This document shows positions 1-64,000 of a stretch of DNA of 64,000 nucleotides, in pieces. A program made the position numbers and the translations under genes. Origin of the DNA: Verrucomicrobiota bacterium (GTDB taxonomy: Bacteria; Verrucomicrobiota; Verrucomicrobiia; Verrucomicrobiales; DEV007); NCBI GenBank assembly GCA_020630975.1, contig JAHDID010000006.1, positions 1 to 64,000 on the forward strand, read 5' to 3'. Position 1 is the stretch's first letter, and every line of letters starts with the position of its first letter. The notes below the pieces were generated by a model. It was given only the letters and a program-made list of their open reading frames with translations. It was not told the DNA's origin and searched no databases.

Positions 1-22
1 CTTCATTTTCCTATCTGCACCA

Positions 23-56
23 TGCGATACGGAAGATTTCGCTCTTCCGCTACGCA
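23..56. other. Hairpin downstream of uxaC
   Basis: Inverted repeat with inner arms CGGAAGA (30-36) and TCTTCCG (43-49) around a 6-base loop, and outer arms TGCG (23-26) and CGCA (53-56) separated by a 3x3 internal loop. It lies downstream of the uxaC stop on the minus strand, where a terminator is expected, but no clear T-run follows on either strand. Termination is therefore only a guess. Confidence 0.4.
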
Positions 57-68
57 GTATTTGCCAAA

Positions 69-105
69 TTCAATAGGGTACAATTTCGACTCAATAGGGT
101 ACAAT
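69..105. repeat. Paired 15-bp direct repeat, copy A
   Basis: TCAATAGGGTACAAT occurs twice in direct orientation at 70-84 and 91-105, offset by 21 bp, about two helical turns. The same paired arrangement recurs at 8272-8306 in the same orientation. The motif contains a GTAC palindrome. It could be a protein-binding site or a dispersed intergenic repeat. The sequence does not decide which. Confidence 0.6.
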
Positions 106-109
106 CGGC

Positions 110-1537
110 CTATTCACTACCCAGCTGGAAATAATCCACCGCATTCTGGTAGCAAATCCGCTTCACCAGATCGCCGACCATTTCCATATCTCTCGGGATC
201 TCGCCTTTCTCGACATCGGCTCCGATCACATTACACAGGATGCGGCGGAAGTACTCGTGGCGGGTGAAGGATAAGAAGCTGCGCGAGTCGGTGAGCATAC
301 CAAGGAATCTCGACAGTAGCGACGTGTTGGAGAAGGTATTGATCTGCCACTCCATGCCCTCTTTGGTATCGAGAAACCACCACGCTGTGCCATACTGCAT
401 ACGACATGGCGGATCATCCGGCGTGCGACTGCCCTGGAAATTACCGATCATCGTCGATAGGAGGTAATTGTCCTTGGGGTTGAGGTTGTAGACGATGGTC
501 TTCGGCAGGTGACCACGACTATCGAGAGTGTCGAGATAGTTGCGCAGGCCTTTACCATGGTTCACATCTCCCGGCGAATCGCAGCCCAAATCGCGACCGA
601 TGGTATTGAATAGTCGGGTATTGTTATTTCGCTCGCAGCCCATGTGTAGCTGCTTGGTCCAGCCACGCTCAGCATCGAGCTCGCCGTAGTAGAGCATGAG
701 GTAGAGGGAAAACGCAGCGGTATCGGCAGCATCGGCATCCTCACCAGTGCGCACTTTATCAAATATCTTTGCCGCCTGCGCCTCGCTCACCTGCAGATCG
801 GGAAATTGATACAGATCGTGATCTGATACTCGCCCACCCATCTCGTGGAAATAGTCATGACGACTGCGTATCGCATCGAGGTAGCTGGAAAACGACCCAC
901 AATCGATACCCGAAAGATCAGCAAGCCGATCGACATAGTCATTAAACTGAGCCGCATCATTCACCCGCATCGTCACATCGGGGCGGAAGGTCGGGTACAC
1001 GCCGACGTCGATACTATCATCCTCGGCGATCGCTTTATGATGCTCGAGAGAATGCAGTGGATCATCCGTAGTGCATAGCCCACGCACTTTCATGCGCTCC
1101 AAAAGCGCCCGACAGGTGAAGTCGGGGGTAGCGAGGGCGGCATTGCCCATCGTCCATACCTCCTCAGCGGTATCAGGCGATAGCAGCACCTCGTAGCCGA
1201 AGTAGCGAGTCAGCTCTAGGTGAGTCCAGTGGTAGAGCGCATTGCGCAGCGTGTGAGGCACCGTAGCGGCAAAGGCATCGAACTTTGCCCGTGGATCGCC
1301 ATCGCCAGTGATCAGATTTTCGTCGATGCCATTAGCTCGCATCGCCCGCCACTTGTAGTGATCCTCCGCCAGCCAGATATGAGCCATGTCCCGATATGAC
1401 GTATCCTGAGCGATCTGGTCAGGCGGCAGGTGATTGTGAAAGTCGAGAATCGGCTCGCCTTTGGCGAAGTGGTGGTACAGCTCGCGAGCAGCCTGCGACT
1501 GCAGCAAGAAATCGTCGTGGATGAATGGCTCAGACAT
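110..1537 (-). CDS. uxaC: Glucuronate (uronate) isomerase
   Basis: Cytosolic isomerase converting D-glucuronate to D-fructuronate and D-galacturonate to D-tagaturonate, the first step of hexuronate catabolism. The family is recognised from the N-terminal metal-site segment DFHNHLPPDQIA, the NLNPKDNYLLSTMIGNFQG region and the C-terminal SFLSFTRHEYFRRILCN region, with a length of about 475 residues typical of UxaC. The start is placed at the internal ATG (MSEPFIHDDF); the longer frame would add 12 residues with no family resemblance. No other uronate-catabolism genes (uxaB, kdgK, transporter) lie beside it in this window. A three-fold 9-bp tandem repeat sits about 60-85 bp upstream of the start. 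Confidence 0.95.
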   Translation of the reverse strand: MSEPFIHDDFLLQSQAARELYHHFAKGEPILDFHNHLPPDQIAQDTSYRDMAHIWLAEDHYKWRAMRANGIDENLITGDGDPRAKFDAFAATVPHTLRNALYHWTHLELTRYFGYEVLLSPDTAEEVWTMGNAALATPDFTCRALLERMKVRGLCTTDDPLHSLEHHKAIAEDDSIDVGVYPTFRPDVTMRVNDAAQFNDYVDRLADLSGIDCGSFSSYLDAIRSRHDYFHEMGGRVSDHDLYQFPDLQVSEAQAAKIFDKVRTGEDADAADTAAFSLYLMLYYGELDAERGWTKQLHMGCERNNNTRLFNTIGRDLGCDSPGDVNHGKGLRNYLDTLDSRGHLPKTIVYNLNPKDNYLLSTMIGNFQGSRTPDDPPCRMQYGTAWWFLDTKEGMEWQINTFSNTSLLSRFLGMLTDSRSFLSFTRHEYFRRILCNVIGADVEKGEIPRDMEMVGDLVKRICYQNAVDYFQLGSE

Positions 1538-1595
1538 CGTCACGGAAGCTAGCTGCACGGCTGAAAATAGCAACTGCTCGAGGGCTCCGCTATAG

Positions 1596-1622
1596 GACCT
1601 ATGAGGCCTATATGACCTATGC
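1596..1622. promoter_or_regulatory. Three 9-bp tandem repeats upstream of uxaC
   Basis: Three contiguous 9-mers: GACCTATGA (1596-1604), GGCCTATAT (1605-1613) and GACCTATGC (1614-1622). They lie 59 to 85 bp upstream of the chosen uxaC start, in the only intergenic gap available for its promoter. An operator role is inferred from position and repetition only. Confidence 0.3.
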
Positions 1623-1640
1623 TAGGCTGCTCGCCCCACC

Positions 1641-1904
1641 TCAGTCTCGATAGACATCCCGTCGATGTCCCAGCTTGATCACTTCGATTAGCACAATCTC
1701 GTCAAAAACCTAATGGACTATCCGATAGTCGCCAACCCTAATACGGTAGGCCCGCTCGCTGCCGCTCAATTTCGAGCAGCCTGCGGGTCGTAGATCATCA
1801 GCCAGGGCCTCCACCGCCTCTACAATCTTCGTGACTTTACTCTTATCAATCCGTCAGATGTCCTTCCGAGTAGGCGCACGCCACTCAATCCGATAGGAGG
1901 CCAT
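1641..1904 (-). pseudogene. RelE/ParE-type toxin, inactivated by two nonsense codons
   Basis: Translating the minus strand from the ATG at 1904 gives a RelE-like mRNA-interferase/gyrase-toxin frame: MASYRIEWRAP, then RKDI-stop-RIDKSKV, ALADDLRPAGCSKLSGSERA, YRIRVGDYRIVH-stop-VFDEIVLI, HRRDVYRD-stop. The whole 88-codon frame is in register, with no frameshift. It is interrupted by TGA at codon 17 and TAG late in the frame; both are explained by C-to-T changes (CGA to TGA, CAG to TAG). The start overlaps the antitoxin stop by 20 bp, as in functional relBE-like operons. The toxin cannot be made full length, while its antitoxin remains open. UGA recoding is unlikely because the second stop is UAG and no redox site is involved. 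Confidence 0.8.
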
Positions 1905-2079
1905 CTTCTTTCAGCTCTACTAAAAACTTAGTGTGAGATACGGTCGCCTCACCTCGGCGATCGGCGATGGCTGCTAAGTCGCTCAGATCTTCCATAAGCG
2001 CCTCGTAGCTTTCTATCGGCAAGAGAACAGCCGTCCTATTACCATCTCCGTCGACCACATATTCTGGAGAGACACTCAT
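1885..2079 (-). CDS. RelB/Phd-like antitoxin
   Basis: A 64-residue protein beginning MSVSPEYVVDGDGNRTAVLLP with the segment IESYEALMEDLSDLAAIADRR, typical of small antitoxins of the Phd/YefM-RelB type: an N-terminal DNA-binding and dimerisation strand followed by a helical toxin-binding tail. It would neutralise the toxin encoded immediately downstream, whose frame overlaps it by 20 bp but is broken by two stop codons. The antitoxin is therefore an orphan in practice. An inverted repeat 51-73 bp upstream of its start is a plausible autoregulatory operator. The exact antitoxin subfamily cannot be settled by eye. Confidence 0.75.
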   Translation of the reverse strand: MSVSPEYVVDGDGNRTAVLLPIESYEALMEDLSDLAAIADRRGEATVSHTKFLVELKEDGLLSD

Positions 2080-2129
2080 TTACCTCAAGATAGCCTGATT
2101 CCCCTAAAGCCAAACGCCAATCTCGAACC

Positions 2130-2152
2130 TCTTTAGATCTAGAGTCTAAAGA
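2130..2152. promoter_or_regulatory. Inverted repeat between antitoxin and cysS
   Basis: Arms TCTTTAGA (2130-2137) and TCTAAAGA (2145-2152) with a 7-base centre, in the divergent gap between the antitoxin (start 2079, minus) and cysS (start 2201, plus). Type II antitoxins usually repress their own operon through such palindromes, so an antitoxin operator is the favoured reading. It is not proven. Confidence 0.45.
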
Positions 2153-2200
2153 ATCTCGCACTTGGCTTTTGGCAAAAATTACCGACAGTGCTGGCCGCCT

Positions 2201-3634
2201 ATGAGCCATCTGCAACTTTTCGACAGCCAGACCCGCCAGAACCAGCCTGTGAAGCCCATCGAGGGCGATACCTTGGGCTTTTACTGCTGTGGACCGACTG
2301 TGTATGGCCCGGCCCACATCGGCAATTTCCGCACCTTTGTGATGCAGGATGTATTTCGCCGCGTCGCGGAGTCGACGGGGCTAAAGGTCCGCCATGTGCG
2401 CAACATCACCGACCTAGATGATAAAACGATCCGCCAGAGCCAGGAGCAAAGCATGTCGCTAGGCGACTTCACATCTGGCTGGACAGAGAAATTCCACGCC
2501 GACGCTGAGGCGCTAAATCTCCTGCAGCCCCACGTCGAGCCCAGCGCAGTCGAGCACATCCCTGAGCAGATCGAGATGATCGAGACGCTCATCGAGAAAG
2601 GCTATGCCTACGCCACCGACGAGGGCTCGGTCTACTTCCGGGTCGATTCTTTCGAGGACTACGGCCGTCTATCTCGGCTGAAAGAGCGCGAGATCACCAC
2701 TGGCACCGAGATCGCCAAAAGCGGCGGCTCGGTCTCCGAGCGGGAGGACTCCGATGAGTATGAGCGCGATTCGGCTGCTGACTTCGTCCTGTGGAAAAGC
2801 CGCAAAGACGAAGATGGCCCCAACTACTGGGACTCCCCATGGGGCGCAGGCCGCCCGGGCTGGCACCTAGAGTGCTCGGCCATGTGCAAAAAACACCTCG
2901 GCGATAGCTTCGACATCCACTCCGGTGGCGAGGATCTACTCTTCCCCCACCATGAGAATGAGATCGCTCAGAGCGAGTGCTGCAATGGCGCGACCTTTGT
3001 GCACCACTGGTTTCACATCACTCACTTGATGGTCGACGCCAAAAAGATGAGCAAATCGCTGGGCAATCTCTACACCCTCGCAGATCTGGATGAGAAAGGC
3101 CATTCTGCGGAAGTGGTGCGCTACGTCCTGCTATCGGGCAGCTACCGCCAGCAGCTCAACTTTACCCTAGACTCGCTCGATGCAGCAGGCAGTGCTCTAC
3201 GCAAGCTGCGTGACTTTCAGGAAAAACTCGGCGGCGAAGTCGCGCCCAATGCTGCAGCGAGCGCAGAGGCATTCGGCCCATTTCAACCGGTCCTCGACGC
3301 CCTCTGTCTCGATCTGAACACCGCCGATGCACTAGGTAAGCTATTCTCTATCGTCAAGACGACTCAAAAACAGCTCGACTCACTCAGCGATGACGAGCTA
3401 GAAGCAACACGACGCGGCTTCGCGCACAGCCTTTACGCTTTCGGTTTCTCACTAGCGGCGACAGACGAACCTGCTACCGACATCCCTGCCGAGGTACAAG
3501 AAATGGCCGAGCAACGCTGGCAGGCCAAAGCCGACAAAGACTGGGCCAAGTGCGATGAGCTGCGCGACCAGATCAAAGCCGCAGGCTGGGTGGTGAAAGA
3601 CTCTAAAGATGGCTTTGAGCTGGAGCCTGCTTGA
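2201..3634 (+). CDS. cysS: Cysteinyl-tRNA synthetase
   Basis: Class I aminoacyl-tRNA synthetase charging tRNA-Cys in the cytosol. Visible signatures are the zinc and ATP site region [19 protein letters not shown], containing the HIGH-equivalent HIGN; the central [19 protein letters not shown] and [10 protein letters not shown] segments that complete the zinc site; and the KMSKS loop in [11 protein letters not shown]. The roughly 477-residue length is normal for bacterial CysS. The ATG at 2201 ([11 protein letters not shown]) is chosen because the alternative TTG at 2162 adds 13 residues with no family match. It ends in TGA, so UGA is an ordinary stop in this genome. Confidence 0.97.
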
Positions 3635-3724
3635 TCTTTGTCTGATCAGCGATAGCTAATGGCTTAGGTAGTCTGGAATAGAGATTGATGATTGGTGAAT
3701 TTTGATTTGTGAAGTCTCATTGCC

Positions 3725-4522
3725 TCACTCACTCGCACCAACCAGCTCCTCTAGCGCAGCCGTCATTTCATCTACTTTAAAACCTTTAGGCCCCTTCTCA
3801 CCTGTGTAGGCGACTGTGCCTCCAGCATTGAGGATGAACAATCGATCGGGATGGGCGTAGTAGGCTTTTGACACGCTGTTATCCATATCGTCGACGTACA
3901 GGGGCAGTTTTAGCCCTAGATCCTCGGCACAGTTTTTCGCCACCGCTATCCGCTCTTCCAGCGTGGTGTGCTCCATGATCTCGACAGTTTTGGATGGGCG
4001 TTTGTCATCGATGGCATGCGCCTCGGCGATATAGATCCAATAGAAATCGGCACGCTCTCCATAGGTCTCGTAGGCACTTTGCAGACTCCCGGCCTGCTTG
4101 CAGAATGGGCCTCAGGTATGGCTGCCAAATACCAGCACCGATATCTTCTCGGGCGAGGCTATGTCTACCATCTCGCCACTCCCGACCTGCTGTACTTTTA
4201 CCGCTGGAGCCTGGCTGCCTTCTTTGGGGGCATTATCGGGCTTTGCTTCACCTTTACCGCCTTTCCCCTTCCCCTTGGTCATCCCTTTACCTTTTCCTCG
4301 AGCCTTGGCCGCCTCCTCTTCGGTGATAGCGGAATCCTCGTCCAAGTCATAGCGAGTGAAGACATGATCAGGACCTGTGAATTCCTCTTTCGTCACCCGC
4401 CCATCGCCATCTTTATCGTAAGTCGATAGTCTATCCCAAGGGTTACGCTGCTGCTGGCTCAACCCCGAATAGGAAAGCACCGTACTGGCGCTAACGCATA
4501 AAAGACAAATCACTCTCTTCAT
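3725..4522 (-). CDS. Exported EF-hand/deiodinase-like selenoprotein (in-frame UGA)
   Basis: A single frame read through UGA at 4112-4114 gives about 265 residues. There is a signal peptide (MKRVICLLCVSAS...), two EF-hand loops (DKDGDGRVTKEEF and DLDEDSAITEEE), a Lys/Gly-rich linker and a thioredoxin-fold domain of the iodothyronine deiodinase family. Around the UGA the product reads VLVFGSHT-U-GPFCKQAGSL, with Sec at about residue 137, matching the deiodinase active site FGSxTU. Downstream, FYWIYIAEAHAIDD and VDDMDNSVSKAYYAHPDRL match the conserved EAHxxD and C-terminal segments of that family. A stem-loop just 3' of the UGA fits a bacterial SECIS. A cysteine four residues after Sec could resolve a selenenyl-sulfide. 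The bacterial substrate is unknown; deiodination is not claimed. Conventional callers would split it into two genes (3725-3976 and 4112-4540). A nonsense mutation of an ancestral Cys codon is the alternative. Confidence 0.8.
4081..4097 (-). other. Putative bacterial SECIS stem-loop
   Basis: On the minus strand, counting the U of UGA (4114) as 1, nucleotides 18-23 (GCAGGC) pair with 29-34 (GTCTGC), including one G-U pair, enclosing the loop CGGGA. Published bacterial SECIS models ask for a short stem, a G within the first two apical-loop positions and roughly 16-37 nt from the UGA; this hairpin satisfies all three. The folding was judged by eye and no energy was computed. Confidence 0.5.
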
Positions 4523-4569
4523 CACAATCCGATAGAACACCGGATGCCGAGAGTGGTTTCTCTATTCTA

Positions 4570-5292
4570 TTATTTATTAAAAGACCGCGGCTTCGAGTAG
4601 ATGGGATTGGGAAATGTCTCGCCGAATAGCACCGGCGGACTCTCTGGGTCTGGCTCGCGCCCTGCGATCTGCCAAAAGAGCTTGAACGGCATCGAGCACT
4701 GCACGCGGCGCTGACCTCTCGAATCGATCTTTGGGTTCACCACGATCTGACACTCGGTCTCCGGTAGCACCTCCTTTTTCCACAGCTGCGCCTGCACCCG
4801 GGCATCTTTGTAGTGAGTGTCCATGTCCTTCACCAATGCATCTAGCTCCTCCAACTGCTGCAAGCGAAGCCCGCCCCATAGCTGCCGCCAGCCTTCCGGC
4901 CGGATGTGTAGGCACGCGACCTCGACGATGTGTTTCTCGGTCTCGGTCTTCTGCAGCCAGAAGCCGACGATCATGAGAAACTCGTGATTCAGTTGGTGCT
5001 GACGGATGAAATCGCCCATCCCGATAGGGCTTTTGTACTTCACCAGCTTCACCGATATCGGGATACCCTGTTTCGGGGCAGCGGCACATTGATTGGCCTC
5101 GGCAGATATATCCCACTTCTGTGTGTACTCACCCTCGTAGCCATCAAAAAAAGTATCTCGCACCCACTCCTCGAAAGACACCCCGTGTGCCTGCACTTCC
5201 TCCGCTACGCATCTATGCTGAGACGGCAAATACCCGCACACAGCCATTAGCAGCAGAGGGATAATCGGTGTTCGCGTCTTGAGGACAATCAT
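4570..5292 (-). CDS. Putative exported protein, unknown function
   Basis: A 240-residue protein with an N-terminal hydrophobic signal (TPIIPLLLMAVCGYLPS) followed by HRCVAEEVQAHG, so cleavage or lipidation near the first cysteines is possible. The mature part has mixed alpha/beta character (QGIPISVKLVKYKSPIGMG, HEFLMIVGFWLQK) with an acidic, basic and aromatic mix, and no motif I recognise. It lies 86 bp downstream of the ECF sigma gene and 47 bp upstream of the deiodinase-like selenoprotein, all on the minus strand, so the three may be cotranscribed. Extracytoplasmic location is inferred from the signal alone. Confidence 0.65.
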   Translation of the reverse strand: MIVLKTRTPIIPLLLMAVCGYLPSQHRCVAEEVQAHGVSFEEWVRDTFFDGYEGEYTQKWDISAEANQCAAAPKQGIPISVKLVKYKSPIGMGDFIRQHQLNHEFLMIVGFWLQKTETEKHIVEVACLHIRPEGWRQLWGGLRLQQLEELDALVKDMDTHYKDARVQAQLWKKEVLPETECQIVVNPKIDSRGQRRVQCSMPFKLFWQIAGREPDPESPPVLFGETFPNPIYSKPRSFNK

Positions 5293-5378
5293 GGCTCACT
5301 CCACAGCTTGCCCGCCGATCGATCGACAAACAAGTCAAGATTCACCCGACTCGAGCCCCCCACTTCTCCGACAGGCTC

Positions 5379-5984
5379 CTAGGCCAAAGACACACCCTGC
5401 CAGTCGGCACCCAGCTCAGCTTTGAGCAATTTCTTCGCACGATGGACTAGCACCCACAGATTGCTGCGCGAGATACCTAGCCGCTCGGTCACCTCATCGG
5501 TCGAGAGATCGTCGATCTGCCAGAGGCGAAAAGCTTCGCCCATTTTTTGCGGTAGCTTTTCGACAGCCCGATCCAGAGCCATCACGAAGTCACTGCGATC
5601 GACTACCGAGCTAGGTGAAAAATCTCTCCTTTCATCAGCCTTGCTATCCAGCCAGCTGCTGCCGCCATCCTCCTCTGCAGAGTCGAGCTGGCTAGCTACC
5701 ACCGAAGGGCGACGGCCGCGACTCCGGTAGTAGTCGATGATTTTGTTTCTCAAGATGCCTGAGAGAAAAGTCTTCTCAGAGCACTCACCTCGGAATCTAT
5801 CGTGCGCCTTCCAAGCCGCTACAAAAGTGTCCTGCACCAGATCCTCTGCCACCTCGTAGTCGTCCACCTTGCTCAGAGCGATATGCATGAGGTATCGACT
5901 GTATTCTGCCACCCAGCTTTGAGGATCCAACTGGTGCACTGCCTCCTTAGCGAAATCCGTGGTTGTTGCAGTGTTGTTATTCAT
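5379..5984 (-). CDS. ECF-type RNA polymerase sigma factor
   Basis: A 201-residue extracytoplasmic-function sigma-70 factor. Region 2 is visible in YLMHIALSKVDDYEVAEDLVQDTFVAAW with the core-binding and -10-recognition segment FLSGILRNKIIDYYRSR. Region 4 helix-turn-helix is in LPQKMGEAFRLWQIDDLSTDEVTERLGISRSNLWVLVHRAK. An extended, acidic inter-domain linker (about residues 95-130) is longer than in minimal ECFs. No adjacent anti-sigma gene was recognised; the next genes downstream encode an exported protein and the selenoprotein. A palindrome ACAGACCGGTCTGT lies 32-45 bp upstream of its start codon, so the gene may be repressed or activated through that site. Confidence 0.93.
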   Translation of the reverse strand: MNNNTATTTDFAKEAVHQLDPQSWVAEYSRYLMHIALSKVDDYEVAEDLVQDTFVAAWKAHDRFRGECSEKTFLSGILRNKIIDYYRSRGRRPSVVASQLDSAEEDGGSSWLDSKADERRDFSPSSVVDRSDFVMALDRAVEKLPQKMGEAFRLWQIDDLSTDEVTERLGISRSNLWVLVHRAKKLLKAELGADWQGVSLA

Positions 5985-6015
5985 AAGCTTGTTCCTGTTT
6001 ATTTTTCGACGACCT

Positions 6016-6091
6016 ACAGACCGGTCTGTTCAAAAATTGCGAGCCTCATTTCTCGAACTGCGAACAACTTATTGTAAACAGACAAGTCTGT
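6016..6091. promoter_or_regulatory. Two copies of palindrome ACAGAC-NN-GTCTGT
   Basis: ACAGACCGGTCTGT at 6016-6029 and ACAGACAAGTCTGT at 6078-6091, identical 6-bp arms, 62 bp centre to centre (about six helical turns). They lie between the divergent ECF sigma gene (start 5984) and response-regulator gene (start 6211). Paired perfect palindromes on the same face of DNA suggest cooperative binding or looping by a dimeric regulator, for instance of the TetR type. The regulator is not identifiable here. Confidence 0.6.
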
Positions 6092-6210
6092 CTACTTTTA
6101 TTTTTGAATATCCACTCAAAATCGCGACTTAAATACCAGCGTTACAGATTCGTAAAGATTTCGAGCTTTGGTATATCGCGAGTTGGTTGATACTTTCGCC
6201 AGATTAAACC

Positions 6211-6921
6211 ATGGAAAAGATTCTCATTGTCGACGACGAAGAAGACATCCGAACGATGATCGCTGATAAGCTAGCCGGTGAGGGCTATCGCGTAGAGATG
6301 GCATCGAATGGTCTGGAAGCTCTGAAAGTCGCCAAGGCCACGTCGCCAGACCTAGTGGTGCTCGATCTGATGATGCCAGAACGTGATGGAATAGCCGCGT
6401 GCAAAGATCTGCGGGCTGATCCACTGACTCAAAAGACCCCTATCATCATGCTCACAGCTCTCGATGCCACCGATCAAAAGATCACTGGGCTGGAGGTCGG
6501 CGCGGACGACTACATGACCAAGCCTTTCAGCCTGAAAGAGCTAAGCCTGCGCATCCAAAGCATCCTACGCCGGACTACCGACATCGCTGGTAGTTCGGAT
6601 GTGAAAGTCGGCCCCTTCCACCTGGATAAGAACAACCTGCGGGTGAAAATATCCGATGAGGATATCGACCTGACATCGACTGAATTCAAGCTCCTGCTAT
6701 CTCTGATCGAGCCATTGGGCGAGCCCAAAGAGCGAGGCGACCTACTTCAGAAAGTGTGGGGCTATAGTAATCTATCTCAGACTCGGACACTGGACACACA
6801 CATCAAACGACTGAGAGCAAAGCTGGGCAAATACGGGGCGTGCATCGAGACTGTGCGCTCGGTGGGTTACCTCTTTAATGAGAACGCACCTGTCGCTGAC
6901 GACGAAAACTCCACTGATTGA
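6211..6921 (+). CDS. OmpR/PhoB-family response regulator
   Basis: Two-domain DNA-binding response regulator. The receiver domain (residues 1-120) has acidic residues in ILIVDDEED, the phospho-acceptor Asp at about 52 in VVLDLMMPERDG and the conserved Lys in MTKPFSLKEL. The C-terminal winged helix (about 130-228) shows LTSTEFKLLLSLIE and QTRTLDTHIKRLRAKLG ending in IETVRSVGYLFN, characteristic of the OmpR/PhoB class. The histidine-kinase gene overlaps its 3' end by 44 bp, implying translational coupling. The kinase is PhoR-like, so phosphate response is possible, but no pho or pst genes are in the window to support it. Confidence 0.93.
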   Translation: MEKILIVDDEEDIRTMIADKLAGEGYRVEMASNGLEALKVAKATSPDLVVLDLMMPERDGIAACKDLRADPLTQKTPIIMLTALDATDQKITGLEVGADDYMTKPFSLKELSLRIQSILRRTTDIAGSSDVKVGPFHLDKNNLRVKISDEDIDLTSTEFKLLLSLIEPLGEPKERGDLLQKVWGYSNLSQTRTLDTHIKRLRAKLGKYGACIETVRSVGYLFNENAPVADDENSTD

Positions 6922-8221
6922 TTCTTTGATTTGGGTCCTGATAGTTGCATTGCTCCTGCTCTGGGGTTGGACGGCGCACCGCTTGCACAGGCTGCATGGA
7001 GGGATCGCCGCGCTCACTCATATTTTCAAACAACACCCACTACCGCCCCCTTCTGATCTGCCACCAGCCAGTCGACGCGAACGACTGAGCGCTCTGACCA
7101 AAGCCGTCTACGATGTGACCGTCGAGGCCGACATGCAGCGCGCCTCTGCCGAAGGCGGCCAAAAGATCCAAAACATTCTGCTAGACCAGGTACAGGATGC
7201 TCTATTCATCATAGACGAGGTGCAGGAGATCCTCTACGCGAATAGAGCTGCAAAACAGTTCTTCGGGGACGATATCGAGGTAATCGGCAGGCAACTCATC
7301 GAAGTCTGTCTCGACCACAATTTCGTCCAGATAGCCGAGCGCGCCATGCAGAGCCAGAGTCTGTCGCCTATCCAGGACAAGGTAAAACTCGCCACCACCA
7401 ACCGTACCGTACTAATCGAAGCCGGTGCCATCAATTCCAACTACCAAATAGGACAAGGGGGCTGGATGATGGTGCGCGATATCACCACCGAGCTGCACAC
7501 CGAGCAGGTCCGCCAAGACTTTGTCGCCAATGCCTCGCACGAGCTACGGACACCTCTATCGATCATAAAAGGCTATCTGGAGATGATCGAGGACGACCCC
7601 AAATACACTCAAGCAGTGGGGATCATGTCCAAACATACCGACCGGCTCGCCCGCATCGTCGACGATATGCTGCTGATCTCTCGTGTCGAAAGCGCTGACG
7701 GCGATATGGTGAAAAAGGAAGTGCTATTCGACATAGGCGACTGTATCGAGGATATCATCCAACAGCTCCAGCCCGTGATCGATGAGCAAAACGCCAAGGT
7801 AAAGGTAATGCTCCCGCCAGATTCCGAAGACAGAAACTTCCTAGGCGATCGGTTCTATTGGGATCAGATCTTTTTCAACCTGATCGAAAACGCCCTCAAG
7901 CAAAACACCCATGTCGCCGCCCTGAAGATCGAGGTCGTGGTGAAGAAGAAGGCTAAGACCAATCAGTTTCTCATAAAGGTCGTCGATAATGGTATCGGCA
8001 TACCAAGAGATGCTCTGCGAGAGGTATTCAAACGCTTTTACCGGGTCGAGAAGAGCCACTCCCAACAGAAAATCAAAGGCACCGGGCTGGGCCTATCCAT
8101 CGTGAAACGCGCCGTGGAGGCGCACTACGGCAGCATCCATGTGGAGAGCCAACCAGGCTATCGCACCAGATTCATCATATCAGTACCCGGCCCTCCGCCA
8201 GCTTCCCCACAGGAGTCCTAG
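6878..8221 (+). CDS. PhoR-like sensor histidine kinase
   Basis: Membrane-anchored kinase partner of the preceding regulator. A single N-terminal membrane segment (IWVLIVALLLLWGW) is followed by a PAS-like domain (LLDQVQDALFIIDEVQEIL...). The HisKA box FVANASHELRTPL places the phospho-accepting His near residue 221. The ATPase domain has N box FFNLIENALKQN, G1 VVDNGIGIP, F box FKRFYRVEK and G2 GTGLGLSIVKR. There is no large periplasmic loop, as in PhoR-type kinases that sense through partners or the cytoplasm. The start is uncertain: the ATG at 6878 overlaps the regulator by 44 bp, and an in-frame TTG just after the regulator's stop is an alternative. Confidence 0.92.
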   Translation: MRTHLSLTTKTPLIDSLIWVLIVALLLLWGWTAHRLHRLHGGIAALTHIFKQHPLPPPSDLPPASRRERLSALTKAVYDVTVEADMQRASAEGGQKIQNILLDQVQDALFIIDEVQEILYANRAAKQFFGDDIEVIGRQLIEVCLDHNFVQIAERAMQSQSLSPIQDKVKLATTNRTVLIEAGAINSNYQIGQGGWMMVRDITTELHTEQVRQDFVANASHELRTPLSIIKGYLEMIEDDPKYTQAVGIMSKHTDRLARIVDDMLLISRVESADGDMVKKEVLFDIGDCIEDIIQQLQPVIDEQNAKVKVMLPPDSEDRNFLGDRFYWDQIFFNLIENALKQNTHVAALKIEVVVKKKAKTNQFLIKVVDNGIGIPRDALREVFKRFYRVEKSHSQQKIKGTGLGLSIVKRAVEAHYGSIHVESQPGYRTRFIISVPGPPPASPQES

Positions 8222-8270
8222 ACCTAGAGACGGCCCTACCTTGCCACCCGAGGGACGCCATCAGGCATGA

Positions 8271-8306
8271 TTCAATAGGGTACAATTTTCACTCAATAGG
8301 GTACAG
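8271..8306. repeat. Paired direct repeat, copy B
   Basis: TCAATAGGGTACAAT at 8272-8286 and TCAATAGGGTACAG at 8293-8306, 21 bp apart, matching copy A at 69-105 in unit, spacing and orientation, with a similar short spacer. The second unit ends only 11 bp before the ATG at 8318, so the pair overlaps the expected ribosome-binding region of the next gene. Confidence 0.6.
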
Positions 8307-8317
8307 TCGATCAGCAT

Positions 8318-11300
8318 ATGCCTGCGATAGCGACTCTACGAAAACATAGCTCATTTCTTTGGATTCTCCCACTATCGGCCCTCGGTTGCCTATCCTTGAC
8401 CCTAGGTGCAGATGAGACACCTGCCGCACCTAGCCTAGAAGTACCCGTCAGCGACGCAGACTTAGGTTTCTCAGCCGAGACCACCGTGGTTTTTGATGGC
8501 ACAGATGATAAAGCCTTTCGCAATCACGGCTTTCAGCTAGCCGATGGCATGCTCTCTGGTAGCGGCCAGCTCGCTACCAAGAAGAAATATAATAACTTTC
8601 ACCTGAAAATCCGCCTTCGTCACAGCGATGAATGCCCCATGGAGTTCTCTCTGAATAAAGAGAGAGTCAAAATCTTCAGAAACAAAAAGGAAGCCAGCGC
8701 CCATGTCGGAAAATGGCTGGAACTGGAATTTCTATTTCGCCACTTGCCTGGCGAAGCACCAAACGTCCGTCATCTGAACCAAGGCTTCACTCACCAGGGT
8801 AAAAAGGGTCGCCTCTTTCACGATGACAACCTCTACCGGCTCGACCAATTCCCACGCGACGAGAGCGGCTACATACTTGTCGCCAATCGTGGTGTGATGC
8901 TTGAGTTTAGACACCAGGTAGACATAGCGCGCGTCGAGGTGACTCCCCTAGTCGCCAACAGCCCTAGAGAGATATTGTCCCTATCTGGCGAAGAGCACAC
9001 CGCATTCGTCGCTCAGGGCCAGCAAGTCTACGCCACCTACTGTGTGAACTGCCATGGCAATGGTATCGACAGTGCTCCCAATCCTCTAGCTCGCTCCTTT
9101 GCCAAAGAAGACCTGCAGAATGGCAGCTCGCAGCTGGAGATCTACAAAACCCTGACCACCGGCTTTCGTACCATGCCACCGATGACGGTGCTAACTGTCG
9201 AACAGCGCCACCAGGTAGCCGCCTACCTCCGCGAGGCGATCATCAAAGAGCATCGCCCAGATAGCTACCAGACAGCCTCCCCGACGGAAGCCGAGTCGCT
9301 CCCCCACCCGCTCTACACGCTGCAGGAGGCACACGACCGCGCCAACAAGCCCGCCACCCTGATAGCTAAGGAAAAAGGCTACTTTCGCGATCATGGCCCA
9401 GTCATCGTCAATGCCTACGGCGACACCGCACGCAATGCGGTGCACGTCCGTCTACCAGACCAAGTCGCCGTATCATACGACCTACACACTCTCAATCTGA
9501 TCGATGTACGCACCGATGGCTATCTAGATATGCTGACTTCACAGGAGTTTCAGCAGCGACCATCCACCGGAGTCTTGGCCGCTGGTGAGCCTCATCTGGC
9601 TCTAGGTGGCAGCAGCTGGATCCGCGATGGGCTACTCCAGTCGGTGAAGCAAAATCGCCCCGGTCTATCGCCCGATAGCGGTCTAGCCTACCATGGCCAC
9701 TACATCGCCGAGGACCAGGCCGCACTCTCCTACCGAGTCGATGGCCGCGATATCCTAGAGTCGCCTAGCTCGCAGCGCGCTGGGGAGCAGCTGAGTCTCT
9801 CCCAGCACCTACACATCTCTCCTGGCGACCAGCCGCTACAGCTAGGTCTGGTGCCTCACCCTCAGCCGATCACCGACGCTACTGCCAGCCAGCTCATCGA
9901 GCTAGAGATCGAGGGGCAAAAGGTGACCTTTCAGCTCCGCTCGGATGCCATCGACTCGCTACAATGGGTAGTGGTAAACAAACATCTGGCTCTACAGATA
10001 GCCCCCAGTGCCGAGCCTATATCTCTGACGCTCACCCGATCGGTAGGCAGCGCACCCAGCGATATCCCTACACTCGATCTGCAGGGCCTCACAAAAGGCA
10101 GCGCTCGCAACTGGCCTACTACCTACACCGTCCGAGGCAAACTCTCCGAAGATCGGAGCTCCGCCTATGTCATGGATACCATACCAGTTCCCTTTGAGAA
10201 TGAGTATGAAGCCTGGATGCGTACCTCCGCGCTCGCGTTTTTCCCAGACGGGCGTGCCGCTATCACCACATATGGAGGCGATGTGTGGATCGTATCCGGT
10301 ATCGATGATGATCTGGAGTCCGTCACTTGGTCGCGCCACGCCTCAGGACTTTTCGAGGCATTCGGCTGCGAAGTGATCGACGACCTCATCTATGTGACCA
10401 CTCGCAACGGCATCGTACGCCTGCACGATCGGAATGACGATGGTGAAGCCGACTACTATGAGCAATTTTTTGCCGATCCCGATATATCGCCCAACTGGCA
10501 TGCCTACAGCTTCGATCTGATCCGCGATACCGATGGCTACCTCTACTACGCGAGAAACGGCCAATTCACCGATTCCCAGCTCGAAGGCGGCGCCTACAAA
10601 GTGTCTCCAGATGGCAAGAGCCACGAGCTCTACTGCAGCGGCTTCCGTACTCCCAATGGCATGGGTATCCTACCAGACGGGCGTCTCACCTTCGGCGACA
10701 ATCAGGGCTCCTACGTACCCGCTGGCAAACTGACGATCGTGGAGCCCGGCAAATGGCACGGCGCCACCAATCTACAGGGCGCCGAGGGCGAGCAGCGCGA
10801 CCGAGTCGAACCGATTCTGTGGTTTCCCCAAGAAGTCGACAACTCATGTGGCGGACAGCACTTCATCAATGATCCTCGCTTCGGTCCCTACGACCAACAC
10901 CTGGTCCATACCTCCTGCGGTCGCGCCGAGGCGATGGTGGTGTACATCGATCGCCATGCCGATGGCACGACTCAGGCTGCGTCGCAGACATTCCCATTTC
11001 ACTTCGATAGTGGTGCCATGCGGCCCCGCATCAATCCCACCGATGGCCAGCTATACATCGTCGGCACGCGAGGCTGGCAGATCCGTGCCGACTACGACGG
11101 CTGCCTGCAGCGAATACGCTACACCGGACAAGAAAGCCCCCTACTACTAGACGCAGTCGCTAGGAAAGGCGGCATCGAGCTGACCTTCAACCTCCCCATC
11201 GATGCGGCTTCACTCGATGGGGCAAACTTCCAGGCAGCACAGTGGAACTACCTGTGGGCGAAGACCTATGGCTCCAAGCAATACAGCGTGGTCGATCCTG

Positions 11301-11491
11301 CCAAAGAGGGCAAAGATGAGCTAGAGATAACAGCCATCGAGCATGGCAAAGATCGCAAACGCATCTGGGTGAGCCTACCCCAGCTCCGCCCCTCTCACAA
11401 TCTATCACTGAGCTATGCTCTAGAGACTGATACTGGTGTGGCTTTTGAAAATAGTGTGAACATGACCCTCCATAAGCTACCTGCCAGATGA
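8318..11491 (+). CDS. Exported DUF1080-like/cytochrome c/propeller fusion protein
   Basis: A 1057-residue exported protein. An N-terminal signal (SFLWILPLSALGCLSLTLGA) precedes a DUF1080/LamG-like jelly-roll (about residues 50-215, ending in a VEVTPL strand). A cytochrome c module has heme motif CVNCH at 242-246 with a likely Met ligand in RTMPP. A linker and an unassigned region follow, then a C-terminal beta-propeller (about 600-960) with repeated segments such as FFPDGRAAITTYGGDVW and GFRTPNGMGILPDGRLTFG, resembling the 'membrane-bound dehydrogenase' propellers of PVC bacteria. It probably oxidises a sugar-type substrate in the periplasm and passes electrons to c-type cytochromes. This is inferred from architecture only. 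Confidence 0.8.
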   Translation: MPAIATLRKHSSFLWILPLSALGCLSLTLGADETPAAPSLEVPVSDADLGFSAETTVVFDGTDDKAFRNHGFQLADGMLSGSGQLATKKKYNNFHLKIRLRHSDECPMEFSLNKERVKIFRNKKEASAHVGKWLELEFLFRHLPGEAPNVRHLNQGFTHQGKKGRLFHDDNLYRLDQFPRDESGYILVANRGVMLEFRHQVDIARVEVTPLVANSPREILSLSGEEHTAFVAQGQQVYATYCVNCHGNGIDSAPNPLARSFAKEDLQNGSSQLEIYKTLTTGFRTMPPMTVLTVEQRHQVAAYLREAIIKEHRPDSYQTASPTEAESLPHPLYTLQEAHDRANKPATLIAKEKGYFRDHGPVIVNAYGDTARNAVHVRLPDQVAVSYDLHTLNLIDVRTDGYLDMLTSQEFQQRPSTGVLAAGEPHLALGGSSWIRDGLLQSVKQNRPGLSPDSGLAYHGHYIAEDQAALSYRVDGRDILESPSSQRAGEQLSLSQHLHISPGDQPLQLGLVPHPQPITDATASQLIELEIEGQKVTFQLRSDAIDSLQWVVVNKHLALQIAPSAEPISLTLTRSVGSAPSDIPTLDLQGLTKGSARNWPTTYTVRGKLSEDRSSAYVMDTIPVPFENEYEAWMRTSALAFFPDGRAAITTYGGDVWIVSGIDDDLESVTWSRHASGLFEAFGCEVIDDLIYVTTRNGIVRLHDRNDDGEADYYEQFFADPDISPNWHAYSFDLIRDTDGYLYYARNGQFTDSQLEGGAYKVSPDGKSHELYCSGFRTPNGMGILPDGRLTFGDNQGSYVPAGKLTIVEPGKWHGATNLQGAEGEQRDRVEPILWFPQEVDNSCGGQHFINDPRFGPYDQHLVHTSCGRAEAMVVYIDRHADGTTQAASQTFPFHFDSGAMRPRINPTDGQLYIVGTRGWQIRADYDGCLQRIRYTGQESPLLLDAVARKGGIELTFNLPIDAASLDGANFQAAQWNYLWAKTYGSKQYSVVDPAKEGKDELEITAIEHGKDRKRIWVSLPQLRPSHNLSLSYALETDTGVAFENSVNMTLHKLPAR

Positions 11492-11501
11492 CATACTTTC
11501 T

Positions 11502-11515
11502 GGGCTTTAGAGCCC
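11502..11515. other. Small hairpin after the cytochrome fusion gene
   Basis: GGGCT (11502-11506), loop TTAG, AGCCC (11511-11515), starting 11 bp after the upstream stop codon. No T-run follows on the plus strand, so it would be a weak terminator or only an RNA-stabilising hairpin. Confidence 0.3.
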
Positions 11516-11586
11516 GTAAGTTACGCGATTTGACTATTTTCACACTTCGCCGATTCTGTTAAGCCCTCCTTTTGTATTTTATCGTC

Positions 11587-13254
11587 ATGACACGTTTGTT
11601 TATCACTTTGATCTCTGGGGCCATAGCAGCTCCCATGCTGCAGGCGCAGACTACCGTGGAGCTCGGCCAGAGCCAGATCGAGGGATCCACCACAGGGCTT
11701 TCCGACAGTCATTCCTTTGTCTCCGGCGATGCTTTGGGAGCAGGAATTTCCTTCGACCTGACCATCACAGCAGCGAACTCAAGCAACCCATCCGATCCAG
11801 TGGCGGTTCACTCCAATGGTCTCGGTGTGGTAGGCGGTGGCTCAGGCGGCAGCCTGCCACTAGGTCTGGATAATCTCGACGATCTCGATGCCAGCAATGA
11901 CGAATCTCTCACTTTCACCCTCACCAACATCAGTGGAGTGCCAGGGGACTATGCGCTACGCATCGTAGGCCTAACCACGGCTTTTGGCAGCACCTCAGAG
12001 CAGTATGAACTCAGCGATGGCTCATCTGGAAATTTGACCAATTTCGCCGAGACGCTGGCTGTCGCCGATCAAGAATCGATCACCATCACGGCTCGTGGGC
12101 CCACATCTGGCGAGTCTGTTTTTACCAGCTTTTTTATCGATTCCATCAATGTCGCACTCATCTCGACAGCCGAGCCTCCAGAGGAGTTGGCACCGGGAGA
12201 GATCACCATCGAAGCTGCTCCGGCGAGCCATCCCATTGTCAGATTTGGCACCGAGGTGGGCAAAAACTACGAGGTACAGAGCAAAGCCGACCTAGCGGAT
12301 GCTCAGTGGACCACACTGACCACCGTGGGCGGCACTGGCTCCACTGTCAGCCACACTGATACTACAGTGAATACGGCCACAGATGCCAAACAGTTCTACC
12401 AAGTCAATGCCATCACAGTCGCCAACGGGGCACTGGCCGATGGCGCGACCCTCACCGTGAACCAGACCTGGTCGCAGGAGCCGAGCGGATACGACAGGAC
12501 TGCAGCCGTCAGTGTCCCATCTGGCTCAGGCCCTTTCCCCGTAGTCATTATGTTTCACGGCAATGGCGGCAATTCTTCTTTCATTAACAGCATGGGCAAC
12601 CGCTTCGATAATATCATCCGAGTCGCACCCAATGGCTACGCTACCAGCTGGAATGTCGACAACGAGAACTCCAAGGCTCCGGATGTCGACTTTGCCCGCA
12701 GTCTGATCGCTCTCGTAAAGACCTACAGCAATGTCGATCCATCCAATATCTCGATCTACGGTAGCTCAAATGGCTCGGGCATGGTCAACCGCCTACTGAT
12801 CGAGCTCGAAGCCGACACGTTTCACAAAGCCGCGGGTCGTGTCTCTCAGATGATCACCAAAATGTATCAAAACGGCACTTTTCGCTACAATTCCAGCGGC
12901 ACCAACGATTACGATGAGGTAATCGTCCCCGTCGCCGGACGCAAGATCATCAACATTTGTGGTACCAGCGACGGCGCCGTCCCCTACAATGGCGGCAGCG
13001 GTGTCGGCACCACATTCATGACGGCTCAGGAGAGCATTTACCGCTACGCCCAAGCGATGGGAGAGACCGGATCCATGCTGTCCGATGCCGCAGGTGTAGC
13101 AGGTGATGGCAGCAACTACCCTGCCGATGTGGTGCGCTATGCTTATCTCGACGGAGACGTCGTCCACTACAAGGTGATCGGTGGCGACCACGCCCTCAAT
13201 CCCCACTCAAACCCGGCTAATGATCTGATCGCAGATTTTATTCTGAACCAATAA
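11587..13254 (+). CDS. Exported PHB-depolymerase/feruloyl-esterase-type hydrolase
   Basis: Exported protein with signal MTRLFITLISGAIAAPMLQA, a roughly 270-residue N-terminal beta-rich region without a recognised family (its second part, YEVQSKADLADAQWTTL, resembles repeats common in PVC exported proteins) and a C-terminal alpha/beta-hydrolase domain of the LpqC/CE1 type. Visible elements are the oxyanion segment VVIMFHGNGGNSS, the nucleophile elbow YGSSNGSG with Ser at about 394, and the late His in IGGDHALNPHSN. It likely cleaves polymeric or carbohydrate esters outside the cell. The start is set at the ATG five codons into the longer frame, directly before the signal peptide. Confidence 0.8.
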   Translation: MTRLFITLISGAIAAPMLQAQTTVELGQSQIEGSTTGLSDSHSFVSGDALGAGISFDLTITAANSSNPSDPVAVHSNGLGVVGGGSGGSLPLGLDNLDDLDASNDESLTFTLTNISGVPGDYALRIVGLTTAFGSTSEQYELSDGSSGNLTNFAETLAVADQESITITARGPTSGESVFTSFFIDSINVALISTAEPPEELAPGEITIEAAPASHPIVRFGTEVGKNYEVQSKADLADAQWTTLTTVGGTGSTVSHTDTTVNTATDAKQFYQVNAITVANGALADGATLTVNQTWSQEPSGYDRTAAVSVPSGSGPFPVVIMFHGNGGNSSFINSMGNRFDNIIRVAPNGYATSWNVDNENSKAPDVDFARSLIALVKTYSNVDPSNISIYGSSNGSGMVNRLLIELEADTFHKAAGRVSQMITKMYQNGTFRYNSSGTNDYDEVIVPVAGRKIINICGTSDGAVPYNGGSGVGTTFMTAQESIYRYAQAMGETGSMLSDAAGVAGDGSNYPADVVRYAYLDGDVVHYKVIGGDHALNPHSNPANDLIADFILNQ

Positions 13255-13389
13255 TTTCCGTCAGCCCGGCCAGAAACAGCCAACCGGCTAACAATAAGAC
13301 AGTTACCACTAACCCACGCCTGATTTAGTGCCTAAAAAATAAAATTACTATTATTTTAAAAAATACTAATTTTATGTTAATTTTAGAGC

Positions 13390-15051
13390 ATGCCATCATG
13401 CCGTTGTCATTTTGTGCTTTTCGGGCTGCTTTGGATCGTCTCCCAGACGGTTTCCACCCCGCCGCCTGCCTATGCCCAGGGCACAGGTGAGCTTTCCATC
13501 ACTCATCACGCACCCAATTACCAGACTTGGACTGAGCCTTATCCCGGCGCAGTGGCACCGTGGCGAGTTATCATTTCAGGTCCTGGAGGGACTCTCCCAA
13601 GAGGTTCGCTCAATAAATCCGACGTGGAGATCTCTGGCGCTCGGCTCGGCCGGACTGCTTGGGATGGGAAATACTACCTGTCGGTGACTCCGACGGGCAA
13701 TAAGGTCACCGTAGCTATAGCTGAAGGCAAGATCAGACTGGCCGATGGCTCGCTCAACAAGGCCATCTCCTACACCTTTGGCACGCCTTCTGAAACCAGA
13801 ACCAAAGGAGACAGCAGTACCACCGCAGCTCTCAGCATCGTGCATGAAGCGCCCGACTACGATCTCTGGGCAAAACATCTACCAGGAAAGACTCCCACGT
13901 GGCGAGTCATCATCTCAGGCCCTGAAGGCAATTTGCCGAGGGATTCTATCTCGCAAAGCGATGTCAACATGTCAGGCGGTCAGTATGAGCGCTTCGGCTG
14001 GGACAACAAATACTACCTATCCATCATCCCCACCTCCAACAAGGTAACACTGACCATCCCAAGAGGCCGAGTGGAGTTGGGCGGAAATGTAGTAAATGCT
14101 GCGATTACCTACTCCTTTCCGACGCCACCGCCTCCAGGTACGGAAGGCGCTGGAGATCCTGTCGACCCTGCCCCAGGCGAGGTGCAGCTCACAGAAATCA
14201 AAGAGCTGAAGATCACACACGAAACGCCTGATTTCGCTAAATGGGACCGCTTCTTTCCGGGGCAGACTCCCACGTGGCGAGTGGTGGTATCCGGACCGGG
14301 GAATAAGCTGCCCCAAGACGCCCTATCACAGAGCGATATCAATATCTCCGGCGGTCAGATCAAATGGGCAGGATGGGATTTAAACTACTATATCGATATC
14401 CTGCCCACAGGCGACCTCGTCACCCTATCCATTCCACAAGGCAGAGCCAACCTCGGCGAACGTGTCGTCAATGCGGCTATCGCCTACACATTCACCATCA
14501 CTACCCCTCCCATCGTCGAACTCCCACCAGAAGAACCTCAATCTCGAAACATAGGGCGAGAGATATCGGGAGATATGGATATCTACCGAAAAGATGACAA
14601 TGGTCAGTACCAGAAGATTCATAGTGGTGATTTGACAGTAGCTGTAAATGAAGATGGTTTCCTAATCTCCTCCGACGGACAAATTATCGACGACAAGAAA
14701 AGGGGCGTTGTCATCATTCCTGCAAGCGATATCTCCACCGGCGACGATCAGTCACTCTCACCTGCTGATATCATCGTAGTAGGCGAAAACGGCCTGCGCC
14801 ATGCGAGCGAAAAGCGGGCCGAAGAATTCCAATCTCAACGAGCTGGATCCGGCGCCAGCCCTACCCTGGCATCATCGCCGTCTCGGCGCTCGAGAATCAA
14901 TCGCAATGATCCATACGGTCTAGCAGCAAGACTCCGCAGCCTACCTGTAGAGTCCGAAGAGGCAGGATACATCCGCCGCCTCATGCAACAGCTCGACAAC
15001 TATGGCGAAAAGGAATTCGACATGCTCGACGAGCGCCGCGAGCAAAGATAA
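13390..15051 (+). CDS. Exported protein with three Ig-like repeats
   Basis: A 553-residue exported protein with a signal peptide ending near PPPAYAQG and three tandem domains of about 100 residues starting near 34, 147 and 272. Each opens with the pattern L-S/K-I-T/V-H-x-A/T-P-x-Y/F, contains WRVIISGP (WRVVVSGP in the third) and SDVxxSGG-type strands, and closes with N-K-A/AAI-x-Y-x-F. This strand pattern resembles bacterial Ig-like folds. The C-terminal 170 residues are hydrophilic, partly disordered, and end in a helical segment (EAGYIRRLMQQLDNYGEKEFDML). No enzymatic motif is seen; adhesion or cell-surface structure is a guess. An A/T-rich stretch (about 13330-13389) probably holds its promoter. 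Confidence 0.75.
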   Translation: MPSCRCHFVLFGLLWIVSQTVSTPPPAYAQGTGELSITHHAPNYQTWTEPYPGAVAPWRVIISGPGGTLPRGSLNKSDVEISGARLGRTAWDGKYYLSVTPTGNKVTVAIAEGKIRLADGSLNKAISYTFGTPSETRTKGDSSTTAALSIVHEAPDYDLWAKHLPGKTPTWRVIISGPEGNLPRDSISQSDVNMSGGQYERFGWDNKYYLSIIPTSNKVTLTIPRGRVELGGNVVNAAITYSFPTPPPPGTEGAGDPVDPAPGEVQLTEIKELKITHETPDFAKWDRFFPGQTPTWRVVVSGPGNKLPQDALSQSDINISGGQIKWAGWDLNYYIDILPTGDLVTLSIPQGRANLGERVVNAAIAYTFTITTPPIVELPPEEPQSRNIGREISGDMDIYRKDDNGQYQKIHSGDLTVAVNEDGFLISSDGQIIDDKKRGVVIIPASDISTGDDQSLSPADIIVVGENGLRHASEKRAEEFQSQRAGSGASPTLASSPSRRSRINRNDPYGLAARLRSLPVESEEAGYIRRLMQQLDNYGEKEFDMLDERREQR

Positions 15052-15117
15052 TCCTCGCGACTCCTCACGCACCACATCGCTCCGCCTCCAGTAGTAGCTT
15101 ATTCATTTTAGTTAGTT

Positions 15118-15522
15118 AAACTGATGGAGAAACTCGATACCTGATGCATCGGCGCATACGAAAGATACCCGGTCCAAAGTTGTGTATGCCGCCGCCTAGC
15201 TCACCCTGGAACCTAGCATACCCAACCGCTCCGTAGATCCAATTATCCAATCCATAACGCAAATTGGAAGGGCCTGCATGAGTATCATGAATCCCTCTCA
15301 CATCAGAGATGTCGTCTCCATCCGTATCTTTGAGATAGAGAAAATCCGGCATCTCCGAGAATCTTTATCCTATCATCCCCCCCATTATCTCGCACCTCAT
15401 TGGGATAATCCAACGTCTCAGCGCCGAACAGTCTCCCGCTATCGTCCCACGCCATATGAATCGGATTTACGATGTCTGGTTCGCTCGCAAACAGCTCTAG
15501 GCGAAACGGCGGGTACGATCAT
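15118..15522 (-). pseudogene. Remnant of PVC-type membrane-bound dehydrogenase
   Basis: Minus-strand reading recovers pieces in family order: FRLELFASEPDIVNPIHMAW, GRLFGAETLDYPNEVRDNGG, then after a frameshift [10 protein letters not shown], then in another frame [49 protein letters not shown] and GPGIFRM, then a further shift giving [11 protein letters not shown]. At least two frameshifts are present, plus internal deletions, because segments normally tens of residues apart are adjacent. The 5' and 3' ends are missing. It is the degraded propeller domain of a large exported dehydrogenase, a family abundant in Planctomycetes and Verrucomicrobia. Confidence 0.8.
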
Positions 15523-15654
15523 GACATGACACCCACCAACACCACCTCTTCTAAACACAGTACAGTACCTACGGCAGAATCAACGGCGAAGATAACGGCC
15601 GCCAGATTCGACGAGGTAGACTCGCCTCGGCAGCTTCTAAAACAAAAATTTTTG

Positions 15655-15676
15655 GCTGGGACAGCGCTTTCCCAGC
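15655..15676. other. Hairpin with minus-strand T-run
   Basis: Arms GCTGGGA (15655-15661) and TCCCAGC (15670-15676), loop of 8. On the minus strand the hairpin is followed by AAAAATTTTTGTTTT, a terminator-like arrangement, although no intact minus-strand gene lies just upstream. It sits in the 216-bp gap before the sulfatase gene (15739), where I see no other gene. Confidence 0.35.
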
Positions 15677-15738
15677 GCATTTGCGGCCGAGATTAGGTCG
15701 ACTGCTTTTCGCATACTCTCCTATCATGCCTGCCAGTC

Positions 15739-17931
15739 ATGAAGTCTTTTCTCACACTCCTCAGTGCCACGATCTACTCGATGGTCTTTGCTACAGCAGC
15801 AGACGCGCCACTGCCAAATATCGTGTTGATGATGGCTGACGATATGGGTCTCGGCGACACTAGCGTTTATCTGGGCAGAAGCTTGGGCCCTAACACCAAA
15901 CCAGTCGCCCGGACTCTGCGCACGCCGCATCTGGACGACTTCGCCAAAGACAGTGTCATCTTCACCCAAGCGTATGCCTCGGCATCGATGTGCTCATCCA
16001 CCCGATACGCTCTCCTCACCGGACGCTACTCACATCGCTCTTACCTCAAAAAGCAGGGCTGGCTGCCACACGGCCCAAATGCCCCGATGATCCAGCAGGA
16101 GCTATCGACCCTGCCCGAGATGCTCCAACAGCACGGCTATCGCACCGCAGCTATCGGCAAATATCACGTCGGCATGACTTTCAGTGACGGCTATGGCGGC
16201 ATAGCTGATGAATTCGACTACAGCGATATCGACTTCGAAGAGCCAGTAGTCGACGGCCCCACTCATCACGGGTTTGATGAATTTTTTGGCGTACCGGGGA
16301 ACACAGAGGACTCCCTCGATACCGAGCCCCGGATCTTCATCCGAGACGATCGCTGGACTTTCACCGATCGCTCGCAGATGCAGCACATCGGTATGAATAA
16401 GATCGAGGGCCGTATCCTCGCAGCTCCAGACTGGGATCTCAGCCAGATCGGCCCTAGATTTCTGGACGAAGCTCTAGCCTTCATCGACCGCCAAGAGCAG
16501 TCCGAGGATCCGTTCTTCCTCTACTACGTCCCCTGCGCCAACCATATACAGCGCAACGAAGCAGGTCCCTACGCAGTGCCTGACTCGATCGCAGGCGAGC
16601 CGGTAAGAGGTGCCAGCCGCTACACAGATGGGACTACGGGTACTGAGCGAGAGGATATGGTGCTCGAGAATGACATCGCATTTGGTAAACTACTGACCAA
16701 ACTCCGTAGCACCGATGATCCTAGAAATCCTGGAAAAAAACTAATCGATAACACGCTCGTCATCTTCACCAGTGACAATGGTCCCAATATCGGCAACAAC
16801 AATGGCCCCACGGCCGAAGCGGGTGGTCTACGCGGCAAAAAAGCCAAGATCTGGGAAGGCGGTATCCGAGTGCCCTTTATCGTCTATCTCAAAGATCAAA
16901 TGGACGGTGGGCGCACCACCGATACGATCTTCTCGCAGACTGATCTCTATGCTACTGTTGCTCAGCTACTAGGTCATCAGCTACAGCCTCACGAGGCGGT
17001 CGATAGTCACAATACTTGGGACAGATGGCTGGGCACAAACACGACGCCCGACCTGCGCCCCCGAGTGTTCTTCTGCCATCTGGGTCCGGTTTTTTCCAAT
17101 GACACTTTAGCTATACGCAAAGGTAATGAAAAGCTGCTAGCAGATGCTGGACTAGCCATGCCATGGATCACTAAGAGTAAACTCGGAGCAGCCCTCCCCA
17201 ATACCTATTACCATCTCGAGTCCAATCCCTATGAAGAAGGTGAAGAGGTACCTGCGGAATACACCGAACGTGCCCAGGCACTAGCCGATGAGCTTCTGCT
17301 CATCCATAATCGCGGCTACTGTCGTGACATCGAGCTAGATCCAGAGGCCAAAAATATGATCCTGTCCGAAGGCTGGCACAACCTGCGCAACGACCTGACT
17401 GGCGAAATCGGTATGGAATTCACCGTCGCAGAGGAACTACCAGTCTCGCATCTCGGTATGTGGAACCACCACCACAAAGACAAACCGAATCGCGCCGCTA
17501 GGGATACGCCGACCGTAGACGATAGCGACACCGCCCCATCCTCACAAAAAGGACGCAATCTGAAAGCAGAACACACAGTCCGACTGCTGGCAGATGGCGA
17601 AGAGGTCGCAAGTATTCATTTCACACCCAAAGCAGCGGGCAAACAGGACGGCCCATTCCGCTATCTCCCGCTCACGGATGCAGAGATCACTCTCAGCCCT
17701 GAAAAAACCTACACACTACTCCTCTCCACTGTCGCAGGCGATGGCGACTACTTCCGCGACTATGCAGCGCACGATGGGCTGTCGCCTCTGGTTCACCCAC
17801 ATTTTCACATCGTCCGAAGCGTACTCTACCGAGTTGGCGAGCGACAGCAGACCATCCCTAGCTATAGCGACCTGCACGCCGACCACACTCGGTACCGCCT
17901 ACCAGTAGGGCCCACTCTACGCATCAAATAG
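15739..17931 (+). CDS. Exported sulfatase
   Basis: A 730-residue exported sulfatase hydrolysing sulfate esters, probably of algal or animal polysaccharides. A signal peptide (MKSFLTLLSATIYSMVFATA) precedes the metal-binding start NIVLMMADDMGLGD. The sulfatase signature SMCSSTRYALLTGRY carries the presumed formylglycine cysteine at residue 85. Metal and sulfate residues lie in TAAIGKYHVG and VIFTSDNGPN. The activation site is C-S-S-T-R rather than the usual C-x-P/A-x-R. A C-terminal extension of about 200 residues (from ELPVSHLGMW) has a beta-rich character. A propeller-protein gene follows 3 bp after the stop codon, so the two form an operon. Confidence 0.93.
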   Translation: MKSFLTLLSATIYSMVFATAADAPLPNIVLMMADDMGLGDTSVYLGRSLGPNTKPVARTLRTPHLDDFAKDSVIFTQAYASASMCSSTRYALLTGRYSHRSYLKKQGWLPHGPNAPMIQQELSTLPEMLQQHGYRTAAIGKYHVGMTFSDGYGGIADEFDYSDIDFEEPVVDGPTHHGFDEFFGVPGNTEDSLDTEPRIFIRDDRWTFTDRSQMQHIGMNKIEGRILAAPDWDLSQIGPRFLDEALAFIDRQEQSEDPFFLYYVPCANHIQRNEAGPYAVPDSIAGEPVRGASRYTDGTTGTEREDMVLENDIAFGKLLTKLRSTDDPRNPGKKLIDNTLVIFTSDNGPNIGNNNGPTAEAGGLRGKKAKIWEGGIRVPFIVYLKDQMDGGRTTDTIFSQTDLYATVAQLLGHQLQPHEAVDSHNTWDRWLGTNTTPDLRPRVFFCHLGPVFSNDTLAIRKGNEKLLADAGLAMPWITKSKLGAALPNTYYHLESNPYEEGEEVPAEYTERAQALADELLLIHNRGYCRDIELDPEAKNMILSEGWHNLRNDLTGEIGMEFTVAEELPVSHLGMWNHHHKDKPNRAARDTPTVDDSDTAPSSQKGRNLKAEHTVRLLADGEEVASIHFTPKAAGKQDGPFRYLPLTDAEITLSPEKTYTLLLSTVAGDGDYFRDYAAHDGLSPLVHPHFHIVRSVLYRVGERQQTIPSYSDLHADHTRYRLPVGPTLRIK

Positions 17932-17934
17932 CCT

Positions 17935-19230
17935 ATGAAATTTTCACCCATCGTCATCACAGTCGGTCTCGCCAGTCTATCGCTGGTTTCGGCCGAGGAG
18001 AATTGGCCCTCTTTCCGCGGCCCAGGCGATCAAGGCCACGCCAAGTCCGCTGAGGTCCCCTTGAGTTGGTCTGCTACGGATAACATCCGCTGGGCTGTGC
18101 CGATAGCTGGGAAAGCCTGGTCCTCGCCCATCGCAGTCGGTGACCGCGCCTACATCACCACGGCGATCGAGACTGCCAACCCTCCGGGCACACCACCCCG
18201 AATCGATCCCGATACTGGGAGGCAACTACCAGACAGCACACTATCGCTGCGCGCCCTAGCCATCGATCTGAAAGACGGCAAAACCGTGTGGGACACCGAA
18301 GTATTCGCCACACCCACCGGCCGCATCCATCGCAAAAATAGCCACGCCTCGCCCACCCCAGTGTATGAGGATGGCTCGATCTACGTCCACTACGGCCCAC
18401 ACGGCACAGCGCGTATCGATGCTACCACTGGAGCTATACTCTGGGCGCAAAACTCTCTGCCCTACCCACCAGTGCATGGTAGTGGCAGCTCGCCGATCCT
18501 ATGTGGCGACCGTCTCATCTACTCTGCCGATGGCAAAGAAGACCCTACCATCGTCGCACTCAATAAAGCGGACGGCTCCGTCGCATGGAAGACACCCCGC
18601 CAAGTCGAAGTGAAGAAGACTTTCTCATTCTGCACACCATTGCTGATCGAGGCCGGTGGCCAAACACAGATCATCAGTCCATGCTCAGGCGGGGTGATCG
18701 CCTATGCCCCTGAGGATGGGGCAGAACTTTGGCGCTGCCGCTGGGGCGAAGGCTACTCCGTGACACCGCGCCCTATCTACCATCACGGGCTCATCTACGC
18801 CTCCTCTGGGTTCGACCGCGCTACCGCCTACGCGATTCGCCCAGGAGAGTCTGGCGATATCACAGATACCCACATCGAGTGGACTTATACCAAAACCGTC
18901 CCGAGAGAGAGTTCCTTCATCATCGTAGGAGACGAGTTTTATATGAATGATGACAAAGGCGTGCTGACCTGTCTCGATGCCAAGACTGGCGATGTCCACT
19001 ACGTCGAACGTCTATCTCCAGAGGGCGGCTACTCTGCAGCACCTGTGTATGCCTCTGGCCATCTGTTTTTCACCAATGGCGAAGGTGTCACCACCGTGGT
19101 CAAACCGGGCACAACCTTCGAAAAGATCAGCGAGAACCGCCTAGATCAGTATGGCTTATCCAGCCTCTGCGTTCTGTCAGACGGCTTTCTACATCGCACC
19201 GAGACTCAGCTGATACGGATCGGCAAGTAG
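17935..19230 (+). CDS. Exported PQQ-like beta-propeller protein
   Basis: A 431-residue exported protein with signal MKFSPIVITVGLASLSLVSA followed by ENWPSFRGPGDQGHA, the characteristic opening of PQQ-like (BamB-type) repeat propellers of PVC bacteria. Repeated blades are visible, e.g. AIDLKDGKTVWDTEV, RIDATTGAILWAQN, ALNKADGSVAWKTP, AYAPEDGAELWRCR. No cytochrome or catalytic PQQ-dehydrogenase motif is present, so it may be a binding or scaffold protein rather than an enzyme. It is translationally close to the sulfatase (3-bp gap) and probably works with it in substrate capture. Confidence 0.85.
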   Translation: MKFSPIVITVGLASLSLVSAEENWPSFRGPGDQGHAKSAEVPLSWSATDNIRWAVPIAGKAWSSPIAVGDRAYITTAIETANPPGTPPRIDPDTGRQLPDSTLSLRALAIDLKDGKTVWDTEVFATPTGRIHRKNSHASPTPVYEDGSIYVHYGPHGTARIDATTGAILWAQNSLPYPPVHGSGSSPILCGDRLIYSADGKEDPTIVALNKADGSVAWKTPRQVEVKKTFSFCTPLLIEAGGQTQIISPCSGGVIAYAPEDGAELWRCRWGEGYSVTPRPIYHHGLIYASSGFDRATAYAIRPGESGDITDTHIEWTYTKTVPRESSFIIVGDEFYMNDDKGVLTCLDAKTGDVHYVERLSPEGGYSAAPVYASGHLFFTNGEGVTTVVKPGTTFEKISENRLDQYGLSSLCVLSDGFLHRTETQLIRIGK

Positions 19231-19242
19231 CTACAGCACCGC

Positions 19243-19908
19243 TTACTTAGACTCATCAAGCCCTCTCTGAAGACAACTCAATACAGCGGCGCGATCTCCT
19301 GCTAGAGCTGCGTATCCATCGAGCCAGAGCCCATCAAAGGTCCGGCTTTTGATGACTCCATCACTGTCCTCCAAAGGGACGTATTCATCATCGTCCAGCA
19401 CAAACCATTCGAGTGTTTCGTCTAGGACCCTCCAGAGCAAATACTCTTTGATGCCTGCTCGCCGGTAGCTGGCCAATTTCTCTCGAGCATCGATCGAAGC
19501 CGAGCTCGCAGCTATCTCCACCACCAATTCAGGACTGCCTATCAGATAGCCCTTTTCGTCTAAACTAGCCTGACCTTGAAGCAGGTATAACGCACCATCT
19601 GGCTGGGCCACATCATCAGGCCCTAATTTTACCGTGGCATTGATCACAGCGTCCACCGTATCCGCAAAAGTGGCGGCATAAACACCAAGCCATGTCTGCA
19701 ATACACTATCAGGTCTAGCATGTACATCTGTTCTTACCGGTGAACTCATAATCACTTTCCCCTGTATCAATTCCGCCTTCTTCAACGATGGCATCGCATC
19801 GAAACGGCGCATAAACTCCGACGCAGACAAGTGATCACCATTCTCCAAAGGTGGGATGATGGACCGCTTTGAGGGGGAAAGAGCAGCCCCTTTGTTCGCT
19901 ACGCTCAT
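19243..19908 (-). CDS. Uma2-family (DUF820) putative endonuclease
   Basis: A roughly 221-residue protein with the Uma2/DUF820 PD-(D/E)XK-type fold signatures: KAELIQGKVIMSSPVR, the acidic strand VAQPDGALYLL, GSPELVVEIAASSAS and REKLASYRRAGIKEYLLWRVLDETLEWF. The D, E-x-A-S and K residues form the presumed nuclease core. The family is abundant in cyanobacteria and PVC genomes, usually as scattered single genes, and its biological role is not established. The start is placed at the ATG at 19908 (MSVANKG); five more residues are possible. It converges with the propeller gene, only 12 bp away. Confidence 0.88.
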   Translation of the reverse strand: MSVANKGAALSPSKRSIIPPLENGDHLSASEFMRRFDAMPSLKKAELIQGKVIMSSPVRTDVHARPDSVLQTWLGVYAATFADTVDAVINATVKLGPDDVAQPDGALYLLQGQASLDEKGYLIGSPELVVEIAASSASIDAREKLASYRRAGIKEYLLWRVLDETLEWFVLDDDEYVPLEDSDGVIKSRTFDGLWLDGYAALAGDRAAVLSCLQRGLDESK

Positions 19909-20012
19909 GAGGCACAGTATCACATTTCTCAGGGAAATCTGCCAGTCATCCCGCCCCTGAATTCCCTCGCTTCGTGTTTGCCAGCTATGCAGAACACTCC
20001 CACAGTCCTTCT

Positions 20013-21053
20013 ATGGAAAGACGACGCCTTGGAAAAAGCGCCCTAGTGGTCACAGATATCTGCATGGGCACGATGACCTTTGGAGAGCAGAATGACGAAA
20101 CACAAAGCTTCGAGATCATGGATATGGCCTATGACCATGGCATCGATTTTTTCGACGTGGCAGAGATGTATCCCGTGCCACCGACCGCTGAGAAATTTGG
20201 CATCACCGAAGAGATCGTAGGCCGCTGGCTGAAAACCAAGCCACGAGGCTCTGTGATCCTAGCGACCAAGATCACCGGCCCGGGGCATGGCTGGTTTCGC
20301 CCACCTGTACGCGGCGGCATGACCTTTCTCGATCGCCACCAGATCCGCGCCTCGGTGCACGATAGCCTACGCCGTCTACAGACCGACTACATCGACCTCT
20401 ACCAAGTCCACTGGCCCGACCATGGCACGCGCTACGAGGACATCCTCGGCGCACTGACCGAGCTCATGGAGGAGGGTAAGATCCGTGTCATCGGCGCTAG
20501 CAACGAGACAAGCTGGGGCATGATGAAGTCGCTCTGGGCAGCCGATGTACATGGCACGGCTCGCTACGAGACGGTACAAAACAACTTCTCTCTGATCAAT
20601 CGCCGCTGCGAGAGCGAGCTAGCCCAAGTCTGTCGCCAAGAAGGTGTGAGCCTACTGCCCTACTCACCTCTCGGTGGTGGAGTCCTCTGCGGCAAATACA
20701 ATGGTGGGGCTAGACCTAAAGGCGCACGCTTCACCTACTACCTCGAGCACGGCATGCCCCGCCAAAAGGCTATGGCTGAGCGTTTCGTCAATGACCGCAC
20801 CCTAGAGACCACCATCCGCCTAGAGGAGATCGCCAGAGATCTCGGAATAAGTCTAGCAGCACTCGCTACCGCCTGGAGCAAGCAACACGACTTCGTGGCA
20901 TCCACCATCATCGGTGCCACTAGTTGCGCCCAACTAGCAGAAAGCCTTGCTGCTAGCGATCTAGTACTGGATGCTGAGACGCTGGAGAGGATCGATCAAA
21001 TCGATCGCGATATCCCCAATGCCATGACAGAGGATGGCCTACGCCGCCTGTGA
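20013..21053 (+). CDS. Aldo/keto reductase (Tas-like)
   Basis: NADPH-dependent aldo/keto reductase of about 346 residues, opening [24 protein letters not shown]. The catalytic tetrad elements are visible: Asp and Tyr in [11 protein letters not shown], Lys in [11 protein letters not shown] and His in YQVHWPDH. The NADP-binding end [15 protein letters not shown] is also present. The insertion and PVPPT segment resemble the Tas/YajO-type subgroup. The substrate is unknown. The start is placed at the ATG at 20013 because the 13 preceding residues ([10 protein letters not shown]...) lie outside the family. The hydrolase gene follows at once, suggesting a two-gene unit. Confidence 0.93.
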
Positions 21054-21076
21054 GCCATATCCGGTCTCGCTTCGAG

Positions 21077-22237
21077 ATGAAACCGCTCTTTTACCTCACT
21101 ATCCTCTTCTGTTTAGCCAGCTGTCATAGCCAGCAGACTTTACCAGATGAGATCTCCGCCATACTGGAAAGAGAAGAGCCATTCACTCGATTTTTCGAAA
21201 CTGAGAGAGCCTGCATCATCGACCCGACGTCTGAGGGCTATCTAAACGCGAGGAACACTTTCTTTACTCAATGCTACGGCGCGGGCCGTCAGCAAAGCTC
21301 GCCAAAAACTCAGCTGCAGACGCTGGAGAAGTGGCTCGTCGACCATCACCAAATCCGCCCAGGCAAGGCAGAAGCCATGCAGAATGCGCTCTGGCTAGCC
21401 GGTATGGAGCTACTTACCGATCGCCCAGCTACACCCTACGAGACTACAGGCCTACGCATCGAGAGAGACATCATCTACGCCACACAACCCAACAAAGACG
21501 TGCGTCTGGATCTATTCCTCCCCAAGTCACCATCCAGTCAAAACATACCCTGCATCATCTGCATCCACGGCGGAGGGTTTCGCGTGCATCGGCGCGAGTG
21601 GTTCGCGGGACATGCTGCCACCTTTGCGCATGCCGGCTTTGCCGCAGTCACCATTGATTACCGCAAGGCGCCTGGCACCCAGAGCCGCCTCGAGTCCGTG
21701 CAAGATGCGAAAGCCGCAGTCCGATGGGTGCGAGCGAACGCGCCTCGTTACGGAATCGACGCCAACCAGATCGGCGCGTTTGGAGGTTCGGCAGGAGCGT
21801 TTCTCACCAACTCTCTAGCCACCACCTCTGGTGTGGTAGAACTGGAGAACAGCGGAGGAAATACACACGTCTCCAGCAGCGTACAAGCTGCTGTTCCCTG
21901 TGCAGGTAGCTGTATGCGCTTGGATACTCCGGCAGAGCGCGCTGTCGACCAGAGCCTGCAGGCGGCCGTAAAAACCTACGGCCGTAGTATGATGGAAAAA
22001 TTCAGCCCCTATGAGCAAGTCGACTCTGATGATCCGCCCATCCTACTACTCCACGGCGATCAAGACAACGTCGTGCCACTATGGCAAAGCGAAGACCTAA
22101 GAGACCGCTACCGAGCGGTAGGAGCCCACGCTACATTGGAGATCATTGATGGCGGCAAACACACCTTCTATCTTTCACCGAAAACAGTAAATCGAGCTGT
22201 CGATTTTTTCCGATCAGTATTCGAGTCAGACGTTTAG
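21077..22237 (+). CDS. Lipoprotein-type alpha/beta hydrolase
   Basis: A roughly 386-residue esterase-type hydrolase. MKPLFYLTILFCLASCHSQQ is a lipoprotein signal (lipobox LASC), so the enzyme is probably membrane-anchored and periplasmic. The hydrolase domain shows the HSL/BD-FAE-type oxyanion motif CIHGGGFRVH, the nucleophile elbow FGGSAGAF with Ser near 238, Asp in LLHGDQDNVVP and His in DGGKHTFYL. About 110 N-terminal residues before the domain are helical and unassigned. An alternative GTG start at 21050 would overlap the reductase stop (GTGA); the signal peptide favours ATG 21077. An esterase acting on carbohydrate esters is likely, with the substrate unknown. Confidence 0.85.
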   Translation: MKPLFYLTILFCLASCHSQQTLPDEISAILEREEPFTRFFETERACIIDPTSEGYLNARNTFFTQCYGAGRQQSSPKTQLQTLEKWLVDHHQIRPGKAEAMQNALWLAGMELLTDRPATPYETTGLRIERDIIYATQPNKDVRLDLFLPKSPSSQNIPCIICIHGGGFRVHRREWFAGHAATFAHAGFAAVTIDYRKAPGTQSRLESVQDAKAAVRWVRANAPRYGIDANQIGAFGGSAGAFLTNSLATTSGVVELENSGGNTHVSSSVQAAVPCAGSCMRLDTPAERAVDQSLQAAVKTYGRSMMEKFSPYEQVDSDDPPILLLHGDQDNVVPLWQSEDLRDRYRAVGAHATLEIIDGGKHTFYLSPKTVNRAVDFFRSVFESDV

Positions 22238-22242
22238 CCATT

Positions 22243-22288
22243 TGGGGCGGCAGGCTGGTCCCATCCTGTAGCCCGAGGAATCGCCCCA
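22243..22288. terminator. Possible bidirectional terminator hairpin
   Basis: Arms TGGGGCG (22243-22249) and CGCCCCA (22282-22288) with a nested CAGG/CCTG stem, placed exactly between two convergent genes (stops at 22237 and 22306). No clear T-run is present, so factor-independent termination is uncertain. Confidence 0.35.
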
Positions 22289-22305
22289 TACACCCACACA
22301 TCGAT

Positions 22306-24888
22306 CTACCGCTTCAAAAATATCTCACTCTGCACCAAAGCCCCCAGCAAATCGGCAAAGCCCAGTTCACTGGTTAAGTTCTCACTAACAATCTCTTTGA
22401 GCATCTTCTTTTCCCGATAATTCAGTTCTCTACCGGTCCCGTAGATCATCAGCTTTTCGGCCAGACAATTAGCAAAATGCTCTGGATGCTCGACTAGCCA
22501 CCTCTTGAGATCGGACACGTCGTTGAGTTTCGTGCCCTCTGGCAGTACTCCGGTGGCATCTACTGGCAGCGGCTCTGCACCACCGACAGATGGCGGATAC
22601 TCGGTTCGCCAACGCCCTACAGCATCGAAATTTTCAAACACGAACCCGATCGGATCAATATCCTCGTGACAGCTCGCACAAGATTTGTCTGCCATGTGGG
22701 CTGCTAGGCGCTCCTTCAGCGTCGTGGCGCCAGTTAGATCTGGGCTCAGCGCGGGCACACTATTAGGTGGTGCTGGAGGTGGGCGCCCTATGATGTTTTC
22801 CAACATCCACACACCACGCAATACCGGCTGGGTATCTACCCCATTAGCCGTCGCCAGCATGACTGCAGGCATCCCCAGTAGACCACCATGGCGTGTACCT
22901 CGGGGTATCTCATGCCGAGTGAGTTTCTCCTGCTTCCTACGATTCGGTCGTATCAATTTCACCGCGCTATGCTGCTTCAACTCGTAGAGCTCCCACCCGA
23001 CAGTGGGATTCGTGTAGAGAAAGTCCGGATCGATAAACTGGCTCACCGGCTGGTTCTTTTTTAAAATCTCCTGAAAGGTCAACACCACCTCATCTTTCAG
23101 CGACTGCCGATAGCTCTTATTATAATTGCTCAACAACTTCGAGTCGGGCACTATCGTATCCAGCAAATGCACATCCAACCACAGCGATGTGAAATCCGTC
23201 GCGAACGTTTTATTATGCGCCTTCAGTAAACGCTTCACCTCGGCTACCAACACCGTAGGCTCCGCTATTGCCCCCACTCTGGCTTGACTCAAAAGCGGAT
23301 AATCCGGTGGACCACTCGTCAGAAAATACGACAAGCGCGACGCGAGTTCGTATGCCGACAACACGGTCTCGCTGCCGCTCTCTTTATAGAGAAAACTAGA
23401 GGATAACAACGAGGTGCGGACCGCCAGGTGCAATCCATCTTCCATGGTATAGCCGGCCGCCTGTTCTTTCCTTACGATCGCCACATAAGCCTGCACCTCT
23501 GACCAGGTCGCAGGCCGGCGAAACAGTTTGGCGAGGTAAGTATTGAAAAACCCCTCCAAATCCACCACCTCATCATTGATAAAATCACCGATAAAGCGTT
23601 GCTTAGCCTTTGACTGAGCAATCGTTGTGGGATCGTCCACTAGCTCGAAAGGGCCCTCCACAGTCACCCCATGGATACCGATATTCGGTCCTTCTTCAAA
23701 ATATTTATAAACGATAGTTTCCCCCGAAGAGACGCTGTTTCCTGCTATCTTTTTCACCAGCGCTTCTAGCTTTTTAATCGGCAACACAGCATCAGGCTGC
23801 TTGGCCCGCTCTTCTTTCAGCCGAATCCACCCACCGCCTCCCCGGGGCACACCGCGAGTCGCACCTATCGCCTTCGCCTGATCATCGAGCCGCTGCCAAG
23901 CTGCCGCCAGTGCGGGCTCTCCGGATAGCAGCGTGTGGATAAACTCGTAGTAGGTCTCTTTATTACCATAATTGAGCGGTGCGTTCTTATAGGTAAAGAC
24001 CAACGTCTCACCGCGATACAGCTCCACATCTACCGCCACCCCCTCAGGCTGTGCCGACGCCACTTCGAATGCACCTAGCGTACGTGTAGTCTTCTTACCC
24101 GACAGTGCATTGGCCTCTAGATGTAGCACCGGCGTCTCGCTAGGAGGCGGATTCATCGCCGATAGATCCATCGTCACCCGGTAAGTGCCCGATACTGGGG
24201 CCTCAAACTTCGACAGCCATACCGCATTGCGCACCATGATACCCGACGATGCTAGGCGCATCGCTCCATCGATTTTTGCCCCCGACGAGTAACTTATCGA
24301 AATATCATCAACCCCGACTTCTACCTTCTGCGTAGCAGGCAGCACTCTAGGCTGAGGGAACAGATAGTCTGCGACATCTGTAGCTGTTTCTCGATAGGCT
24401 TCCAAATGCGATGCCGATATCACTAGTGCATCGCTAACCGTATCGAAGCCATGACTCTCATTATCTGCTGGGAATCCCGGCGGCAGCTCAAAACCAATGA
24501 TAGGAAAGACTGACTTCAAACTGTTCCGATACTCGCGTCGATTCAGTCTGCGCATCGGCACACCACCGACTGGACTGTGTGCCATCAGTTCCTTATCGAG
24601 CCAAGCGAGCAACTGCTGGCGCTCTTCAGGTGTGGGCTGATCCTTATCCTTTGGCGGCATCTTCTCGCGGACGATACGGGTGTAAATATCTGTCCAGTGC
24701 TCTCGAGCATGAGCATCACCCCAGTCGATCTCTAGGACGTCGAGATTCAGCCCAGCCTCAGTCGTCGTCTCGTCGTGACAATCGAAGCAATAGGTATACA
24801 AAAGATCGAGTGGCCCATCTGGGATCGCCGTCGGTTGCGCAATAGCAAACCACGGTAGGGCCACGATAAATAAGATCGAAACTCTCAT
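22306..24888 (-). CDS. Exported DUF1592-family planctomycete-type cytochrome
   Basis: An 860-residue exported protein with signal MRVSILFIVALPWFAIAQ. The first heme site is CFDCH (near residue 34), with a likely Met ligand in EKMPPKDKDQP. It continues with DUF1587 (RRLNRREYRNSLKSVF), DUF1595 (FRRPATWSEVQAYVAIV), DUF1592 (ELASRLSYFLTSGPPD), DUF1588 (RHGGLLGMPAVMLATANG) with a second heme-like CASCH, and a C-terminal DUF1585 (WLVEHPEHFANCLAEKL, GRELNYREK). The order is standard for this PVC family. It follows the DUF1552 gene by 26 bp, the classic pairing. A role in periplasmic oxidation of polymers is inferred by the field; the biochemistry is not established. Confidence 0.93.
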   Translation of the reverse strand: MRVSILFIVALPWFAIAQPTAIPDGPLDLLYTYCFDCHDETTTEAGLNLDVLEIDWGDAHAREHWTDIYTRIVREKMPPKDKDQPTPEERQQLLAWLDKELMAHSPVGGVPMRRLNRREYRNSLKSVFPIIGFELPPGFPADNESHGFDTVSDALVISASHLEAYRETATDVADYLFPQPRVLPATQKVEVGVDDISISYSSGAKIDGAMRLASSGIMVRNAVWLSKFEAPVSGTYRVTMDLSAMNPPPSETPVLHLEANALSGKKTTRTLGAFEVASAQPEGVAVDVELYRGETLVFTYKNAPLNYGNKETYYEFIHTLLSGEPALAAAWQRLDDQAKAIGATRGVPRGGGGWIRLKEERAKQPDAVLPIKKLEALVKKIAGNSVSSGETIVYKYFEEGPNIGIHGVTVEGPFELVDDPTTIAQSKAKQRFIGDFINDEVVDLEGFFNTYLAKLFRRPATWSEVQAYVAIVRKEQAAGYTMEDGLHLAVRTSLLSSSFLYKESGSETVLSAYELASRLSYFLTSGPPDYPLLSQARVGAIAEPTVLVAEVKRLLKAHNKTFATDFTSLWLDVHLLDTIVPDSKLLSNYNKSYRQSLKDEVVLTFQEILKKNQPVSQFIDPDFLYTNPTVGWELYELKQHSAVKLIRPNRRKQEKLTRHEIPRGTRHGGLLGMPAVMLATANGVDTQPVLRGVWMLENIIGRPPPAPPNSVPALSPDLTGATTLKERLAAHMADKSCASCHEDIDPIGFVFENFDAVGRWRTEYPPSVGGAEPLPVDATGVLPEGTKLNDVSDLKRWLVEHPEHFANCLAEKLMIYGTGRELNYREKKMLKEIVSENLTSELGFADLLGALVQSEIFLKR

Positions 24889-24914
24889 TAGAATCCCCCG
24901 CTTCTCACTTTCGC

Positions 24915-26210
24915 CTAGATCGACATCGGCCGATCCGCTCCGGCAAATGCGGTTTCGTCCTGTAGCCCTAGTTGGTGCAATAAAGTGAGATACAAATCGC
25001 CCATCCGGTGTGCGAGCGTCCCTTTTCGATCCGTCGCCACATGCTGGCCATGCTCGAATCCACCGCCCGCTACCAGTGTCGGCAGATCATCGTTAGCGTG
25101 CCGATTGGCATCTCCCATGCCGGTGCCATACAGCACGATCGTCGTATCCAGTAAGGGGCGTTCCTCAGCATCGGTTTTGGTTTTTAGCTGGCTCAAAAAG
25201 CGATCCAGATGCTTCAGATGCTCGGCCTCGACACGGATCAGGTCGCGGATCATTTCGGGGTCATTCCCATGGTGAGACAGGCCATGGTAGCCGGCACGCA
25301 GTGTCTCACCATCGATCGTAAATACCTGCCCAAGCCCTGCGAGAAACATAGTAGCCACCCGAGTCGCATCCGTCTGGAATGCCAAAGCTACCAGATCGTA
25401 CAATATCCCTTCGGCCTCCAGCATCAGCGTAGGCGAGATGGGATCGTATGGCGGCAGTTGGTAGTCCACCTTCTTTTGAGGCTTTTGCAGATGTCGCCTC
25501 TGCCGCTCCATGCGCTGCTCCATCTCCCGCACAGAGGTGAAATATTCGTCCAGCTTACTCCTGTCAGTCGCACTGGCCGTTTTCTGCAACCGGCTAGCCT
25601 CATCGAGCACGGTGTCGAGGACACTGCCACCGCTACGCAGCAGGTAGTCGGTGCGCCGACGGTCATCCGCCGAGGAGAAAAGCTGCTTATAGATCACACT
25701 CGGCCGCTCGATCATCGGCAGTGGTACGCCCTGCCGATTGTAGCTCATCTTCTGGATCGATGGGATGCCTCCAGCACACAGCTGAAATGAGGGAATCCGA
25801 GTAAAGGGTGCGATCTTCTCAGCAGCCACCTGATCTAGGGAGATCGAGCCGACCTTCGGCCCACAGAGGAAATTATCCCAATTGCCATGGCCATTACCCG
25901 CCCGGTGATCTAGCCCTGAAAACACAGTGAAATCATCTCGGTGTTGAGCTAAATGCTGAAGATGCTCAGACATCGCATAATCCCTGCCTACCTCTTTGGG
26001 ATAAAAAGCTGGACGATAAAAGCCCAGATTCGCCCCCACACAAAACAAGCGCTTGGCTGGTGCTTCGGGCGCTACTGCCTGAGTCGCCACACGGCTAGAA
26101 AGACTGGCCACCTCTCCACGCACCGACTCAAGGGCCGGCAAAGCCATCGATATACCAGTCGCCCGCAGAAATCGGCGCCTCGAGGTAGCTTGATTCAGTA
26201 CATTCATCAC
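24915..26210 (-). CDS. Tat-exported DUF1552 protein
   Basis: A 431-residue protein starting MMNVLNQATSRRRFLRATGI, with a twin-arginine signal (SRRRFLRATG), so it is probably exported folded, perhaps with a cofactor. The DUF1552 signatures GHGNWDNFLCGPKVGSISLD and TLRAGYHGLSHHGNDPEM, together with a metal-ligand-like pattern (VLYGTGMGDANRHANDDLP), resemble alkaline-phosphatase/sulfatase-superfamily active sites. It is the upstream member of the DUF1552-DUF1592 operon. Family members have no proven activity. Confidence 0.93.
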   Translation of the reverse strand: MMNVLNQATSRRRFLRATGISMALPALESVRGEVASLSSRVATQAVAPEAPAKRLFCVGANLGFYRPAFYPKEVGRDYAMSEHLQHLAQHRDDFTVFSGLDHRAGNGHGNWDNFLCGPKVGSISLDQVAAEKIAPFTRIPSFQLCAGGIPSIQKMSYNRQGVPLPMIERPSVIYKQLFSSADDRRRTDYLLRSGGSVLDTVLDEASRLQKTASATDRSKLDEYFTSVREMEQRMERQRRHLQKPQKKVDYQLPPYDPISPTLMLEAEGILYDLVALAFQTDATRVATMFLAGLGQVFTIDGETLRAGYHGLSHHGNDPEMIRDLIRVEAEHLKHLDRFLSQLKTKTDAEERPLLDTTIVLYGTGMGDANRHANDDLPTLVAGGGFEHGQHVATDRKGTLAHRMGDLYLTLLHQLGLQDETAFAGADRPMSI

Positions 26211-26279
26211 ATGGACCCTAAGAGCCCTGCGAGGTCATGGAAAGGTACGCTATCAACCCATACCCAAACAGGCGATGGA

Positions 26280-26939
26280 CTAATCTACCAACCAATCTCT
26301 GACGGCCTGGACATTGGGAAACTCCGGTATCCACGCCAAGTCTTCCGGCAAATCCGTAGTGAACTCGCAGCGCATCCGCACAGGATGCGCCCCAGAGTCG
26401 ATCGCGGCATGCTGATTGTATATCCGGTCGTCGACTAGAATCGTCTCATCAGGCTCTAGCCCATACCGCTGGTAGCAGTCCTTCAGCATATCCGTCTTGG
26501 CATTATCGTGCATGAATTCTCCATGCTGAACGCACTCGATGACTAAGAAGTCGGTCACAGGAGACAGAATATCAGTCAGATAAGCCTTTTTCTTCTCCAC
26601 ATCGAAAGTCGCCGACATAGTGAACTGGCGGTAGCCTCGCTCATTTAGCTCCTTGAGCACCTCGATCACATTGGGATACAAAGGGCGATTGGTGAAAAAA
26701 CTCTGATCCGCACAAAAATCTCGATCCATCTCCGTGCCCAACTCAGGGTGAGTCTTCAGCTCGAGCGCGCCATACTCAGGCACGATGGGCAGCACCTCGG
26801 GTAGCTGCTCCCACTGCATCGATCCATAGCGTTCCCTGTAGTTCGAGTGCTGGGTCAGAAAATGAAAATAAGCGAAATTGAGATCCGCTAAGACCCCATC
26901 GACATCCCAGAAGATGTTTTTGATTTTGGTGCGATCCAT
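26280..26939 (-). CDS. HAD-superfamily hydrolase
   Basis: A 219-residue HAD-type phosphatase. Motif I is FWDVDGVLADLN (nucleophile Asp and acid/base Asp). Motif II is TMSAT. A Lys follows in HDNAKTDML, and motif IV is ILVDDRIYNQ. The cap region between motifs I and II is helical (RYGSMQWEQLPEVLPIVPEY). Substrate class cannot be read from sequence; sugar-phosphate, nucleotide or protein phosphatase are all possible. ATG 26939 is chosen because it directly precedes the motif-I strand. It lies near the RNA-repair genes but is separated by an opposing small ORF, so a shared role is not supported. Confidence 0.88.
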   Translation of the reverse strand: MDRTKIKNIFWDVDGVLADLNFAYFHFLTQHSNYRERYGSMQWEQLPEVLPIVPEYGALELKTHPELGTEMDRDFCADQSFFTNRPLYPNVIEVLKELNERGYRQFTMSATFDVEKKKAYLTDILSPVTDFLVIECVQHGEFMHDNAKTDMLKDCYQRYGLEPDETILVDDRIYNQHAAIDSGAHPVRMRCEFTTDLPEDLAWIPEFPNVQAVRDWLVD

Positions 26940-27020
26940 TGTGGCAATAGTGCGGTGGTTACAAAGGAACTCCCCCATTGTAGTTAGAGCCCTCCCAACC
27001 GCCCGCTACACTACGCAGCG

Positions 27021-27185
27021 ATGACACCTCGCAAACTCATTTCTTTCGCTCTATTCACCCTGAATCTACTCCCCATCTATGGCATCACACTAGCCAGCGC
27101 CGAAGGTAATTACGGAAATTTCGTCTTCATGTGCTACTCCATCCTAGGACTCACACTCATGGGATGGCTGGTAGGAGATTACTGA
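27021..27185 (+). CDS. Small membrane protein, 54 residues
   Basis: An ATG-initiated frame of 54 codons that encodes two hydrophobic segments (about residues 7-26, LISFALFTLNLLPIYGITLA, and about 34-51, FVFMCYSILGLTLMGWLV) joined by a short polar loop SAEGNYGN, so a two-pass small inner-membrane protein. Its 3' end overlaps the convergent HD-Pnk gene by 29 bp. Such proteins occur in many genomes as unannotated ORFs. No homologue is recognised, and coding status is inferred from hydrophobic patterning only. Confidence 0.45.
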   Translation: MTPRKLISFALFTLNLLPIYGITLASAEGNYGNFVFMCYSILGLTLMGWLVGDY

Positions 27186-28407
27186 CACAGCGCGCATGTG
27201 CCTCCCAGTAGTCGGGCCACTGCCAGGTGTGATACTGCTTTTCAATGACCGATGCAGGCACCTGCTTCTGCGCACTTCTATCCCGGTTGCGAGACTTGGC
27301 GGTACGGGGATCGACGCATAAAGGCAAAACTCGTGTGTAGGCGTGGTAATCGTGTGCCAGATCGATCACCATCGACCGCATATCGCGTCTCAGGGTGGTA
27401 CTATCCCAGCAGACATCGTGCTTGGCGCGCAGCGCGACTCGCAGGCGCTCTTTTGCCTCTTGTAGCACTCGTCCATTCCGACTTTGATCGGACTCACTAC
27501 CAGTCAGCTCTGCGCGGATCTCATCCAGACTTATGATGGTCGCGCCCTCTGCGGCTAGAGACTCACACACTGTACTTTTACCACTACCACTGGGCGCCGA
27601 TAGGATCGTCACCACTGAGTGATGCTCTCGGTGCTGCCAGCTACGAGCCAAGGCCTCCTCAGGGCAGTGGATCTTTCCACGCTCATAGTCGTAGATACCG
27701 ACATCTAGGCCATACTGATAGGCGACGCTCCCTACAGCCATCTCAGCCCCCAAGACATCTCGCCAATGCCGGTAGGGATCGACATCCTGCCACAACTGAA
27801 CCGGAAACCCCTCTGCCTCGATCCTGAAATACTCCAAGATCTCAAGCTGCCCCTGCAAATCCGAGCAATCACGCCCCCGCAGGTCGCACTGCTCAAAATA
27901 GTAAAGCCAACGCAGATCCACACCCCGTGCCAATCGAGAGTAAGCAGACTGCCCTGCCGACCTGAGCACCAATTTTTTCGGCTCGTGGTGCAGACGGATG
28001 ATTGCAAGAGCCAGAGACTTTTCAGCTGCAGACACCGCTAGACGATCCAATAGCGGCACCACATACGAGCGCCCACGCTCTGCATGCCGTGGTGAAGTGA
28101 TCCGGATACGCCCTGAGATCTCTTCTTCGCGAGTGGTGAGCACCTTACCTATATCGTGCAGAGCTGCCCCTAGGACCAAGCCCACCACCTCCCCTGGACT
28201 GGCAGGGCAATCGCCCGACCGCAGTAGGTCGAACATCTCCTCCAAGACCATCTCGGTGTGGACCCGTACACTACCCTCGGCATGCCATTCGGCATCCTGG
28301 GGCGTCTCATCCAGCTGCTCGATGAGCGGTATAAACGAAGCCAGCGTATCGAGTAGACTCGACGCAGCGGGAAAAGTACCCGCACGGATATCTTCTATCA
28401 GCTTCAT
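27157..28407 (-). CDS. HD phosphohydrolase/polynucleotide kinase fusion (HD-Pnk type)
   Basis: A 416-residue RNA end-healing enzyme. The N-terminal HD domain (about residues 45-240) shows metal ligands in VRVHTEMVLEE, ALHDIGKV, PRHAERG and RLHHEPKKL. The C-terminal P-loop kinase has VTILSAPSGSGKSTVCES, catalytic SLDEIRAELTG, substrate-binding WDSTTLRRDMR and lid RNRDRSAQKQVPASVI, closely resembling the T4-Pnk/Pnkp kinase family. In characterised HD-Pnk enzymes the HD domain removes 2',3'-cyclic or 2'/3' phosphates and the kinase phosphorylates 5'-OH ends. The ATG overlaps the ligase stop by one base (TGATG), so the two are translationally coupled. This makes a heal-and-seal unit. Confidence 0.9.
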   Translation of the reverse strand: MKLIEDIRAGTFPAASSLLDTLASFIPLIEQLDETPQDAEWHAEGSVRVHTEMVLEEMFDLLRSGDCPASPGEVVGLVLGAALHDIGKVLTTREEEISGRIRITSPRHAERGRSYVVPLLDRLAVSAAEKSLALAIIRLHHEPKKLVLRSAGQSAYSRLARGVDLRWLYYFEQCDLRGRDCSDLQGQLEILEYFRIEAEGFPVQLWQDVDPYRHWRDVLGAEMAVGSVAYQYGLDVGIYDYERGKIHCPEEALARSWQHREHHSVVTILSAPSGSGKSTVCESLAAEGATIISLDEIRAELTGSESDQSRNGRVLQEAKERLRVALRAKHDVCWDSTTLRRDMRSMVIDLAHDYHAYTRVLPLCVDPRTAKSRNRDRSAQKQVPASVIEKQYHTWQWPDYWEAHARCVSNLLPAIP

Positions 28408-29039
28408 CACGCAGACGGTGCCAATTGGTTGGGGATGATCTCGGCAAACATCCAGTGTTGATCAGTCTGCACATGGCCCTTGCGAACCCACTTAGCCAAC
28501 GAACGGCTGAACTCGCTAAACTCAAAGCTATCCACCACACGTACCACGTATCCCTCCTGAGTACTCGTATCGATAGTCAGGGACTCGACGAAATCTTGAT
28601 CATACGGGCCACGATAGAGCTCGGGCACAGTCACCAGTCCGAGCCGCTCGGCCCAGTCGAGCGTATCGTCCCAGCTCAGCGCCACATTCTCCTCTGTCCA
28701 TATCGAAAACAAATAGAAGTAACTCGCCAGCCTATCGTAGCGCACCGAGTGCTGTGCGTAGACATTCTCCCCACACAGGCGCCAGCCCTCTGGGATCTGA
28801 TGGGCGATTCCACCATGGAGCGCCTTCACCCAGTCACGCGACGGATGGTGACGCCCATCCACAGATCGAGCGTGGATCGCGTCGGGGTACATCGTAGTAT
28901 TTTCCCCGTCCATCTTCTCCGTCACCACCACCTCGCGACCATGGAACTGACTGACATCGGCGAGAAACGCATCGTCCGACGTTCCGCCTGGCGACCATGG
29001 CAAGTGCGAAGTCCTAGGATATTTGATCAGTGAACTCAT
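28407..29039 (-). CDS. ATP-dependent RNA ligase (Rnl family)
   Basis: A 210-residue nucleotidyltransferase-fold ligase. Motif I is TEKMDGENTTMY, with the adenylated Lys in K-M-D-G. Motif III is LCGENVYAQHS, followed by FYLFSIW. Motif IV is EGYVVRVV and motif V is KWVRKGHV. It is short, with essentially no additional C-terminal domain. It would seal RNA ends prepared by the coupled HD-Pnk downstream (1-bp overlap). Family members act on nicked or broken RNAs such as tRNAs cleaved by ribotoxins; the physiological target here is unknown. No toxin gene targeting tRNA is next to the pair. Confidence 0.9.
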   Translation of the reverse strand: MSSLIKYPRTSHLPWSPGGTSDDAFLADVSQFHGREVVVTEKMDGENTTMYPDAIHARSVDGRHHPSRDWVKALHGGIAHQIPEGWRLCGENVYAQHSVRYDRLASYFYLFSIWTEENVALSWDDTLDWAERLGLVTVPELYRGPYDQDFVESLTIDTSTQEGYVVRVVDSFEFSEFSRSLAKWVRKGHVQTDQHWMFAEIIPNQLAPSA

Positions 29040-29258
29040 GACAGGGAATCTTGTGATTTAAAGAAATGGTAGCCGCGCTTTTCCTCTGGCGATCATTTGT
29101 GACTCCAAAATCACCCCTTGAGCACGAATTAGTTAAGAAAACTTAAACTTTTTTCTCTAACTGATATGAATTAACATGATCTCTCTAGCTTCTGGCTTAT
29201 GATGCGAAATCCTTGGCAGGAGAAACTCGCAATGGGGGTTGGCTAGTCTCGAGTGTCT

Positions 29259-30581
29259 ATGAAATTTAAAATCGATGGTTTGGTGTGTGCTGGCATCCTA
29301 TTGCTGGCGTTATTTTTGTTTCACTCCTTCGGGGGGAAGAAGGCTTCGTCTAAGAAGCCCAAACTAGCCAGTGCAGGCTCATCAGCAGGAATGTCAGAGG
29401 GCGCTACAGCTGGTGAGCGTGGCTTCACTGCCGCCGGTCTACCAGGGGTCAACCCGCTAGATGGCGACGGCAACCCCACTCAATCCCTAACCGGGCTCAC
29501 ACCAGATCCCAATGCGGCACCTGAAGCCGCCGTAGAAGAGGAAAACCACTCTGCACCATACGGCACAGCCGACCTAGCCGAAGATCTAGCCGAGATCGCC
29601 GCAGCTCAGAAAGCCCGAGAGATCCGCAACGTGGTGTTACCTACAGACAATCGACAGATATTTGGTAAGCAAGCCGATTCCCAGCCCAACTTCTACATGT
29701 ATGTCGATCGATACATCGATGGAGTCAATACTCGCCCCTGGACCGGCGGTAAATACGGCTACGTGCGTACCCCTCGCAAGACTGCCATCGGCAAGGTCTA
29801 TACCCGACTCCATGAGGGCATCGACATCAAGCCCGTGAAACGAGACAAATCTAACAACCCACTGGACGATATCTATGCCCTCAGCGATGGCAAAGTGGTC
29901 TATGTGAACTCTTCCTCCGGAGCGAGTAACTATGGCAAATACCTCGTGATCAGGCACGACTGGCCAGAGGGCCCGTTCTACACCCTCTACGCCCACCTTG
30001 CCTCTGCTTATGTGTCCACCGGAAAGACGGTGAAGGCCGGCGATAAGGTAGCCAGGATGGGATATACCGGAAAGGGGCTAAATCGCGAACGCTCCCACCT
30101 CCACCTAGAGCTGGCGTTCATGACGACCGATCGCTATAACTACAGTTATAACAAAAACATCCACCGCAACTACAGTGGTCTCAATCTAATCGGCATGGAT
30201 GTCGCCCGCTTTTTAGAAGAGTATCAGGATAATCCCAGCCTGACTCTCCGAGAATTCCTCGACGGCGAGGAGCCCTACTTCAAGGTCCACACTAGCTCCG
30301 CTAAAAAACCTGGTATTCTCAAACGCCACCCATTCCTCGGCAAGAATATGCAGAATGAGAGCAAGGTGCAGAGCTGGGAGATCACCTTCAACCGCGCTGG
30401 CGTTCCGCTCTCCTTTGAGCCTATCGAAGAGGATTCGATGTCGACCAAAGTCGTCTGGGTAAAAACCGTTAACACCAATCACTCCTACCTCACTTCCGGC
30501 CGACTCTCTGGCAGCGGCAGCAAAGCCAGCTTAACATCCAGCGGTACTCGCTTTGTGGATCTGCTCACAGAGAAATTCTAA
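29259..30581 (+). CDS. M23-family metallopeptidase (LytM-like)
   Basis: A roughly 440-residue envelope protein. One N-terminal membrane anchor (GLVCAGILLLALFLFHSF) is followed by a low-complexity linker (to about 110) and an M23/LytM domain. Zinc and catalytic motifs are seen in RLHEGIDIKPV (H-x3-D), LYALSDGKVVYV and SHLHLELAF (H-x-H). The GxTGKGLNRERSHLHLE arrangement is typical of active enzymes. It likely cleaves peptidoglycan cross-links in the periplasm. About 150 residues after the domain have no recognised family. The start is ATG 29259; a GTG two codons earlier is possible. The 219 bp upstream contain A/T-rich blocks suitable for a promoter. Confidence 0.88.
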   Translation: MKFKIDGLVCAGILLLALFLFHSFGGKKASSKKPKLASAGSSAGMSEGATAGERGFTAAGLPGVNPLDGDGNPTQSLTGLTPDPNAAPEAAVEEENHSAPYGTADLAEDLAEIAAAQKAREIRNVVLPTDNRQIFGKQADSQPNFYMYVDRYIDGVNTRPWTGGKYGYVRTPRKTAIGKVYTRLHEGIDIKPVKRDKSNNPLDDIYALSDGKVVYVNSSSGASNYGKYLVIRHDWPEGPFYTLYAHLASAYVSTGKTVKAGDKVARMGYTGKGLNRERSHLHLELAFMTTDRYNYSYNKNIHRNYSGLNLIGMDVARFLEEYQDNPSLTLREFLDGEEPYFKVHTSSAKKPGILKRHPFLGKNMQNESKVQSWEITFNRAGVPLSFEPIEEDSMSTKVVWVKTVNTNHSYLTSGRLSGSGSKASLTSSGTRFVDLLTEKF

Positions 30582-30856
30582 GTCGCTTCAGCCAAGCGCG
30601 TCTCCACTCCTCGATCGCCCCAAGTTGGCTGAGGCATGCTCGCTGGTCGGCACCTGTGTTTGGGAGCGCTTTCTGGAACCAACTTAATATCTCCATAAGA
30701 ACTGAGCGGTAGCTCGGGGTCTATTGGACTTAAGAAATAGCCGTAGCCGCCCCCACTCCAAAACAGTCTGGCACAGACCTATCTGCGCCCTACACCAAGG
30801 GCCGCCTTCACCGGTCGAATGTGATTTTTACCAGCGTAACGTTGTCTCCTAAACAC
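30582..30856 (+). other. Non-coding gap with strong secondary-structure potential
   Basis: No convincing gene is present between the peptidase stop and the coiled-coil protein. Several nested inverted repeats are visible: AAGTTGG about 30621 with CCAACTT about 30680, GAGC-GGTA-GCTC, CTATT...AATAG and GTCTG-GCA-CAGAC. The block ends at a strong terminator (30857-30893). This could be a structured, terminated small RNA on the plus strand or just a long 3' UTR. It does not match conserved signatures of 6S, SRP, tmRNA or RNase P that I could test by eye. Confidence 0.3.
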
Positions 30857-30893
30857 AAAAAAATCGGACTCCGCGAAGAGCCCGACTTTTTTT
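30857..30893. terminator. Bidirectional intrinsic terminator
   Basis: A-run (30857-30863), stem TCGG-A-CTC (30864-30871), loop CGCGAA, GAG-C-CCGA (30878-30885), then a T-run (30887-30893). The A- and T-tracts flank the stem on both sides, so it can terminate both the plus-strand transcript from the peptidase side and the minus-strand gene ending at 30946. Confidence 0.85.
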
Positions 30894-30945
30894 GATACAA
30901 GTATTGCTGGAAAGTGTGTTTTGACTTCTTACAAGACAAAGCAGG

Positions 30946-31317
30946 CTATCTGGCCAGTTGCAGGCGCTCGATAGTCTGATTGAGGCGGGAAATTTCTTGG
31001 CGAGTGACTTCTAGACTATCCATCACCTCGGGATTCACACCCTGCGCAGGAGCCTCACCTGCCACACGGAGGACGCCCTCTCCCTCGGGGAGGCTAAATT
31101 CTACGATCTTGTCTTCATCGCTGAAAAGATGGTCCAGCTTGCCGCTAAGAGTGTCGTGCAGACGCTCGGCATAGCTGATCAGCGCGCTCTCCATCTCCTC
31201 GACTCGATCCTGCATCTCGCTCACCTGCTTTGCCAGGCGGACGGTCTGCTCGTGATGGATAGGAAACCTTTCGTTGGCTGAAAGTGAGGGCACAGAGGAA
31301 GAATCTTCAGGAATCAT
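30946..31317 (-). CDS. Small coiled-coil protein, unknown function
   Basis: A 123-residue acidic protein without signal or membrane segments. Residues about 22-65 (HHEQTVRLAKQVSEMQDRVEE and on) and the last 25 (VTRQEISRLNQTIERLQLAR) have heptad-like spacing of hydrophobic residues, suggesting coiled coils around a short beta-like middle (IVEFSLPEGEGVLRVAGE). It is superficially reminiscent of SlyX-type coiled-coil proteins, without clear homology. It is monocistronic, with an A/T-rich upstream gap (31318-31436) and a strong terminator downstream. Confidence 0.7.
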   Translation of the reverse strand: MIPEDSSSVPSLSANERFPIHHEQTVRLAKQVSEMQDRVEEMESALISYAERLHDTLSGKLDHLFSDEDKIVEFSLPEGEGVLRVAGEAPAQGVNPEVMDSLEVTRQEISRLNQTIERLQLAR

Positions 31318-31436
31318 AAAACTGGATCGGTTATCGGTGAACTTTTATTAATTTACCTTAAATATTTTAAAACCACAATCCTGTTTTACATAAAAATTTT
31401 AAAAATTTAGATTTTTTTGGGAGTTGTGGGGATAAA

Positions 31437-32414
31437 TCAGACCTGTATCTCCACCTGTGAGGCCCAATCATGGTTATCCAAATACCAGTCGATCGTCGTA
31501 TCGAGTCCTTCACGTAGATCGACTTGGGGTTCCCAGCCCAGCTTCTCACGAGCTTTATCGATATTCGCACTAGTATCCTTCATGTCTGCAGAGTGAGGCG
31601 GCTGCCAATCGATCACAGCTTTCTTGCCCAATCGCTCTTCCATGTGGTGAATGAGATCGATCAGAGACACGGGAGCTTTTCCGCCACCGAGATTATAGAT
31701 CTCATACCCTTCATTTTGGGCGCCTAGGATCGTGCCCGACGCAATATCATCGACGTAGGTGAAGTCTCGCGTCTGAGTCCCGTCGCCGTACAGGGTGATC
31801 GGCGTGCCCTCCTGGATCCATTTGATAAAGCGAAATGGGGCCATATCCGGCCTCCCAGCAGGGCCGTAGACTGTGAAATAACGGAAAATCGCCACATCGA
31901 TATCAAAGAGGTGGTGATATGTGTAGCACATCACCTCTGCGGCTTTCTTCGACGCTGCGTAGGGAGACAGAGGCCGGTCGACCGGCAGTGTCTCGACAAA
32001 AGGCATCGGCTGCCCGGCGTAGAGAGACGATGTCGAGGCCAGGATCTTCTTTTTCACGCCGAACTCACGCATCAGCTCCAGCAGATTCAGACAGCCCTGC
32101 GCATTCGACTGCAGGTAGACGTGTGGATTTTCGATCGAGTATCGCACCCCTGCCCTAGCGCCCAGATTAAACACGGCATCGAATTCATTCTCCTCGAAGA
32201 TAGGCCTCACCTCAGCCATCCGCCCCATGTCGCCCCCCCGAAAGGTAAAACCATCCATAGCCTGCAGCTGGTCGAGACGATACTGCTTCAGCCGCAGGTC
32301 GTAGGCATCGTTCAGATTATCAAAGCCAACCACCTCTACCCCATCCTCCAGGAGTAGCTGTGCGGCACGCGATGCGATGAAGCCTGCGGCTCCTGTGAGA
32401 AAGACTTTTTTCAT
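31437..32414 (-). CDS. NAD-dependent sugar-nucleotide epimerase (UDP-glucuronate 4-epimerase-like)
   Basis: A 325-residue extended SDR. The NAD-binding GAAGFIAS motif follows the first strand, and the catalytic YAASK pentapeptide is in LSPYAASKKAAEVMCYTYHH. NLGARAGVRYSIENPHVYLQSN and FRYFTVYGPAGRPDMAPFRF are hallmark segments of UDP-glucuronate 4-epimerase/WbpP-like enzymes. It would supply UDP-galacturonate (or a related UDP-sugar) for surface polysaccharide. It lies at the downstream end of the polysaccharide region, separated from the main run by plus-strand genes, so it may have its own promoter. Confidence 0.9.
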   Translation of the reverse strand: MKKVFLTGAAGFIASRAAQLLLEDGVEVVGFDNLNDAYDLRLKQYRLDQLQAMDGFTFRGGDMGRMAEVRPIFEENEFDAVFNLGARAGVRYSIENPHVYLQSNAQGCLNLLELMREFGVKKKILASTSSLYAGQPMPFVETLPVDRPLSPYAASKKAAEVMCYTYHHLFDIDVAIFRYFTVYGPAGRPDMAPFRFIKWIQEGTPITLYGDGTQTRDFTYVDDIASGTILGAQNEGYEIYNLGGGKAPVSLIDLIHHMEERLGKKAVIDWQPPHSADMKDTSANIDKAREKLGWEPQVDLREGLDTTIDWYLDNHDWASQVEIQV

Positions 32415-32527
32415 GCTCGATGGTTCGATTGAACCCCAGTCCCTTACTGCCAGCTGGGCTTTCCAGCAAAAAGGAATTTGGCAATTTAGTTAATATTAGT
32501 TAATCTGTTCGAAAAAGTAGTAATATC

Positions 32528-33574
32528 GTGAGCATTCCCGAAATCGCCCTGCGCTACATCTCCAAGATCGAAGCTATCTCCGGCCAGGGGGGACACCGAT
32601 CTACCTACCGAGCGGCCTCTATCCTGCACCACGGCTTCGGTCTGTCAGGCGACGATGCCCTAGCCGTGCTGCTGAACTGGAATGAGGCCTGTGCCAGCCC
32701 TCCATGGTCCGAGCACGCCCTGCGGCACAAGCTAGTGTCAGCTCAGGCCATGCAGTCGGATCGCCCCTTTGGCTACCTACTCAGCGAGCACCAGCGACGC
32801 GAGGCAGGCCTGCCGACTGCCCCAGAGCTCGTATCAGCTCCGAGCTACCCTCCGCGTCCACGTCGACCGCGCTGGCCCAAGATGGACCTCGAGCGTGTGA
32901 TCCGCCTACTCGAGACAGATCTCGTCACCCGCGAACAATTACAATCCAGCTCGCCCACACCGCTCAGTGAGCTCCCCTCCAGCGAGCGTATCATCGAGCA
33001 GCTCTTCTGCCTAGGAGAAGAGTCTCAGCCCTACCTTTGCCTCGGCAAAAGCGTCTACCAAGCAGAGAGCCAGATCTGGCACAAATGGCAGGGCCGGCTC
33101 GACACCGAGCCATGGGAACTGATCGTGCCCAATCCCATGCACGGCTCGCGCGGAGCTACCACTACCGGCAAGCGCTCCCCTCGCGCCAAAGCCAATGTCA
33201 AAACCCGCCGCTACATCGTCATCGAATGCGATTTCTCTCCCGATGTGCACGAGGAGTTGTTCGAAGTGCTAGAGGAGTTTGGCATCGGCGTGCATGACCT
33301 ATGCGCGACCATACTCGCCCACCTTTCTCAGAGAGCGCCTCTAGCCATGGCCGTGTTTTCAGGGAACAAAAGCATCCATGGCTGGATCCCTGTGCTAGAT
33401 GCCTCGCGCAGGGTGCAGATCGATTTTTTCAAACAAGCCTGTCGACTCGGCGCAGATCCCCAGATGGCCCAGCGCCACCAGTGGACTCGCTTTCCTGGTG
33501 GAACCCGTACAGATAACGGCCAGCGACAGACCATCGAGTACTATGACCCTCGGTCTGATTGGCTGGCCGTTTAA
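32528..33574 (+). CDS. Primase-like protein of the archaeo-eukaryotic primase (AEP) type
   Basis: A 348-residue protein with a PriCT-like N-terminal helical module (about residues 20-90: RSTYRAASILHHGFGLSGDDA, then LLNWNEACASPPWSE) and a C-terminal domain with AEP-type motifs. These are acidic motif I in RYIVIECDF (E-x-D instead of the usual D-x-D), motif II in VFSGNKSIHGWIPV (S-x-H) and QWTRFPGGTR near the position of motif III. The combination is known from phage and plasmid replication proteins. No helicase, replication or integrase gene is beside it, so it is an orphan. It starts with GTG. Primase, primase-polymerase or a domesticated role are all possible. Confidence 0.6.
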   Translation: MSIPEIALRYISKIEAISGQGGHRSTYRAASILHHGFGLSGDDALAVLLNWNEACASPPWSEHALRHKLVSAQAMQSDRPFGYLLSEHQRREAGLPTAPELVSAPSYPPRPRRPRWPKMDLERVIRLLETDLVTREQLQSSSPTPLSELPSSERIIEQLFCLGEESQPYLCLGKSVYQAESQIWHKWQGRLDTEPWELIVPNPMHGSRGATTTGKRSPRAKANVKTRRYIVIECDFSPDVHEELFEVLEEFGIGVHDLCATILAHLSQRAPLAMAVFSGNKSIHGWIPVLDASRRVQIDFFKQACRLGADPQMAQRHQWTRFPGGTRTDNGQRQTIEYYDPRSDWLAV

Positions 33575-33580
33575 AGTAAA

Positions 33581-33606
33581 AGCACCGTCTGAGAGGCAAC
33601 GGTGCT
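33581..33606 (-). terminator. Intrinsic terminator of the methyltransferase gene
   Basis: Perfect 8-bp arms AGCACCGT (33581-33588) and ACGGTGCT (33599-33606). On the minus strand the stem is followed by TTTTACTTT. It sits 24 bp after the methyltransferase stop (33630) and just past the convergent primase-like gene (33574). Confidence 0.8.
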
Positions 33607-33629
33607 GGACTATAGTCTTGTGGGATAGA

Positions 33630-34436
33630 TTAGCTCTCTGCGGACTCTTCTTTTTCCGCAGGTGCAGCTGCCGCCGACTTCTCGATGAAGATCAGGCAAA
33701 ACCACGCATTGCGAGCAATCAAGTCCGAACGCTGGAAAAGCCACTGATCGAGAGCATTCAGCTTGTCAACGAGACTGCGGAAAAAACCGAACTTGCGGAA
33801 CGGCACAGCGAATACAGTTGTCAGATTGTAGAACTCGAATCGTGAATCTGGGAAACGCTCTTTGATCATATCCAGATCCGCCTGCACCAGTGGGTGCTCA
33901 TCTGGTGTACGCATCTTAGGCGTGAGCCAGCGGTAGAAATTGATGATCGGAGAGTGCCCTAGAGGCTCTGAGAACAGCGCACAACCACCTGGGGCCAACA
34001 CCTTGTCGATCGAGTCGAGCGACTTCGGGATATCCAGATGGTGAATGATGCTCGAACCCACCACCATATCGAAAGCATTTTCCTCAAACTCAAGCGCCTC
34101 AGCATTCTGAACAGAAAAGTCGATGTCGTGGCCTTCCTGCTCAGCCTGCTCTCTCATCTGCTCGATCGCCACCTCAGAGATATCGATCGCATGGATCGAC
34201 TCAGTCTCGGCTGCGATGTCGAATGCCTTCGAGTAAGGGCCACAGCCATACTCGAGCACACGCTTGCCACGCGATCTCTTTTTGAGGAATGCATCAAACG
34301 ACTCCGACATATTGTCGAACACCGAATAATACTTATCGAGGACTTCTCTGCGGTTGTCCGAAAAGGCATCATTGTGAAATTCTTTTTCACGCGCCAGACG
34401 GACCGCTTCTTCTGCTTGCTTAGAGGATACAGTCAT
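33630..34436 (-). CDS. Class I SAM-dependent methyltransferase
   Basis: A 268-residue methyltransferase. SAM-binding motif I is VLEYGCGPYSKAFDIA, with motif II acidic residue in IHAIDISEVAIEQM, motif III-like ALEFEENAFDMVVGSSIIHH and motif IV GGCALFSEPLGHSPIINFYR. It is a Methyltransf_11-type enzyme. The last 90 residues (LTTVFAVPFRKFGFFRSL...) are unassigned, and the acidic tail (AAAAPAEKEESAES) is probably disordered. It could methylate a sugar, lipid or small molecule; proximity to the polysaccharide genes only weakly suggests sugar methylation. It has its own intrinsic terminator. Confidence 0.85.
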   Translation of the reverse strand: MTVSSKQAEEAVRLAREKEFHNDAFSDNRREVLDKYYSVFDNMSESFDAFLKKRSRGKRVLEYGCGPYSKAFDIAAETESIHAIDISEVAIEQMREQAEQEGHDIDFSVQNAEALEFEENAFDMVVGSSIIHHLDIPKSLDSIDKVLAPGGCALFSEPLGHSPIINFYRWLTPKMRTPDEHPLVQADLDMIKERFPDSRFEFYNLTTVFAVPFRKFGFFRSLVDKLNALDQWLFQRSDLIARNAWFCLIFIEKSAAAAPAEKEESAES

Positions 34437-34580
34437 AGGATTCTATAAATTATATTTTTTATAATTATTTGCAAATCAATTCTTGTAGCCATCCAATAGA
34501 TTTCACTCGTTCTAAGCCCTGATTCGTTTTCCCTGACTTTCAGGTGGCAAAGCCCCCAGCCCTCGTGTAAATCGACGGCA

Positions 34581-35033
34581 ATGGAGGCCACTTACGAGAT
34601 TTCCGACCGCTACACCGAGGCGGCAGACGCCAATGACCTGCTCTACAGCCCACAGAGCCAAGAGGTCAGCTATCAGCAAACGACCCGCTATTGCATCTCC
34701 TACAGTGGAGATGCCGCCAAGCTCGAGGCCTTTGTGCAGAGCACACTTCTCGACAGCGTCAGCCAGACCATTCACAGTCAGTCTGACACCCCTGCCATAT
34801 CAGGCGCCCAATTTGTCCTCGACTACGGCATGAAGGCAGGTGCTCTCGATCTGGAGAAAGAAGCCATCATGAGCTACTACCGCGGACTCGACGATCCCGG
34901 TTTTCAGCTAGACAGCCTACGCATCCGCCGCCGCGTCTACCTATTCGCCGACGCCCAGGTCGACTCCAAGCCCTTCGAGCGCGACATCTGCAACGCCGCC
35001 ATCCACAACTGGGAAGTCATACCCGGGCAATAG
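34581..35033 (+). CDS. PurS-like domain protein (FGAM synthase-related)
   Basis: A 150-residue protein. The segments RYCISYSGDAAKLEAFVQST, AQFVLDYGMKAGALDLEKEA, SLRIRRRVYLFAD and DICNAAIHNWEVIP follow the pattern of PurS and of the N-terminal PurS-like domain of large PurL (V-x-V-x-x-K-x-G-x-x-D, followed by a strand ending in R-x-Y-x-L). It would be the small subunit or adaptor of phosphoribosylformylglycinamidine synthase in purine synthesis. No purL or purQ is in the window and the gene stands alone, so identification rests on pattern only. Confidence 0.5.
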   Translation: MEATYEISDRYTEAADANDLLYSPQSQEVSYQQTTRYCISYSGDAAKLEAFVQSTLLDSVSQTIHSQSDTPAISGAQFVLDYGMKAGALDLEKEAIMSYYRGLDDPGFQLDSLRIRRRVYLFADAQVDSKPFERDICNAAIHNWEVIPGQ

Positions 35034-35049
35034 GAGTATTTTTAGGCGG

Positions 35050-36141
35050 CTAGGAGGCTAAGGCCTCGATCACTCGAGTCTGGTCTTCTTCACTGAGGTA
35101 GGGGCTCATCGGTAGCGATAGGCACTTATCAGCCACAGCTTCCGTCAGAGGGAAGTCACCGGCCTTATACCCGAGTCCGTCGAAAACCGGCTGCAGATGC
35201 ACCGGCACTGCATAGTAGGGTACACTGGGGATATTATCTGCACTCAGCGTCGACTGCACAGCATCTCGGTCCTCACACAGAATGGTGTACTGCGCCCAGA
35301 CGGATGTGTTGCCAGACCGAATCTGTGGCAATGAAATACCACTCAGCCCAGCCAAACCCGCTGCATACCTATCAGCCACAGCCTGCCTCATTTGGATTTC
35401 CTCGGGGTAGATCTCCAATTTGGGCAGAAGAATCGCCGACTGCAGCGTATCCATCCTCCCATTCAGTCCCAGTATAGGATGGTGGTGCTTCTCCTTCTGC
35501 CCATGGATATGGATCTGCCGCATGGTATCAGCGAGCTCAGCGTCATTGGTAAAGACCGCCCCGCCATCGCCATAGCCACCTAGCGGCTTCGATGGGAAAA
35601 AAGACGTACAGCCGATCGCCGTCATCGAGCACGCCTGCTTGCCATGATGGGTCGCCCCAAAGCACTGCGCCGCATCCTCGACCACGGGGATTCCACCGTG
35701 CTTCTCAGCAACCGCATTAATCGCCGTCAGATCCGCCATCTGCCCATAGATACCCACTGGCATGATCGCCTTAGTCCGCTCAGTGATAGCGGCTTCCAGC
35801 AGACTTGGATTCATATTCCAAGTATCTTCCTCCACATCGACAAACACCGGCGTAGCCCCTGCCAGAGCGATCACCTCAGCCGAAGAAATCCAAGTATAAG
35901 GCACAGTGATCACTTCATCCCCAGGCCCGATACCCAGCGCCATCAGCGCAATCAGCAGCGCATCCGTTCCCGACGACACGCCCAGCACATGCTCCACTCC
36001 GACAAACTCAGCCAATTCAGCCTCCAACTGCCGATTTTCCGGCCCTAAGATGTACTGCCCATGCGATAGCACATCCGCGATCTTCGCATCGATCTGACAT
36101 CGGATTCTTCGTTGCTGGGTCTCTAAATCAATGAAATTCAT
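35050..36141 (-). CDS. DegT/DnrJ/EryC1-family sugar aminotransferase
   Basis: A 363-residue PLP-dependent aminotransferase acting on nucleotide-linked keto-sugars. Visible are VLGVSSGTDALLIALMALGI, VFVDVEEDTWNM, VEDAAQCFGATHHG and the PLP-Lys in TSFFPSKPLGGYGDGGA. It resembles WbpE-type enzymes that aminate 3-keto-UDP-GlcNAcA, or related 3-/4-aminotransferases; the position specificity cannot be read. It is the last gene of the continuous polysaccharide run. The 216 bp beyond its start hold no recognisable gene. Confidence 0.9.
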   Translation of the reverse strand: MNFIDLETQQRRIRCQIDAKIADVLSHGQYILGPENRQLEAELAEFVGVEHVLGVSSGTDALLIALMALGIGPGDEVITVPYTWISSAEVIALAGATPVFVDVEEDTWNMNPSLLEAAITERTKAIMPVGIYGQMADLTAINAVAEKHGGIPVVEDAAQCFGATHHGKQACSMTAIGCTSFFPSKPLGGYGDGGAVFTNDAELADTMRQIHIHGQKEKHHHPILGLNGRMDTLQSAILLPKLEIYPEEIQMRQAVADRYAAGLAGLSGISLPQIRSGNTSVWAQYTILCEDRDAVQSTLSADNIPSVPYYAVPVHLQPVFDGLGYKAGDFPLTEAVADKCLSLPMSPYLSEEDQTRVIEALAS

Positions 36142-36357
36142 ACAAATTCTTCATCCAATCATAATTTGAATCTCCTGGCGATTAGGAGTATTCACTACCG
36201 AGAAAATGACGAGAGAAAACACCTCCATAGGCTTTAGTAGGCACCTGCCCAAAAAACGCTACCACCTGTAAAGAAAATGTGGAATTCCATCTATACCTCA
36301 AAACTTCACCACTCTTATCTTCCTACCAACCAAGTAAAACTCGGTTCAGTCTGCGCC

Positions 36358-36774
36358 CTACTCTACTGATCTACTGAATTCTTTATCGAACGCCTCCCTT
36401 TCCTCCGCAGAAATCTTGCGGGCGTTCATCAACTTCATAACATCCACATCGGGATCACTCATCACCGCCTCAGGCATAACGCGCTGTATTTCTGCCAATA
36501 CCTCTTCATCACTCCGACCAAAAACCTCTTCTGGAATGTGTGCAGCTGGCTGACCTGGGACTTCCTGATCTACCCTCCCAAAAACGGGTTTGAAAGTTTT
36601 AGAAGACCCTGAACCGGGAGGGTTTTCGTTAACCCTATCGACTTGTTCAACGATCACAGCCTTGCCATCATCATGGAGACTGTTTCCCGGAGTCCCTCCG
36701 ATGCTTCCACCCACTAAAAACAATACGACACCCGCAAACACTAACCCTAAAATTACCAAAATAAACACCTTCAT
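36358..36774 (-). CDS. Small membrane-anchored protein, unknown function
   Basis: About 138 residues beginning MKVFILVILGLVFAGVVLFL, one N-terminal membrane segment, followed by a polar, Gly/Pro-rich extracytoplasmic part and a C-terminal acidic helical region (EEVLAEIQRVMPEAVM, KISAEEREAFDKEF). A short motif is repeated twice (PVFGRVDQEVPG and EVFGRSDEEVLA), hinting at internal duplication. The start is placed at ATG 36774 since it abuts the hydrophobic segment. It lies 29 bp after the O-antigen ligase-family gene, within the polysaccharide run. No family recognised. Confidence 0.6.
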   Translation of the reverse strand: MKVFILVILGLVFAGVVLFLVGGSIGGTPGNSLHDDGKAVIVEQVDRVNENPPGSGSSKTFKPVFGRVDQEVPGQPAAHIPEEVFGRSDEEVLAEIQRVMPEAVMSDPDVDVMKLMNARKISAEEREAFDKEFSRSVE

Positions 36775-36803
36775 ACGAGCTAAACAAATATGACAATTTA
36801 AAC

Positions 36804-38099
36804 CTAGCAAATCCTACCGAAACACCCCGTTCTAGCAGTTTTCTCATATTCAATAACAACACGAGATAAAAAATACAAAAATAAAACCACGTGTAAAACC
36901 TCAGAATCCGTAAAGGTATTTTCAAAAAAACCAGAAACGAAAAAAGCTACTATTATAGGAATAAAGCAAACTCTACTGTAAAAGTACTCCCAAGCCTCTT
37001 TAAACCAAAAAGTTATAAAGGCCAACAAGCTTAAACCACCCAGAAGACCGGTCGAAGCGAAGGCTTCTAGATAATTACTGTGAGCATGTCCGTTGAAATA
37101 AGTCTCATCAATTCTATCAGCAGGCAACCTGTAACCTTCTTTCAAGTCAGCCGACTTCTTTTCGAACTGACGATGCCCTAACCCAAAGAGTGGATTATCT
37201 AAAAAAGCTAAACTTGCCGCGCGCCACTGAGAGAAACGAACTGTCTCGTGTTTAAAAGGATCTGCCTTCAACCTCGTAGAGTTTGTCTGAATGTAAATAC
37301 CCAAAGAAACCAACAAAATCACTGCGCCTACGTATAAAACCTTCAAGCGAGCCAAAAAAACTAGAACCCCGAGCCCCACAAGAGCACCCAAAAGAGCTCC
37401 CCTACTTTGAGACCAAAACAAGCCTGCCGAAAGAATCAATAAAATTAAAACACAGAGTATAACCTCAAAGCTACCACGAACTAAACAAAAACCCTCAATC
37501 CGCCTAAACTTGAGAGTAAGAACAGACACCAGAGCCAAAACAAAAAACTGAGCGGAGTAGGCATAGGTCATGACCGTCCCCGAGACACCACCAACCCTGT
37601 ACCTCATAACGGGTTTCGCTCCAAGCAGATGGTAAAGAGGCTCCAGATCAGTTTTTGAAACCAAAATACCAAGGACCGTAATCAAAGCTGCAGCTCCAAA
37701 CCCTCCCCACCAAACCCATTTTACTAGGACCGACTCCTTTTCAAAAATAGACCGAAACGGAAAAAATAAACACAGAACTAGTGTCACCAGCTCGTATCTT
37801 ATTTTCTTAAAATCTTGAAGGGGTGAATCATAGCCTGACCAGTTTATGATAACACTGAGTGTCATTGCTACAACCAGCGCAACTAAGGCCCAAAGACTAC
37901 CCGATATTCGCTTTATCTCAGGAGGTCCCATCGATGAAGTGAATCCACCGTAAATTAATGTAATCGCTACTAAAACATGTGACGCAGCAATTAATCGATT
38001 CCCACCGAAAAGGCCTAGAGCCATCGTCACAATGGCAAACGATGCAAGCCAAACCAAGGGCTCATTAGACTTCGGAAATAGATTTCTTAGAAAGCTCAT
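36804..38099 (-). CDS. O-antigen ligase/polymerase-family membrane protein
   Basis: A 431-residue polytopic membrane protein with about ten to twelve hydrophobic segments. The large extracytoplasmic loop before the last segments contains FRQWRAASLAFLDNPLFGLGHRQ-type residues (at FSQWRAASLAF, FGLGHRQFEKK) and FNGHAHSNYLEAFASTGLLG, the Wzy_C pattern (G-x-G-x-x-x-F, then H-x-H-N) of WaaL/Wzy-family ligases. It would polymerise or ligate the lipid-linked glycan. Two proteins of this general type occur in the cluster (see 52905-53996), so one may be the polymerase and the other the ligase. Confidence 0.82.
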   Translation of the reverse strand: MSFLRNLFPKSNEPLVWLASFAIVTMALGLFGGNRLIAASHVLVAITLIYGGFTSSMGPPEIKRISGSLWALVALVVAMTLSVIINWSGYDSPLQDFKKIRYELVTLVLCLFFPFRSIFEKESVLVKWVWWGGFGAAALITVLGILVSKTDLEPLYHLLGAKPVMRYRVGGVSGTVMTYAYSAQFFVLALVSVLTLKFRRIEGFCLVRGSFEVILCVLILLILSAGLFWSQSRGALLGALVGLGVLVFLARLKVLYVGAVILLVSLGIYIQTNSTRLKADPFKHETVRFSQWRAASLAFLDNPLFGLGHRQFEKKSADLKEGYRLPADRIDETYFNGHAHSNYLEAFASTGLLGGLSLLAFITFWFKEAWEYFYSRVCFIPIIVAFFVSGFFENTFTDSEVLHVVLFLYFLSRVVIEYEKTARTGCFGRIC

Positions 38100-38156
38100 C
38101 TCATAGTAAAGAAACCATCAAACTAAACTTTGCTTTGGTTTCAAGCGACCGAACAC

Positions 38157-40040
38157 CTAACTTGAGCGCCCCCCATATAAGAGACTACCTGATATATTCT
38201 GATGAGCGTAGTTCCTAAGGGCCTCCGAGTCGCCTTCATCGATCACCTCAATCAAATCGCCCAGATCTATTGAAACTGAATCGGCTCGATGAGACTTCTC
38301 AACAACCCATATCCGATCGTACTCCGTCTTAACAACCCCTTCATCATCAGTCAACAACTCTTCGTACTCTTTTTCTCCGGATTTTAAGCCCGTGTAAACA
38401 ATTGGTATATCAACGTCCGGAACAAATCCACTCAACTCTATCATCCTCCTAGCCAAACTATCAATTTTGACTGGCTCTCCCATCTCCAGAATACAAATAG
38501 AACGATCATCAGCTAAAGCCCCGGCAGCGATCACCAGCTCGACGGCCTCAGGTATAGTCATGAAATATCTTGTAACCTGTTGAGAGGTAACAGTTACCGG
38601 ACCACCATTTTCAATCTGCTTACGAAATATCGGAATCACACTTCCGCTACTACCAAGAACATTACCAAATCTAACCGCTTTAAACCTAGTATTCCCGCCT
38701 TTCCCCCTTTCTATTAAAACCCTTTCAGCCAATCGTTTACTAGCGCCCATCAAACTAGTAGGCCTAACCGCCTTATCCGTTGATATCAGAACAAATTCTG
38801 AAACTCCCTCAGCCTCGGAAACAGTCGCAACCGTGTGAGTTCCTAAAACATTATTCTGAAAACACGCTGCTGGATTTCTTTCCATCAAATGCACATGCTT
38901 ATATGCCGCTGCATGATAAACAATATCAATACCGCCAACCGAACGAATTGCAGCCCTCACCTGCTCTGGGCGCCGAATATCTCCAGTAACGGCACGAACA
39001 TCTGTACTCCCTCCTCGAGCCAAAAGTTCTCTTTCAATTTCAAAAAGCCCATACTCAGACGACTCAAACAAGACCAATGACTCTGGTTCAAGCTCTAAGA
39101 CCTGGCGACAAATTTCAGAGCCAATACTCCCTCCTGCACCAGTCACTAAAACACGCTGCCCCTTTATGCGAGAGGCAATGGGATCAAAATCAATCTCATG
39201 AGGCTTACGATGTAACAAATCTTCAATTTTCACACGCCTCATTCGATCGACAGTTAGGCGGCCGCTAGCGAGATCGTCAATCGACGGCATGAACTGATAC
39301 TCACAGACTACCTTTGCATTCCCCACTGCGTGCATTATCTCACGTATATGAGATGGGGTATTCAAGGGTGGAAGGAAAAACAGCTTATTTACCTCCTTTC
39401 GCTTAACTAAACCACCCAAATCAACTTCGGGGCTGTAAATTGGAATCCCCCTAAGCTGAAGCCCTTTGTGCCGACACGCGTGACTCACAACGCCTACCAC
39501 GCGTCCAGCTTTATGAGGGTAGCGAATCAACTGACGAAGCATAGAATCCGCCTGATCTGGGTTGCCCACCAAAAGCACCCGATCAATAGAGGCTTCTTCA
39601 ACTTGGCGCTGTATTCGGTGCTCCCTAATCAATCGCAAAAAACCACGGCAACCTACTTCCCAGACAAGAAAAACAATCGAAGTAATAATCAAAGTTGATC
39701 GGGGAAACCCTTCAAAACTAAATCCGTTAGACAAAAAGACAACACCGCCCGACAACACAAAACCGGCCAAAACAGCAATCGACGTCACAAAGCAGTCTCG
39801 AAGGGTAAAAAACCTCCATAACCCCCTGTAAAGTCCGAATGCAAAAACAGAAATAAAGAAACCAGCAAGAACTCTTAAACAGAAATCAGAAAAGGTCTCT
39901 CGAATCACCCCACTATCTGAAAAATCGAATCTAAGTAACAAGGCAACCCAAAAGGACAGCAGTATGCCCATCAAATGAAAAAAGCCCGCACCGACCCGTC
40001 TACAGACGACACTCTCCTTTAAAGAGCTGAATATCCACAT
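38157..40040 (-). CDS. WbpM/CapD-like UDP-sugar 4,6-dehydratase
   Basis: A 627-residue membrane-anchored nucleotide-sugar dehydratase. Four N-terminal membrane segments (about residues 1-120) are followed by a CoA-binding-like linker domain and a C-terminal SDR domain with GAGGSIGSEICRQ (NAD site), LISTDKAVRPTSLMGASKR and FGNVLGSSGSVIPIF. The catalytic Tyr position appears to be Met (SLMGASK), as in WbpM-type long enzymes. It should convert UDP-GlcNAc to UDP-4-keto-6-deoxy-GlcNAc, a precursor for QuiNAc, BacdiNAc and nonulosonates. Its neighbours, a phosphoglycosyl transferase and a 4-reductase-like SDR, fit QuiNAc-initiated glycan synthesis. Confidence 0.92.
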   Translation of the reverse strand: MWIFSSLKESVVCRRVGAGFFHLMGILLSFWVALLLRFDFSDSGVIRETFSDFCLRVLAGFFISVFAFGLYRGLWRFFTLRDCFVTSIAVLAGFVLSGGVVFLSNGFSFEGFPRSTLIITSIVFLVWEVGCRGFLRLIREHRIQRQVEEASIDRVLLVGNPDQADSMLRQLIRYPHKAGRVVGVVSHACRHKGLQLRGIPIYSPEVDLGGLVKRKEVNKLFFLPPLNTPSHIREIMHAVGNAKVVCEYQFMPSIDDLASGRLTVDRMRRVKIEDLLHRKPHEIDFDPIASRIKGQRVLVTGAGGSIGSEICRQVLELEPESLVLFESSEYGLFEIERELLARGGSTDVRAVTGDIRRPEQVRAAIRSVGGIDIVYHAAAYKHVHLMERNPAACFQNNVLGTHTVATVSEAEGVSEFVLISTDKAVRPTSLMGASKRLAERVLIERGKGGNTRFKAVRFGNVLGSSGSVIPIFRKQIENGGPVTVTSQQVTRYFMTIPEAVELVIAAGALADDRSICILEMGEPVKIDSLARRMIELSGFVPDVDIPIVYTGLKSGEKEYEELLTDDEGVVKTEYDRIWVVEKSHRADSVSIDLGDLIEVIDEGDSEALRNYAHQNISGSLLYGGRSS

Positions 40041-40072
40041 ATTTACAATAATTTAAGTTATAACTCTGAAAA

Positions 40073-40624
40073 TTAGGAGACAGCATCTCCGATACCTTTA
40101 CCAACAAAAGTTCGCCAAAGGATTTTCAGATCAAAAACAAAGGATGCTCTAGAAATATACTCAAAGTCTTTATCAGCTAATTCAACAGGATCAGACATAT
40201 CTAACCCCTCAACCTGCGCTAACCCCGTCACACCCGGCAAAACACAAAACACGGACCTCGACTCTCTTTCTAAAACCAATTCAGTTTGTGACGGCAGACA
40301 TGGCCTAGGCCCCACCAAACTCATATCTCCAACAACCACATTCCAAAGTTGCGGCAGCTCGTCAAGCTTAAAACGCCTCAGTGCCCCCCCTACCCGAGTA
40401 ACACAAGAGGAAGATATTTCATGAGACCCGGCATTCCTAGTCCCTAAAGCCATTGTCCTGATTTTTAAAAGCGTGAACTCTTTTCGATCCTTGCCTATTC
40501 TAACCTGCCTAAATAAAGCCCCCCCCTTGCTATCTAAACTTACAACAAGACAAAGCACCGCTATCAATGGAAAAGTAATAAGAAGCAAAATCAGTGAAAT
40601 TGAAAAATCAAATATACGCTTCAT
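40073..40624 (-). CDS. Phosphoglycosyl transferase initiating the glycan
   Basis: A 183-residue monotopic sugar-1-phosphate transferase (PglC/WcaJ-core type). The N-terminal membrane re-entrant helix (FDFSISLILLLITFPLIAVL) is followed by GALFRQVRIGKDRKEFTLLK, the catalytic Asp-Glu pair in RRFKLDELPQLWNVV, DMSLVGPRPCLP and LPGVTGLAQV. It is the short form without the four extra membrane segments of WcaJ. It transfers a sugar phosphate from UDP to undecaprenyl phosphate at the inner membrane. Its neighbours (4,6-dehydratase and 4-reductase) point to a UDP-6-deoxy-amino sugar, probably QuiNAc, as donor. Confidence 0.93.
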   Translation of the reverse strand: MKRIFDFSISLILLLITFPLIAVLCLVVSLDSKGGALFRQVRIGKDRKEFTLLKIRTMALGTRNAGSHEISSSCVTRVGGALRRFKLDELPQLWNVVVGDMSLVGPRPCLPSQTELVLERESRSVFCVLPGVTGLAQVEGLDMSDPVELADKDFEYISRASFVFDLKILWRTFVGKGIGDAVS

Positions 40625-40630
40625 ATAATC

Positions 40631-41521
40631 TCACCTCAAAAGCCACTCCTTTAGCCCTTCATCAAAACTCTGCATGGGCTCCCATCCGAAAGTCGAGATA
40701 CTCTTACCAATATCAACCGTCAAATCCTCACCTAAACTAAACCAAATAGATTCGCGTCTCAAAAGACAAAACACTGCTTTAAGAAAGGCAGGACTAATAT
40801 TAATCAATCTGGGCTGTCTACCCAATACACAAGAAACACGCCTAATCAGCCCGCTAATTGAAACGGTCTCTTTATCACTCACATAAAACCTTTGCCCAGC
40901 ACCTATTGAAGCGCTGGCCACCACAAAAACGAAGTCACACAGATTCCGCAAACTTACCATATCACGAGAGTTAGAAATAGATCCAAAAGGCAGCCAAACC
41001 CCCCGCCTTATTGCCATTTCTAACTGCCTCAAAGTCCCTCCCACCCCCGGCCCATAAACCACTGGCGGTCGAATAATAACAACATCCATCTCTCCAGACA
41101 TATTAGCAAGCAATCCCTCTTCAGCATCCAATTTCGATTGACCATACAAAGACACTCCACCTTTAACACTGGACAAACCGTCACCCGAGATTTCCCCCAT
41201 GGCCTTTATAGAACTAATAAAGACAAACCTACGCACACCGTTATCCGATGCAAAACGCGCAACCCGCTTTGACCCTAACACATTTATTTCGTTATACTCC
41301 TCTACCGAAGCTTGGCCACCCGCTACGCCTGCACAGTGAACAACAACCTCCACCCCATTCATCGCATCCCCCCAACCCACGTCTGACCGCAAATCGCAAC
41401 AAACTTCACCGACCGCGACAACCCTACGAACAACTCGAACAACTTCTATTCCGTGCCCTTCTAAATATGAACATAGATAAGACCCAACAAAGCCAGAAGC
41501 CCCTGTAACTAACACTTTCAC
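40631..41521 (-). CDS. SDR epimerase/4-reductase of a UDP-deoxy sugar
   Basis: A 296-residue extended SDR. The NAD(P) site is KVLVTGASGFVGSYL, and the active site is SLYGQSKLDAEEGL (Y-x-x-x-K) preceded by FVFISSIKAMGE. It resembles WbpV/WreQ-type reductases that reduce the 4-keto group of UDP-4-keto-6-deoxy-GlcNAc to give UDP-QuiNAc; the assignment leans on the neighbouring dehydratase and phosphoglycosyl transferase. Spacing is 6 bp to the transferase and 3 bp to the glycosyltransferase upstream, so they form one operon. A role as a C4-epimerase is the alternative. Confidence 0.82.
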   Translation of the reverse strand: MKVLVTGASGFVGSYLCSYLEGHGIEVVRVVRRVVAVGEVCCDLRSDVGWGDAMNGVEVVVHCAGVAGGQASVEEYNEINVLGSKRVARFASDNGVRRFVFISSIKAMGEISGDGLSSVKGGVSLYGQSKLDAEEGLLANMSGEMDVVIIRPPVVYGPGVGGTLRQLEMAIRRGVWLPFGSISNSRDMVSLRNLCDFVFVVASASIGAGQRFYVSDKETVSISGLIRRVSCVLGRQPRLINISPAFLKAVFCLLRRESIWFSLGEDLTVDIGKSISTFGWEPMQSFDEGLKEWLLR

Positions 41522-41524
41522 AGC

Positions 41525-42706
41525 CTAACTATGATACGCAACATACTCAATATCTAGAACCATCCTATTCATAATAGCACTCCTGGAGTACTTCTCAATA
41601 AAAGCAGACCGATCATGCTCATTAAAATCGATAGCCCCAAACGATTCAAAAAAACCACTAATACTCAAGGGCTTAAAAACCTTAGCGTTAACGATCTCAC
41701 TAGAAATAAAGTCAGCACTACTGCCTGAAACCCCTGCTATAATTGGCTTTCCAGAAGCTGCGTATTCAAACACTTTTGATGGTAAAACCTTCTCAAAAGC
41801 CGGCAGATCATTTAGATGCAAAAACAACACATCTGCATTCATCAGCAATGAAGGAACCTCGCTTCTCTGCACCGGCTGGTGCAACCTAAACACTTCGCCC
41901 ATCCCTTCCAAACTTTCCTCCAATCGAGCTAACTGAGCACCACCTCCAACTATATCAAAAACCCAACCTCTTTCCTTAAGAAAATCGTAAACATGAGGCA
42001 ACAATAAATGCAACCCCTGACCAGCACCAACATTACCAACATATAAGATACTCTTCTCGGATACTGCACTCTCGTCTGCAGGAATATTCACAAAACAACT
42101 ATCGATTCCGTTTGTAAAAATTGAGATCTTAAGGCTATCATTAATTGCCTTATAATACTCCACAAAACCCGACGAGACAACATTCATTGCAACAGCCCGT
42201 TTCACAACTAATCGCTCAACCCAATCTACAAAAGGCCTTAAGACTTTACCAAGCCCCCCGAAAACGTCCCCTACAGTCTCCGGGAAAATATCACGTATAT
42301 CCAGATAAAGGGGTTTACGAAGCCACAAACTACATATACAACCTAGAAAAGCTGTCATCAAGCGCGATGATGTTGCAAAAACGAGATCATAGTTACTCCT
42401 GCGGACAAACCAAATTACCTTAACTGCGTATACCATAAAACCGTAGCACATTGGTAACATACCTTCTTTTGCGGAACCTGAAGCCATCCGATGAATAGAA
42501 ACATGTTCAGTCAGCCGCTCAAATCCTGGAGCCACGCAATCGTTGTGCGCGCCGACATAACGGTGAGGCAATCTAGTCACTACATCGACCGACAAATCGC
42601 CCCCACCCAAGTTCCTCCTTCTAAAAGCATCAATAAGCCCCTCCATCCTGAAAGAACCCGCGCTAAGGTCAGGGGGATAATATGAAGTTAAAACTAGAAT
42701 CCTCAC
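41525..42706 (-). CDS. Glycosyltransferase, GT4 family (WbuB-like)
   Basis: A 393-residue GT-B transferase. N-terminal LVLTSYYPPDLSAGSFRMEG and TRLPHRY resemble WbuB-type L-FucNAc/D-QuiNAc-adding enzymes. The C-terminal donor domain has SILYVGNVGAGQGLHLLLP, LHQPVQRSEVPSLLMNADVL and EYAASGKPIIAGVSG, with the E-x7-E-like tail of GT4 (VLPSKVFEYAASGKP). A membrane-associating hydrophobic stretch (FMVYAVKVIWFV) lies near residue 90. It acts at the inner-membrane cytosolic face, probably adding the second sugar to the lipid-linked primer. It is one of only two evident transferases in this cluster. Confidence 0.88.
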   Translation of the reverse strand: MRILVLTSYYPPDLSAGSFRMEGLIDAFRRRNLGGGDLSVDVVTRLPHRYVGAHNDCVAPGFERLTEHVSIHRMASGSAKEGMLPMCYGFMVYAVKVIWFVRRSNYDLVFATSSRLMTAFLGCICSLWLRKPLYLDIRDIFPETVGDVFGGLGKVLRPFVDWVERLVVKRAVAMNVVSSGFVEYYKAINDSLKISIFTNGIDSCFVNIPADESAVSEKSILYVGNVGAGQGLHLLLPHVYDFLKERGWVFDIVGGGAQLARLEESLEGMGEVFRLHQPVQRSEVPSLLMNADVLFLHLNDLPAFEKVLPSKVFEYAASGKPIIAGVSGSSADFISSEIVNAKVFKPLSISGFFESFGAIDFNEHDRSAFIEKYSRSAIMNRMVLDIEYVAYHS

Positions 42707-42714
42707 AATATAGT

Positions 42715-44337
42715 TTAATTAAATCTATCAATGACAAATTGAGCGTTACCATCCACAATTGAACAAACCAACTTGGAGGATTCAACACTCACATTATACC
42801 CCGGAAACCAACGAGCGGACTTTATGTCTACTTTCCCTTGTTCAGCAAAAAAACGCAGTTCCACTCCGGAACTGCTGATAATGACGGTCCGAGTATCTTT
42901 TCTTTCTACGGTACAGTTAGGATGCAAATAAAAAACCGCCTCTGCGCCAGTTTCAACAGAAATGAAATCTTCTAACCGAAGTGAATCTTCCGACAGAGTC
43001 CATCCCCGAGTGTGCTCCTCTGTCTTACTCCCCCTATAAAATCCATCAATCCTAGCGCCTAACCGCCAAACCTTCTCATTAATGTCATCCTCTAACACAT
43101 TTACCCGACATCGCCTACCCACACGAAACGATGACCAAACCTCGGAAGAATTGATATCGCTAACACAAACTGTAGAATGCGCAGAGGTACCTCTCTGAAA
43201 TAGCCGATCTTCACAAACCTCATATGTAGAGATTCCCGAATTAACAATGAAACGCTCCTTGCAAACAGAAAGTTCAAATGACAAAGTCCCTGCATGTGCA
43301 TGCCCAGGCTGGTGTTTTGGCCCAATTTCACCAACATCGCAAAATACTGACCAATCGCCCTTCTGGCAACTTCGAAAGCCTGAGTCAGACAAACTCAAAC
43401 AACTGAATTCTGACACCTCAACACCTAGTCTTTCTGAATAGGCTTTCAGTTCATCAAATTTGGCTGCAACGCCCAATGTAGTATCATTGAAGAAGGAGAA
43501 GAATCCATCTGGATGAGTCATCTTAGCTAACCAACCAAGCATCTCTGTTGCCGACGTGGAAAGTTTGTCAACCAATTCACTATCTTCGACAGACAGTGCC
43601 AGATTCAGCAAATCAAGAACATCTTCCAAAAACAGACTGTGATACATTGGGCTCCGTTCATAATGCCCTCCGTCAGCTAGCACATGTTCCTTAAGCTGAT
43701 TCGACACTAACTTCTTTCCGACTCCCTCGAACCTATCGTCTTCAATAGACACACATCCTCCAAGAAAAAGAAGGGCCTTCCCATTTGACCAAAGATGACT
43801 AGCGCCTAGGTGTAGCTCTCGATTAGCAATCAACATTTCGCCCTGAAGCCTCATGCTAGCTAGAATCCTCTGATTAATCAGGTTCGGATATCTAGCAAAG
43901 AAAAAACACCAATTTACCAATCTAAGAGAAATCGTGTAGGGCTCCCAACCAGGTCTAGCGCCAATAGGATTCTCTTCTATCCAAGAGTTAATCAAATCAA
44001 CACCCCAATCACCTGAAGCATGGTCTCTCAAATATTCAAAATAATGCAGATTATATTGCCATAACCTCGGTCTCCCCCGCCCCTTCCAAACGCTTTTATC
44101 AAATGGCTCTTTTAAATTTTGAATAACAAATCCTGAGCACTTAGAATAAAAAGCCTCCTTGGAAACTGGCTCGGCCAAAGCTAAAGACGTCCAGCGAATC
44201 GAGCTGCAGTCAATATGCTGACTTACCAATGATATAGGGTACACCTTCCGAACAACCTGCCAAAACGCCTGTAGTGGACGCAAATATCGTACCGTATTAA
44301 AAATAAGAGCAAACTTAGACAAAAAGCCCACAGGCAT
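42715..44337 (-). CDS. Heparinase II/III-family protein
   Basis: A 540-residue protein with the alpha-barrel start LWQYNLHYFEYLRD, EENPIGARPGWEPYTISLRL and the HLWSNGKALLFLGG region. The heparinase II/III C-terminal motif is CDVGEIGPKHQPGHAHAGTLS, followed by RGTSAHSTVCVSD. Catalytic-type His and Tyr residues are present (YERSPMYHSL). Members act as polysaccharide lyases, yet this one lies inside a biosynthetic operon, overlapping wecC by 23 bp. No signal peptide is evident (MPVGFLSKFALIF is not typical), so it may act on nascent glycan or remodel it. Function in biosynthesis clusters is unproven. Confidence 0.8.
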   Translation of the reverse strand: MPVGFLSKFALIFNTVRYLRPLQAFWQVVRKVYPISLVSQHIDCSSIRWTSLALAEPVSKEAFYSKCSGFVIQNLKEPFDKSVWKGRGRPRLWQYNLHYFEYLRDHASGDWGVDLINSWIEENPIGARPGWEPYTISLRLVNWCFFFARYPNLINQRILASMRLQGEMLIANRELHLGASHLWSNGKALLFLGGCVSIEDDRFEGVGKKLVSNQLKEHVLADGGHYERSPMYHSLFLEDVLDLLNLALSVEDSELVDKLSTSATEMLGWLAKMTHPDGFFSFFNDTTLGVAAKFDELKAYSERLGVEVSEFSCLSLSDSGFRSCQKGDWSVFCDVGEIGPKHQPGHAHAGTLSFELSVCKERFIVNSGISTYEVCEDRLFQRGTSAHSTVCVSDINSSEVWSSFRVGRRCRVNVLEDDINEKVWRLGARIDGFYRGSKTEEHTRGWTLSEDSLRLEDFISVETGAEAVFYLHPNCTVERKDTRTVIISSSGVELRFFAEQGKVDIKSARWFPGYNVSVESSKLVCSIVDGNAQFVIDRFN

Positions 44338-45562
44338 TAATAAAAATCCTCTCTTCTAATAAACTTTGATCCAATTCCTCAAACTCCCTATGAGCAACAA
44401 GAGCAACTACTACGTCTAGATCACTCACCCCATCCACTCCTCTTTGAAAACTAACACTCCCTTTAGCGAGGACCTGAGGAAGACTCTCAACATTAGGCTC
44501 AAACACGCGCAACTCCACCCCTTCAAACCCAGCTACTTTTTTTGCTATTTCTAGTGCTGGACTGTTACGAATGTCATCTACATTAGGCTTAAAGGTTATC
44601 CCAAAAATACCCACTTTTGCACCTTTTATCCTGTCAACCGCTCTACGGACTTTATCGACAACCCAATCAGGCTTAGCGTTATTCACCTCTCTAGCTGCCT
44701 TCATAACCCTAGCACACCCATCACTAGAACTTATAATAAACCAAGGATCGACCGCAATACAATGCCCCCCAACACCTGCACCTGGTTTGAGAATATTGAC
44801 TCGAGGATGATGGTTAGCCAAACGAATCACTTCCCATACATTAAGACCCATTTTTTCACAAATTACTGAGAGTTCATTCGCAAACGCGATTTGACAATCT
44901 CGTGACGCATTCTCTGTAAGCTTAACCATCTCAGCCGTTCTTGCATCGGTACGGATGATAGCACCTGTGCAGAAAGTACGATAAAGCTCCTCCGCTTTTT
45001 GAGCCGACTCTGGTGTTAAACCACCAACAATACGGTCGTTGGTGACAAGTTCTGCCAACATTTGGCCAGGTAGTATTCTCTCCGGACAGTGAACATAAAG
45101 TATAGAAGAAAGATCAATATCGCTCCGTTTAAGAATTTTACACTCGTCCTCCAGCCAGTTACGGACTTTTTCGGTCGTCCCAACGGGGCTAGTCGATTCC
45201 AGAATAACAAGGGCTCGATCACTGATAACTGAGGCGAGACTCCTTGTAGCAGACTCAACAAAAGATAGATCGGGTTGATAATCCTGCTCGTCAACAAACG
45301 GTGTTGGCACAGCTAGAATGTATGCTGCCGCACTATCTGGGTTAACAGATGCAACAAGCGCACCGGTCTGAACCGCTCCTTTCACCATGATATCTAGATC
45401 GGGCTCTTCGATATGAATTTCGCCGCGATTGATGGTTTCAACAACTTCCTCTCTCACATCGACACCCAAAACTTCCTTACCTCGGGTAGCAAAAATAGAT
45501 GACGTTGGAAGCCCAATATACCCCAAGCCTAGAACACAAATGTCATAGTTGTAATTACTCAT
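44315..45562 (-). CDS. wecC: UDP-N-acetyl-D-mannosamine dehydrogenase
   Basis: A 415-residue UDP-sugar dehydrogenase oxidising UDP-ManNAc to UDP-ManNAcA with two NAD+. The NAD site is ICVLGLGYIGLPTSSIFA. Characteristic segments are ILAVPTPF, LESTSPVGTTEKVRNWLE, HCPERILPGQ with TNDRIVGG, the lysine region MVKLTENASRDCQIAFANEL, catalytic PGAGVGGHCIAVDPWF and GITFKPNVDDIRNSPALEI. The pattern is WecC-like rather than UDP-glucose dehydrogenase. It overlaps wecB by 4 bp (ATGA), so the two steps are translationally coupled. Confidence 0.93.
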   Translation of the reverse strand: MSNYNYDICVLGLGYIGLPTSSIFATRGKEVLGVDVREEVVETINRGEIHIEEPDLDIMVKGAVQTGALVASVNPDSAAAYILAVPTPFVDEQDYQPDLSFVESATRSLASVISDRALVILESTSPVGTTEKVRNWLEDECKILKRSDIDLSSILYVHCPERILPGQMLAELVTNDRIVGGLTPESAQKAEELYRTFCTGAIIRTDARTAEMVKLTENASRDCQIAFANELSVICEKMGLNVWEVIRLANHHPRVNILKPGAGVGGHCIAVDPWFIISSSDGCARVMKAAREVNNAKPDWVVDKVRRAVDRIKGAKVGIFGITFKPNVDDIRNSPALEIAKKVAGFEGVELRVFEPNVESLPQVLAKGSVSFQRGVDGVSDLDVVVALVAHREFEELDQSLLEERIFINACGLFV

Positions 45563-46701
45563 TTCAATAAATATGACCTCAAAATCGACTCTATTTTCTG
45601 CGAAGAATCCCCTTCACCAAAAGGATTAGAAATAGAAGCCCTCTGCTGGTACTCAAAGTCGTCATTCAACAGCTTAAGGCTCTCAGCCACAATGACATCC
45701 TCTTCCGTGCCTACTAGCCTACAAACACCAGCCTCGACCCCCTCTGGCCGCTCGGTGGAATCGCGGGTTACCAACACAGGCTTCCCGAGTGAAGGAGCCT
45801 CCTCCTGAACGCCCCCAGAATCGGAAATGATAAAATGGCAAGAAGCCATAAGTCTAATGAACGGTACATAACTAACTGGCTCGACAAGACAAACCTGATC
45901 AAGAGAACCCAAAATCTCATTAACTGGCGCCCTTACCTGGGGATTCAGATGAACAGGAAACAAAATTCCAACGTCTGAATTAAGTTCCGCAATCTTAGCA
46001 ACTGCTCTACAAGTACTACGAAACCCATCACCAAAAGACTCTCGACGATGACCAGTCATCAATATCCACTTCTTTTGAAAAAACTTAATTTTACTCCTGC
46101 TAACCCCTAACGACAATAAGAAATCATCATCAATTCTCTCGGCAGATAATCGATTCTTTTGGACCCATTTTAAACTATCTATAACCGTATTACCAGTTAC
46201 AAAAACTCGGTCTCTATCCACACCTTCATCAAGTAAATTAGAGCTAGCATTCTGCGTTGGAGAGAAGTGCCATCGAGCAAGCCTACCCACGAGTCTACGA
46301 TTAGTCTCCTCAGGAAATGGAACCAGAGGATCCGCCGTTCTCAAACCTGCCTCAATATGCCCAATAGGCACCTGATTAAAAAACGCCGCTAACGCACCTC
46401 CCAAAACAGAAGACGTATCACCTTGAACCAAAACTGCTGCCGGACGAACATCGTCCAAAACTTTTGAAACCCCAGAAATGATTTTCCCAGTCAAATCAGA
46501 CAAGGAAACCGATTCCATCATTAGATTCAAATCAAGGTCAGGCGCAAGACCAAAGACCTCTAGAGCCTGATCCAACATCTCCCTATGCTGGCCCGTAGAT
46601 ACGATAACGGGATCGCACCAACTGCAATCTTTGAGAGCAAAATACACTGGAGCAACCTTAATAGCCTCAGGCCTAGTCCCAACAATCAACACTATCTTCA
46701 T
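45559..46701 (-). CDS. wecB: UDP-N-acetylglucosamine 2-epimerase (non-hydrolysing)
   Basis: A 380-residue enzyme interconverting UDP-GlcNAc and UDP-ManNAc. Visible are MKIVLIVGTRPEAIKVAPVY, VLVQGDTSSVLGGALAAF, GHIEAGLRTADPLVPFPEET, MTGHRRESFGDGF, FPVHLNPQVRAP and ISDSGGVQEEAPSLGKPVLV, all WecB hallmarks. It works with the coupled wecC. The ATG at 46701 is preferred to a GTG three codons earlier, since the family begins directly with the first strand. An 88-bp gap to the acyltransferase gene upstream could contain an internal promoter. Confidence 0.95.
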   Translation of the reverse strand: MKIVLIVGTRPEAIKVAPVYFALKDCSWCDPVIVSTGQHREMLDQALEVFGLAPDLDLNLMMESVSLSDLTGKIISGVSKVLDDVRPAAVLVQGDTSSVLGGALAAFFNQVPIGHIEAGLRTADPLVPFPEETNRRLVGRLARWHFSPTQNASSNLLDEGVDRDRVFVTGNTVIDSLKWVQKNRLSAERIDDDFLLSLGVSRSKIKFFQKKWILMTGHRRESFGDGFRSTCRAVAKIAELNSDVGILFPVHLNPQVRAPVNEILGSLDQVCLVEPVSYVPFIRLMASCHFIISDSGGVQEEAPSLGKPVLVTRDSTERPEGVEAGVCRLVGTEEDVIVAESLKLLNDDFEYQQRASISNPFGEGDSSQKIESILRSYLLK

Positions 46702-46789
46702 AATTGTCACACCCGCAATATACTAACATTAATCTAACGAAAGATACAACTAATCTAACCGAGGAATTTTAGAAACTCCAAGTTAAAGC

Positions 46790-48628
46790 CTACTGTAAAT
46801 TAAGTAACTCATAAAACCGAGAAAACCACTCCCTACCGTAGAAATTTAAGTGATCGTCATCACGGTAAAGACCACGACCGTTCGACGCGAAAGGCGAGTC
46901 TATCACGTCCTCGGGATCAAAAAAACGAAGATTTGGGTTTCGCTGCAGACTCTCCTTAACCCACTTCAAAACCAACTCCCTTCGCCCATTTTCAAACTCA
47001 ACACTCTCACCTCGAAATCTGAATTTGAACAACCGCAAATCATCACTATCAACTGGATAGCGATCTAGCATCGGCACTTGCCCCAGCAAAACTACGACGC
47101 TGTCAGGATTATTGGTACAAATCAAATCGATATCATGGCCTAACACCGTATAATTCGATTCCATAGCTTCTCGGACACCAGATAGACGCGCTCCTACTGA
47201 GCGATGACTCACACCATCCAATTCCGGCGCAGGATAAAAGTAATGGTCCAATCTAAGCGCTATAAAGATAAACTCAACATCTCTATTGAAAGCTATTTCC
47301 TCCCGGATGTACTCAACATGATTAGGCAAAGAACTCTCCCTTACCGCACCATCATGGCCAAAAATATAAACCTCCCTCCCTCTCAGCATGTACCCACCAC
47401 CGTAAAGAGGCAAATAACGGAGATTTCTCGATTCAGAGTACCTTTCGACCAACTTAGAATAATGATAACCATGTGAATCCCCTATTAGAACGCAATCAAC
47501 GGACGAATTACGATCAAACAATGATTCCAAACCACCACTCCCACCCAACGACCTCGGAAAGTAACCTTCTGTATACCGGCCATCTGATTCATCACAATAA
47601 CTCACAGAGAGCAGCATACTTGCCAAGCAAGAGATAAGTAAAAGCACAAAGCAATATCCAAACCAAGTGTGATGCTGCTTAAAATAGGGATATGCAGCTT
47701 TAGACTGCCACCCATCGAAAAGCCTAAAAACTATAAAAGAAAATATGGATGTAAACAACACAACCAACAACACAACCATACTCATAGAAAGATCACTTTG
47801 CTTAACAAAACAAATAACAGGCCAATGAACAAGATATATCGAATAAGAGGATCTACCTAACAACATCCAGAAGTTATTTATACCAGCTCTTACACAAAAA
47901 ACAGCAGGCAAACAAACCAGCGAAACCAGAACGGTAAGAACCTCTCTATCAAGATCCAAATAAAAAGTTATCACAATCAAGACAAGAGAAACCACCAGAC
48001 CCCAGCGCCCACACCTCAAATCGTAACGATAAAAGAACCAACCCAATAAAACACCAAATAAAAACTGCCAACATCTACAAAAAGGTAAGAAGTATGCAAA
48101 GCGATCCTCTAATAGAAAAAAAAGCAAGAGAGACACACACCCGATAACTCCAACCATACACTTTGTTCGCTTACGATATAAAAATAGAAAAGGAAAACAA
48201 ACGTAAAACTGCTCCTCAACGCTTAAAGACCAAGTGTGAACTAAGGGATTCAAGTCATCATTCAAAGCAAAATAGTCACTTTTAAAGGCAAAAAACCAGT
48301 TCGAAATCGATAAAACAGAAAAAGGCGCCGCTTCGAATACCGAAAGAAATACCATCGTTGAAGAGAAAAAATACGAATATACAAGGACCAGAAAGACGAC
48401 CGCAAGATAACTGGGAGCCAATCTCCACATTCTCTTCAAAAGAAACCCTCCCACCGAAAACGCACCTCGGTCAGCCCCCTTCAAACACGACAAACATATG
48501 ACAAAGCCTGAAATCAAAAAGAAAAGATCGACCCCTAAATAACCATTTGGCAGAGCAGAGGGACTCAAATGGAAAACAAAAACCCCTAACACGCTTAACA
48601 CCCGAAGAATCTGGATTCCTTCTACCAT
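46790..48628 (-). CDS. Acyltransferase-3/SGNH fusion (OafB-like O-acetyltransferase)
   Basis: A 612-residue membrane protein. The N-terminal acyltransferase-3 domain of about ten helices shows ILRVLSVLGVFVFHLSP (catalytic-type His in F-H), YLGVDLFFLISGFVICL and HTWSLSVEEQFYVCFP, hallmarks of OafA/OafB-type enzymes. The C-terminal periplasmic SGNH-like domain has DCVLIGDSHGYHYSKL (Ser in GDSH) and late DDDHLNFYG (D-x-x-H-type). It acetylates surface glycans using cytosolic acetyl-CoA and passes acetyl across the membrane. ATG 48628 is preferred. It is one of two O-acylation systems in the cluster. Confidence 0.92.
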   Translation of the reverse strand: MVEGIQILRVLSVLGVFVFHLSPSALPNGYLGVDLFFLISGFVICLSCLKGADRGAFSVGGFLLKRMWRLAPSYLAVVFLVLVYSYFFSSTMVFLSVFEAAPFSVLSISNWFFAFKSDYFALNDDLNPLVHTWSLSVEEQFYVCFPFLFLYRKRTKCMVGVIGCVSLLLFFLLEDRFAYFLPFCRCWQFLFGVLLGWFFYRYDLRCGRWGLVVSLVLIVITFYLDLDREVLTVLVSLVCLPAVFCVRAGINNFWMLLGRSSYSIYLVHWPVICFVKQSDLSMSMVVLLVVLFTSIFSFIVFRLFDGWQSKAAYPYFKQHHTWFGYCFVLLLISCLASMLLSVSYCDESDGRYTEGYFPRSLGGSGGLESLFDRNSSVDCVLIGDSHGYHYSKLVERYSESRNLRYLPLYGGGYMLRGREVYIFGHDGAVRESSLPNHVEYIREEIAFNRDVEFIFIALRLDHYFYPAPELDGVSHRSVGARLSGVREAMESNYTVLGHDIDLICTNNPDSVVVLLGQVPMLDRYPVDSDDLRLFKFRFRGESVEFENGRRELVLKWVKESLQRNPNLRFFDPEDVIDSPFASNGRGLYRDDDHLNFYGREWFSRFYELLNLQ

Positions 48629-48645
48629 CCTAAAGCAAATAATCA

Positions 48646-49683
48646 CTAATCCGAAACAACTAATCGGCGTGACGAGAGAATTCTCGACAACACCTCTTCT
48701 TTTACGTGTATAGCATCGTAAAAATCCTCGTGTTCGAGTGAGAAAACCCTCGAATCGAAGTTACCATAAACTGGAACACCCTCTTCCGAAGCCAGATCTA
48801 GTATAAACGACTCAACTTCACCAATAGCAAGACGCGCCGCGTAGTCCACTTTGTGAGAACTCGTCCAAACAGAGGGGTGGTAAGGAATAAAAACAAACTT
48901 AAATGTACAACCATTTGCATTACCTTTAACAAGTAGCATACGCAGAAGTGACTCCGCTTCTGCGGATACAAATGGCCGCCCTAATTTATAACCGCCCCTC
49001 ACATTTTCGATAGGACCTGGGCGACTCGCTTTATAAATCTCACTGTAAAGATGTTCCCCTTCGGGCCCCGTTCTAGATTCGGAATCTGAAACCCTATCAT
49101 CAGCCCCCCCCCCAGATGTCAGTCTCTTAAAATTCGCCTCGAAGTAATCAAAGTCGAACAATAACTTTACCTTTTTGAACGAATCTCCATTCAATTCACC
49201 ATTTGACCTCACGCTGATTAAATCGTCGGCCTTTAACAGTCGTTGGTAATCTCGTTTCAGGTTAGCCCAGCCTTTCTTCTCATCTTTCCTCAAAGTCCAA
49301 GGCGAAACGCCTAGAATTATTTCCTTATAACCATTCTCAATTGCTAATGAACCAAGTATATAAAGATCCTCAATAGTGGCACCTGATACACTCCCATTAA
49401 CCAATTTAATATCCCCAACCTTTAAAATCTTTGAATTTACAGTCATCAATCGACTCGACCCCAAAACCAAGCAATCTCGGCCACTCCTCACTATGAGGCC
49501 CTTTTTAACTCTCCGCTCATCAGCCCTGTAAGATTGAGTATGACCGGATAATAATCGATCAAGATAACTATTTAACTCTCTATCTACAATTCTGCCCTCA
49601 TAATCAACAAATCCATTCACACCAGAAACCAAGAATAGAACTAAGAGGAATCCACCCCCAAATGAACACCAGCTACGCATCAA
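48646..49683 (-). CDS. Membrane-anchored partner of the MBOAT acyltransferase
   Basis: A 345-residue protein with one N-terminal hydrophobic segment (GGGFLLVLFLVSGVNGF) and an extracytoplasmic domain. The segment DCLVLGSSRLMTVNSKIL places a G-S-S-R-type element after the first strand, and GGYKLGRPFVSAE and a late DAIHVKEEV are SGNH/AlgJ-like in placement. It overlaps the MBOAT gene by 4 bp, so the pair probably works like AlgI with AlgJ/X-type partners: MBOAT moves the acyl group over the membrane and this protein transfers or assists. The family assignment is tentative; the coupling is clear. Confidence 0.65.
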   Translation of the reverse strand: MMRSWCSFGGGFLLVLFLVSGVNGFVDYEGRIVDRELNSYLDRLLSGHTQSYRADERRVKKGLIVRSGRDCLVLGSSRLMTVNSKILKVGDIKLVNGSVSGATIEDLYILGSLAIENGYKEIILGVSPWTLRKDEKKGWANLKRDYQRLLKADDLISVRSNGELNGDSFKKVKLLFDFDYFEANFKRLTSGGGADDRVSDSESRTGPEGEHLYSEIYKASRPGPIENVRGGYKLGRPFVSAEAESLLRMLLVKGNANGCTFKFVFIPYHPSVWTSSHKVDYAARLAIGEVESFILDLASEEGVPVYGNFDSRVFSLEHEDFYDAIHVKEEVLSRILSSRRLVVSD

Positions 49684-51077
49684 AAATTAAAATAGATAAA
49701 CTCACTTGGACCGCCTATTTTCAAAAAAGCCAGCGCTGACATTACCCCCAAAGCAAACAACAAAAGAGCGGGATACTTTTGAACATCAACAGATAGCTTA
49801 GAGGTATTGCGACCAAACAAAATCAATATATAAGCAAGACACAATATTAATAACGAATACAGATCCAAAGACTCGCCAACGAAACTCGAACCGTTCAGCC
49901 AAAATCCTTGATCAAAAAACCTAGCATAAAACCCTAATGAATCTGATATACTTTCTGATCTAAACGGAAACCATGCCAGTAGAACAAAAATAAATGTAAG
50001 AGCCCAGCTAAAACCTGTATGAATGCGAAAGAGACCCAATCTACTCCAAACCCTTCCAACACACAAGGCGATGCCGTGCAACCCACCCCAGAACACAAAA
50101 CTCCAATTAGCCCCGTGCCACAGACCGCAAATCAGCATGACAATAAACAAATTGAAAAGAACCCTCCATTCCCCAACGCGACTTCCTCCCATTGGAAAAT
50201 AGAGATACTCTCTAAAAAAACTTGATAGAGAGATGTGCCACCGCCTCCAAAACTCCGACACTGAAACAGCTCTATACGGTGAATTAAAGTTAAACGGTAA
50301 TCGATATCCGAACACCAAAGCAAGACCCACGGCCATATCAGAGTACCCTGAAAAATCAAAGTAGATCTGAGCGCCGTAACACAACAAGATACACCCCCAA
50401 TCAAGCCAGTTCCCGTTGCTCCACCCAAAAGCAAAACCCGAAGTTACTACTATCGAAAGCTGGTCTGCGACTAACACCTTTTTACATAACCCAATAGCAA
50501 ACAGAAACAATCCAAACTCAATCGCAGCACGCGCCCCCTTTTCCAAAGGAGTCCGTAATTCAAGCTGTGGGCCAAACTGCTTAAAGTTTACAATAGGCCC
50601 TGCTACCAGCTGGGGAAAAAACATCACAAATAAACAGTAATCATAGAAACTAGGCAACTTTACCTTCTGCCGATACAACTCGACAAGGAATCCGATTTGT
50701 TGAAACGTGTAGAATGAAATCGCGAGAGGAAGAACAATATCCAACACCTTCCAATCGTCCTCAAGCAGAGAGGCCAGGCTCGAATAGATGAGACACAAAT
50801 ATTTAAAAATAAAAATTATGGAAACATTAAAAACTATTCCAACACTCAGAAACAACTTAGTCCTAACCTTTTCGCCATAAATCTTTCTAGCTATGATATA
50901 GTTCGTGATTACAGAACCAATCACAAGAAGTAGCGACCACCAACTCCAATAGCCATAGAAGAATAAAGAGGCTCCTAAAAGCCACAATTTAGAACCCTTT
51001 CCATCTTTTAGAAGTAACGCCCCTAATAAGACAATCGGTAAGAACAGAAAAATAAAACCGTATGAATTAAATAACAT
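49680..51077 (-). CDS. MBOAT-family O-acyltransferase (AlgI-like)
   Basis: A 465-residue polytopic membrane O-acyltransferase. The start MLFNSYGFIFLFLPIV is the typical opening of AlgI/DltB-like MBOATs. The core shows PQLVAGPIVNFKQFGPQL, YFDFSGYSDMAVGLA, FWRRWHISLSSFFREYLYFP and the catalytic His in LICGLWHGANWSFVFWGGLHG. It transfers acyl (usually acetyl) groups from cytosolic donors to a periplasmic glycan. The stop overlaps the partner gene by 4 bp. Confidence 0.95.
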   Translation of the reverse strand: MLFNSYGFIFLFLPIVLLGALLLKDGKGSKLWLLGASLFFYGYWSWWSLLLVIGSVITNYIIARKIYGEKVRTKLFLSVGIVFNVSIIFIFKYLCLIYSSLASLLEDDWKVLDIVLPLAISFYTFQQIGFLVELYRQKVKLPSFYDYCLFVMFFPQLVAGPIVNFKQFGPQLELRTPLEKGARAAIEFGLFLFAIGLCKKVLVADQLSIVVTSGFAFGWSNGNWLDWGCILLCYGAQIYFDFSGYSDMAVGLALVFGYRLPFNFNSPYRAVSVSEFWRRWHISLSSFFREYLYFPMGGSRVGEWRVLFNLFIVMLICGLWHGANWSFVFWGGLHGIALCVGRVWSRLGLFRIHTGFSWALTFIFVLLAWFPFRSESISDSLGFYARFFDQGFWLNGSSFVGESLDLYSLLILCLAYILILFGRNTSKLSVDVQKYPALLLFALGVMSALAFLKIGGPSEFIYFNF

Positions 51078-51092
51078 AAAACACCACTGTTC

Positions 51093-52898
51093 TTACTCAA
51101 TAAAGGAACTGAATGTATCGCACCATATTTCCAACGCTAAGGGAGAGAAAACATCGCGATACCATATATTTTTGTCTCCATTAAGAAACCGACTGTACTT
51201 TTGAAAAGTTGCAGACTTATCAAGAATACCTTTTTGAAACACTATTGCGTCATCGCTGAGTATACCATACCACGAATCGACCAAATCTTTACGTAACCAT
51301 TCCTCTTGAGGCAGGCTAAAGCCTTTTTTATCTTTCCTCCAACTAATCTCCCTTGGTAGAATATCTTGAAAGGAATCCCTGAGCGGATACTTCGTCCAAC
51401 CCCGGTAAATATTCTCTCCAGGAGAAAGGTTCAAACCGTAGTTCACCACATTATGATCGAGGAACGGCAATCTTACTTCACGTGAAAATGCCATCGAGCA
51501 CCTGTCCTCATAATGAGTTAGTTGAGGCACAGAGAACTCATAAATGTCTTTCTCTTGCCTATTTCTTATAGACCCGGTCAATCCCAACTCGACTGGGTCA
51601 TGGCCACTAACAAGCGCCTCCCCAAGAACTGATAGTTTGTCTTGCTTCCCGATATACCGCCCCAACTCCGCAAACGAAAAGCTATTTAGCACCGGTCCCC
51701 GCAACGACGACAAAAACGCGTGCATTAATGACTTTGTAATATCTTTGCGCCTTAGATAGTGCTTCAACAAAAATACGCTATATTTTTTGTAACCACAAAA
51801 GCATTCATCAGCCCCTTGTCCGCTTAATATAACCTTGACATCTCTACTGGAGGCTTGCTCCATTAACCTGAAGAAGGTGAGTGGAGAGAAAGAAAACAGT
51901 GGGCACTCGTTAAACCATGTCGCTCTGCGCAAATAGTCAAGCGCCTGATCAGCATTCAAATGACTATTAACCTTCACCACATCTAATTGGTATCGATCCG
52001 CTAACACGTCAATAAACCGACTTTCGTCTGCTTTGCTTCCTGGACTCACAGCAGAGAAACATGTGACATTCCTACCGGTCGACGCCGCACTCGCTGCGAT
52101 AATAGAAGAATCAATTCCACCAGAAAGGTTAATTCCCACTGGAACGTCAGATCGTAACCTTATTCTAACCGCATCATCAACCAGCGCCCTTAACTCCCTT
52201 CGGTCATAACTTAATCCATGATCAGAGGGAGCCCAATAGGAAGACTCTTTAGAGACTAATTCATTTTTTGATAGGTCGATCTCAAGGAATTTACCCTGTC
52301 CAACTTGGAAAAAGTTTTCAAAAAGCGTCTCATTAGATGTGCCAATTACTGAAAACTCCAAGTAGCGATAAATTTCTTTGGTGTTCAAAGCAAACTTACC
52401 ACCAACCAAAGCCAGTAGTGTCTTCATCTCTGAAGCAAAGTAAAAATCACCGTCGTGAAACGTATAGTGCACCGGCTTCTCTCCGAACCGATCCCTAGAC
52501 AAATAAAAAGTCTTTGAATTCACGGATAGAAAACCAAAGCCCCACATTCCATTCGACCTCGAACATGCGTTTTCTACGCCCTTAGATTTTAGAATGTGGT
52601 TTAGGACCTCTGTATCACAAAGCACCCCGTCCATTCCCTCTTCACGGGCGAGCTCAATGTAATTGTAAATCTCTCCATTATAAGTCAGTGCGCTTTCTGG
52701 ATCACTAAAGGGTTGCCTCCCTCTTTCACTCAGATCAAGAATCGAAAGACGTTGGTGACCGAGCCTCAGAAACCACTCTCCTACTTTAAAGTCAACCTCT
52801 CCCTGCATATCAGGTCCCCTATGCACTTGCACAGAAGCAAGACTTGATCGAGCACAGACGGACTTACGCTTAGAAATTATACCATAAATACCACACAT
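51093..52898 (-). CDS. Glutamine-hydrolysing asparagine synthase-type amidotransferase
   Basis: A 601-residue AsnB-family enzyme. The N-terminal glutaminase starts MCGIYGIISK, with Cys2 as nucleophile, and has the RLSILDLSERGRQPF and YNGEIYNYIELA segments. The C-terminal synthetase has the P-loop-like VGINLSGGIDSSIIAAS, LSGQGADECFCGYKKY and REVRLPFLDHNVVNYGL. In polysaccharide clusters, such enzymes often amidate uronic acid carboxyls (WbpS-like) rather than making asparagine; the ManNAcA pathway (wecB, wecC) nearby makes this plausible. A housekeeping asparagine role is the alternative. Confidence 0.9.
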   Translation of the reverse strand: MCGIYGIISKRKSVCARSSLASVQVHRGPDMQGEVDFKVGEWFLRLGHQRLSILDLSERGRQPFSDPESALTYNGEIYNYIELAREEGMDGVLCDTEVLNHILKSKGVENACSRSNGMWGFGFLSVNSKTFYLSRDRFGEKPVHYTFHDGDFYFASEMKTLLALVGGKFALNTKEIYRYLEFSVIGTSNETLFENFFQVGQGKFLEIDLSKNELVSKESSYWAPSDHGLSYDRRELRALVDDAVRIRLRSDVPVGINLSGGIDSSIIAASAASTGRNVTCFSAVSPGSKADESRFIDVLADRYQLDVVKVNSHLNADQALDYLRRATWFNECPLFSFSPLTFFRLMEQASSRDVKVILSGQGADECFCGYKKYSVFLLKHYLRRKDITKSLMHAFLSSLRGPVLNSFSFAELGRYIGKQDKLSVLGEALVSGHDPVELGLTGSIRNRQEKDIYEFSVPQLTHYEDRCSMAFSREVRLPFLDHNVVNYGLNLSPGENIYRGWTKYPLRDSFQDILPREISWRKDKKGFSLPQEEWLRKDLVDSWYGILSDDAIVFQKGILDKSATFQKYSRFLNGDKNIWYRDVFSPLALEIWCDTFSSFIE

Positions 52899-52904
52899 AT
52901 CAGC

Positions 52905-53996
52905 TTAATATGAATTACGATGAATCAAATTACGCCGGGATAAAAAACCCACTAACAACCACAAAATAGCATTCTGAAATATTGAAAATACGAACACACT
53001 GTAGACTAAATACATAATCGTGAGAGAAACCACATAATCACAACCATGGTGTTTGACTCTCCTTATTAACAAATAGCAAATAGATCCATAAACAAACAAC
53101 GCAAATGGAACTCCACCAATACAAGCAACAGCGAGAGGTGAAAAATGCAACGAATCGATCCCTAAGCCGGTTGCGCTTTCATAAAAAAAACCCAGACCTC
53201 CACCGAAGAGAAAAAACAAGGGATCGTTGAACAACCCAATTACTCCGGTGATCTCAGCGAGCCTACCCGAAGAAATTGCATTAAGATCGAACCCATCACC
53301 ACCACCACTGCGCAAAATTAAACGCTCAAAACTCTCTACCCAAAAACCTCTACAACAGGTAAAAGCCATAAGAAAGGAAAATACGGCGACAAACCCCCAC
53401 CCAGCAAAACGCCGCACATTAAAGAGCCATCCCACGGCCATTGCTAGAATAAGCCCTCTCTTACCAGAAAGCAGAATCGTAATTACAGCTAAAATCCCCA
53501 ACCATCCTCCCGACGCTACCGCAACCAAAGATAGTTCGGCTGAATAACCGAAATACACACTCCCCCCTCTGAAAAAAAGATAATAAATTGTGGCAACACC
53601 AATAAGCCCGGGCAGAAGGCTTACAATTTTCAACCTTAATGAAAAGTTTAAAGTAAGAATACTCTTCCCAGCACTAAAGAAACCTAACACCAAAAAACAC
53701 CTTAACAAATTGCCAATAATAGTTTTTGCCTCACCACCGACCAAACAGGTATTACTTAAAACGACCAGAAAAAATAGAACTAAAGCAAAGCCGAAGCCTG
53801 CCACCAAATTACGCCTGAAAGAAATAGTAGCCCAAGCACCAATGAGCCCTAGAAGGGTGAGGGCCACATAAAAATATGCGCTGCTTAAGCTATAATTTAT
53901 CTTAGAAAGTCTTAACGGCTCGAAAAAACAACCACAAGACAAAACTAAAACAACAACCCACAGCAACCCATGGCTATCATGTTGCGATTTCATCAC
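52905..53996 (-). CDS. Polytopic membrane protein, probable Wzy-type polymerase
   Basis: A 363-residue protein with about nine or ten hydrophobic segments (e.g. GLLWVVVLVLSCGCFF, FYVALTLLGLIGAWATI, GFGFALVLFFLVVLS) and one larger polar loop around FEPLFFLFGGGLGFFYESAT, with GLGIDSLHFSPLAVACIGG before the last two helices. This loop position (G-x-G-x-x-F, then H) resembles O-antigen polymerase loops. It sits between the flippase and capsule-type transferase genes and the amidotransferase. Wzy proteins have little sequence conservation, so the role is inferred from topology and neighbours. Confidence 0.55.
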   Translation of the reverse strand: MMKSQHDSHGLLWVVVLVLSCGCFFEPLRLSKINYSLSSAYFYVALTLLGLIGAWATISFRRNLVAGFGFALVLFFLVVLSNTCLVGGEAKTIIGNLLRCFLVLGFFSAGKSILTLNFSLRLKIVSLLPGLIGVATIYYLFFRGGSVYFGYSAELSLVAVASGGWLGILAVITILLSGKRGLILAMAVGWLFNVRRFAGWGFVAVFSFLMAFTCCRGFWVESFERLILRSGGGDGFDLNAISSGRLAEITGVIGLFNDPLFFLFGGGLGFFYESATGLGIDSLHFSPLAVACIGGVPFALFVYGSICYLLIRRVKHHGCDYVVSLTIMYLVYSVFVFSIFQNAILWLLVGFLSRRNLIHRNSY

Positions 53997-55338
53997 ACTT
54001 AATTAGATACTTACTATTGCCCCCGTCCAAAACGTAGTCCAATAGCAAGCCTGCAACTCTACTGTTCTCATCCAAATCTACCTGAGAACTATTTACAAAG
54101 TTATACCTACCCTCTACACATGCCTCCATAACAAACCGTATTGCATCTTTGGCGTCCTGCATACTAAGCTCAATGGGACTCTCTAAACATCTAACCAAAG
54201 TCGTAGCTATCGCATCGAAACTCACAATGTTATGAATCCAAGGCCTAAATTCAAAAAACCTCGCACCACCTAGAGAGACGACATTCTTACCCTTACAAAC
54301 CCCTTCGACAGCCAACGAAGCCCGACCTGTAACAATAAGATGATTTACATGTTCTAAGATTAATGATGACGGAGTATCCACATCAACCAACGTGACGTTA
54401 TCAAACGCAGATAGATTCTTATAAAAATCGGGAGCCCTGAACCCGAACATATCCGGATGCTCTTTAATTATCACCTTAAACCCGCTCTGTTCTAGACTCT
54501 TGAGCACTACTTCCAACAATTTATCATAATCACTAAACCTATAATCTGCTATATGATAACAAAGGGAAGCCTCAGGGGCAAATTGAAGAGCAAGAAAAAC
54601 ACACTTGCTAGAGTCAGACAAATCAACCGAATCAAACTCTGAAAACCACCTACGAGAAAAAATACTGCTCAACGCGTACACTGTTGGCACACCTCGTCTT
54701 GGAAAGACGATGTTATAGTGAAATGAATCAGGGTCGCTGTTCTTGAACTTACGATACTCAAAAACAAGTTTTTTCGCCCGTTCTTTGAAGTAACGTTTAA
54801 GCAAATATACCTTACCTCTTTTACCAGACAACCAGCCAGGCTTGAAACTGCTGCCTGAAAGTTTCTGATAAAAGCCTTCGATAGCAACCTCGTCAAACGA
54901 AGTAACATCAACTCTCTCACCGTAATTCCCCATCCGGAAATACCCATCAATAAACGAATAGATCGGACACACACACACACAGCCTTTACCAATTAGCTTA
55001 TCAACCAATAGATGAAGAAAATAGTTATCGATTGGGTAGCCTATAAATCCATCAAAATTTTCGGATTCAACTAACTCATCAATGAAATAAGCTACCGAGT
55101 CCACGATACCTTCAGCCCGCTCACGATCAATACTTCGTAGATAACGATCTCTAAGAATCACATTATCATAATCAATAGCATAATCCACCCTCTCCCCTAG
55201 ATAGATAGATTCTGCTAATCGATAGTCACCACACCCTTTAAAATCACTTATCACCCTTACCGTCACCCCTTCCTTATCTTTAAAATAAGAGGAAAGATCA
55301 TTACAAATTGGCCTCGAAAAAACTAACACTTTACTCAT
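53977..55338 (-). CDS. Capsule-type glycosyltransferase-like protein
   Basis: A 453-residue cytosolic protein. The C-terminal half has FLALQFAPEASLCYHIADYR, VIIKEHPDMFGFRAPDFYKN, VTLVDVDTPSSLILEHVNHL and VTGRASLAVEGVCKGKNVVS, the pattern of 'capsule polysaccharide biosynthesis' proteins (KpsC/KpsS-like GT-B fold; K-E-H-P donor motif). The N-terminal half is unassigned. An (AC)7 tract (54967-54981) lies inside the reading frame, giving VCVCV. It overlaps both neighbours (20 bp with the polymerase-like gene, 8 bp with the flippase). Function as a glycosyltransferase is likely, with specificity unknown. Confidence 0.7.
   Translation of the reverse strand: MSKVLVFSRPICNDLSSYFKDKEGVTVRVISDFKGCGDYRLAESIYLGERVDYAIDYDNVILRDRYLRSIDRERAEGIVDSVAYFIDELVESENFDGFIGYPIDNYFLHLLVDKLIGKGCVCVCPIYSFIDGYFRMGNYGERVDVTSFDEVAIEGFYQKLSGSSFKPGWLSGKRGKVYLLKRYFKERAKKLVFEYRKFKNSDPDSFHYNIVFPRRGVPTVYALSSIFSRRWFSEFDSVDLSDSSKCVFLALQFAPEASLCYHIADYRFSDYDKLLEVVLKSLEQSGFKVIIKEHPDMFGFRAPDFYKNLSAFDNVTLVDVDTPSSLILEHVNHLIVTGRASLAVEGVCKGKNVVSLGGARFFEFRPWIHNIVSFDAIATTLVRCLESPIELSMQDAKDAIRFVMEACVEGRYNFVNSSQVDLDENSRVAGLLLDYVLDGGNSKYLIKCDEIAT
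54967..54981. repeat. (AC)7 dinucleotide tract inside a coding region
   Basis: An uninterrupted ACACACACACACACA run within the capsule-type transferase gene, encoding Cys/Val alternation on the minus strand. Gain or loss of one unit would shift the frame. In other bacteria such tracts cause phase variation of surface glycans; here this is possible but the tract is short. Confidence 0.5.
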
Positions 55339-56533
55339 ACCCAGTGATTCTATTAGATAAAGCAAACATTACAAACAAAGATACCACCCTCCAAACAAGC
55401 AATAATAATAAAACCCCAACTAAAGTCACCCCAAAACATACACCATAGACAACCAAACACGAACTACCAAGAATAGCCATAACCCCAATCCAAATCCGAT
55501 ACTCTGACAAGAAAACAACACCACCATAGACATTTACAACAAGCACTACACCTCCTAGATACAAATATTTAAGGACTATCGAAGGAATCTCCTCCTTATC
55601 TATAAACGAATACAAAGCTGGACACGTGTAGTTAAATAAAGGCCAACACACTATAAAAAACACTACCAAAACAAGGCATCTTTGATGCGCACCGCTCAAA
55701 TCCCCGCTTTTCACACACTGAATGTTAGCCCGATAGAACAGACTGTTCAGCATCGCTAACCCTCCATAAAAGAGGGCCGCTAAGGGTCCACAGAGCACAA
55801 GCAAGCGAAAGTCATTCTCAGACATAAAATTCTGCAAAGAGACTTTGTCTAAATGAACCACAGAAGACGAGGCCGCCACCGAAAAAAAATAAGCACCACT
55901 AACCTTTAAAATTCTACTATTAAAAATGTGAAAACTCAACAAGGTGGAAAGCCATTTCAATCGATTACCTATTAATAAGATAACTATGAACAAAGAAAAA
56001 CACTCAATCCGGATGAACAAATCGAAAGACAGCTCCCAACCACGAACCAACAGCACGCAAAGAAAAAGGGAATCTAAAACGAGCTTAACGCACGTAAAAA
56101 GAAAAAAATTTCCAGCGCCCTCACTAGAACGCAAAAACTTGAGTAAACCCAAGTATATCGCGTACAAAGAAAGCCACAACCAAACTGCCAACTCTATACC
56201 TAAAAGGGCAACCAATAATATCGAGCCCGAGAAAATGGATAAAAAAGAGACTGCAACTAAAGCCCCACTAATTTGCTCAGTCCTATCAAAAGCCAACCTT
56301 TCGGCAATATAATCAAAACCTCCCAGTGACAGCAAAGGCCCTACAAAAAATACAAGTGCCAATGAGAAACCATACGCAACAACATCACACTCGGAAATCA
56401 ATTTCAAACAAATCAACTGTTTAAGAAACGGCAAAACAGCCGAGAGCGAAATCAACAATAATAAGATCACTCTTGATCTAGATTGGCTTTGAATAATCTT
56501 TTTATTTAGAAACGAACTCAAAAACTTCTTCAA
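55331..56533 (-). CDS. Polysaccharide flippase-like membrane protein (Wzx-type)
   Basis: A 400-residue polytopic protein with about twelve hydrophobic segments (VILLLLISLSAVLPFL, ALVFFVGPLLSLGGFDY, YFFSVAASSSVVHLDKVSLQ and so on). The GGFDYIAERLAF segment after the second pair of helices and HLDKVSLQNFM mid-protein resemble MATE/PST exporters (MurJ/Wzx superfamily). It would flip the undecaprenyl-linked unit to the periplasm. It overlaps the transferase gene downstream and the aminotransferase gene upstream (32 bp), so it is translated from a dense operon. Confidence 0.72.
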   Translation of the reverse strand: MKKFLSSFLNKKIIQSQSRSRVILLLLISLSAVLPFLKQLICLKLISECDVVAYGFSLALVFFVGPLLSLGGFDYIAERLAFDRTEQISGALVAVSFLSIFSGSILLVALLGIELAVWLWLSLYAIYLGLLKFLRSSEGAGNFFLFTCVKLVLDSLFLCVLLVRGWELSFDLFIRIECFSLFIVILLIGNRLKWLSTLLSFHIFNSRILKVSGAYFFSVAASSSVVHLDKVSLQNFMSENDFRLLVLCGPLAALFYGGLAMLNSLFYRANIQCVKSGDLSGAHQRCLVLVVFFIVCWPLFNYTCPALYSFIDKEEIPSIVLKYLYLGGVVLVVNVYGGVVFLSEYRIWIGVMAILGSSCLVVYGVCFGVTLVGVLLLLLVWRVVSLFVMFALSNRITGYE

Positions 56534-57983
56534 CTTCCCTCACGATTCTTTCCAATTGAGCATGCGACATACTCGAACCCGAGGGTAAACAAAAACCTCC
56601 TCGGAACAGCTTATCCGCAACCGACTCTTTTTTAGCACTTATGAACTCATACTTGGAAAACACAGGCTGAGTGTGCATAGGTTTCCACAAGTGTCTACAC
56701 TCGATGCCTTTCGCCCCTAAAAGCTCGATAAAATTACTCACTTTATTAAGATTCGAGAGTTTGGAGGAATATCCCGCAGTTAACCAACGAGAGGAAAAAG
56801 CACCTTCTATCTCTTCCATCCATTCAATAGACAACCCATCCAACTGGCTTCTGTAATACTCAAAGATATCCCTTCGTTTACTTACTCGCGATCCGAGTAG
56901 AGCAAGCTGCCCCCTTCCAATTCCCGCAAGAATATTGCTCATTCTGTAATTATAACCAATAACCTCATGTTGATAATAAGGAGCAACCTCTTTTGCTTGG
57001 GTCGAAAGGAAACGGGCGCGATCAATAGCATCCTCATCATCCGAAACCAACATCCCTCCACCGGATGTAGTTATTATTTTATTCCCATTAAAACTAAAGA
57101 TACCAAATTTACCAAACGTTCCGGAATACCGACCTTGATAAGTACCTCCGAGCGACTCTGCTGAATCCTCTATGACATCAGCTCCATAATTGTTGCAAAC
57201 CTGAATAATCCGATCCATCCGACTAGACTGACCATACAAATTAACCACAACGACTGCTTTAATTCTCTTTCCGCGAGAAATTGCGCATTTGAAGGCTAAC
57301 TCTAAAGATTCCGGACACATATTCCATCCATCAATCTCAGAATCAATAAAGACTGGTTCCCCACCAAGATAGAGAATCGGGTTAACCGAGGCAACAAAAG
57401 TGAAAGACGATACAGCCACAAGGTCGCCACTCGATATACCGCATAGTCTTAACGCAATATGTAAAGCTGCCGTGCCGGAAGAAACAGCAGCTGCAGCGCA
57501 ACATCCAACATGCACAGCGAACTCCTCCTCAAAGGCGTTAAGATTCGGTCCCGCTGGAGCAACCCAATTTGCCTTAATCGCTTCGTTCACGAAATCAACT
57601 TCACTTCCACCTAGATGCGGGGGGGACAGTAGAATATCCTCCTCTAACTCATGTCTGCGATAAATTAACGAGGGCACTCCAAAACTGTCTACTACTGGTA
57701 AATGCAACAATTTATGATGGAGCATCATATGCCTCATCTCGGATACCGAGCTTCCATCCTCAGCAAAAATTGGGTCTTGACTACCCAATTTCGAAATTGG
57801 TTCCAAAGAAGACATTCCTGAAATTAAAGCCCTTCGTACATCTCCGTCAGAAACAACCCTTATCAGTCGGTATGTATCAGGCTCTACGACTAAACATAAA
57901 GATCCACCGGACCGATCGATCACTTTCATCGCAGCTTCTAAATCGTCGCTGGGATTCAAGAACTGTTGTGTTATGTCACTCAT
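56502..57983 (-). CDS. CBS-domain/DegT aminotransferase fusion (LegC-like)
   Basis: A 493-residue fusion. The N-terminal 115 residues form a CBS pair (AMKVIDRSGGSLCLVVEP, RLIRVVSDGDVRRALISG, and MMLHHKLLHLPVVDSFGVPS). The remainder is a DegT/DnrJ aminotransferase (FEEEFAVHVGCCAAAAVSSG, ALHIALRLCGISSGDLVAVS, VIEDSAESLGGTYQG, PLP-Lys in GIFSFNGNKIITTSGGG). It resembles LegC-type enzymes aminating UDP-4-keto-6-deoxy sugars for legionaminic acid. CBS domains usually bind adenine nucleotides, and in the pathway's known bacteria CBS is found on the nucleotidyltransferase PtmE; here it is on the aminotransferase. It abuts the neuD stop with no gap. Confidence 0.87.
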   Translation of the reverse strand: MSDITQQFLNPSDDLEAAMKVIDRSGGSLCLVVEPDTYRLIRVVSDGDVRRALISGMSSLEPISKLGSQDPIFAEDGSSVSEMRHMMLHHKLLHLPVVDSFGVPSLIYRRHELEEDILLSPPHLGGSEVDFVNEAIKANWVAPAGPNLNAFEEEFAVHVGCCAAAAVSSGTAALHIALRLCGISSGDLVAVSSFTFVASVNPILYLGGEPVFIDSEIDGWNMCPESLELAFKCAISRGKRIKAVVVVNLYGQSSRMDRIIQVCNNYGADVIEDSAESLGGTYQGRYSGTFGKFGIFSFNGNKIITTSGGGMLVSDDEDAIDRARFLSTQAKEVAPYYQHEVIGYNYRMSNILAGIGRGQLALLGSRVSKRRDIFEYYRSQLDGLSIEWMEEIEGAFSSRWLTAGYSSKLSNLNKVSNFIELLGAKGIECRHLWKPMHTQPVFSKYEFISAKKESVADKLFRGGFCLPSGSSMSHAQLERIVREVEEVFEFVSK

Positions 57984-58616
57984 TTATATCGTAGCTTTTG
58001 CGGGAACACCTTTAGCACAACTATTAGGTGGAAGATCAGAAACGACCACCGCACCAGCCCCTACAACCGATTTTGAACCAATTTTTAAGCCTGGTAGGAC
58101 TACCGCACCAGCTCCTATTAGACAACCATCTTCGATAAGCACACCACCACATAAGGTAGAAGCTGGAGCGATGTGGCAATAATCCCCCACTTTACAGTCG
58201 TGATCAACCGAAGCATTATGATTTACGATAGTGCCTACTCCAATTCTTGAATCCGATGCGATAAGAGAACCTGCAGCTAAGAAACAACCATCCCCTATCG
58301 AGACACCACTAAAATCAACTATTGCCAAGCTAGAAACAACTGAAACTAAACACAACGAATGTGCAAGCAAGGTTTCACATAGTCTCTTCCGCACTACATT
58401 ATCGCCAATCGCCACGTGAAATTCCTTTGAGGAATTAATCTTTGGTAGCTCAAATTCTTTAAAAACTAGGCCCTCAGCGATCGCTCCCCATCGGGACAAA
58501 TCGATTGATCCTTCATCATACACGGTTACTAGACAGCCATAACCAAGGCTATCGAAAACAACCCTTGCATGACCTCCAGAACCAACCAATGCGAGTTCAT
58601 TTCCGCTACTAGCCAT
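57984..58616 (-). CDS. neuD: NeuD/PglD-like sugar acetyltransferase
   Basis: A 210-residue protein. The N-terminal Rossmann-like PglD domain begins LALVGSGGHARVVFDSLG. A left-handed beta-helix of hexapeptide repeats follows (SIGDGCFLAAGSLIASDSRI, GTIVNHNASVDHDCKVGDYC, HIAPASTLCGGVLIEDGCL). The catalytic His of PglD-type enzymes fits the NHNASVDHD region. It would N-acetylate the 4-amino UDP-sugar in a legionaminate-type pathway, or O-acetylate sialic acid as in NeuD. It directly abuts neuC (stop 58617) and the aminotransferase. Confidence 0.9.
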   Translation of the reverse strand: MASSGNELALVGSGGHARVVFDSLGYGCLVTVYDEGSIDLSRWGAIAEGLVFKEFELPKINSSKEFHVAIGDNVVRKRLCETLLAHSLCLVSVVSSLAIVDFSGVSIGDGCFLAAGSLIASDSRIGVGTIVNHNASVDHDCKVGDYCHIAPASTLCGGVLIEDGCLIGAGAVVLPGLKIGSKSVVGAGAVVVSDLPPNSCAKGVPAKATI

Positions 58617-59741
58617 CTATAATGAGTACCACTCTTTCTTCAACAAATGCTTAACCGATTCAAGCTCGTTCAATACCTCCACTATTCTAGCTGAAGCGTT
58701 ACCGTCACCGTAAACATTATACCTCTCCCACTCATTGCTCTTAGCCCACTCCAACGCAAGTTTCCCCGCATTTAGTATCTCTTCAGAAATGGGATCGCAA
58801 TTAAACGTATTCAAGCTTTGCTCTCTAAAATTCTGGCGATCTCCTACATTAACTACAGGCACACCAAAAGAAGCTGCTTCAATGATACCACTGCTAGAAT
58901 TACCAATCATCAAATCGGCGGAAGCCAGTAGGCTCAGGTAATCTCGACGTTCTAAATTAGCTACAACTTTACAATTCTGACGATCGGCTACCCTTAAACA
59001 CTCACTATGAATCCCCTTTCTACCATGATCGCTGTTTGGTAGAATCACCAATTTTCCGTCTAACAACTTAAAAGCTCCATCCAGAACTTCTTTCATCTGT
59101 AATCCCATCGAATCAGCATCCTGAACCACAGGGTGGAATACAATAATACCATTCAATCTATCTGACGAGAAACCGAAGCGACTCCAAGCGCACTTGCCGT
59201 CAACTTTATTAAGGCCATCAAGTCCTGGAGCCCCTACACAAAAAACAACATCAGGGCTCTCTCCCATCTGTAAGAGCCTTTCTCTGGACGAAGAGGTAGC
59301 TGTAAAATGGATATGACTAAGTTTCGAAATTGCATGCCTTATCGACTCGTCTATTGTTCCAGAAAGCTCCCCCCCATGAATATGAATCACAGGAACATTT
59401 TGATGGATGGCTGCCACAGCACCCATCAACATCTCCCCTCGATCACCTAAAACAATAAGCGCATCAGCCTGGTAAGATTGCAGCACCTCGCCCACCCTCT
59501 TTACCTGGATGGACAACGATTCTCCAATAGACCCTAACAAACTATCACAAGGGACTGGTATACGTTCACAAATATCGATACCCGAAGACTCGATCTCGTC
59601 GATTGAATCGCCATAGGACTCGTCTAGGTGCGTGCCTGTAACTATAACAGCAACTTCATGACCGGCTTTTTTCAGTTGCTGTAAACAAATTTTAAAAAGC
59701 CCAAAATCCGCCCGGGTTCCACTAAGGTAAAGTAACCTCAT
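58617..59741 (-). CDS. neuC: Hydrolysing UDP-HexNAc 2-epimerase (NeuC/LegG type)
   Basis: A 374-residue enzyme hydrolysing and epimerising UDP-GlcNAc or UDP-2,4-diacetamido-trideoxyglucose to give ManNAc or the 2,4-diacetamido-mannose analogue. Family marks are LLYLSGTRADFGLFK, LIVLGDRGEMLMGAVAAIH, VIHIHGGELSGTIDESIRHA, SKLSHIHFTATSSSRERLLQ, VVFCVGAPGLDGL and LMIGNSSSGIIEAASFGVPV. The second step of nonulosonate synthesis. The preceding LegC-like aminotransferase and neuD-type acetyltransferase make the legionaminate-type substrate (LegG function) likelier than plain GlcNAc. Confidence 0.92.
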   Translation of the reverse strand: MRLLYLSGTRADFGLFKICLQQLKKAGHEVAVIVTGTHLDESYGDSIDEIESSGIDICERIPVPCDSLLGSIGESLSIQVKRVGEVLQSYQADALIVLGDRGEMLMGAVAAIHQNVPVIHIHGGELSGTIDESIRHAISKLSHIHFTATSSSRERLLQMGESPDVVFCVGAPGLDGLNKVDGKCAWSRFGFSSDRLNGIIVFHPVVQDADSMGLQMKEVLDGAFKLLDGKLVILPNSDHGRKGIHSECLRVADRQNCKVVANLERRDYLSLLASADLMIGNSSSGIIEAASFGVPVVNVGDRQNFREQSLNTFNCDPISEEILNAGKLALEWAKSNEWERYNVYGDGNASARIVEVLNELESVKHLLKKEWYSL

Positions 59742-59747
59742 TATGAT

Positions 59748-60770
59748 CTACAAGGATATTCTATCGATTTGCTCATCGCTTGAGTAGTCCCTATTTGAAA
59801 CTTTCCCGATATAGTCATCCCATGCTGACGCCGACACTCCTGTCCCTGGCCGCTTGGTCGTAAGATTATTTTCCGATAGAACCTCCCCCTTAGAAATATT
59901 ATCACAAGCCACGATGGAACGCCGAACCTGTTTCAGTGTTTCAAGCTCTTGTTCTGTAGGACTTTTCCATCCATGCCCCATAGCCAGCTCGACATTACGA
60001 ATACTCCTAACCATATCGGTCAATTCTCCAGGCTCTAAACTCGCTGCATGATCGGGCCCGTCCATTCCGCGGTCCAAGGTAAAATGCTTTTCAATCACAG
60101 AAGCACCTAGTGCTACTGCGGCAACAGGGATTTCCAAGCCTAATGTATGGTCCGAATAACCGATGCTTACGCCCGGGAATGAAGCGCGCAGAGTCTGCAT
60201 CGCTCTCAAATTAACACTCGCCATTGGAGTTGGGTACTCGGAAGTACAATGCAGCAGTGTGATATCAGAGACCTGAGTTCCCGCTTTCATCAAAATATTG
60301 ATACTGCACTCTATATCAGAAAGATTAGCCATTCCGGTTGATAGTAGTATCGGCAAACCGATATCAGAATATCTACGTAAAAGCGGAACATTATCGATTT
60401 CACCCGATGGGATCTTAGTGAAAGGCATTGATATTCTAGATAAGAAATCCAAACTCGGAACATCAAAACCAGTAGCGAATAAGGCGATACGTCTGTCTTT
60501 AGAATATGAAATCAGTTCAGAAAACACTTCTTCGGAAAACTCTAATTTCGCCAACATTGCCTGTTGAGACTCTGAGTCGTCAAAAGAAGTCTTTTGATAG
60601 CCAACCTTAGCAGCTGCTACTGTTGAAAGGCTATCAGCTTTGAAAAACTGAAACTTAACAGCATCAACACCTGAAGCTACGGCCACATCAATCAGCTTCT
60701 TTGCCAATTTTAGATCTCCATTGTGATTTACCCCGGCTTCCGCAATTATATACGTCCGTCTCATAATCAT
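59748..60770 (-). CDS. neuB: Nonulosonic acid synthase (NeuB/LegI type)
   Basis: A 340-residue TIM-barrel synthase condensing phosphoenolpyruvate with ManNAc or its 2,4-diacetamido analogue. Marks are TYIIAEAGVNHNGDLKLAKK, VDAVKFQFFKADSL, TKIPSGEIDNVPLL, LLHCTSEYPTPMASVNLRAM, GYSDHTLGLEIPVAAVALGA and IEKHFTLDRGMDGPDHAASL. A C-terminal antifreeze-like SAF domain ends the protein (ISKGEVLSENNLTTKRPGTG). The start overlaps the upstream SDR stop by 4 bp (ATGA); an ATG two codons later is possible. Confidence 0.95.
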   Translation of the reverse strand: MIMRRTYIIAEAGVNHNGDLKLAKKLIDVAVASGVDAVKFQFFKADSLSTVAAAKVGYQKTSFDDSESQQAMLAKLEFSEEVFSELISYSKDRRIALFATGFDVPSLDFLSRISMPFTKIPSGEIDNVPLLRRYSDIGLPILLSTGMANLSDIECSINILMKAGTQVSDITLLHCTSEYPTPMASVNLRAMQTLRASFPGVSIGYSDHTLGLEIPVAAVALGASVIEKHFTLDRGMDGPDHAASLEPGELTDMVRSIRNVELAMGHGWKSPTEQELETLKQVRRSIVACDNISKGEVLSENNLTTKRPGTGVSASAWDDYIGKVSNRDYSSDEQIDRISL

Positions 60771-61558
60771 GTAATTATGTATCCACCGTCGACCTTTATA
60801 GACTGTCCGGTTATATAGTCTGCCAAAGAAGAAAGGAGAAACAATACAGTACCTACAACATCTTCCTCAGTCGCCATTCGCCTTAAAGGAGTTTTTTGCC
60901 GATAACGCTGCTGAAACTTCAAATCTTGACCTCGTTCGATACCTCCGGGAGCGACAGTGTTAACCCTAATAGTTGGTCCAAGAGTCGACGCTAGATACCT
61001 TGTAAGTTGAACTAGCCCAGCCTTTGAAACTCCATAAGCAGCAGGATTACCCATCTCAGTTCCTTCGTACAAATTCCAATCTGGGCCCAAATGTGCGTAA
61101 ATAGAATCTATGTTGACAATAGCTCCTTTCGCACCCGATAGCGAGCTAACGAAGTCCTTTGATAAAGTAAAATTAGAAGTTAAGTTCACCTCGAGAGCTT
61201 TACGCCATGTGTCTAAGCACTGACCTTCAAATGGAACACACCAACCCTCCAACTCCGAGGTACCAACAAAAGCTGCATTATTTACCAGGCAGTTACAGCG
61301 AGACTCGGCGAACATATCAAAACAGTCACCAACCTTAAGACTGGAAAGATCTATTGTATAAAAGCTTATACGGTCACTAGAAAATCCAGATAAAACCAAA
61401 TCGTTCTTAAAGTCGTGTAAACGCTTTTCATCAAGATCGAACATACAAATGTCTCCACCTTGAGTCAGAACACCTTGAACAATCGCTCTCCCAAGGAAAC
61501 CCGCAGCCCCGCTAACACCAACGGTCCTACCCACTAAATCCAGATCATACCTTTTCAT
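60767..61558 (-). CDS. SDR-family oxidoreductase (PtmA-like)
   Basis: A 263-residue classical SDR. The cofactor site is VGVSGAAGFLGRAIVQG, with NNAAFVG, catalytic Ser near IVNIDSIYAHLG, YGVSKAGLVQLTRYLAS (Y-x-x-x-K) and NTVAPGGIERG. The C-terminus is IKVDGGYIIT. The position between neuB and neuA copies the ptmA gene of several legionaminate clusters, where an SDR is linked to nonulosonate modification; the exact reaction is not established. The start is placed at ATG 61558, close to the Rossmann strand. It overlaps the neuA stop by 14 bp and the neuB start by 4 bp. Confidence 0.85.
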   Translation of the reverse strand: MKRYDLDLVGRTVGVSGAAGFLGRAIVQGVLTQGGDICMFDLDEKRLHDFKNDLVLSGFSSDRISFYTIDLSSLKVGDCFDMFAESRCNCLVNNAAFVGTSELEGWCVPFEGQCLDTWRKALEVNLTSNFTLSKDFVSSLSGAKGAIVNIDSIYAHLGPDWNLYEGTEMGNPAAYGVSKAGLVQLTRYLASTLGPTIRVNTVAPGGIERGQDLKFQQRYRQKTPLRRMATEEDVVGTVLFLLSSLADYITGQSIKVDGGYIIT

Positions 61559-62258
61559 CGATTCTGAGACTTTCATACAGGAAGCGAGCGATCTCCAAAT
61601 CGATTGGCTCATCGATATCGATAGAACGAGATCTTGGTATCTCAATTGACGATATCCTACCGCCCATCACACTGCCCCCTTCCAATATATAACTGCTCCT
61701 GTAGGCATACACAACCGTAGTAATATCGAACAGAGCGGGGGCATCTTGGCGCCTAGATACCCCTCTGCCATCCAACTTAGAAGCTAAATTTAAACATCCT
61801 TCACTATCTTTAGTAACCATGTTGAAATAAGGCGACCGTGCTGATTCAGTTACTCCCATAACGCCATCCAAAGAGTAATCGGCTAATAGCACCGAGATAG
61901 CCTTTGTAATATCACTCGGTAAACGTAACGGAGATGTAGCAGGGACTGAAACGAAGATAAAATCCTCGATTCTATACTCTTGCTGTACCCACTTCACAGC
62001 GTGCTTCCAAGCGTCTAACTCATTAGCACGATCTGAAGCCAAATTTGGAGGCCTCTTGATCACACCCGCCTCCCACCTTAACGCCTCTTCACCTATTTCT
62101 TCCGAGTCTGTTGAAACAAAAAACTTATCTATTAATTCTACCCGTTTTGACGAACTTATAGCTAACTCAACCAACGATCTCCCGTTGATCTTTTTTAAAT
62201 TTTTATTCACAATCCCCTTAGAGCCACCCCTCGCAAAACAAAACCCAAAAACACGCAT
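61545..62258 (-). CDS. neuA: CMP-nonulosonate cytidylyltransferase (NeuA type)
   Basis: A 237-residue CTP-dependent transferase activating sialic or legionaminic acid as the CMP derivative. Marks are VFGFCFARGGSKGIVNKNLK (nucleotide-binding R-G-G-S-K-G), FVSTDSEEIGEEAL, FIFVSVPATSPLRLPSDI (P-A-T-S-P-L) and VMGVTESARSPYFNMV. It directly abuts the Gfo/Idh gene, forming the start of the cluster. Acceptor preference (Neu5Ac, Leg5,7Ac2 or Pse) cannot be read from sequence. Confidence 0.93.
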   Translation of the reverse strand: MRVFGFCFARGGSKGIVNKNLKKINGRSLVELAISSSKRVELIDKFFVSTDSEEIGEEALRWEAGVIKRPPNLASDRANELDAWKHAVKWVQQEYRIEDFIFVSVPATSPLRLPSDITKAISVLLADYSLDGVMGVTESARSPYFNMVTKDSEGCLNLASKLDGRGVSRRQDAPALFDITTVVYAYRSSYILEGGSVMGGRISSIEIPRSRSIDIDEPIDLEIARFLYESLRIDEKV

Positions 62259-63203
62259 CTATTGAACTAAAGAATAACAATTATCGACAAACTCTACTGC
62301 CTTTAAGCCCTCACACAGTGTGGCTAACCTTCTTTTCTCAGTAGTACTACCATCTAAGAAAATTCGGTTCTGCTCCTTTAAATAACTTAGGGGATCTACT
62401 TCAAAACTTATTGAAACCGGCTCTTCATTAACTTTATTCAGCCAAACCAAACCCTTTACTAAATCCAACCTTATATCACCAAAACTACCAAAAACTTCTA
62501 ACCTTCGAACTGGATGCCTTGTCAAATAATCCAAATGGAGTTGTATTGAACCAACCCTTTCAGATGACGCAAAAATGTCTGCTTGCTCCTCCACTGGGAG
62601 ATCTAATCTCGAACTTTTAGGGAAGAGAGCAACTTTGCACTCCAGATTACCGAAAATCCAAGATAAATAATCAACTTCATGTATCAAATCAGTAAGAACC
62701 CCTCCTTCAGTGCCCTTTGAAGCATAAGAAGAACCTAAATCTTGACCCGGACGCCAGTCCGGAAGATAAGACTGGCAAGAGCAATGAGCGTGGTGAACAT
62801 CACCAACCAAGGTCATATACTCTCTAACTGTAAGGAGACCTCTAGACATTCTCAATGGATAGCTGACGAAAACCTCTGATGAAAAATTTAATTTCCTTGC
62901 CAAGCTTAAGAATTCAGTAGTTACACAGGGTTTCTCGACCAAAAGTGGGATGCAATTGGGTGCAAGATCCGCTAAATCACTGTAATGGTAGGATGACTGG
63001 GAAGCTACAATCACCGCAACGAACTCTCGAGCTTTAAGAGCACTACCGATTGAAGTATAACAATCAAATCCAGAAGCCCGCAGCTGTTCTTTTCTCAATT
63101 TTGACCTTGTCACAAAGGTAGAACCAATACCCAACTCCTCTAAAACAGCACTGTGCTTAAATGCGAAGCGTCCGGTTCCAGTTATTAGCACCCTACCTGC
63201 CAT
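62259..63203 (-). CDS. Gfo/Idh/MocA-family oxidoreductase
   Basis: A 314-residue NAD(P)-dependent oxidoreductase. The N-terminal Rossmann strand is VLITGTGRFAFKHSAVLEEL, then VIVASQSSYHYSDLADLAPN, the conserved VEKPC in LLVEKPCVTTEFL and the substrate-domain HEVDYLSWIFG. It would oxidise or reduce a sugar or nucleotide-sugar; position next to neuA suggests nonulosonate modification. ATG 63203 is chosen because it directly precedes the first strand; the extra 19 residues upstream would overlap a terminator hairpin. It is the first gene of the minus-strand polysaccharide run. Confidence 0.85.
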   Translation of the reverse strand: MAGRVLITGTGRFAFKHSAVLEELGIGSTFVTRSKLRKEQLRASGFDCYTSIGSALKAREFVAVIVASQSSYHYSDLADLAPNCIPLLVEKPCVTTEFLSLARKLNFSSEVFVSYPLRMSRGLLTVREYMTLVGDVHHAHCSCQSYLPDWRPGQDLGSSYASKGTEGGVLTDLIHEVDYLSWIFGNLECKVALFPKSSRLDLPVEEQADIFASSERVGSIQLHLDYLTRHPVRRLEVFGSFGDIRLDLVKGLVWLNKVNEEPVSISFEVDPLSYLKEQNRIFLDGSTTEKRRLATLCEGLKAVEFVDNCYSLVQ

Positions 63204-63221
63204 ACAACACCAAAAACGCAA

Positions 63222-63249
63222 TAAGGGCCACAAAAAACTGTGGCCCTTA
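63222..63249 (-). terminator. Intrinsic terminator upstream of the nonulosonate genes
   Basis: An 11-bp stem from 63222-63232 (TAAGGGCCACA) to 63239-63249 (TGTGGCCCTTA) with a 6-base loop. On the minus strand it is followed by TTGCGTTTTT. It lies between the FG-GAP gene (stop 63267) and the Gfo/Idh gene (start 63203), so it ends transcription from the right and insulates the polysaccharide operon. Confidence 0.85.
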
Positions 63250-63266
63250 ATCAAATCCACGTAACC

Positions 63267-64000
63267 CTACTGCTGGAGCGAACGACTATTGCGCAGAACC
63301 TGACTTCCAGTAGGCTGAGAGGAACTTATCCCCCCACCATCAACCTTATCTTCAAAACTCTTACCCATCTGCCATAGAAATACCGCACCGCTATGTATAT
63401 TGTTGAAAGCTACGTCTAGGTCGGAATCCCCATCCCAATCACCGAAACCAACTACTCTCCAGCTATTTCCTATTAACTGTGTTCCCAGAACACCACTTGC
63501 AAGAACACTCTTGTCAGACTTCAGATACCACACAAACTTGGAACCACTATGTACACTCTGCCAAAACACATCCACGTTTCCGTCGCCATTGAAATCGTTA
63601 ATACCAATCAATATCCAGGATGTATCCGCTACCTGAACTGGAAGTAGAGTGGTTCCTTGAACAAGGTATGTCGAACTAACGGAGTCAAAAGAGCCAATTT
63701 GCCATATCGCCGCATTCCCCGTTTGCGAATTTCTGAAAATCATCTCCTTCTTAAAGACACCAGCCAACTCCCATTCTAAAGAAGGTGCGCCAGCAAGAGT
63801 CCCGACGCCTGTGCCTTTTCGAGAATTCCCGTTCATCGGCCAAATATGAACCGAACCGTCTACCTCATTACGAAGAACTAAATCAGCCTTCATATCACCA
63901 TCGAAATCACTACTACCAACAACCTTCAAATTCTGTCCCACAGCGTCACTATTAGTCGAACTGCTCTCAACTGCCGCAAACTGCGTTCTACTGAGGTGCT
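63267..64000 (-). CDS. FG-GAP/VCBS-repeat protein, C-terminal part
   Basis: The frame stays open to the window edge, so the gene's 5' end lies outside. At least 240 residues are visible. They hold Ca-binding FG-GAP/VCBS-type repeats with D-x-D-x-D motifs (GSSDFDGDMKADLVLRNE, INDFNGDGNVDVFWQS, GFGDWDGDSDLDVAFNN), each followed by G-S/A-x-x-x-W-x-M/L blades (HIWPMNG, KFVWYLK, VFLWQMG). Such repeats form propellers in large exported or surface proteins. The C-terminal tail (SRSLQQ) has no sorting signal that I can recognise. It has its own strong terminator. Confidence 0.8.
   Translation of the reverse strand, partial: HLSRTQFAAVESSSTNSDAVGQNLKVVGSSDFDGDMKADLVLRNEVDGSVHIWPMNGNSRKGTGVGTLAGAPSLEWELAGVFKKEMIFRNSQTGNAAIWQIGSFDSVSSTYLVQGTTLLPVQVADTSWILIGINDFNGDGNVDVFWQSVHSGSKFVWYLKSDKSVLASGVLGTQLIGNSWRVVGFGDWDGDSDLDVAFNNIHSGAVFLWQMGKSFEDKVDGGGISSSQPTGSQVLRNSRSLQQ

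Follow-up and report, generated by a model that had tools for sequence, protein, structure and literature searches.

The gene considered here occupies positions 3725–4522 on the minus strand of the window (the whole 64,000-nucleotide stretch analysed, from a Verrucomicrobiota genome assembly of 7.1 Mb in 158 contigs, 96 percent complete). Translation with TGA as U, a match to Pfam PF00837, and comparison with homologues identify it as a deiodinase-like selenoprotein gene of 265 codons, running from an ATG at 4522–4520 to a UGA stop at 3727–3725, and the 265 residues of its product include a single internal UGA, at codon 137 (4114–4112, minus strand). The initial annotation, which did not state the strand, had described a single frame with one UGA at 4112–4114 and no other internal stop, together with three conserved segments (FGSHT-U-GPF, IYIAEAHAIDD, and VDDMDNSVSKAYYAHPDRL), all of which are found in the translation; its expectation that standard annotation would divide the gene in two is also borne out, as ORF calling yields pieces of 142 and 83 amino acids. 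Immediately upstream is a 240-amino acid minus-strand gene (4570–5292) with no Pfam match, and further upstream is a gene for a sigma-70-family factor (5379–5984).

Residues 100–259 (3746–4225, minus strand) constitute a predicted thioredoxin-fold deiodinase domain, matching the Pfam T4_deiodinase profile PF00837 with an E-value of 5.2e-32 (111.5 bits, cut-off 27), and at the sequence level the product also matches the proteins of the mouse Dio3 and Dio2 crystal structures (4tr3 and 9h48) with E-values of 1e-19 and 2e-16 respectively. UGA 137 aligns exactly with the selenocysteine (Sec) of the Dio proteins, and on the basis of this homologue column and the Sec machinery of the genome it is predicted to specify Sec at the Dio catalytic position. 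A single-sequence structure model of the selenoprotein has a pLDDT of 37 and is unusable.

The part of the protein preceding the domain has two recognizable features. The N-terminus (MKRVICLLCVSASTVLSYSGLS) resembles a signal peptide, judged by eye, with MKRVICLLCVSASTVLSYSGLSQ as the probable signal peptide (4454–4522, minus strand), and the selenoprotein is probably exported to the periplasm. This is followed by an EF-hand loop, DKDGDGRVTKEE, at residues 35–46 (4385–4420, minus strand), matched by PF00036 at 3e-06 (26.8 bits, cut-off 25.4), and by an EF-hand-like loop, DLDEDSAITEEE, at residues 60–71 (4310–4345, minus strand), recognized by eye and with a serine in place of glycine at loop position 6. 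Two EF-hand loops had been noted previously, and both are legible in the sequence, but only the first exceeds the Pfam cut-off. A search of the genome contigs for related loci gave an EF-hand match in Candidatus Zipacnadia and nothing else.

In protein and profile searches, at least 11 other genomes (G045, G027, G018, G060, G102, G104, G106, G107, G335, G436, and G311) have a homologue whose UGA falls in this same column, which aligns with the Dio Sec, and many other homologues have a cysteine there; the homologue alignment that had been proposed as a check thus places either UGA or Cys at the codon-137 position. Chance could not plausibly account for a UGA that coincides with the Sec of the Dio proteins and recurs in that column in other genomes. 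The G045 homologue shares 61 percent identity with the window protein, and in a maximum likelihood tree eight Sec proteins, including that of the window, form a single clade with support of 100/100. Sec is clustered on the tree, with 4 changes compared to 14.2 in shuffles, and animal DIO2 and DIO3 adjoin two EF-hand Cys homologues, a placement that is weakly supported (83/76). We also note that the UGA-containing homologue of G335 (L072) has its downstream part in another frame, reflecting either a frameshift or an assembly error, and that a Cys-form deiodinase-like protein (FGSLTCDQT) is encoded in the same genome as the window (L076, G000:C25:43682-44173). A second UGA-bearing group, with proteins of about 450–520 amino acids, is represented at L035, L036, L037, L040, and L071 and in other genomes; these combine a Redoxin/deiodinase-like domain containing FGCLT-U-PPF with a middle region and with EF-hands at the C-terminus.

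The fusion of EF-hands to the deiodinase-like domain had been regarded as unusual, and the homologues qualify this. EF-hand fusions are also present in Cys homologues, and a profile search gives no EF-hand match in two close Sec orthologues, those of G045 and G018, such that the EF-hands appear to be optional within the Sec clade. The NCBIfam profile NF038285 (deiodinase_rel, 347 positions) matches the window's domain at 144.1 bits, and because this is below its 250-bit cut-off the window protein would not be named by it; its match extends across the EF-hand region in two orthologues (L013 and L015), and the fusion is therefore not wholly new to the databases.

Sec insertion depends upon dedicated functions, and a search of the genome for selA, selB, selC, and selD, as had been suggested, finds all four: a tRNA-Sec (selC; 58.6 bits, cut-off 47) with a TCA anticodon according to ARAGORN, selB (272.6 bits, cut-off 242.25), selA (522 bits), and selD (301 bits). 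The selD gene (L045, G000:C77) is part of one 763-amino acid open frame, in which it is apparently fused behind a pyridine-nucleotide oxidoreductase or NADH-dehydrogenase-like part. The genome also has a second probable selenoprotein gene, fdhA (L078, G000:C93), encoding formate dehydrogenase alpha, a classical selenoprotein type, with one in-frame UGA in NCSRA-U-HAP. Hairpins with the loop GGTCT lie 24 nucleotides past the UGA in three members of the second group described above (L035, L036, and L071), and resemble the loop that follows the fdhA UGA in this genome. UGA is used as a normal stop too, ending both the selenoprotein gene and cysS (TGA at 3632–3634).

UGA-bearing deiodinase-like genes of either type, including the FGCLT-U-PPF group, are present in 19 of 96 genomes. 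Eighteen of these 19 are selA-positive, compared with 31 among the remaining 77 (Fisher p 1.4e-5, with genomes tallied by hand and related genomes not being independent). The exception, G027, lacks a selA match, is 83 percent complete, and has both selB and tRNA-Sec.

Two further properties of the coding sequence bear on how the UGA is read. Among four close homologues dN/dS is 0.22–0.34 upstream of the UGA and 0.07–0.15 downstream of it, and the downstream values indicate that the frame past the UGA is selected as protein. In addition, a putative bSECIS-like hairpin (GCAGGC-CGGGA-GTCTGC; 4081–4097, minus strand), with 6 bp and a 5-nucleotide loop, 20 nucleotides after the UGA, that has a G at position 2, is found at the corresponding position in six diverged genes, for which synonymous sites are nearly saturated in the five pairs measured. 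Over the six genes 32 of the 36 pairs are formed, whereas 5000 synonymous randomizations average 20.6 and never exceed 29; the position is the best among 288 loop placements, although it was spotted before testing and the 288-placement search corrects for that only in part. Compensatory changes, with both sides altered, are seen in three of the six hairpin pairs, and shifting the partner reduces pairing from 89 to 25–47 percent. Taken singly, the window sequence does not make the hairpin stand out (p about 0.15 relative to synonymous variants), and the 55-nucleotide fold has a z of +1.2; the case for the hairpin therefore rests on the six-gene comparison. The hairpin has the expected place soon after the UGA, a small loop, and a G near the loop start, and its significance is reached over the set and not in the single sequence.

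We conclude with high confidence that this is a genuine selenoprotein gene in which UGA 137, at the catalytic position, would encode Sec, and the earlier proposal to this effect is supported by the Sec machinery, the UGA/Cys column, selection past the UGA, and the covarying hairpin. The existence of Cys homologues lends some plausibility to the idea that an ordinary Cys member of the family acquired a nonsense mutation or was missequenced, but we regard either as extremely improbable, because the UGA recurs in the same column in the other genomes; the full Sec machinery, the purifying selection, and the covarying hairpins likewise speak against them. We found nothing to support the reading of the UGA as an amino acid other than Sec, through a changed genetic code or a suppressor, and reject it as scarcely credible given that the selenoprotein gene and cysS terminate in TGA, that the sole internal UGA falls on the catalytic column, and that the TCA-anticodon tRNA is tRNA-Sec.

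A comparison of the active-site residues with those of the animal enzymes reveals both shared and variable positions. In Dio2, residues Ser127, Thr129, Tyr157, Glu160, His162, and His182 have been proposed to form a proton relay or hydrogen-bond network (PMC11592359), and in our alignment the corresponding residues of the window protein are Ser134, Thr136, Tyr164, Glu167, His169, and His186; across the five orthologues of alignment A1 the first five do not vary, and three of the five keep His186. The position of the proposed substrate clamp of Dio3, Arg275, is occupied in five Sec orthologues by K (in the window protein), R, R, H, and I; the Lys of the window protein is the same as that of Dio2, yet the position is not conserved, and neither is that of Dio3 Trp207. 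In DIO1 a proximal cysteine (Cys124, at U-2) forms a selenenyl-sulfide and is needed for reduction of DIO1 by glutathione (PMC9141512); at this position there is a His in the window protein, and His or Tyr among the Sec orthologues.

A cysteine four residues past the U had also been pointed out, and while it is present (Cys141), it is not conserved, the residues at this position being C, C, V, T, and S in five orthologues, with Cys141 in the window protein and G045 alone. Because V, T, or S is found in the remaining orthologues, we reject Cys141 as a general partner of the Sec. Cys198, 61 residues past the Sec, is present in four of the five orthologues, with G045 lacking it but having Cys141, and Cys198 would thus be the better candidate.

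With the relay kept, the clamp arginine not conserved, the proximal Cys absent, and Cys198 mostly kept, we favor the view that the product may be a selenol reductase of the periplasm whose active-site chemistry is of the deiodinase type. UGA 137 would be decoded as Sec by SelB and tRNA-Sec, directed by the coding-region hairpin just downstream, with the final UGA serving as an ordinary stop, and the product would consist of a deiodinase-type thioredoxin fold and a short linker that carries two calcium loops of the EF-hand type. The Sec would be the attacking nucleophile, its selenolate taking an electrophilic atom (a halogen, a peroxide oxygen, or a disulfide sulfur) from the substrate, with a proton supplied by the conserved Ser134, Thr136, Tyr164, Glu167, His169, and His186. 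Because the window protein has a His where DIO1 and DIO3 use a proximal Cys, the oxidized Sec would be reduced by the distal Cys198 or by an outside thiol, and calcium may stabilize or gate the exported enzyme. We give this redox mechanism as a whole roughly an even chance of being correct; export, calcium binding, the resolving Cys, and the substrate class are what we infer from sequence, and calcium-dependent stability or gating through the EF-hands is a guess.

For the job of the enzyme, the possibility that it acts as a periplasmic peroxiredoxin-like or thiol-disulfide reductase fares best, and we consider it evenly balanced. The orthologues have secondary AhpC-TSA and Redoxin matches, there are ResA matches at low scores, the distal Cys198 is mostly conserved, and Cys homologues are numerous; however, the family keeps a deiodinase-type E-x-H and following loop that are absent from ordinary peroxiredoxins, and for the window protein itself AhpC-TSA scores below the Pfam cut-off. 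A peroxide or a disulfide would be a somewhat likelier substrate than an organohalide.

Reductive dehalogenation as the main role, with iodinated or brominated phenols or tyrosines as possible substrates as for the animal deiodinases, would be in keeping with the PF00837 match and the presence of all six Dio proton-relay residues, but we think it rather unlikely. Neither Arg275 nor Trp207 has a conserved equivalent among the orthologues, the proximal Cys is a His, the many Cys homologues hold most of the same network residues, and a different, redox function has been argued for the bacterial forms (PMC1088965). The neighborhood of the selenoprotein gene offers no hint of a substrate and has no adjoining halogen-related gene, and since the neighbors of the Sec homologues are not common to them, among the neighbors listed, we do not propose an operon. 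More speculative still is a lineage of exported, calcium-gated bacterial selenodeiodinases, in which the EF-hands would act as sensors of calcium, periplasmic or external, and activate a selenol dehalogenase whose task is to strip naturally occurring organohalides of iodine or bromine; we consider this improbable.

In relation to characterized systems, the window protein resembles DIO1–3, as judged from sequence, in predicted fold family, in the position of the Sec, and in the Ser/Thr/Tyr/Glu/His network; it differs in lacking the proximal Cys (a His here and an Ala in DIO2) and a conserved equivalent of Arg275, in having EF-hands and a probable signal peptide where DIO1–3 have a membrane anchor, and in having a putative SECIS of the bacterial type. 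Selenoprotein N (SELENON), located in a secretory compartment, is likewise a redox protein that has both a Sec and an EF-hand, but its redox domain is different and the likeness is one of analogy only.

Closer counterparts are bacterial. Sec- and Cys-containing deiodinase-like proteins with bacterial SECIS elements were described in 2005 from the Sargasso Sea (PMC1088965), in agreement with the earlier mention of marine metagenomes, and deiodinase-like bacterial selenoproteins with the motif UxxC are listed in reviews (PMC9312934, PMC13188914), the latter also giving PF00837. The window protein shares with the Sargasso Sea proteins the PF00837 domain, a Sec at the Dio position, a putative bacterial SECIS with a G in a small apical loop, and the existence of Cys homologues; it differs from the listed UxxC in having U-GPF-C (UxxxC), in which the Cys is not conserved, and it carries a probable signal peptide as well as EF-hand loops. 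None of these three papers uses the term EF-hand; they formed the scope of the comparison, with subscription literature lying outside it. Bacterial deiodinase-like selenoproteins are thus already known, and the addition here appears to be the calcium-binding-type loops.

The locus provides an example of a gene that is cut in two by standard annotation. Sequences of bacterial proteins of this kind were first recognized two decades ago, and this locus belongs to a genome in which the Sec machinery is complete, has close Sec and Cys relatives, and keeps a predicted proton relay without a conserved thyroid-hormone clamp; it would therefore offer a testable case of the role of this active site where thyroid hormones are absent.
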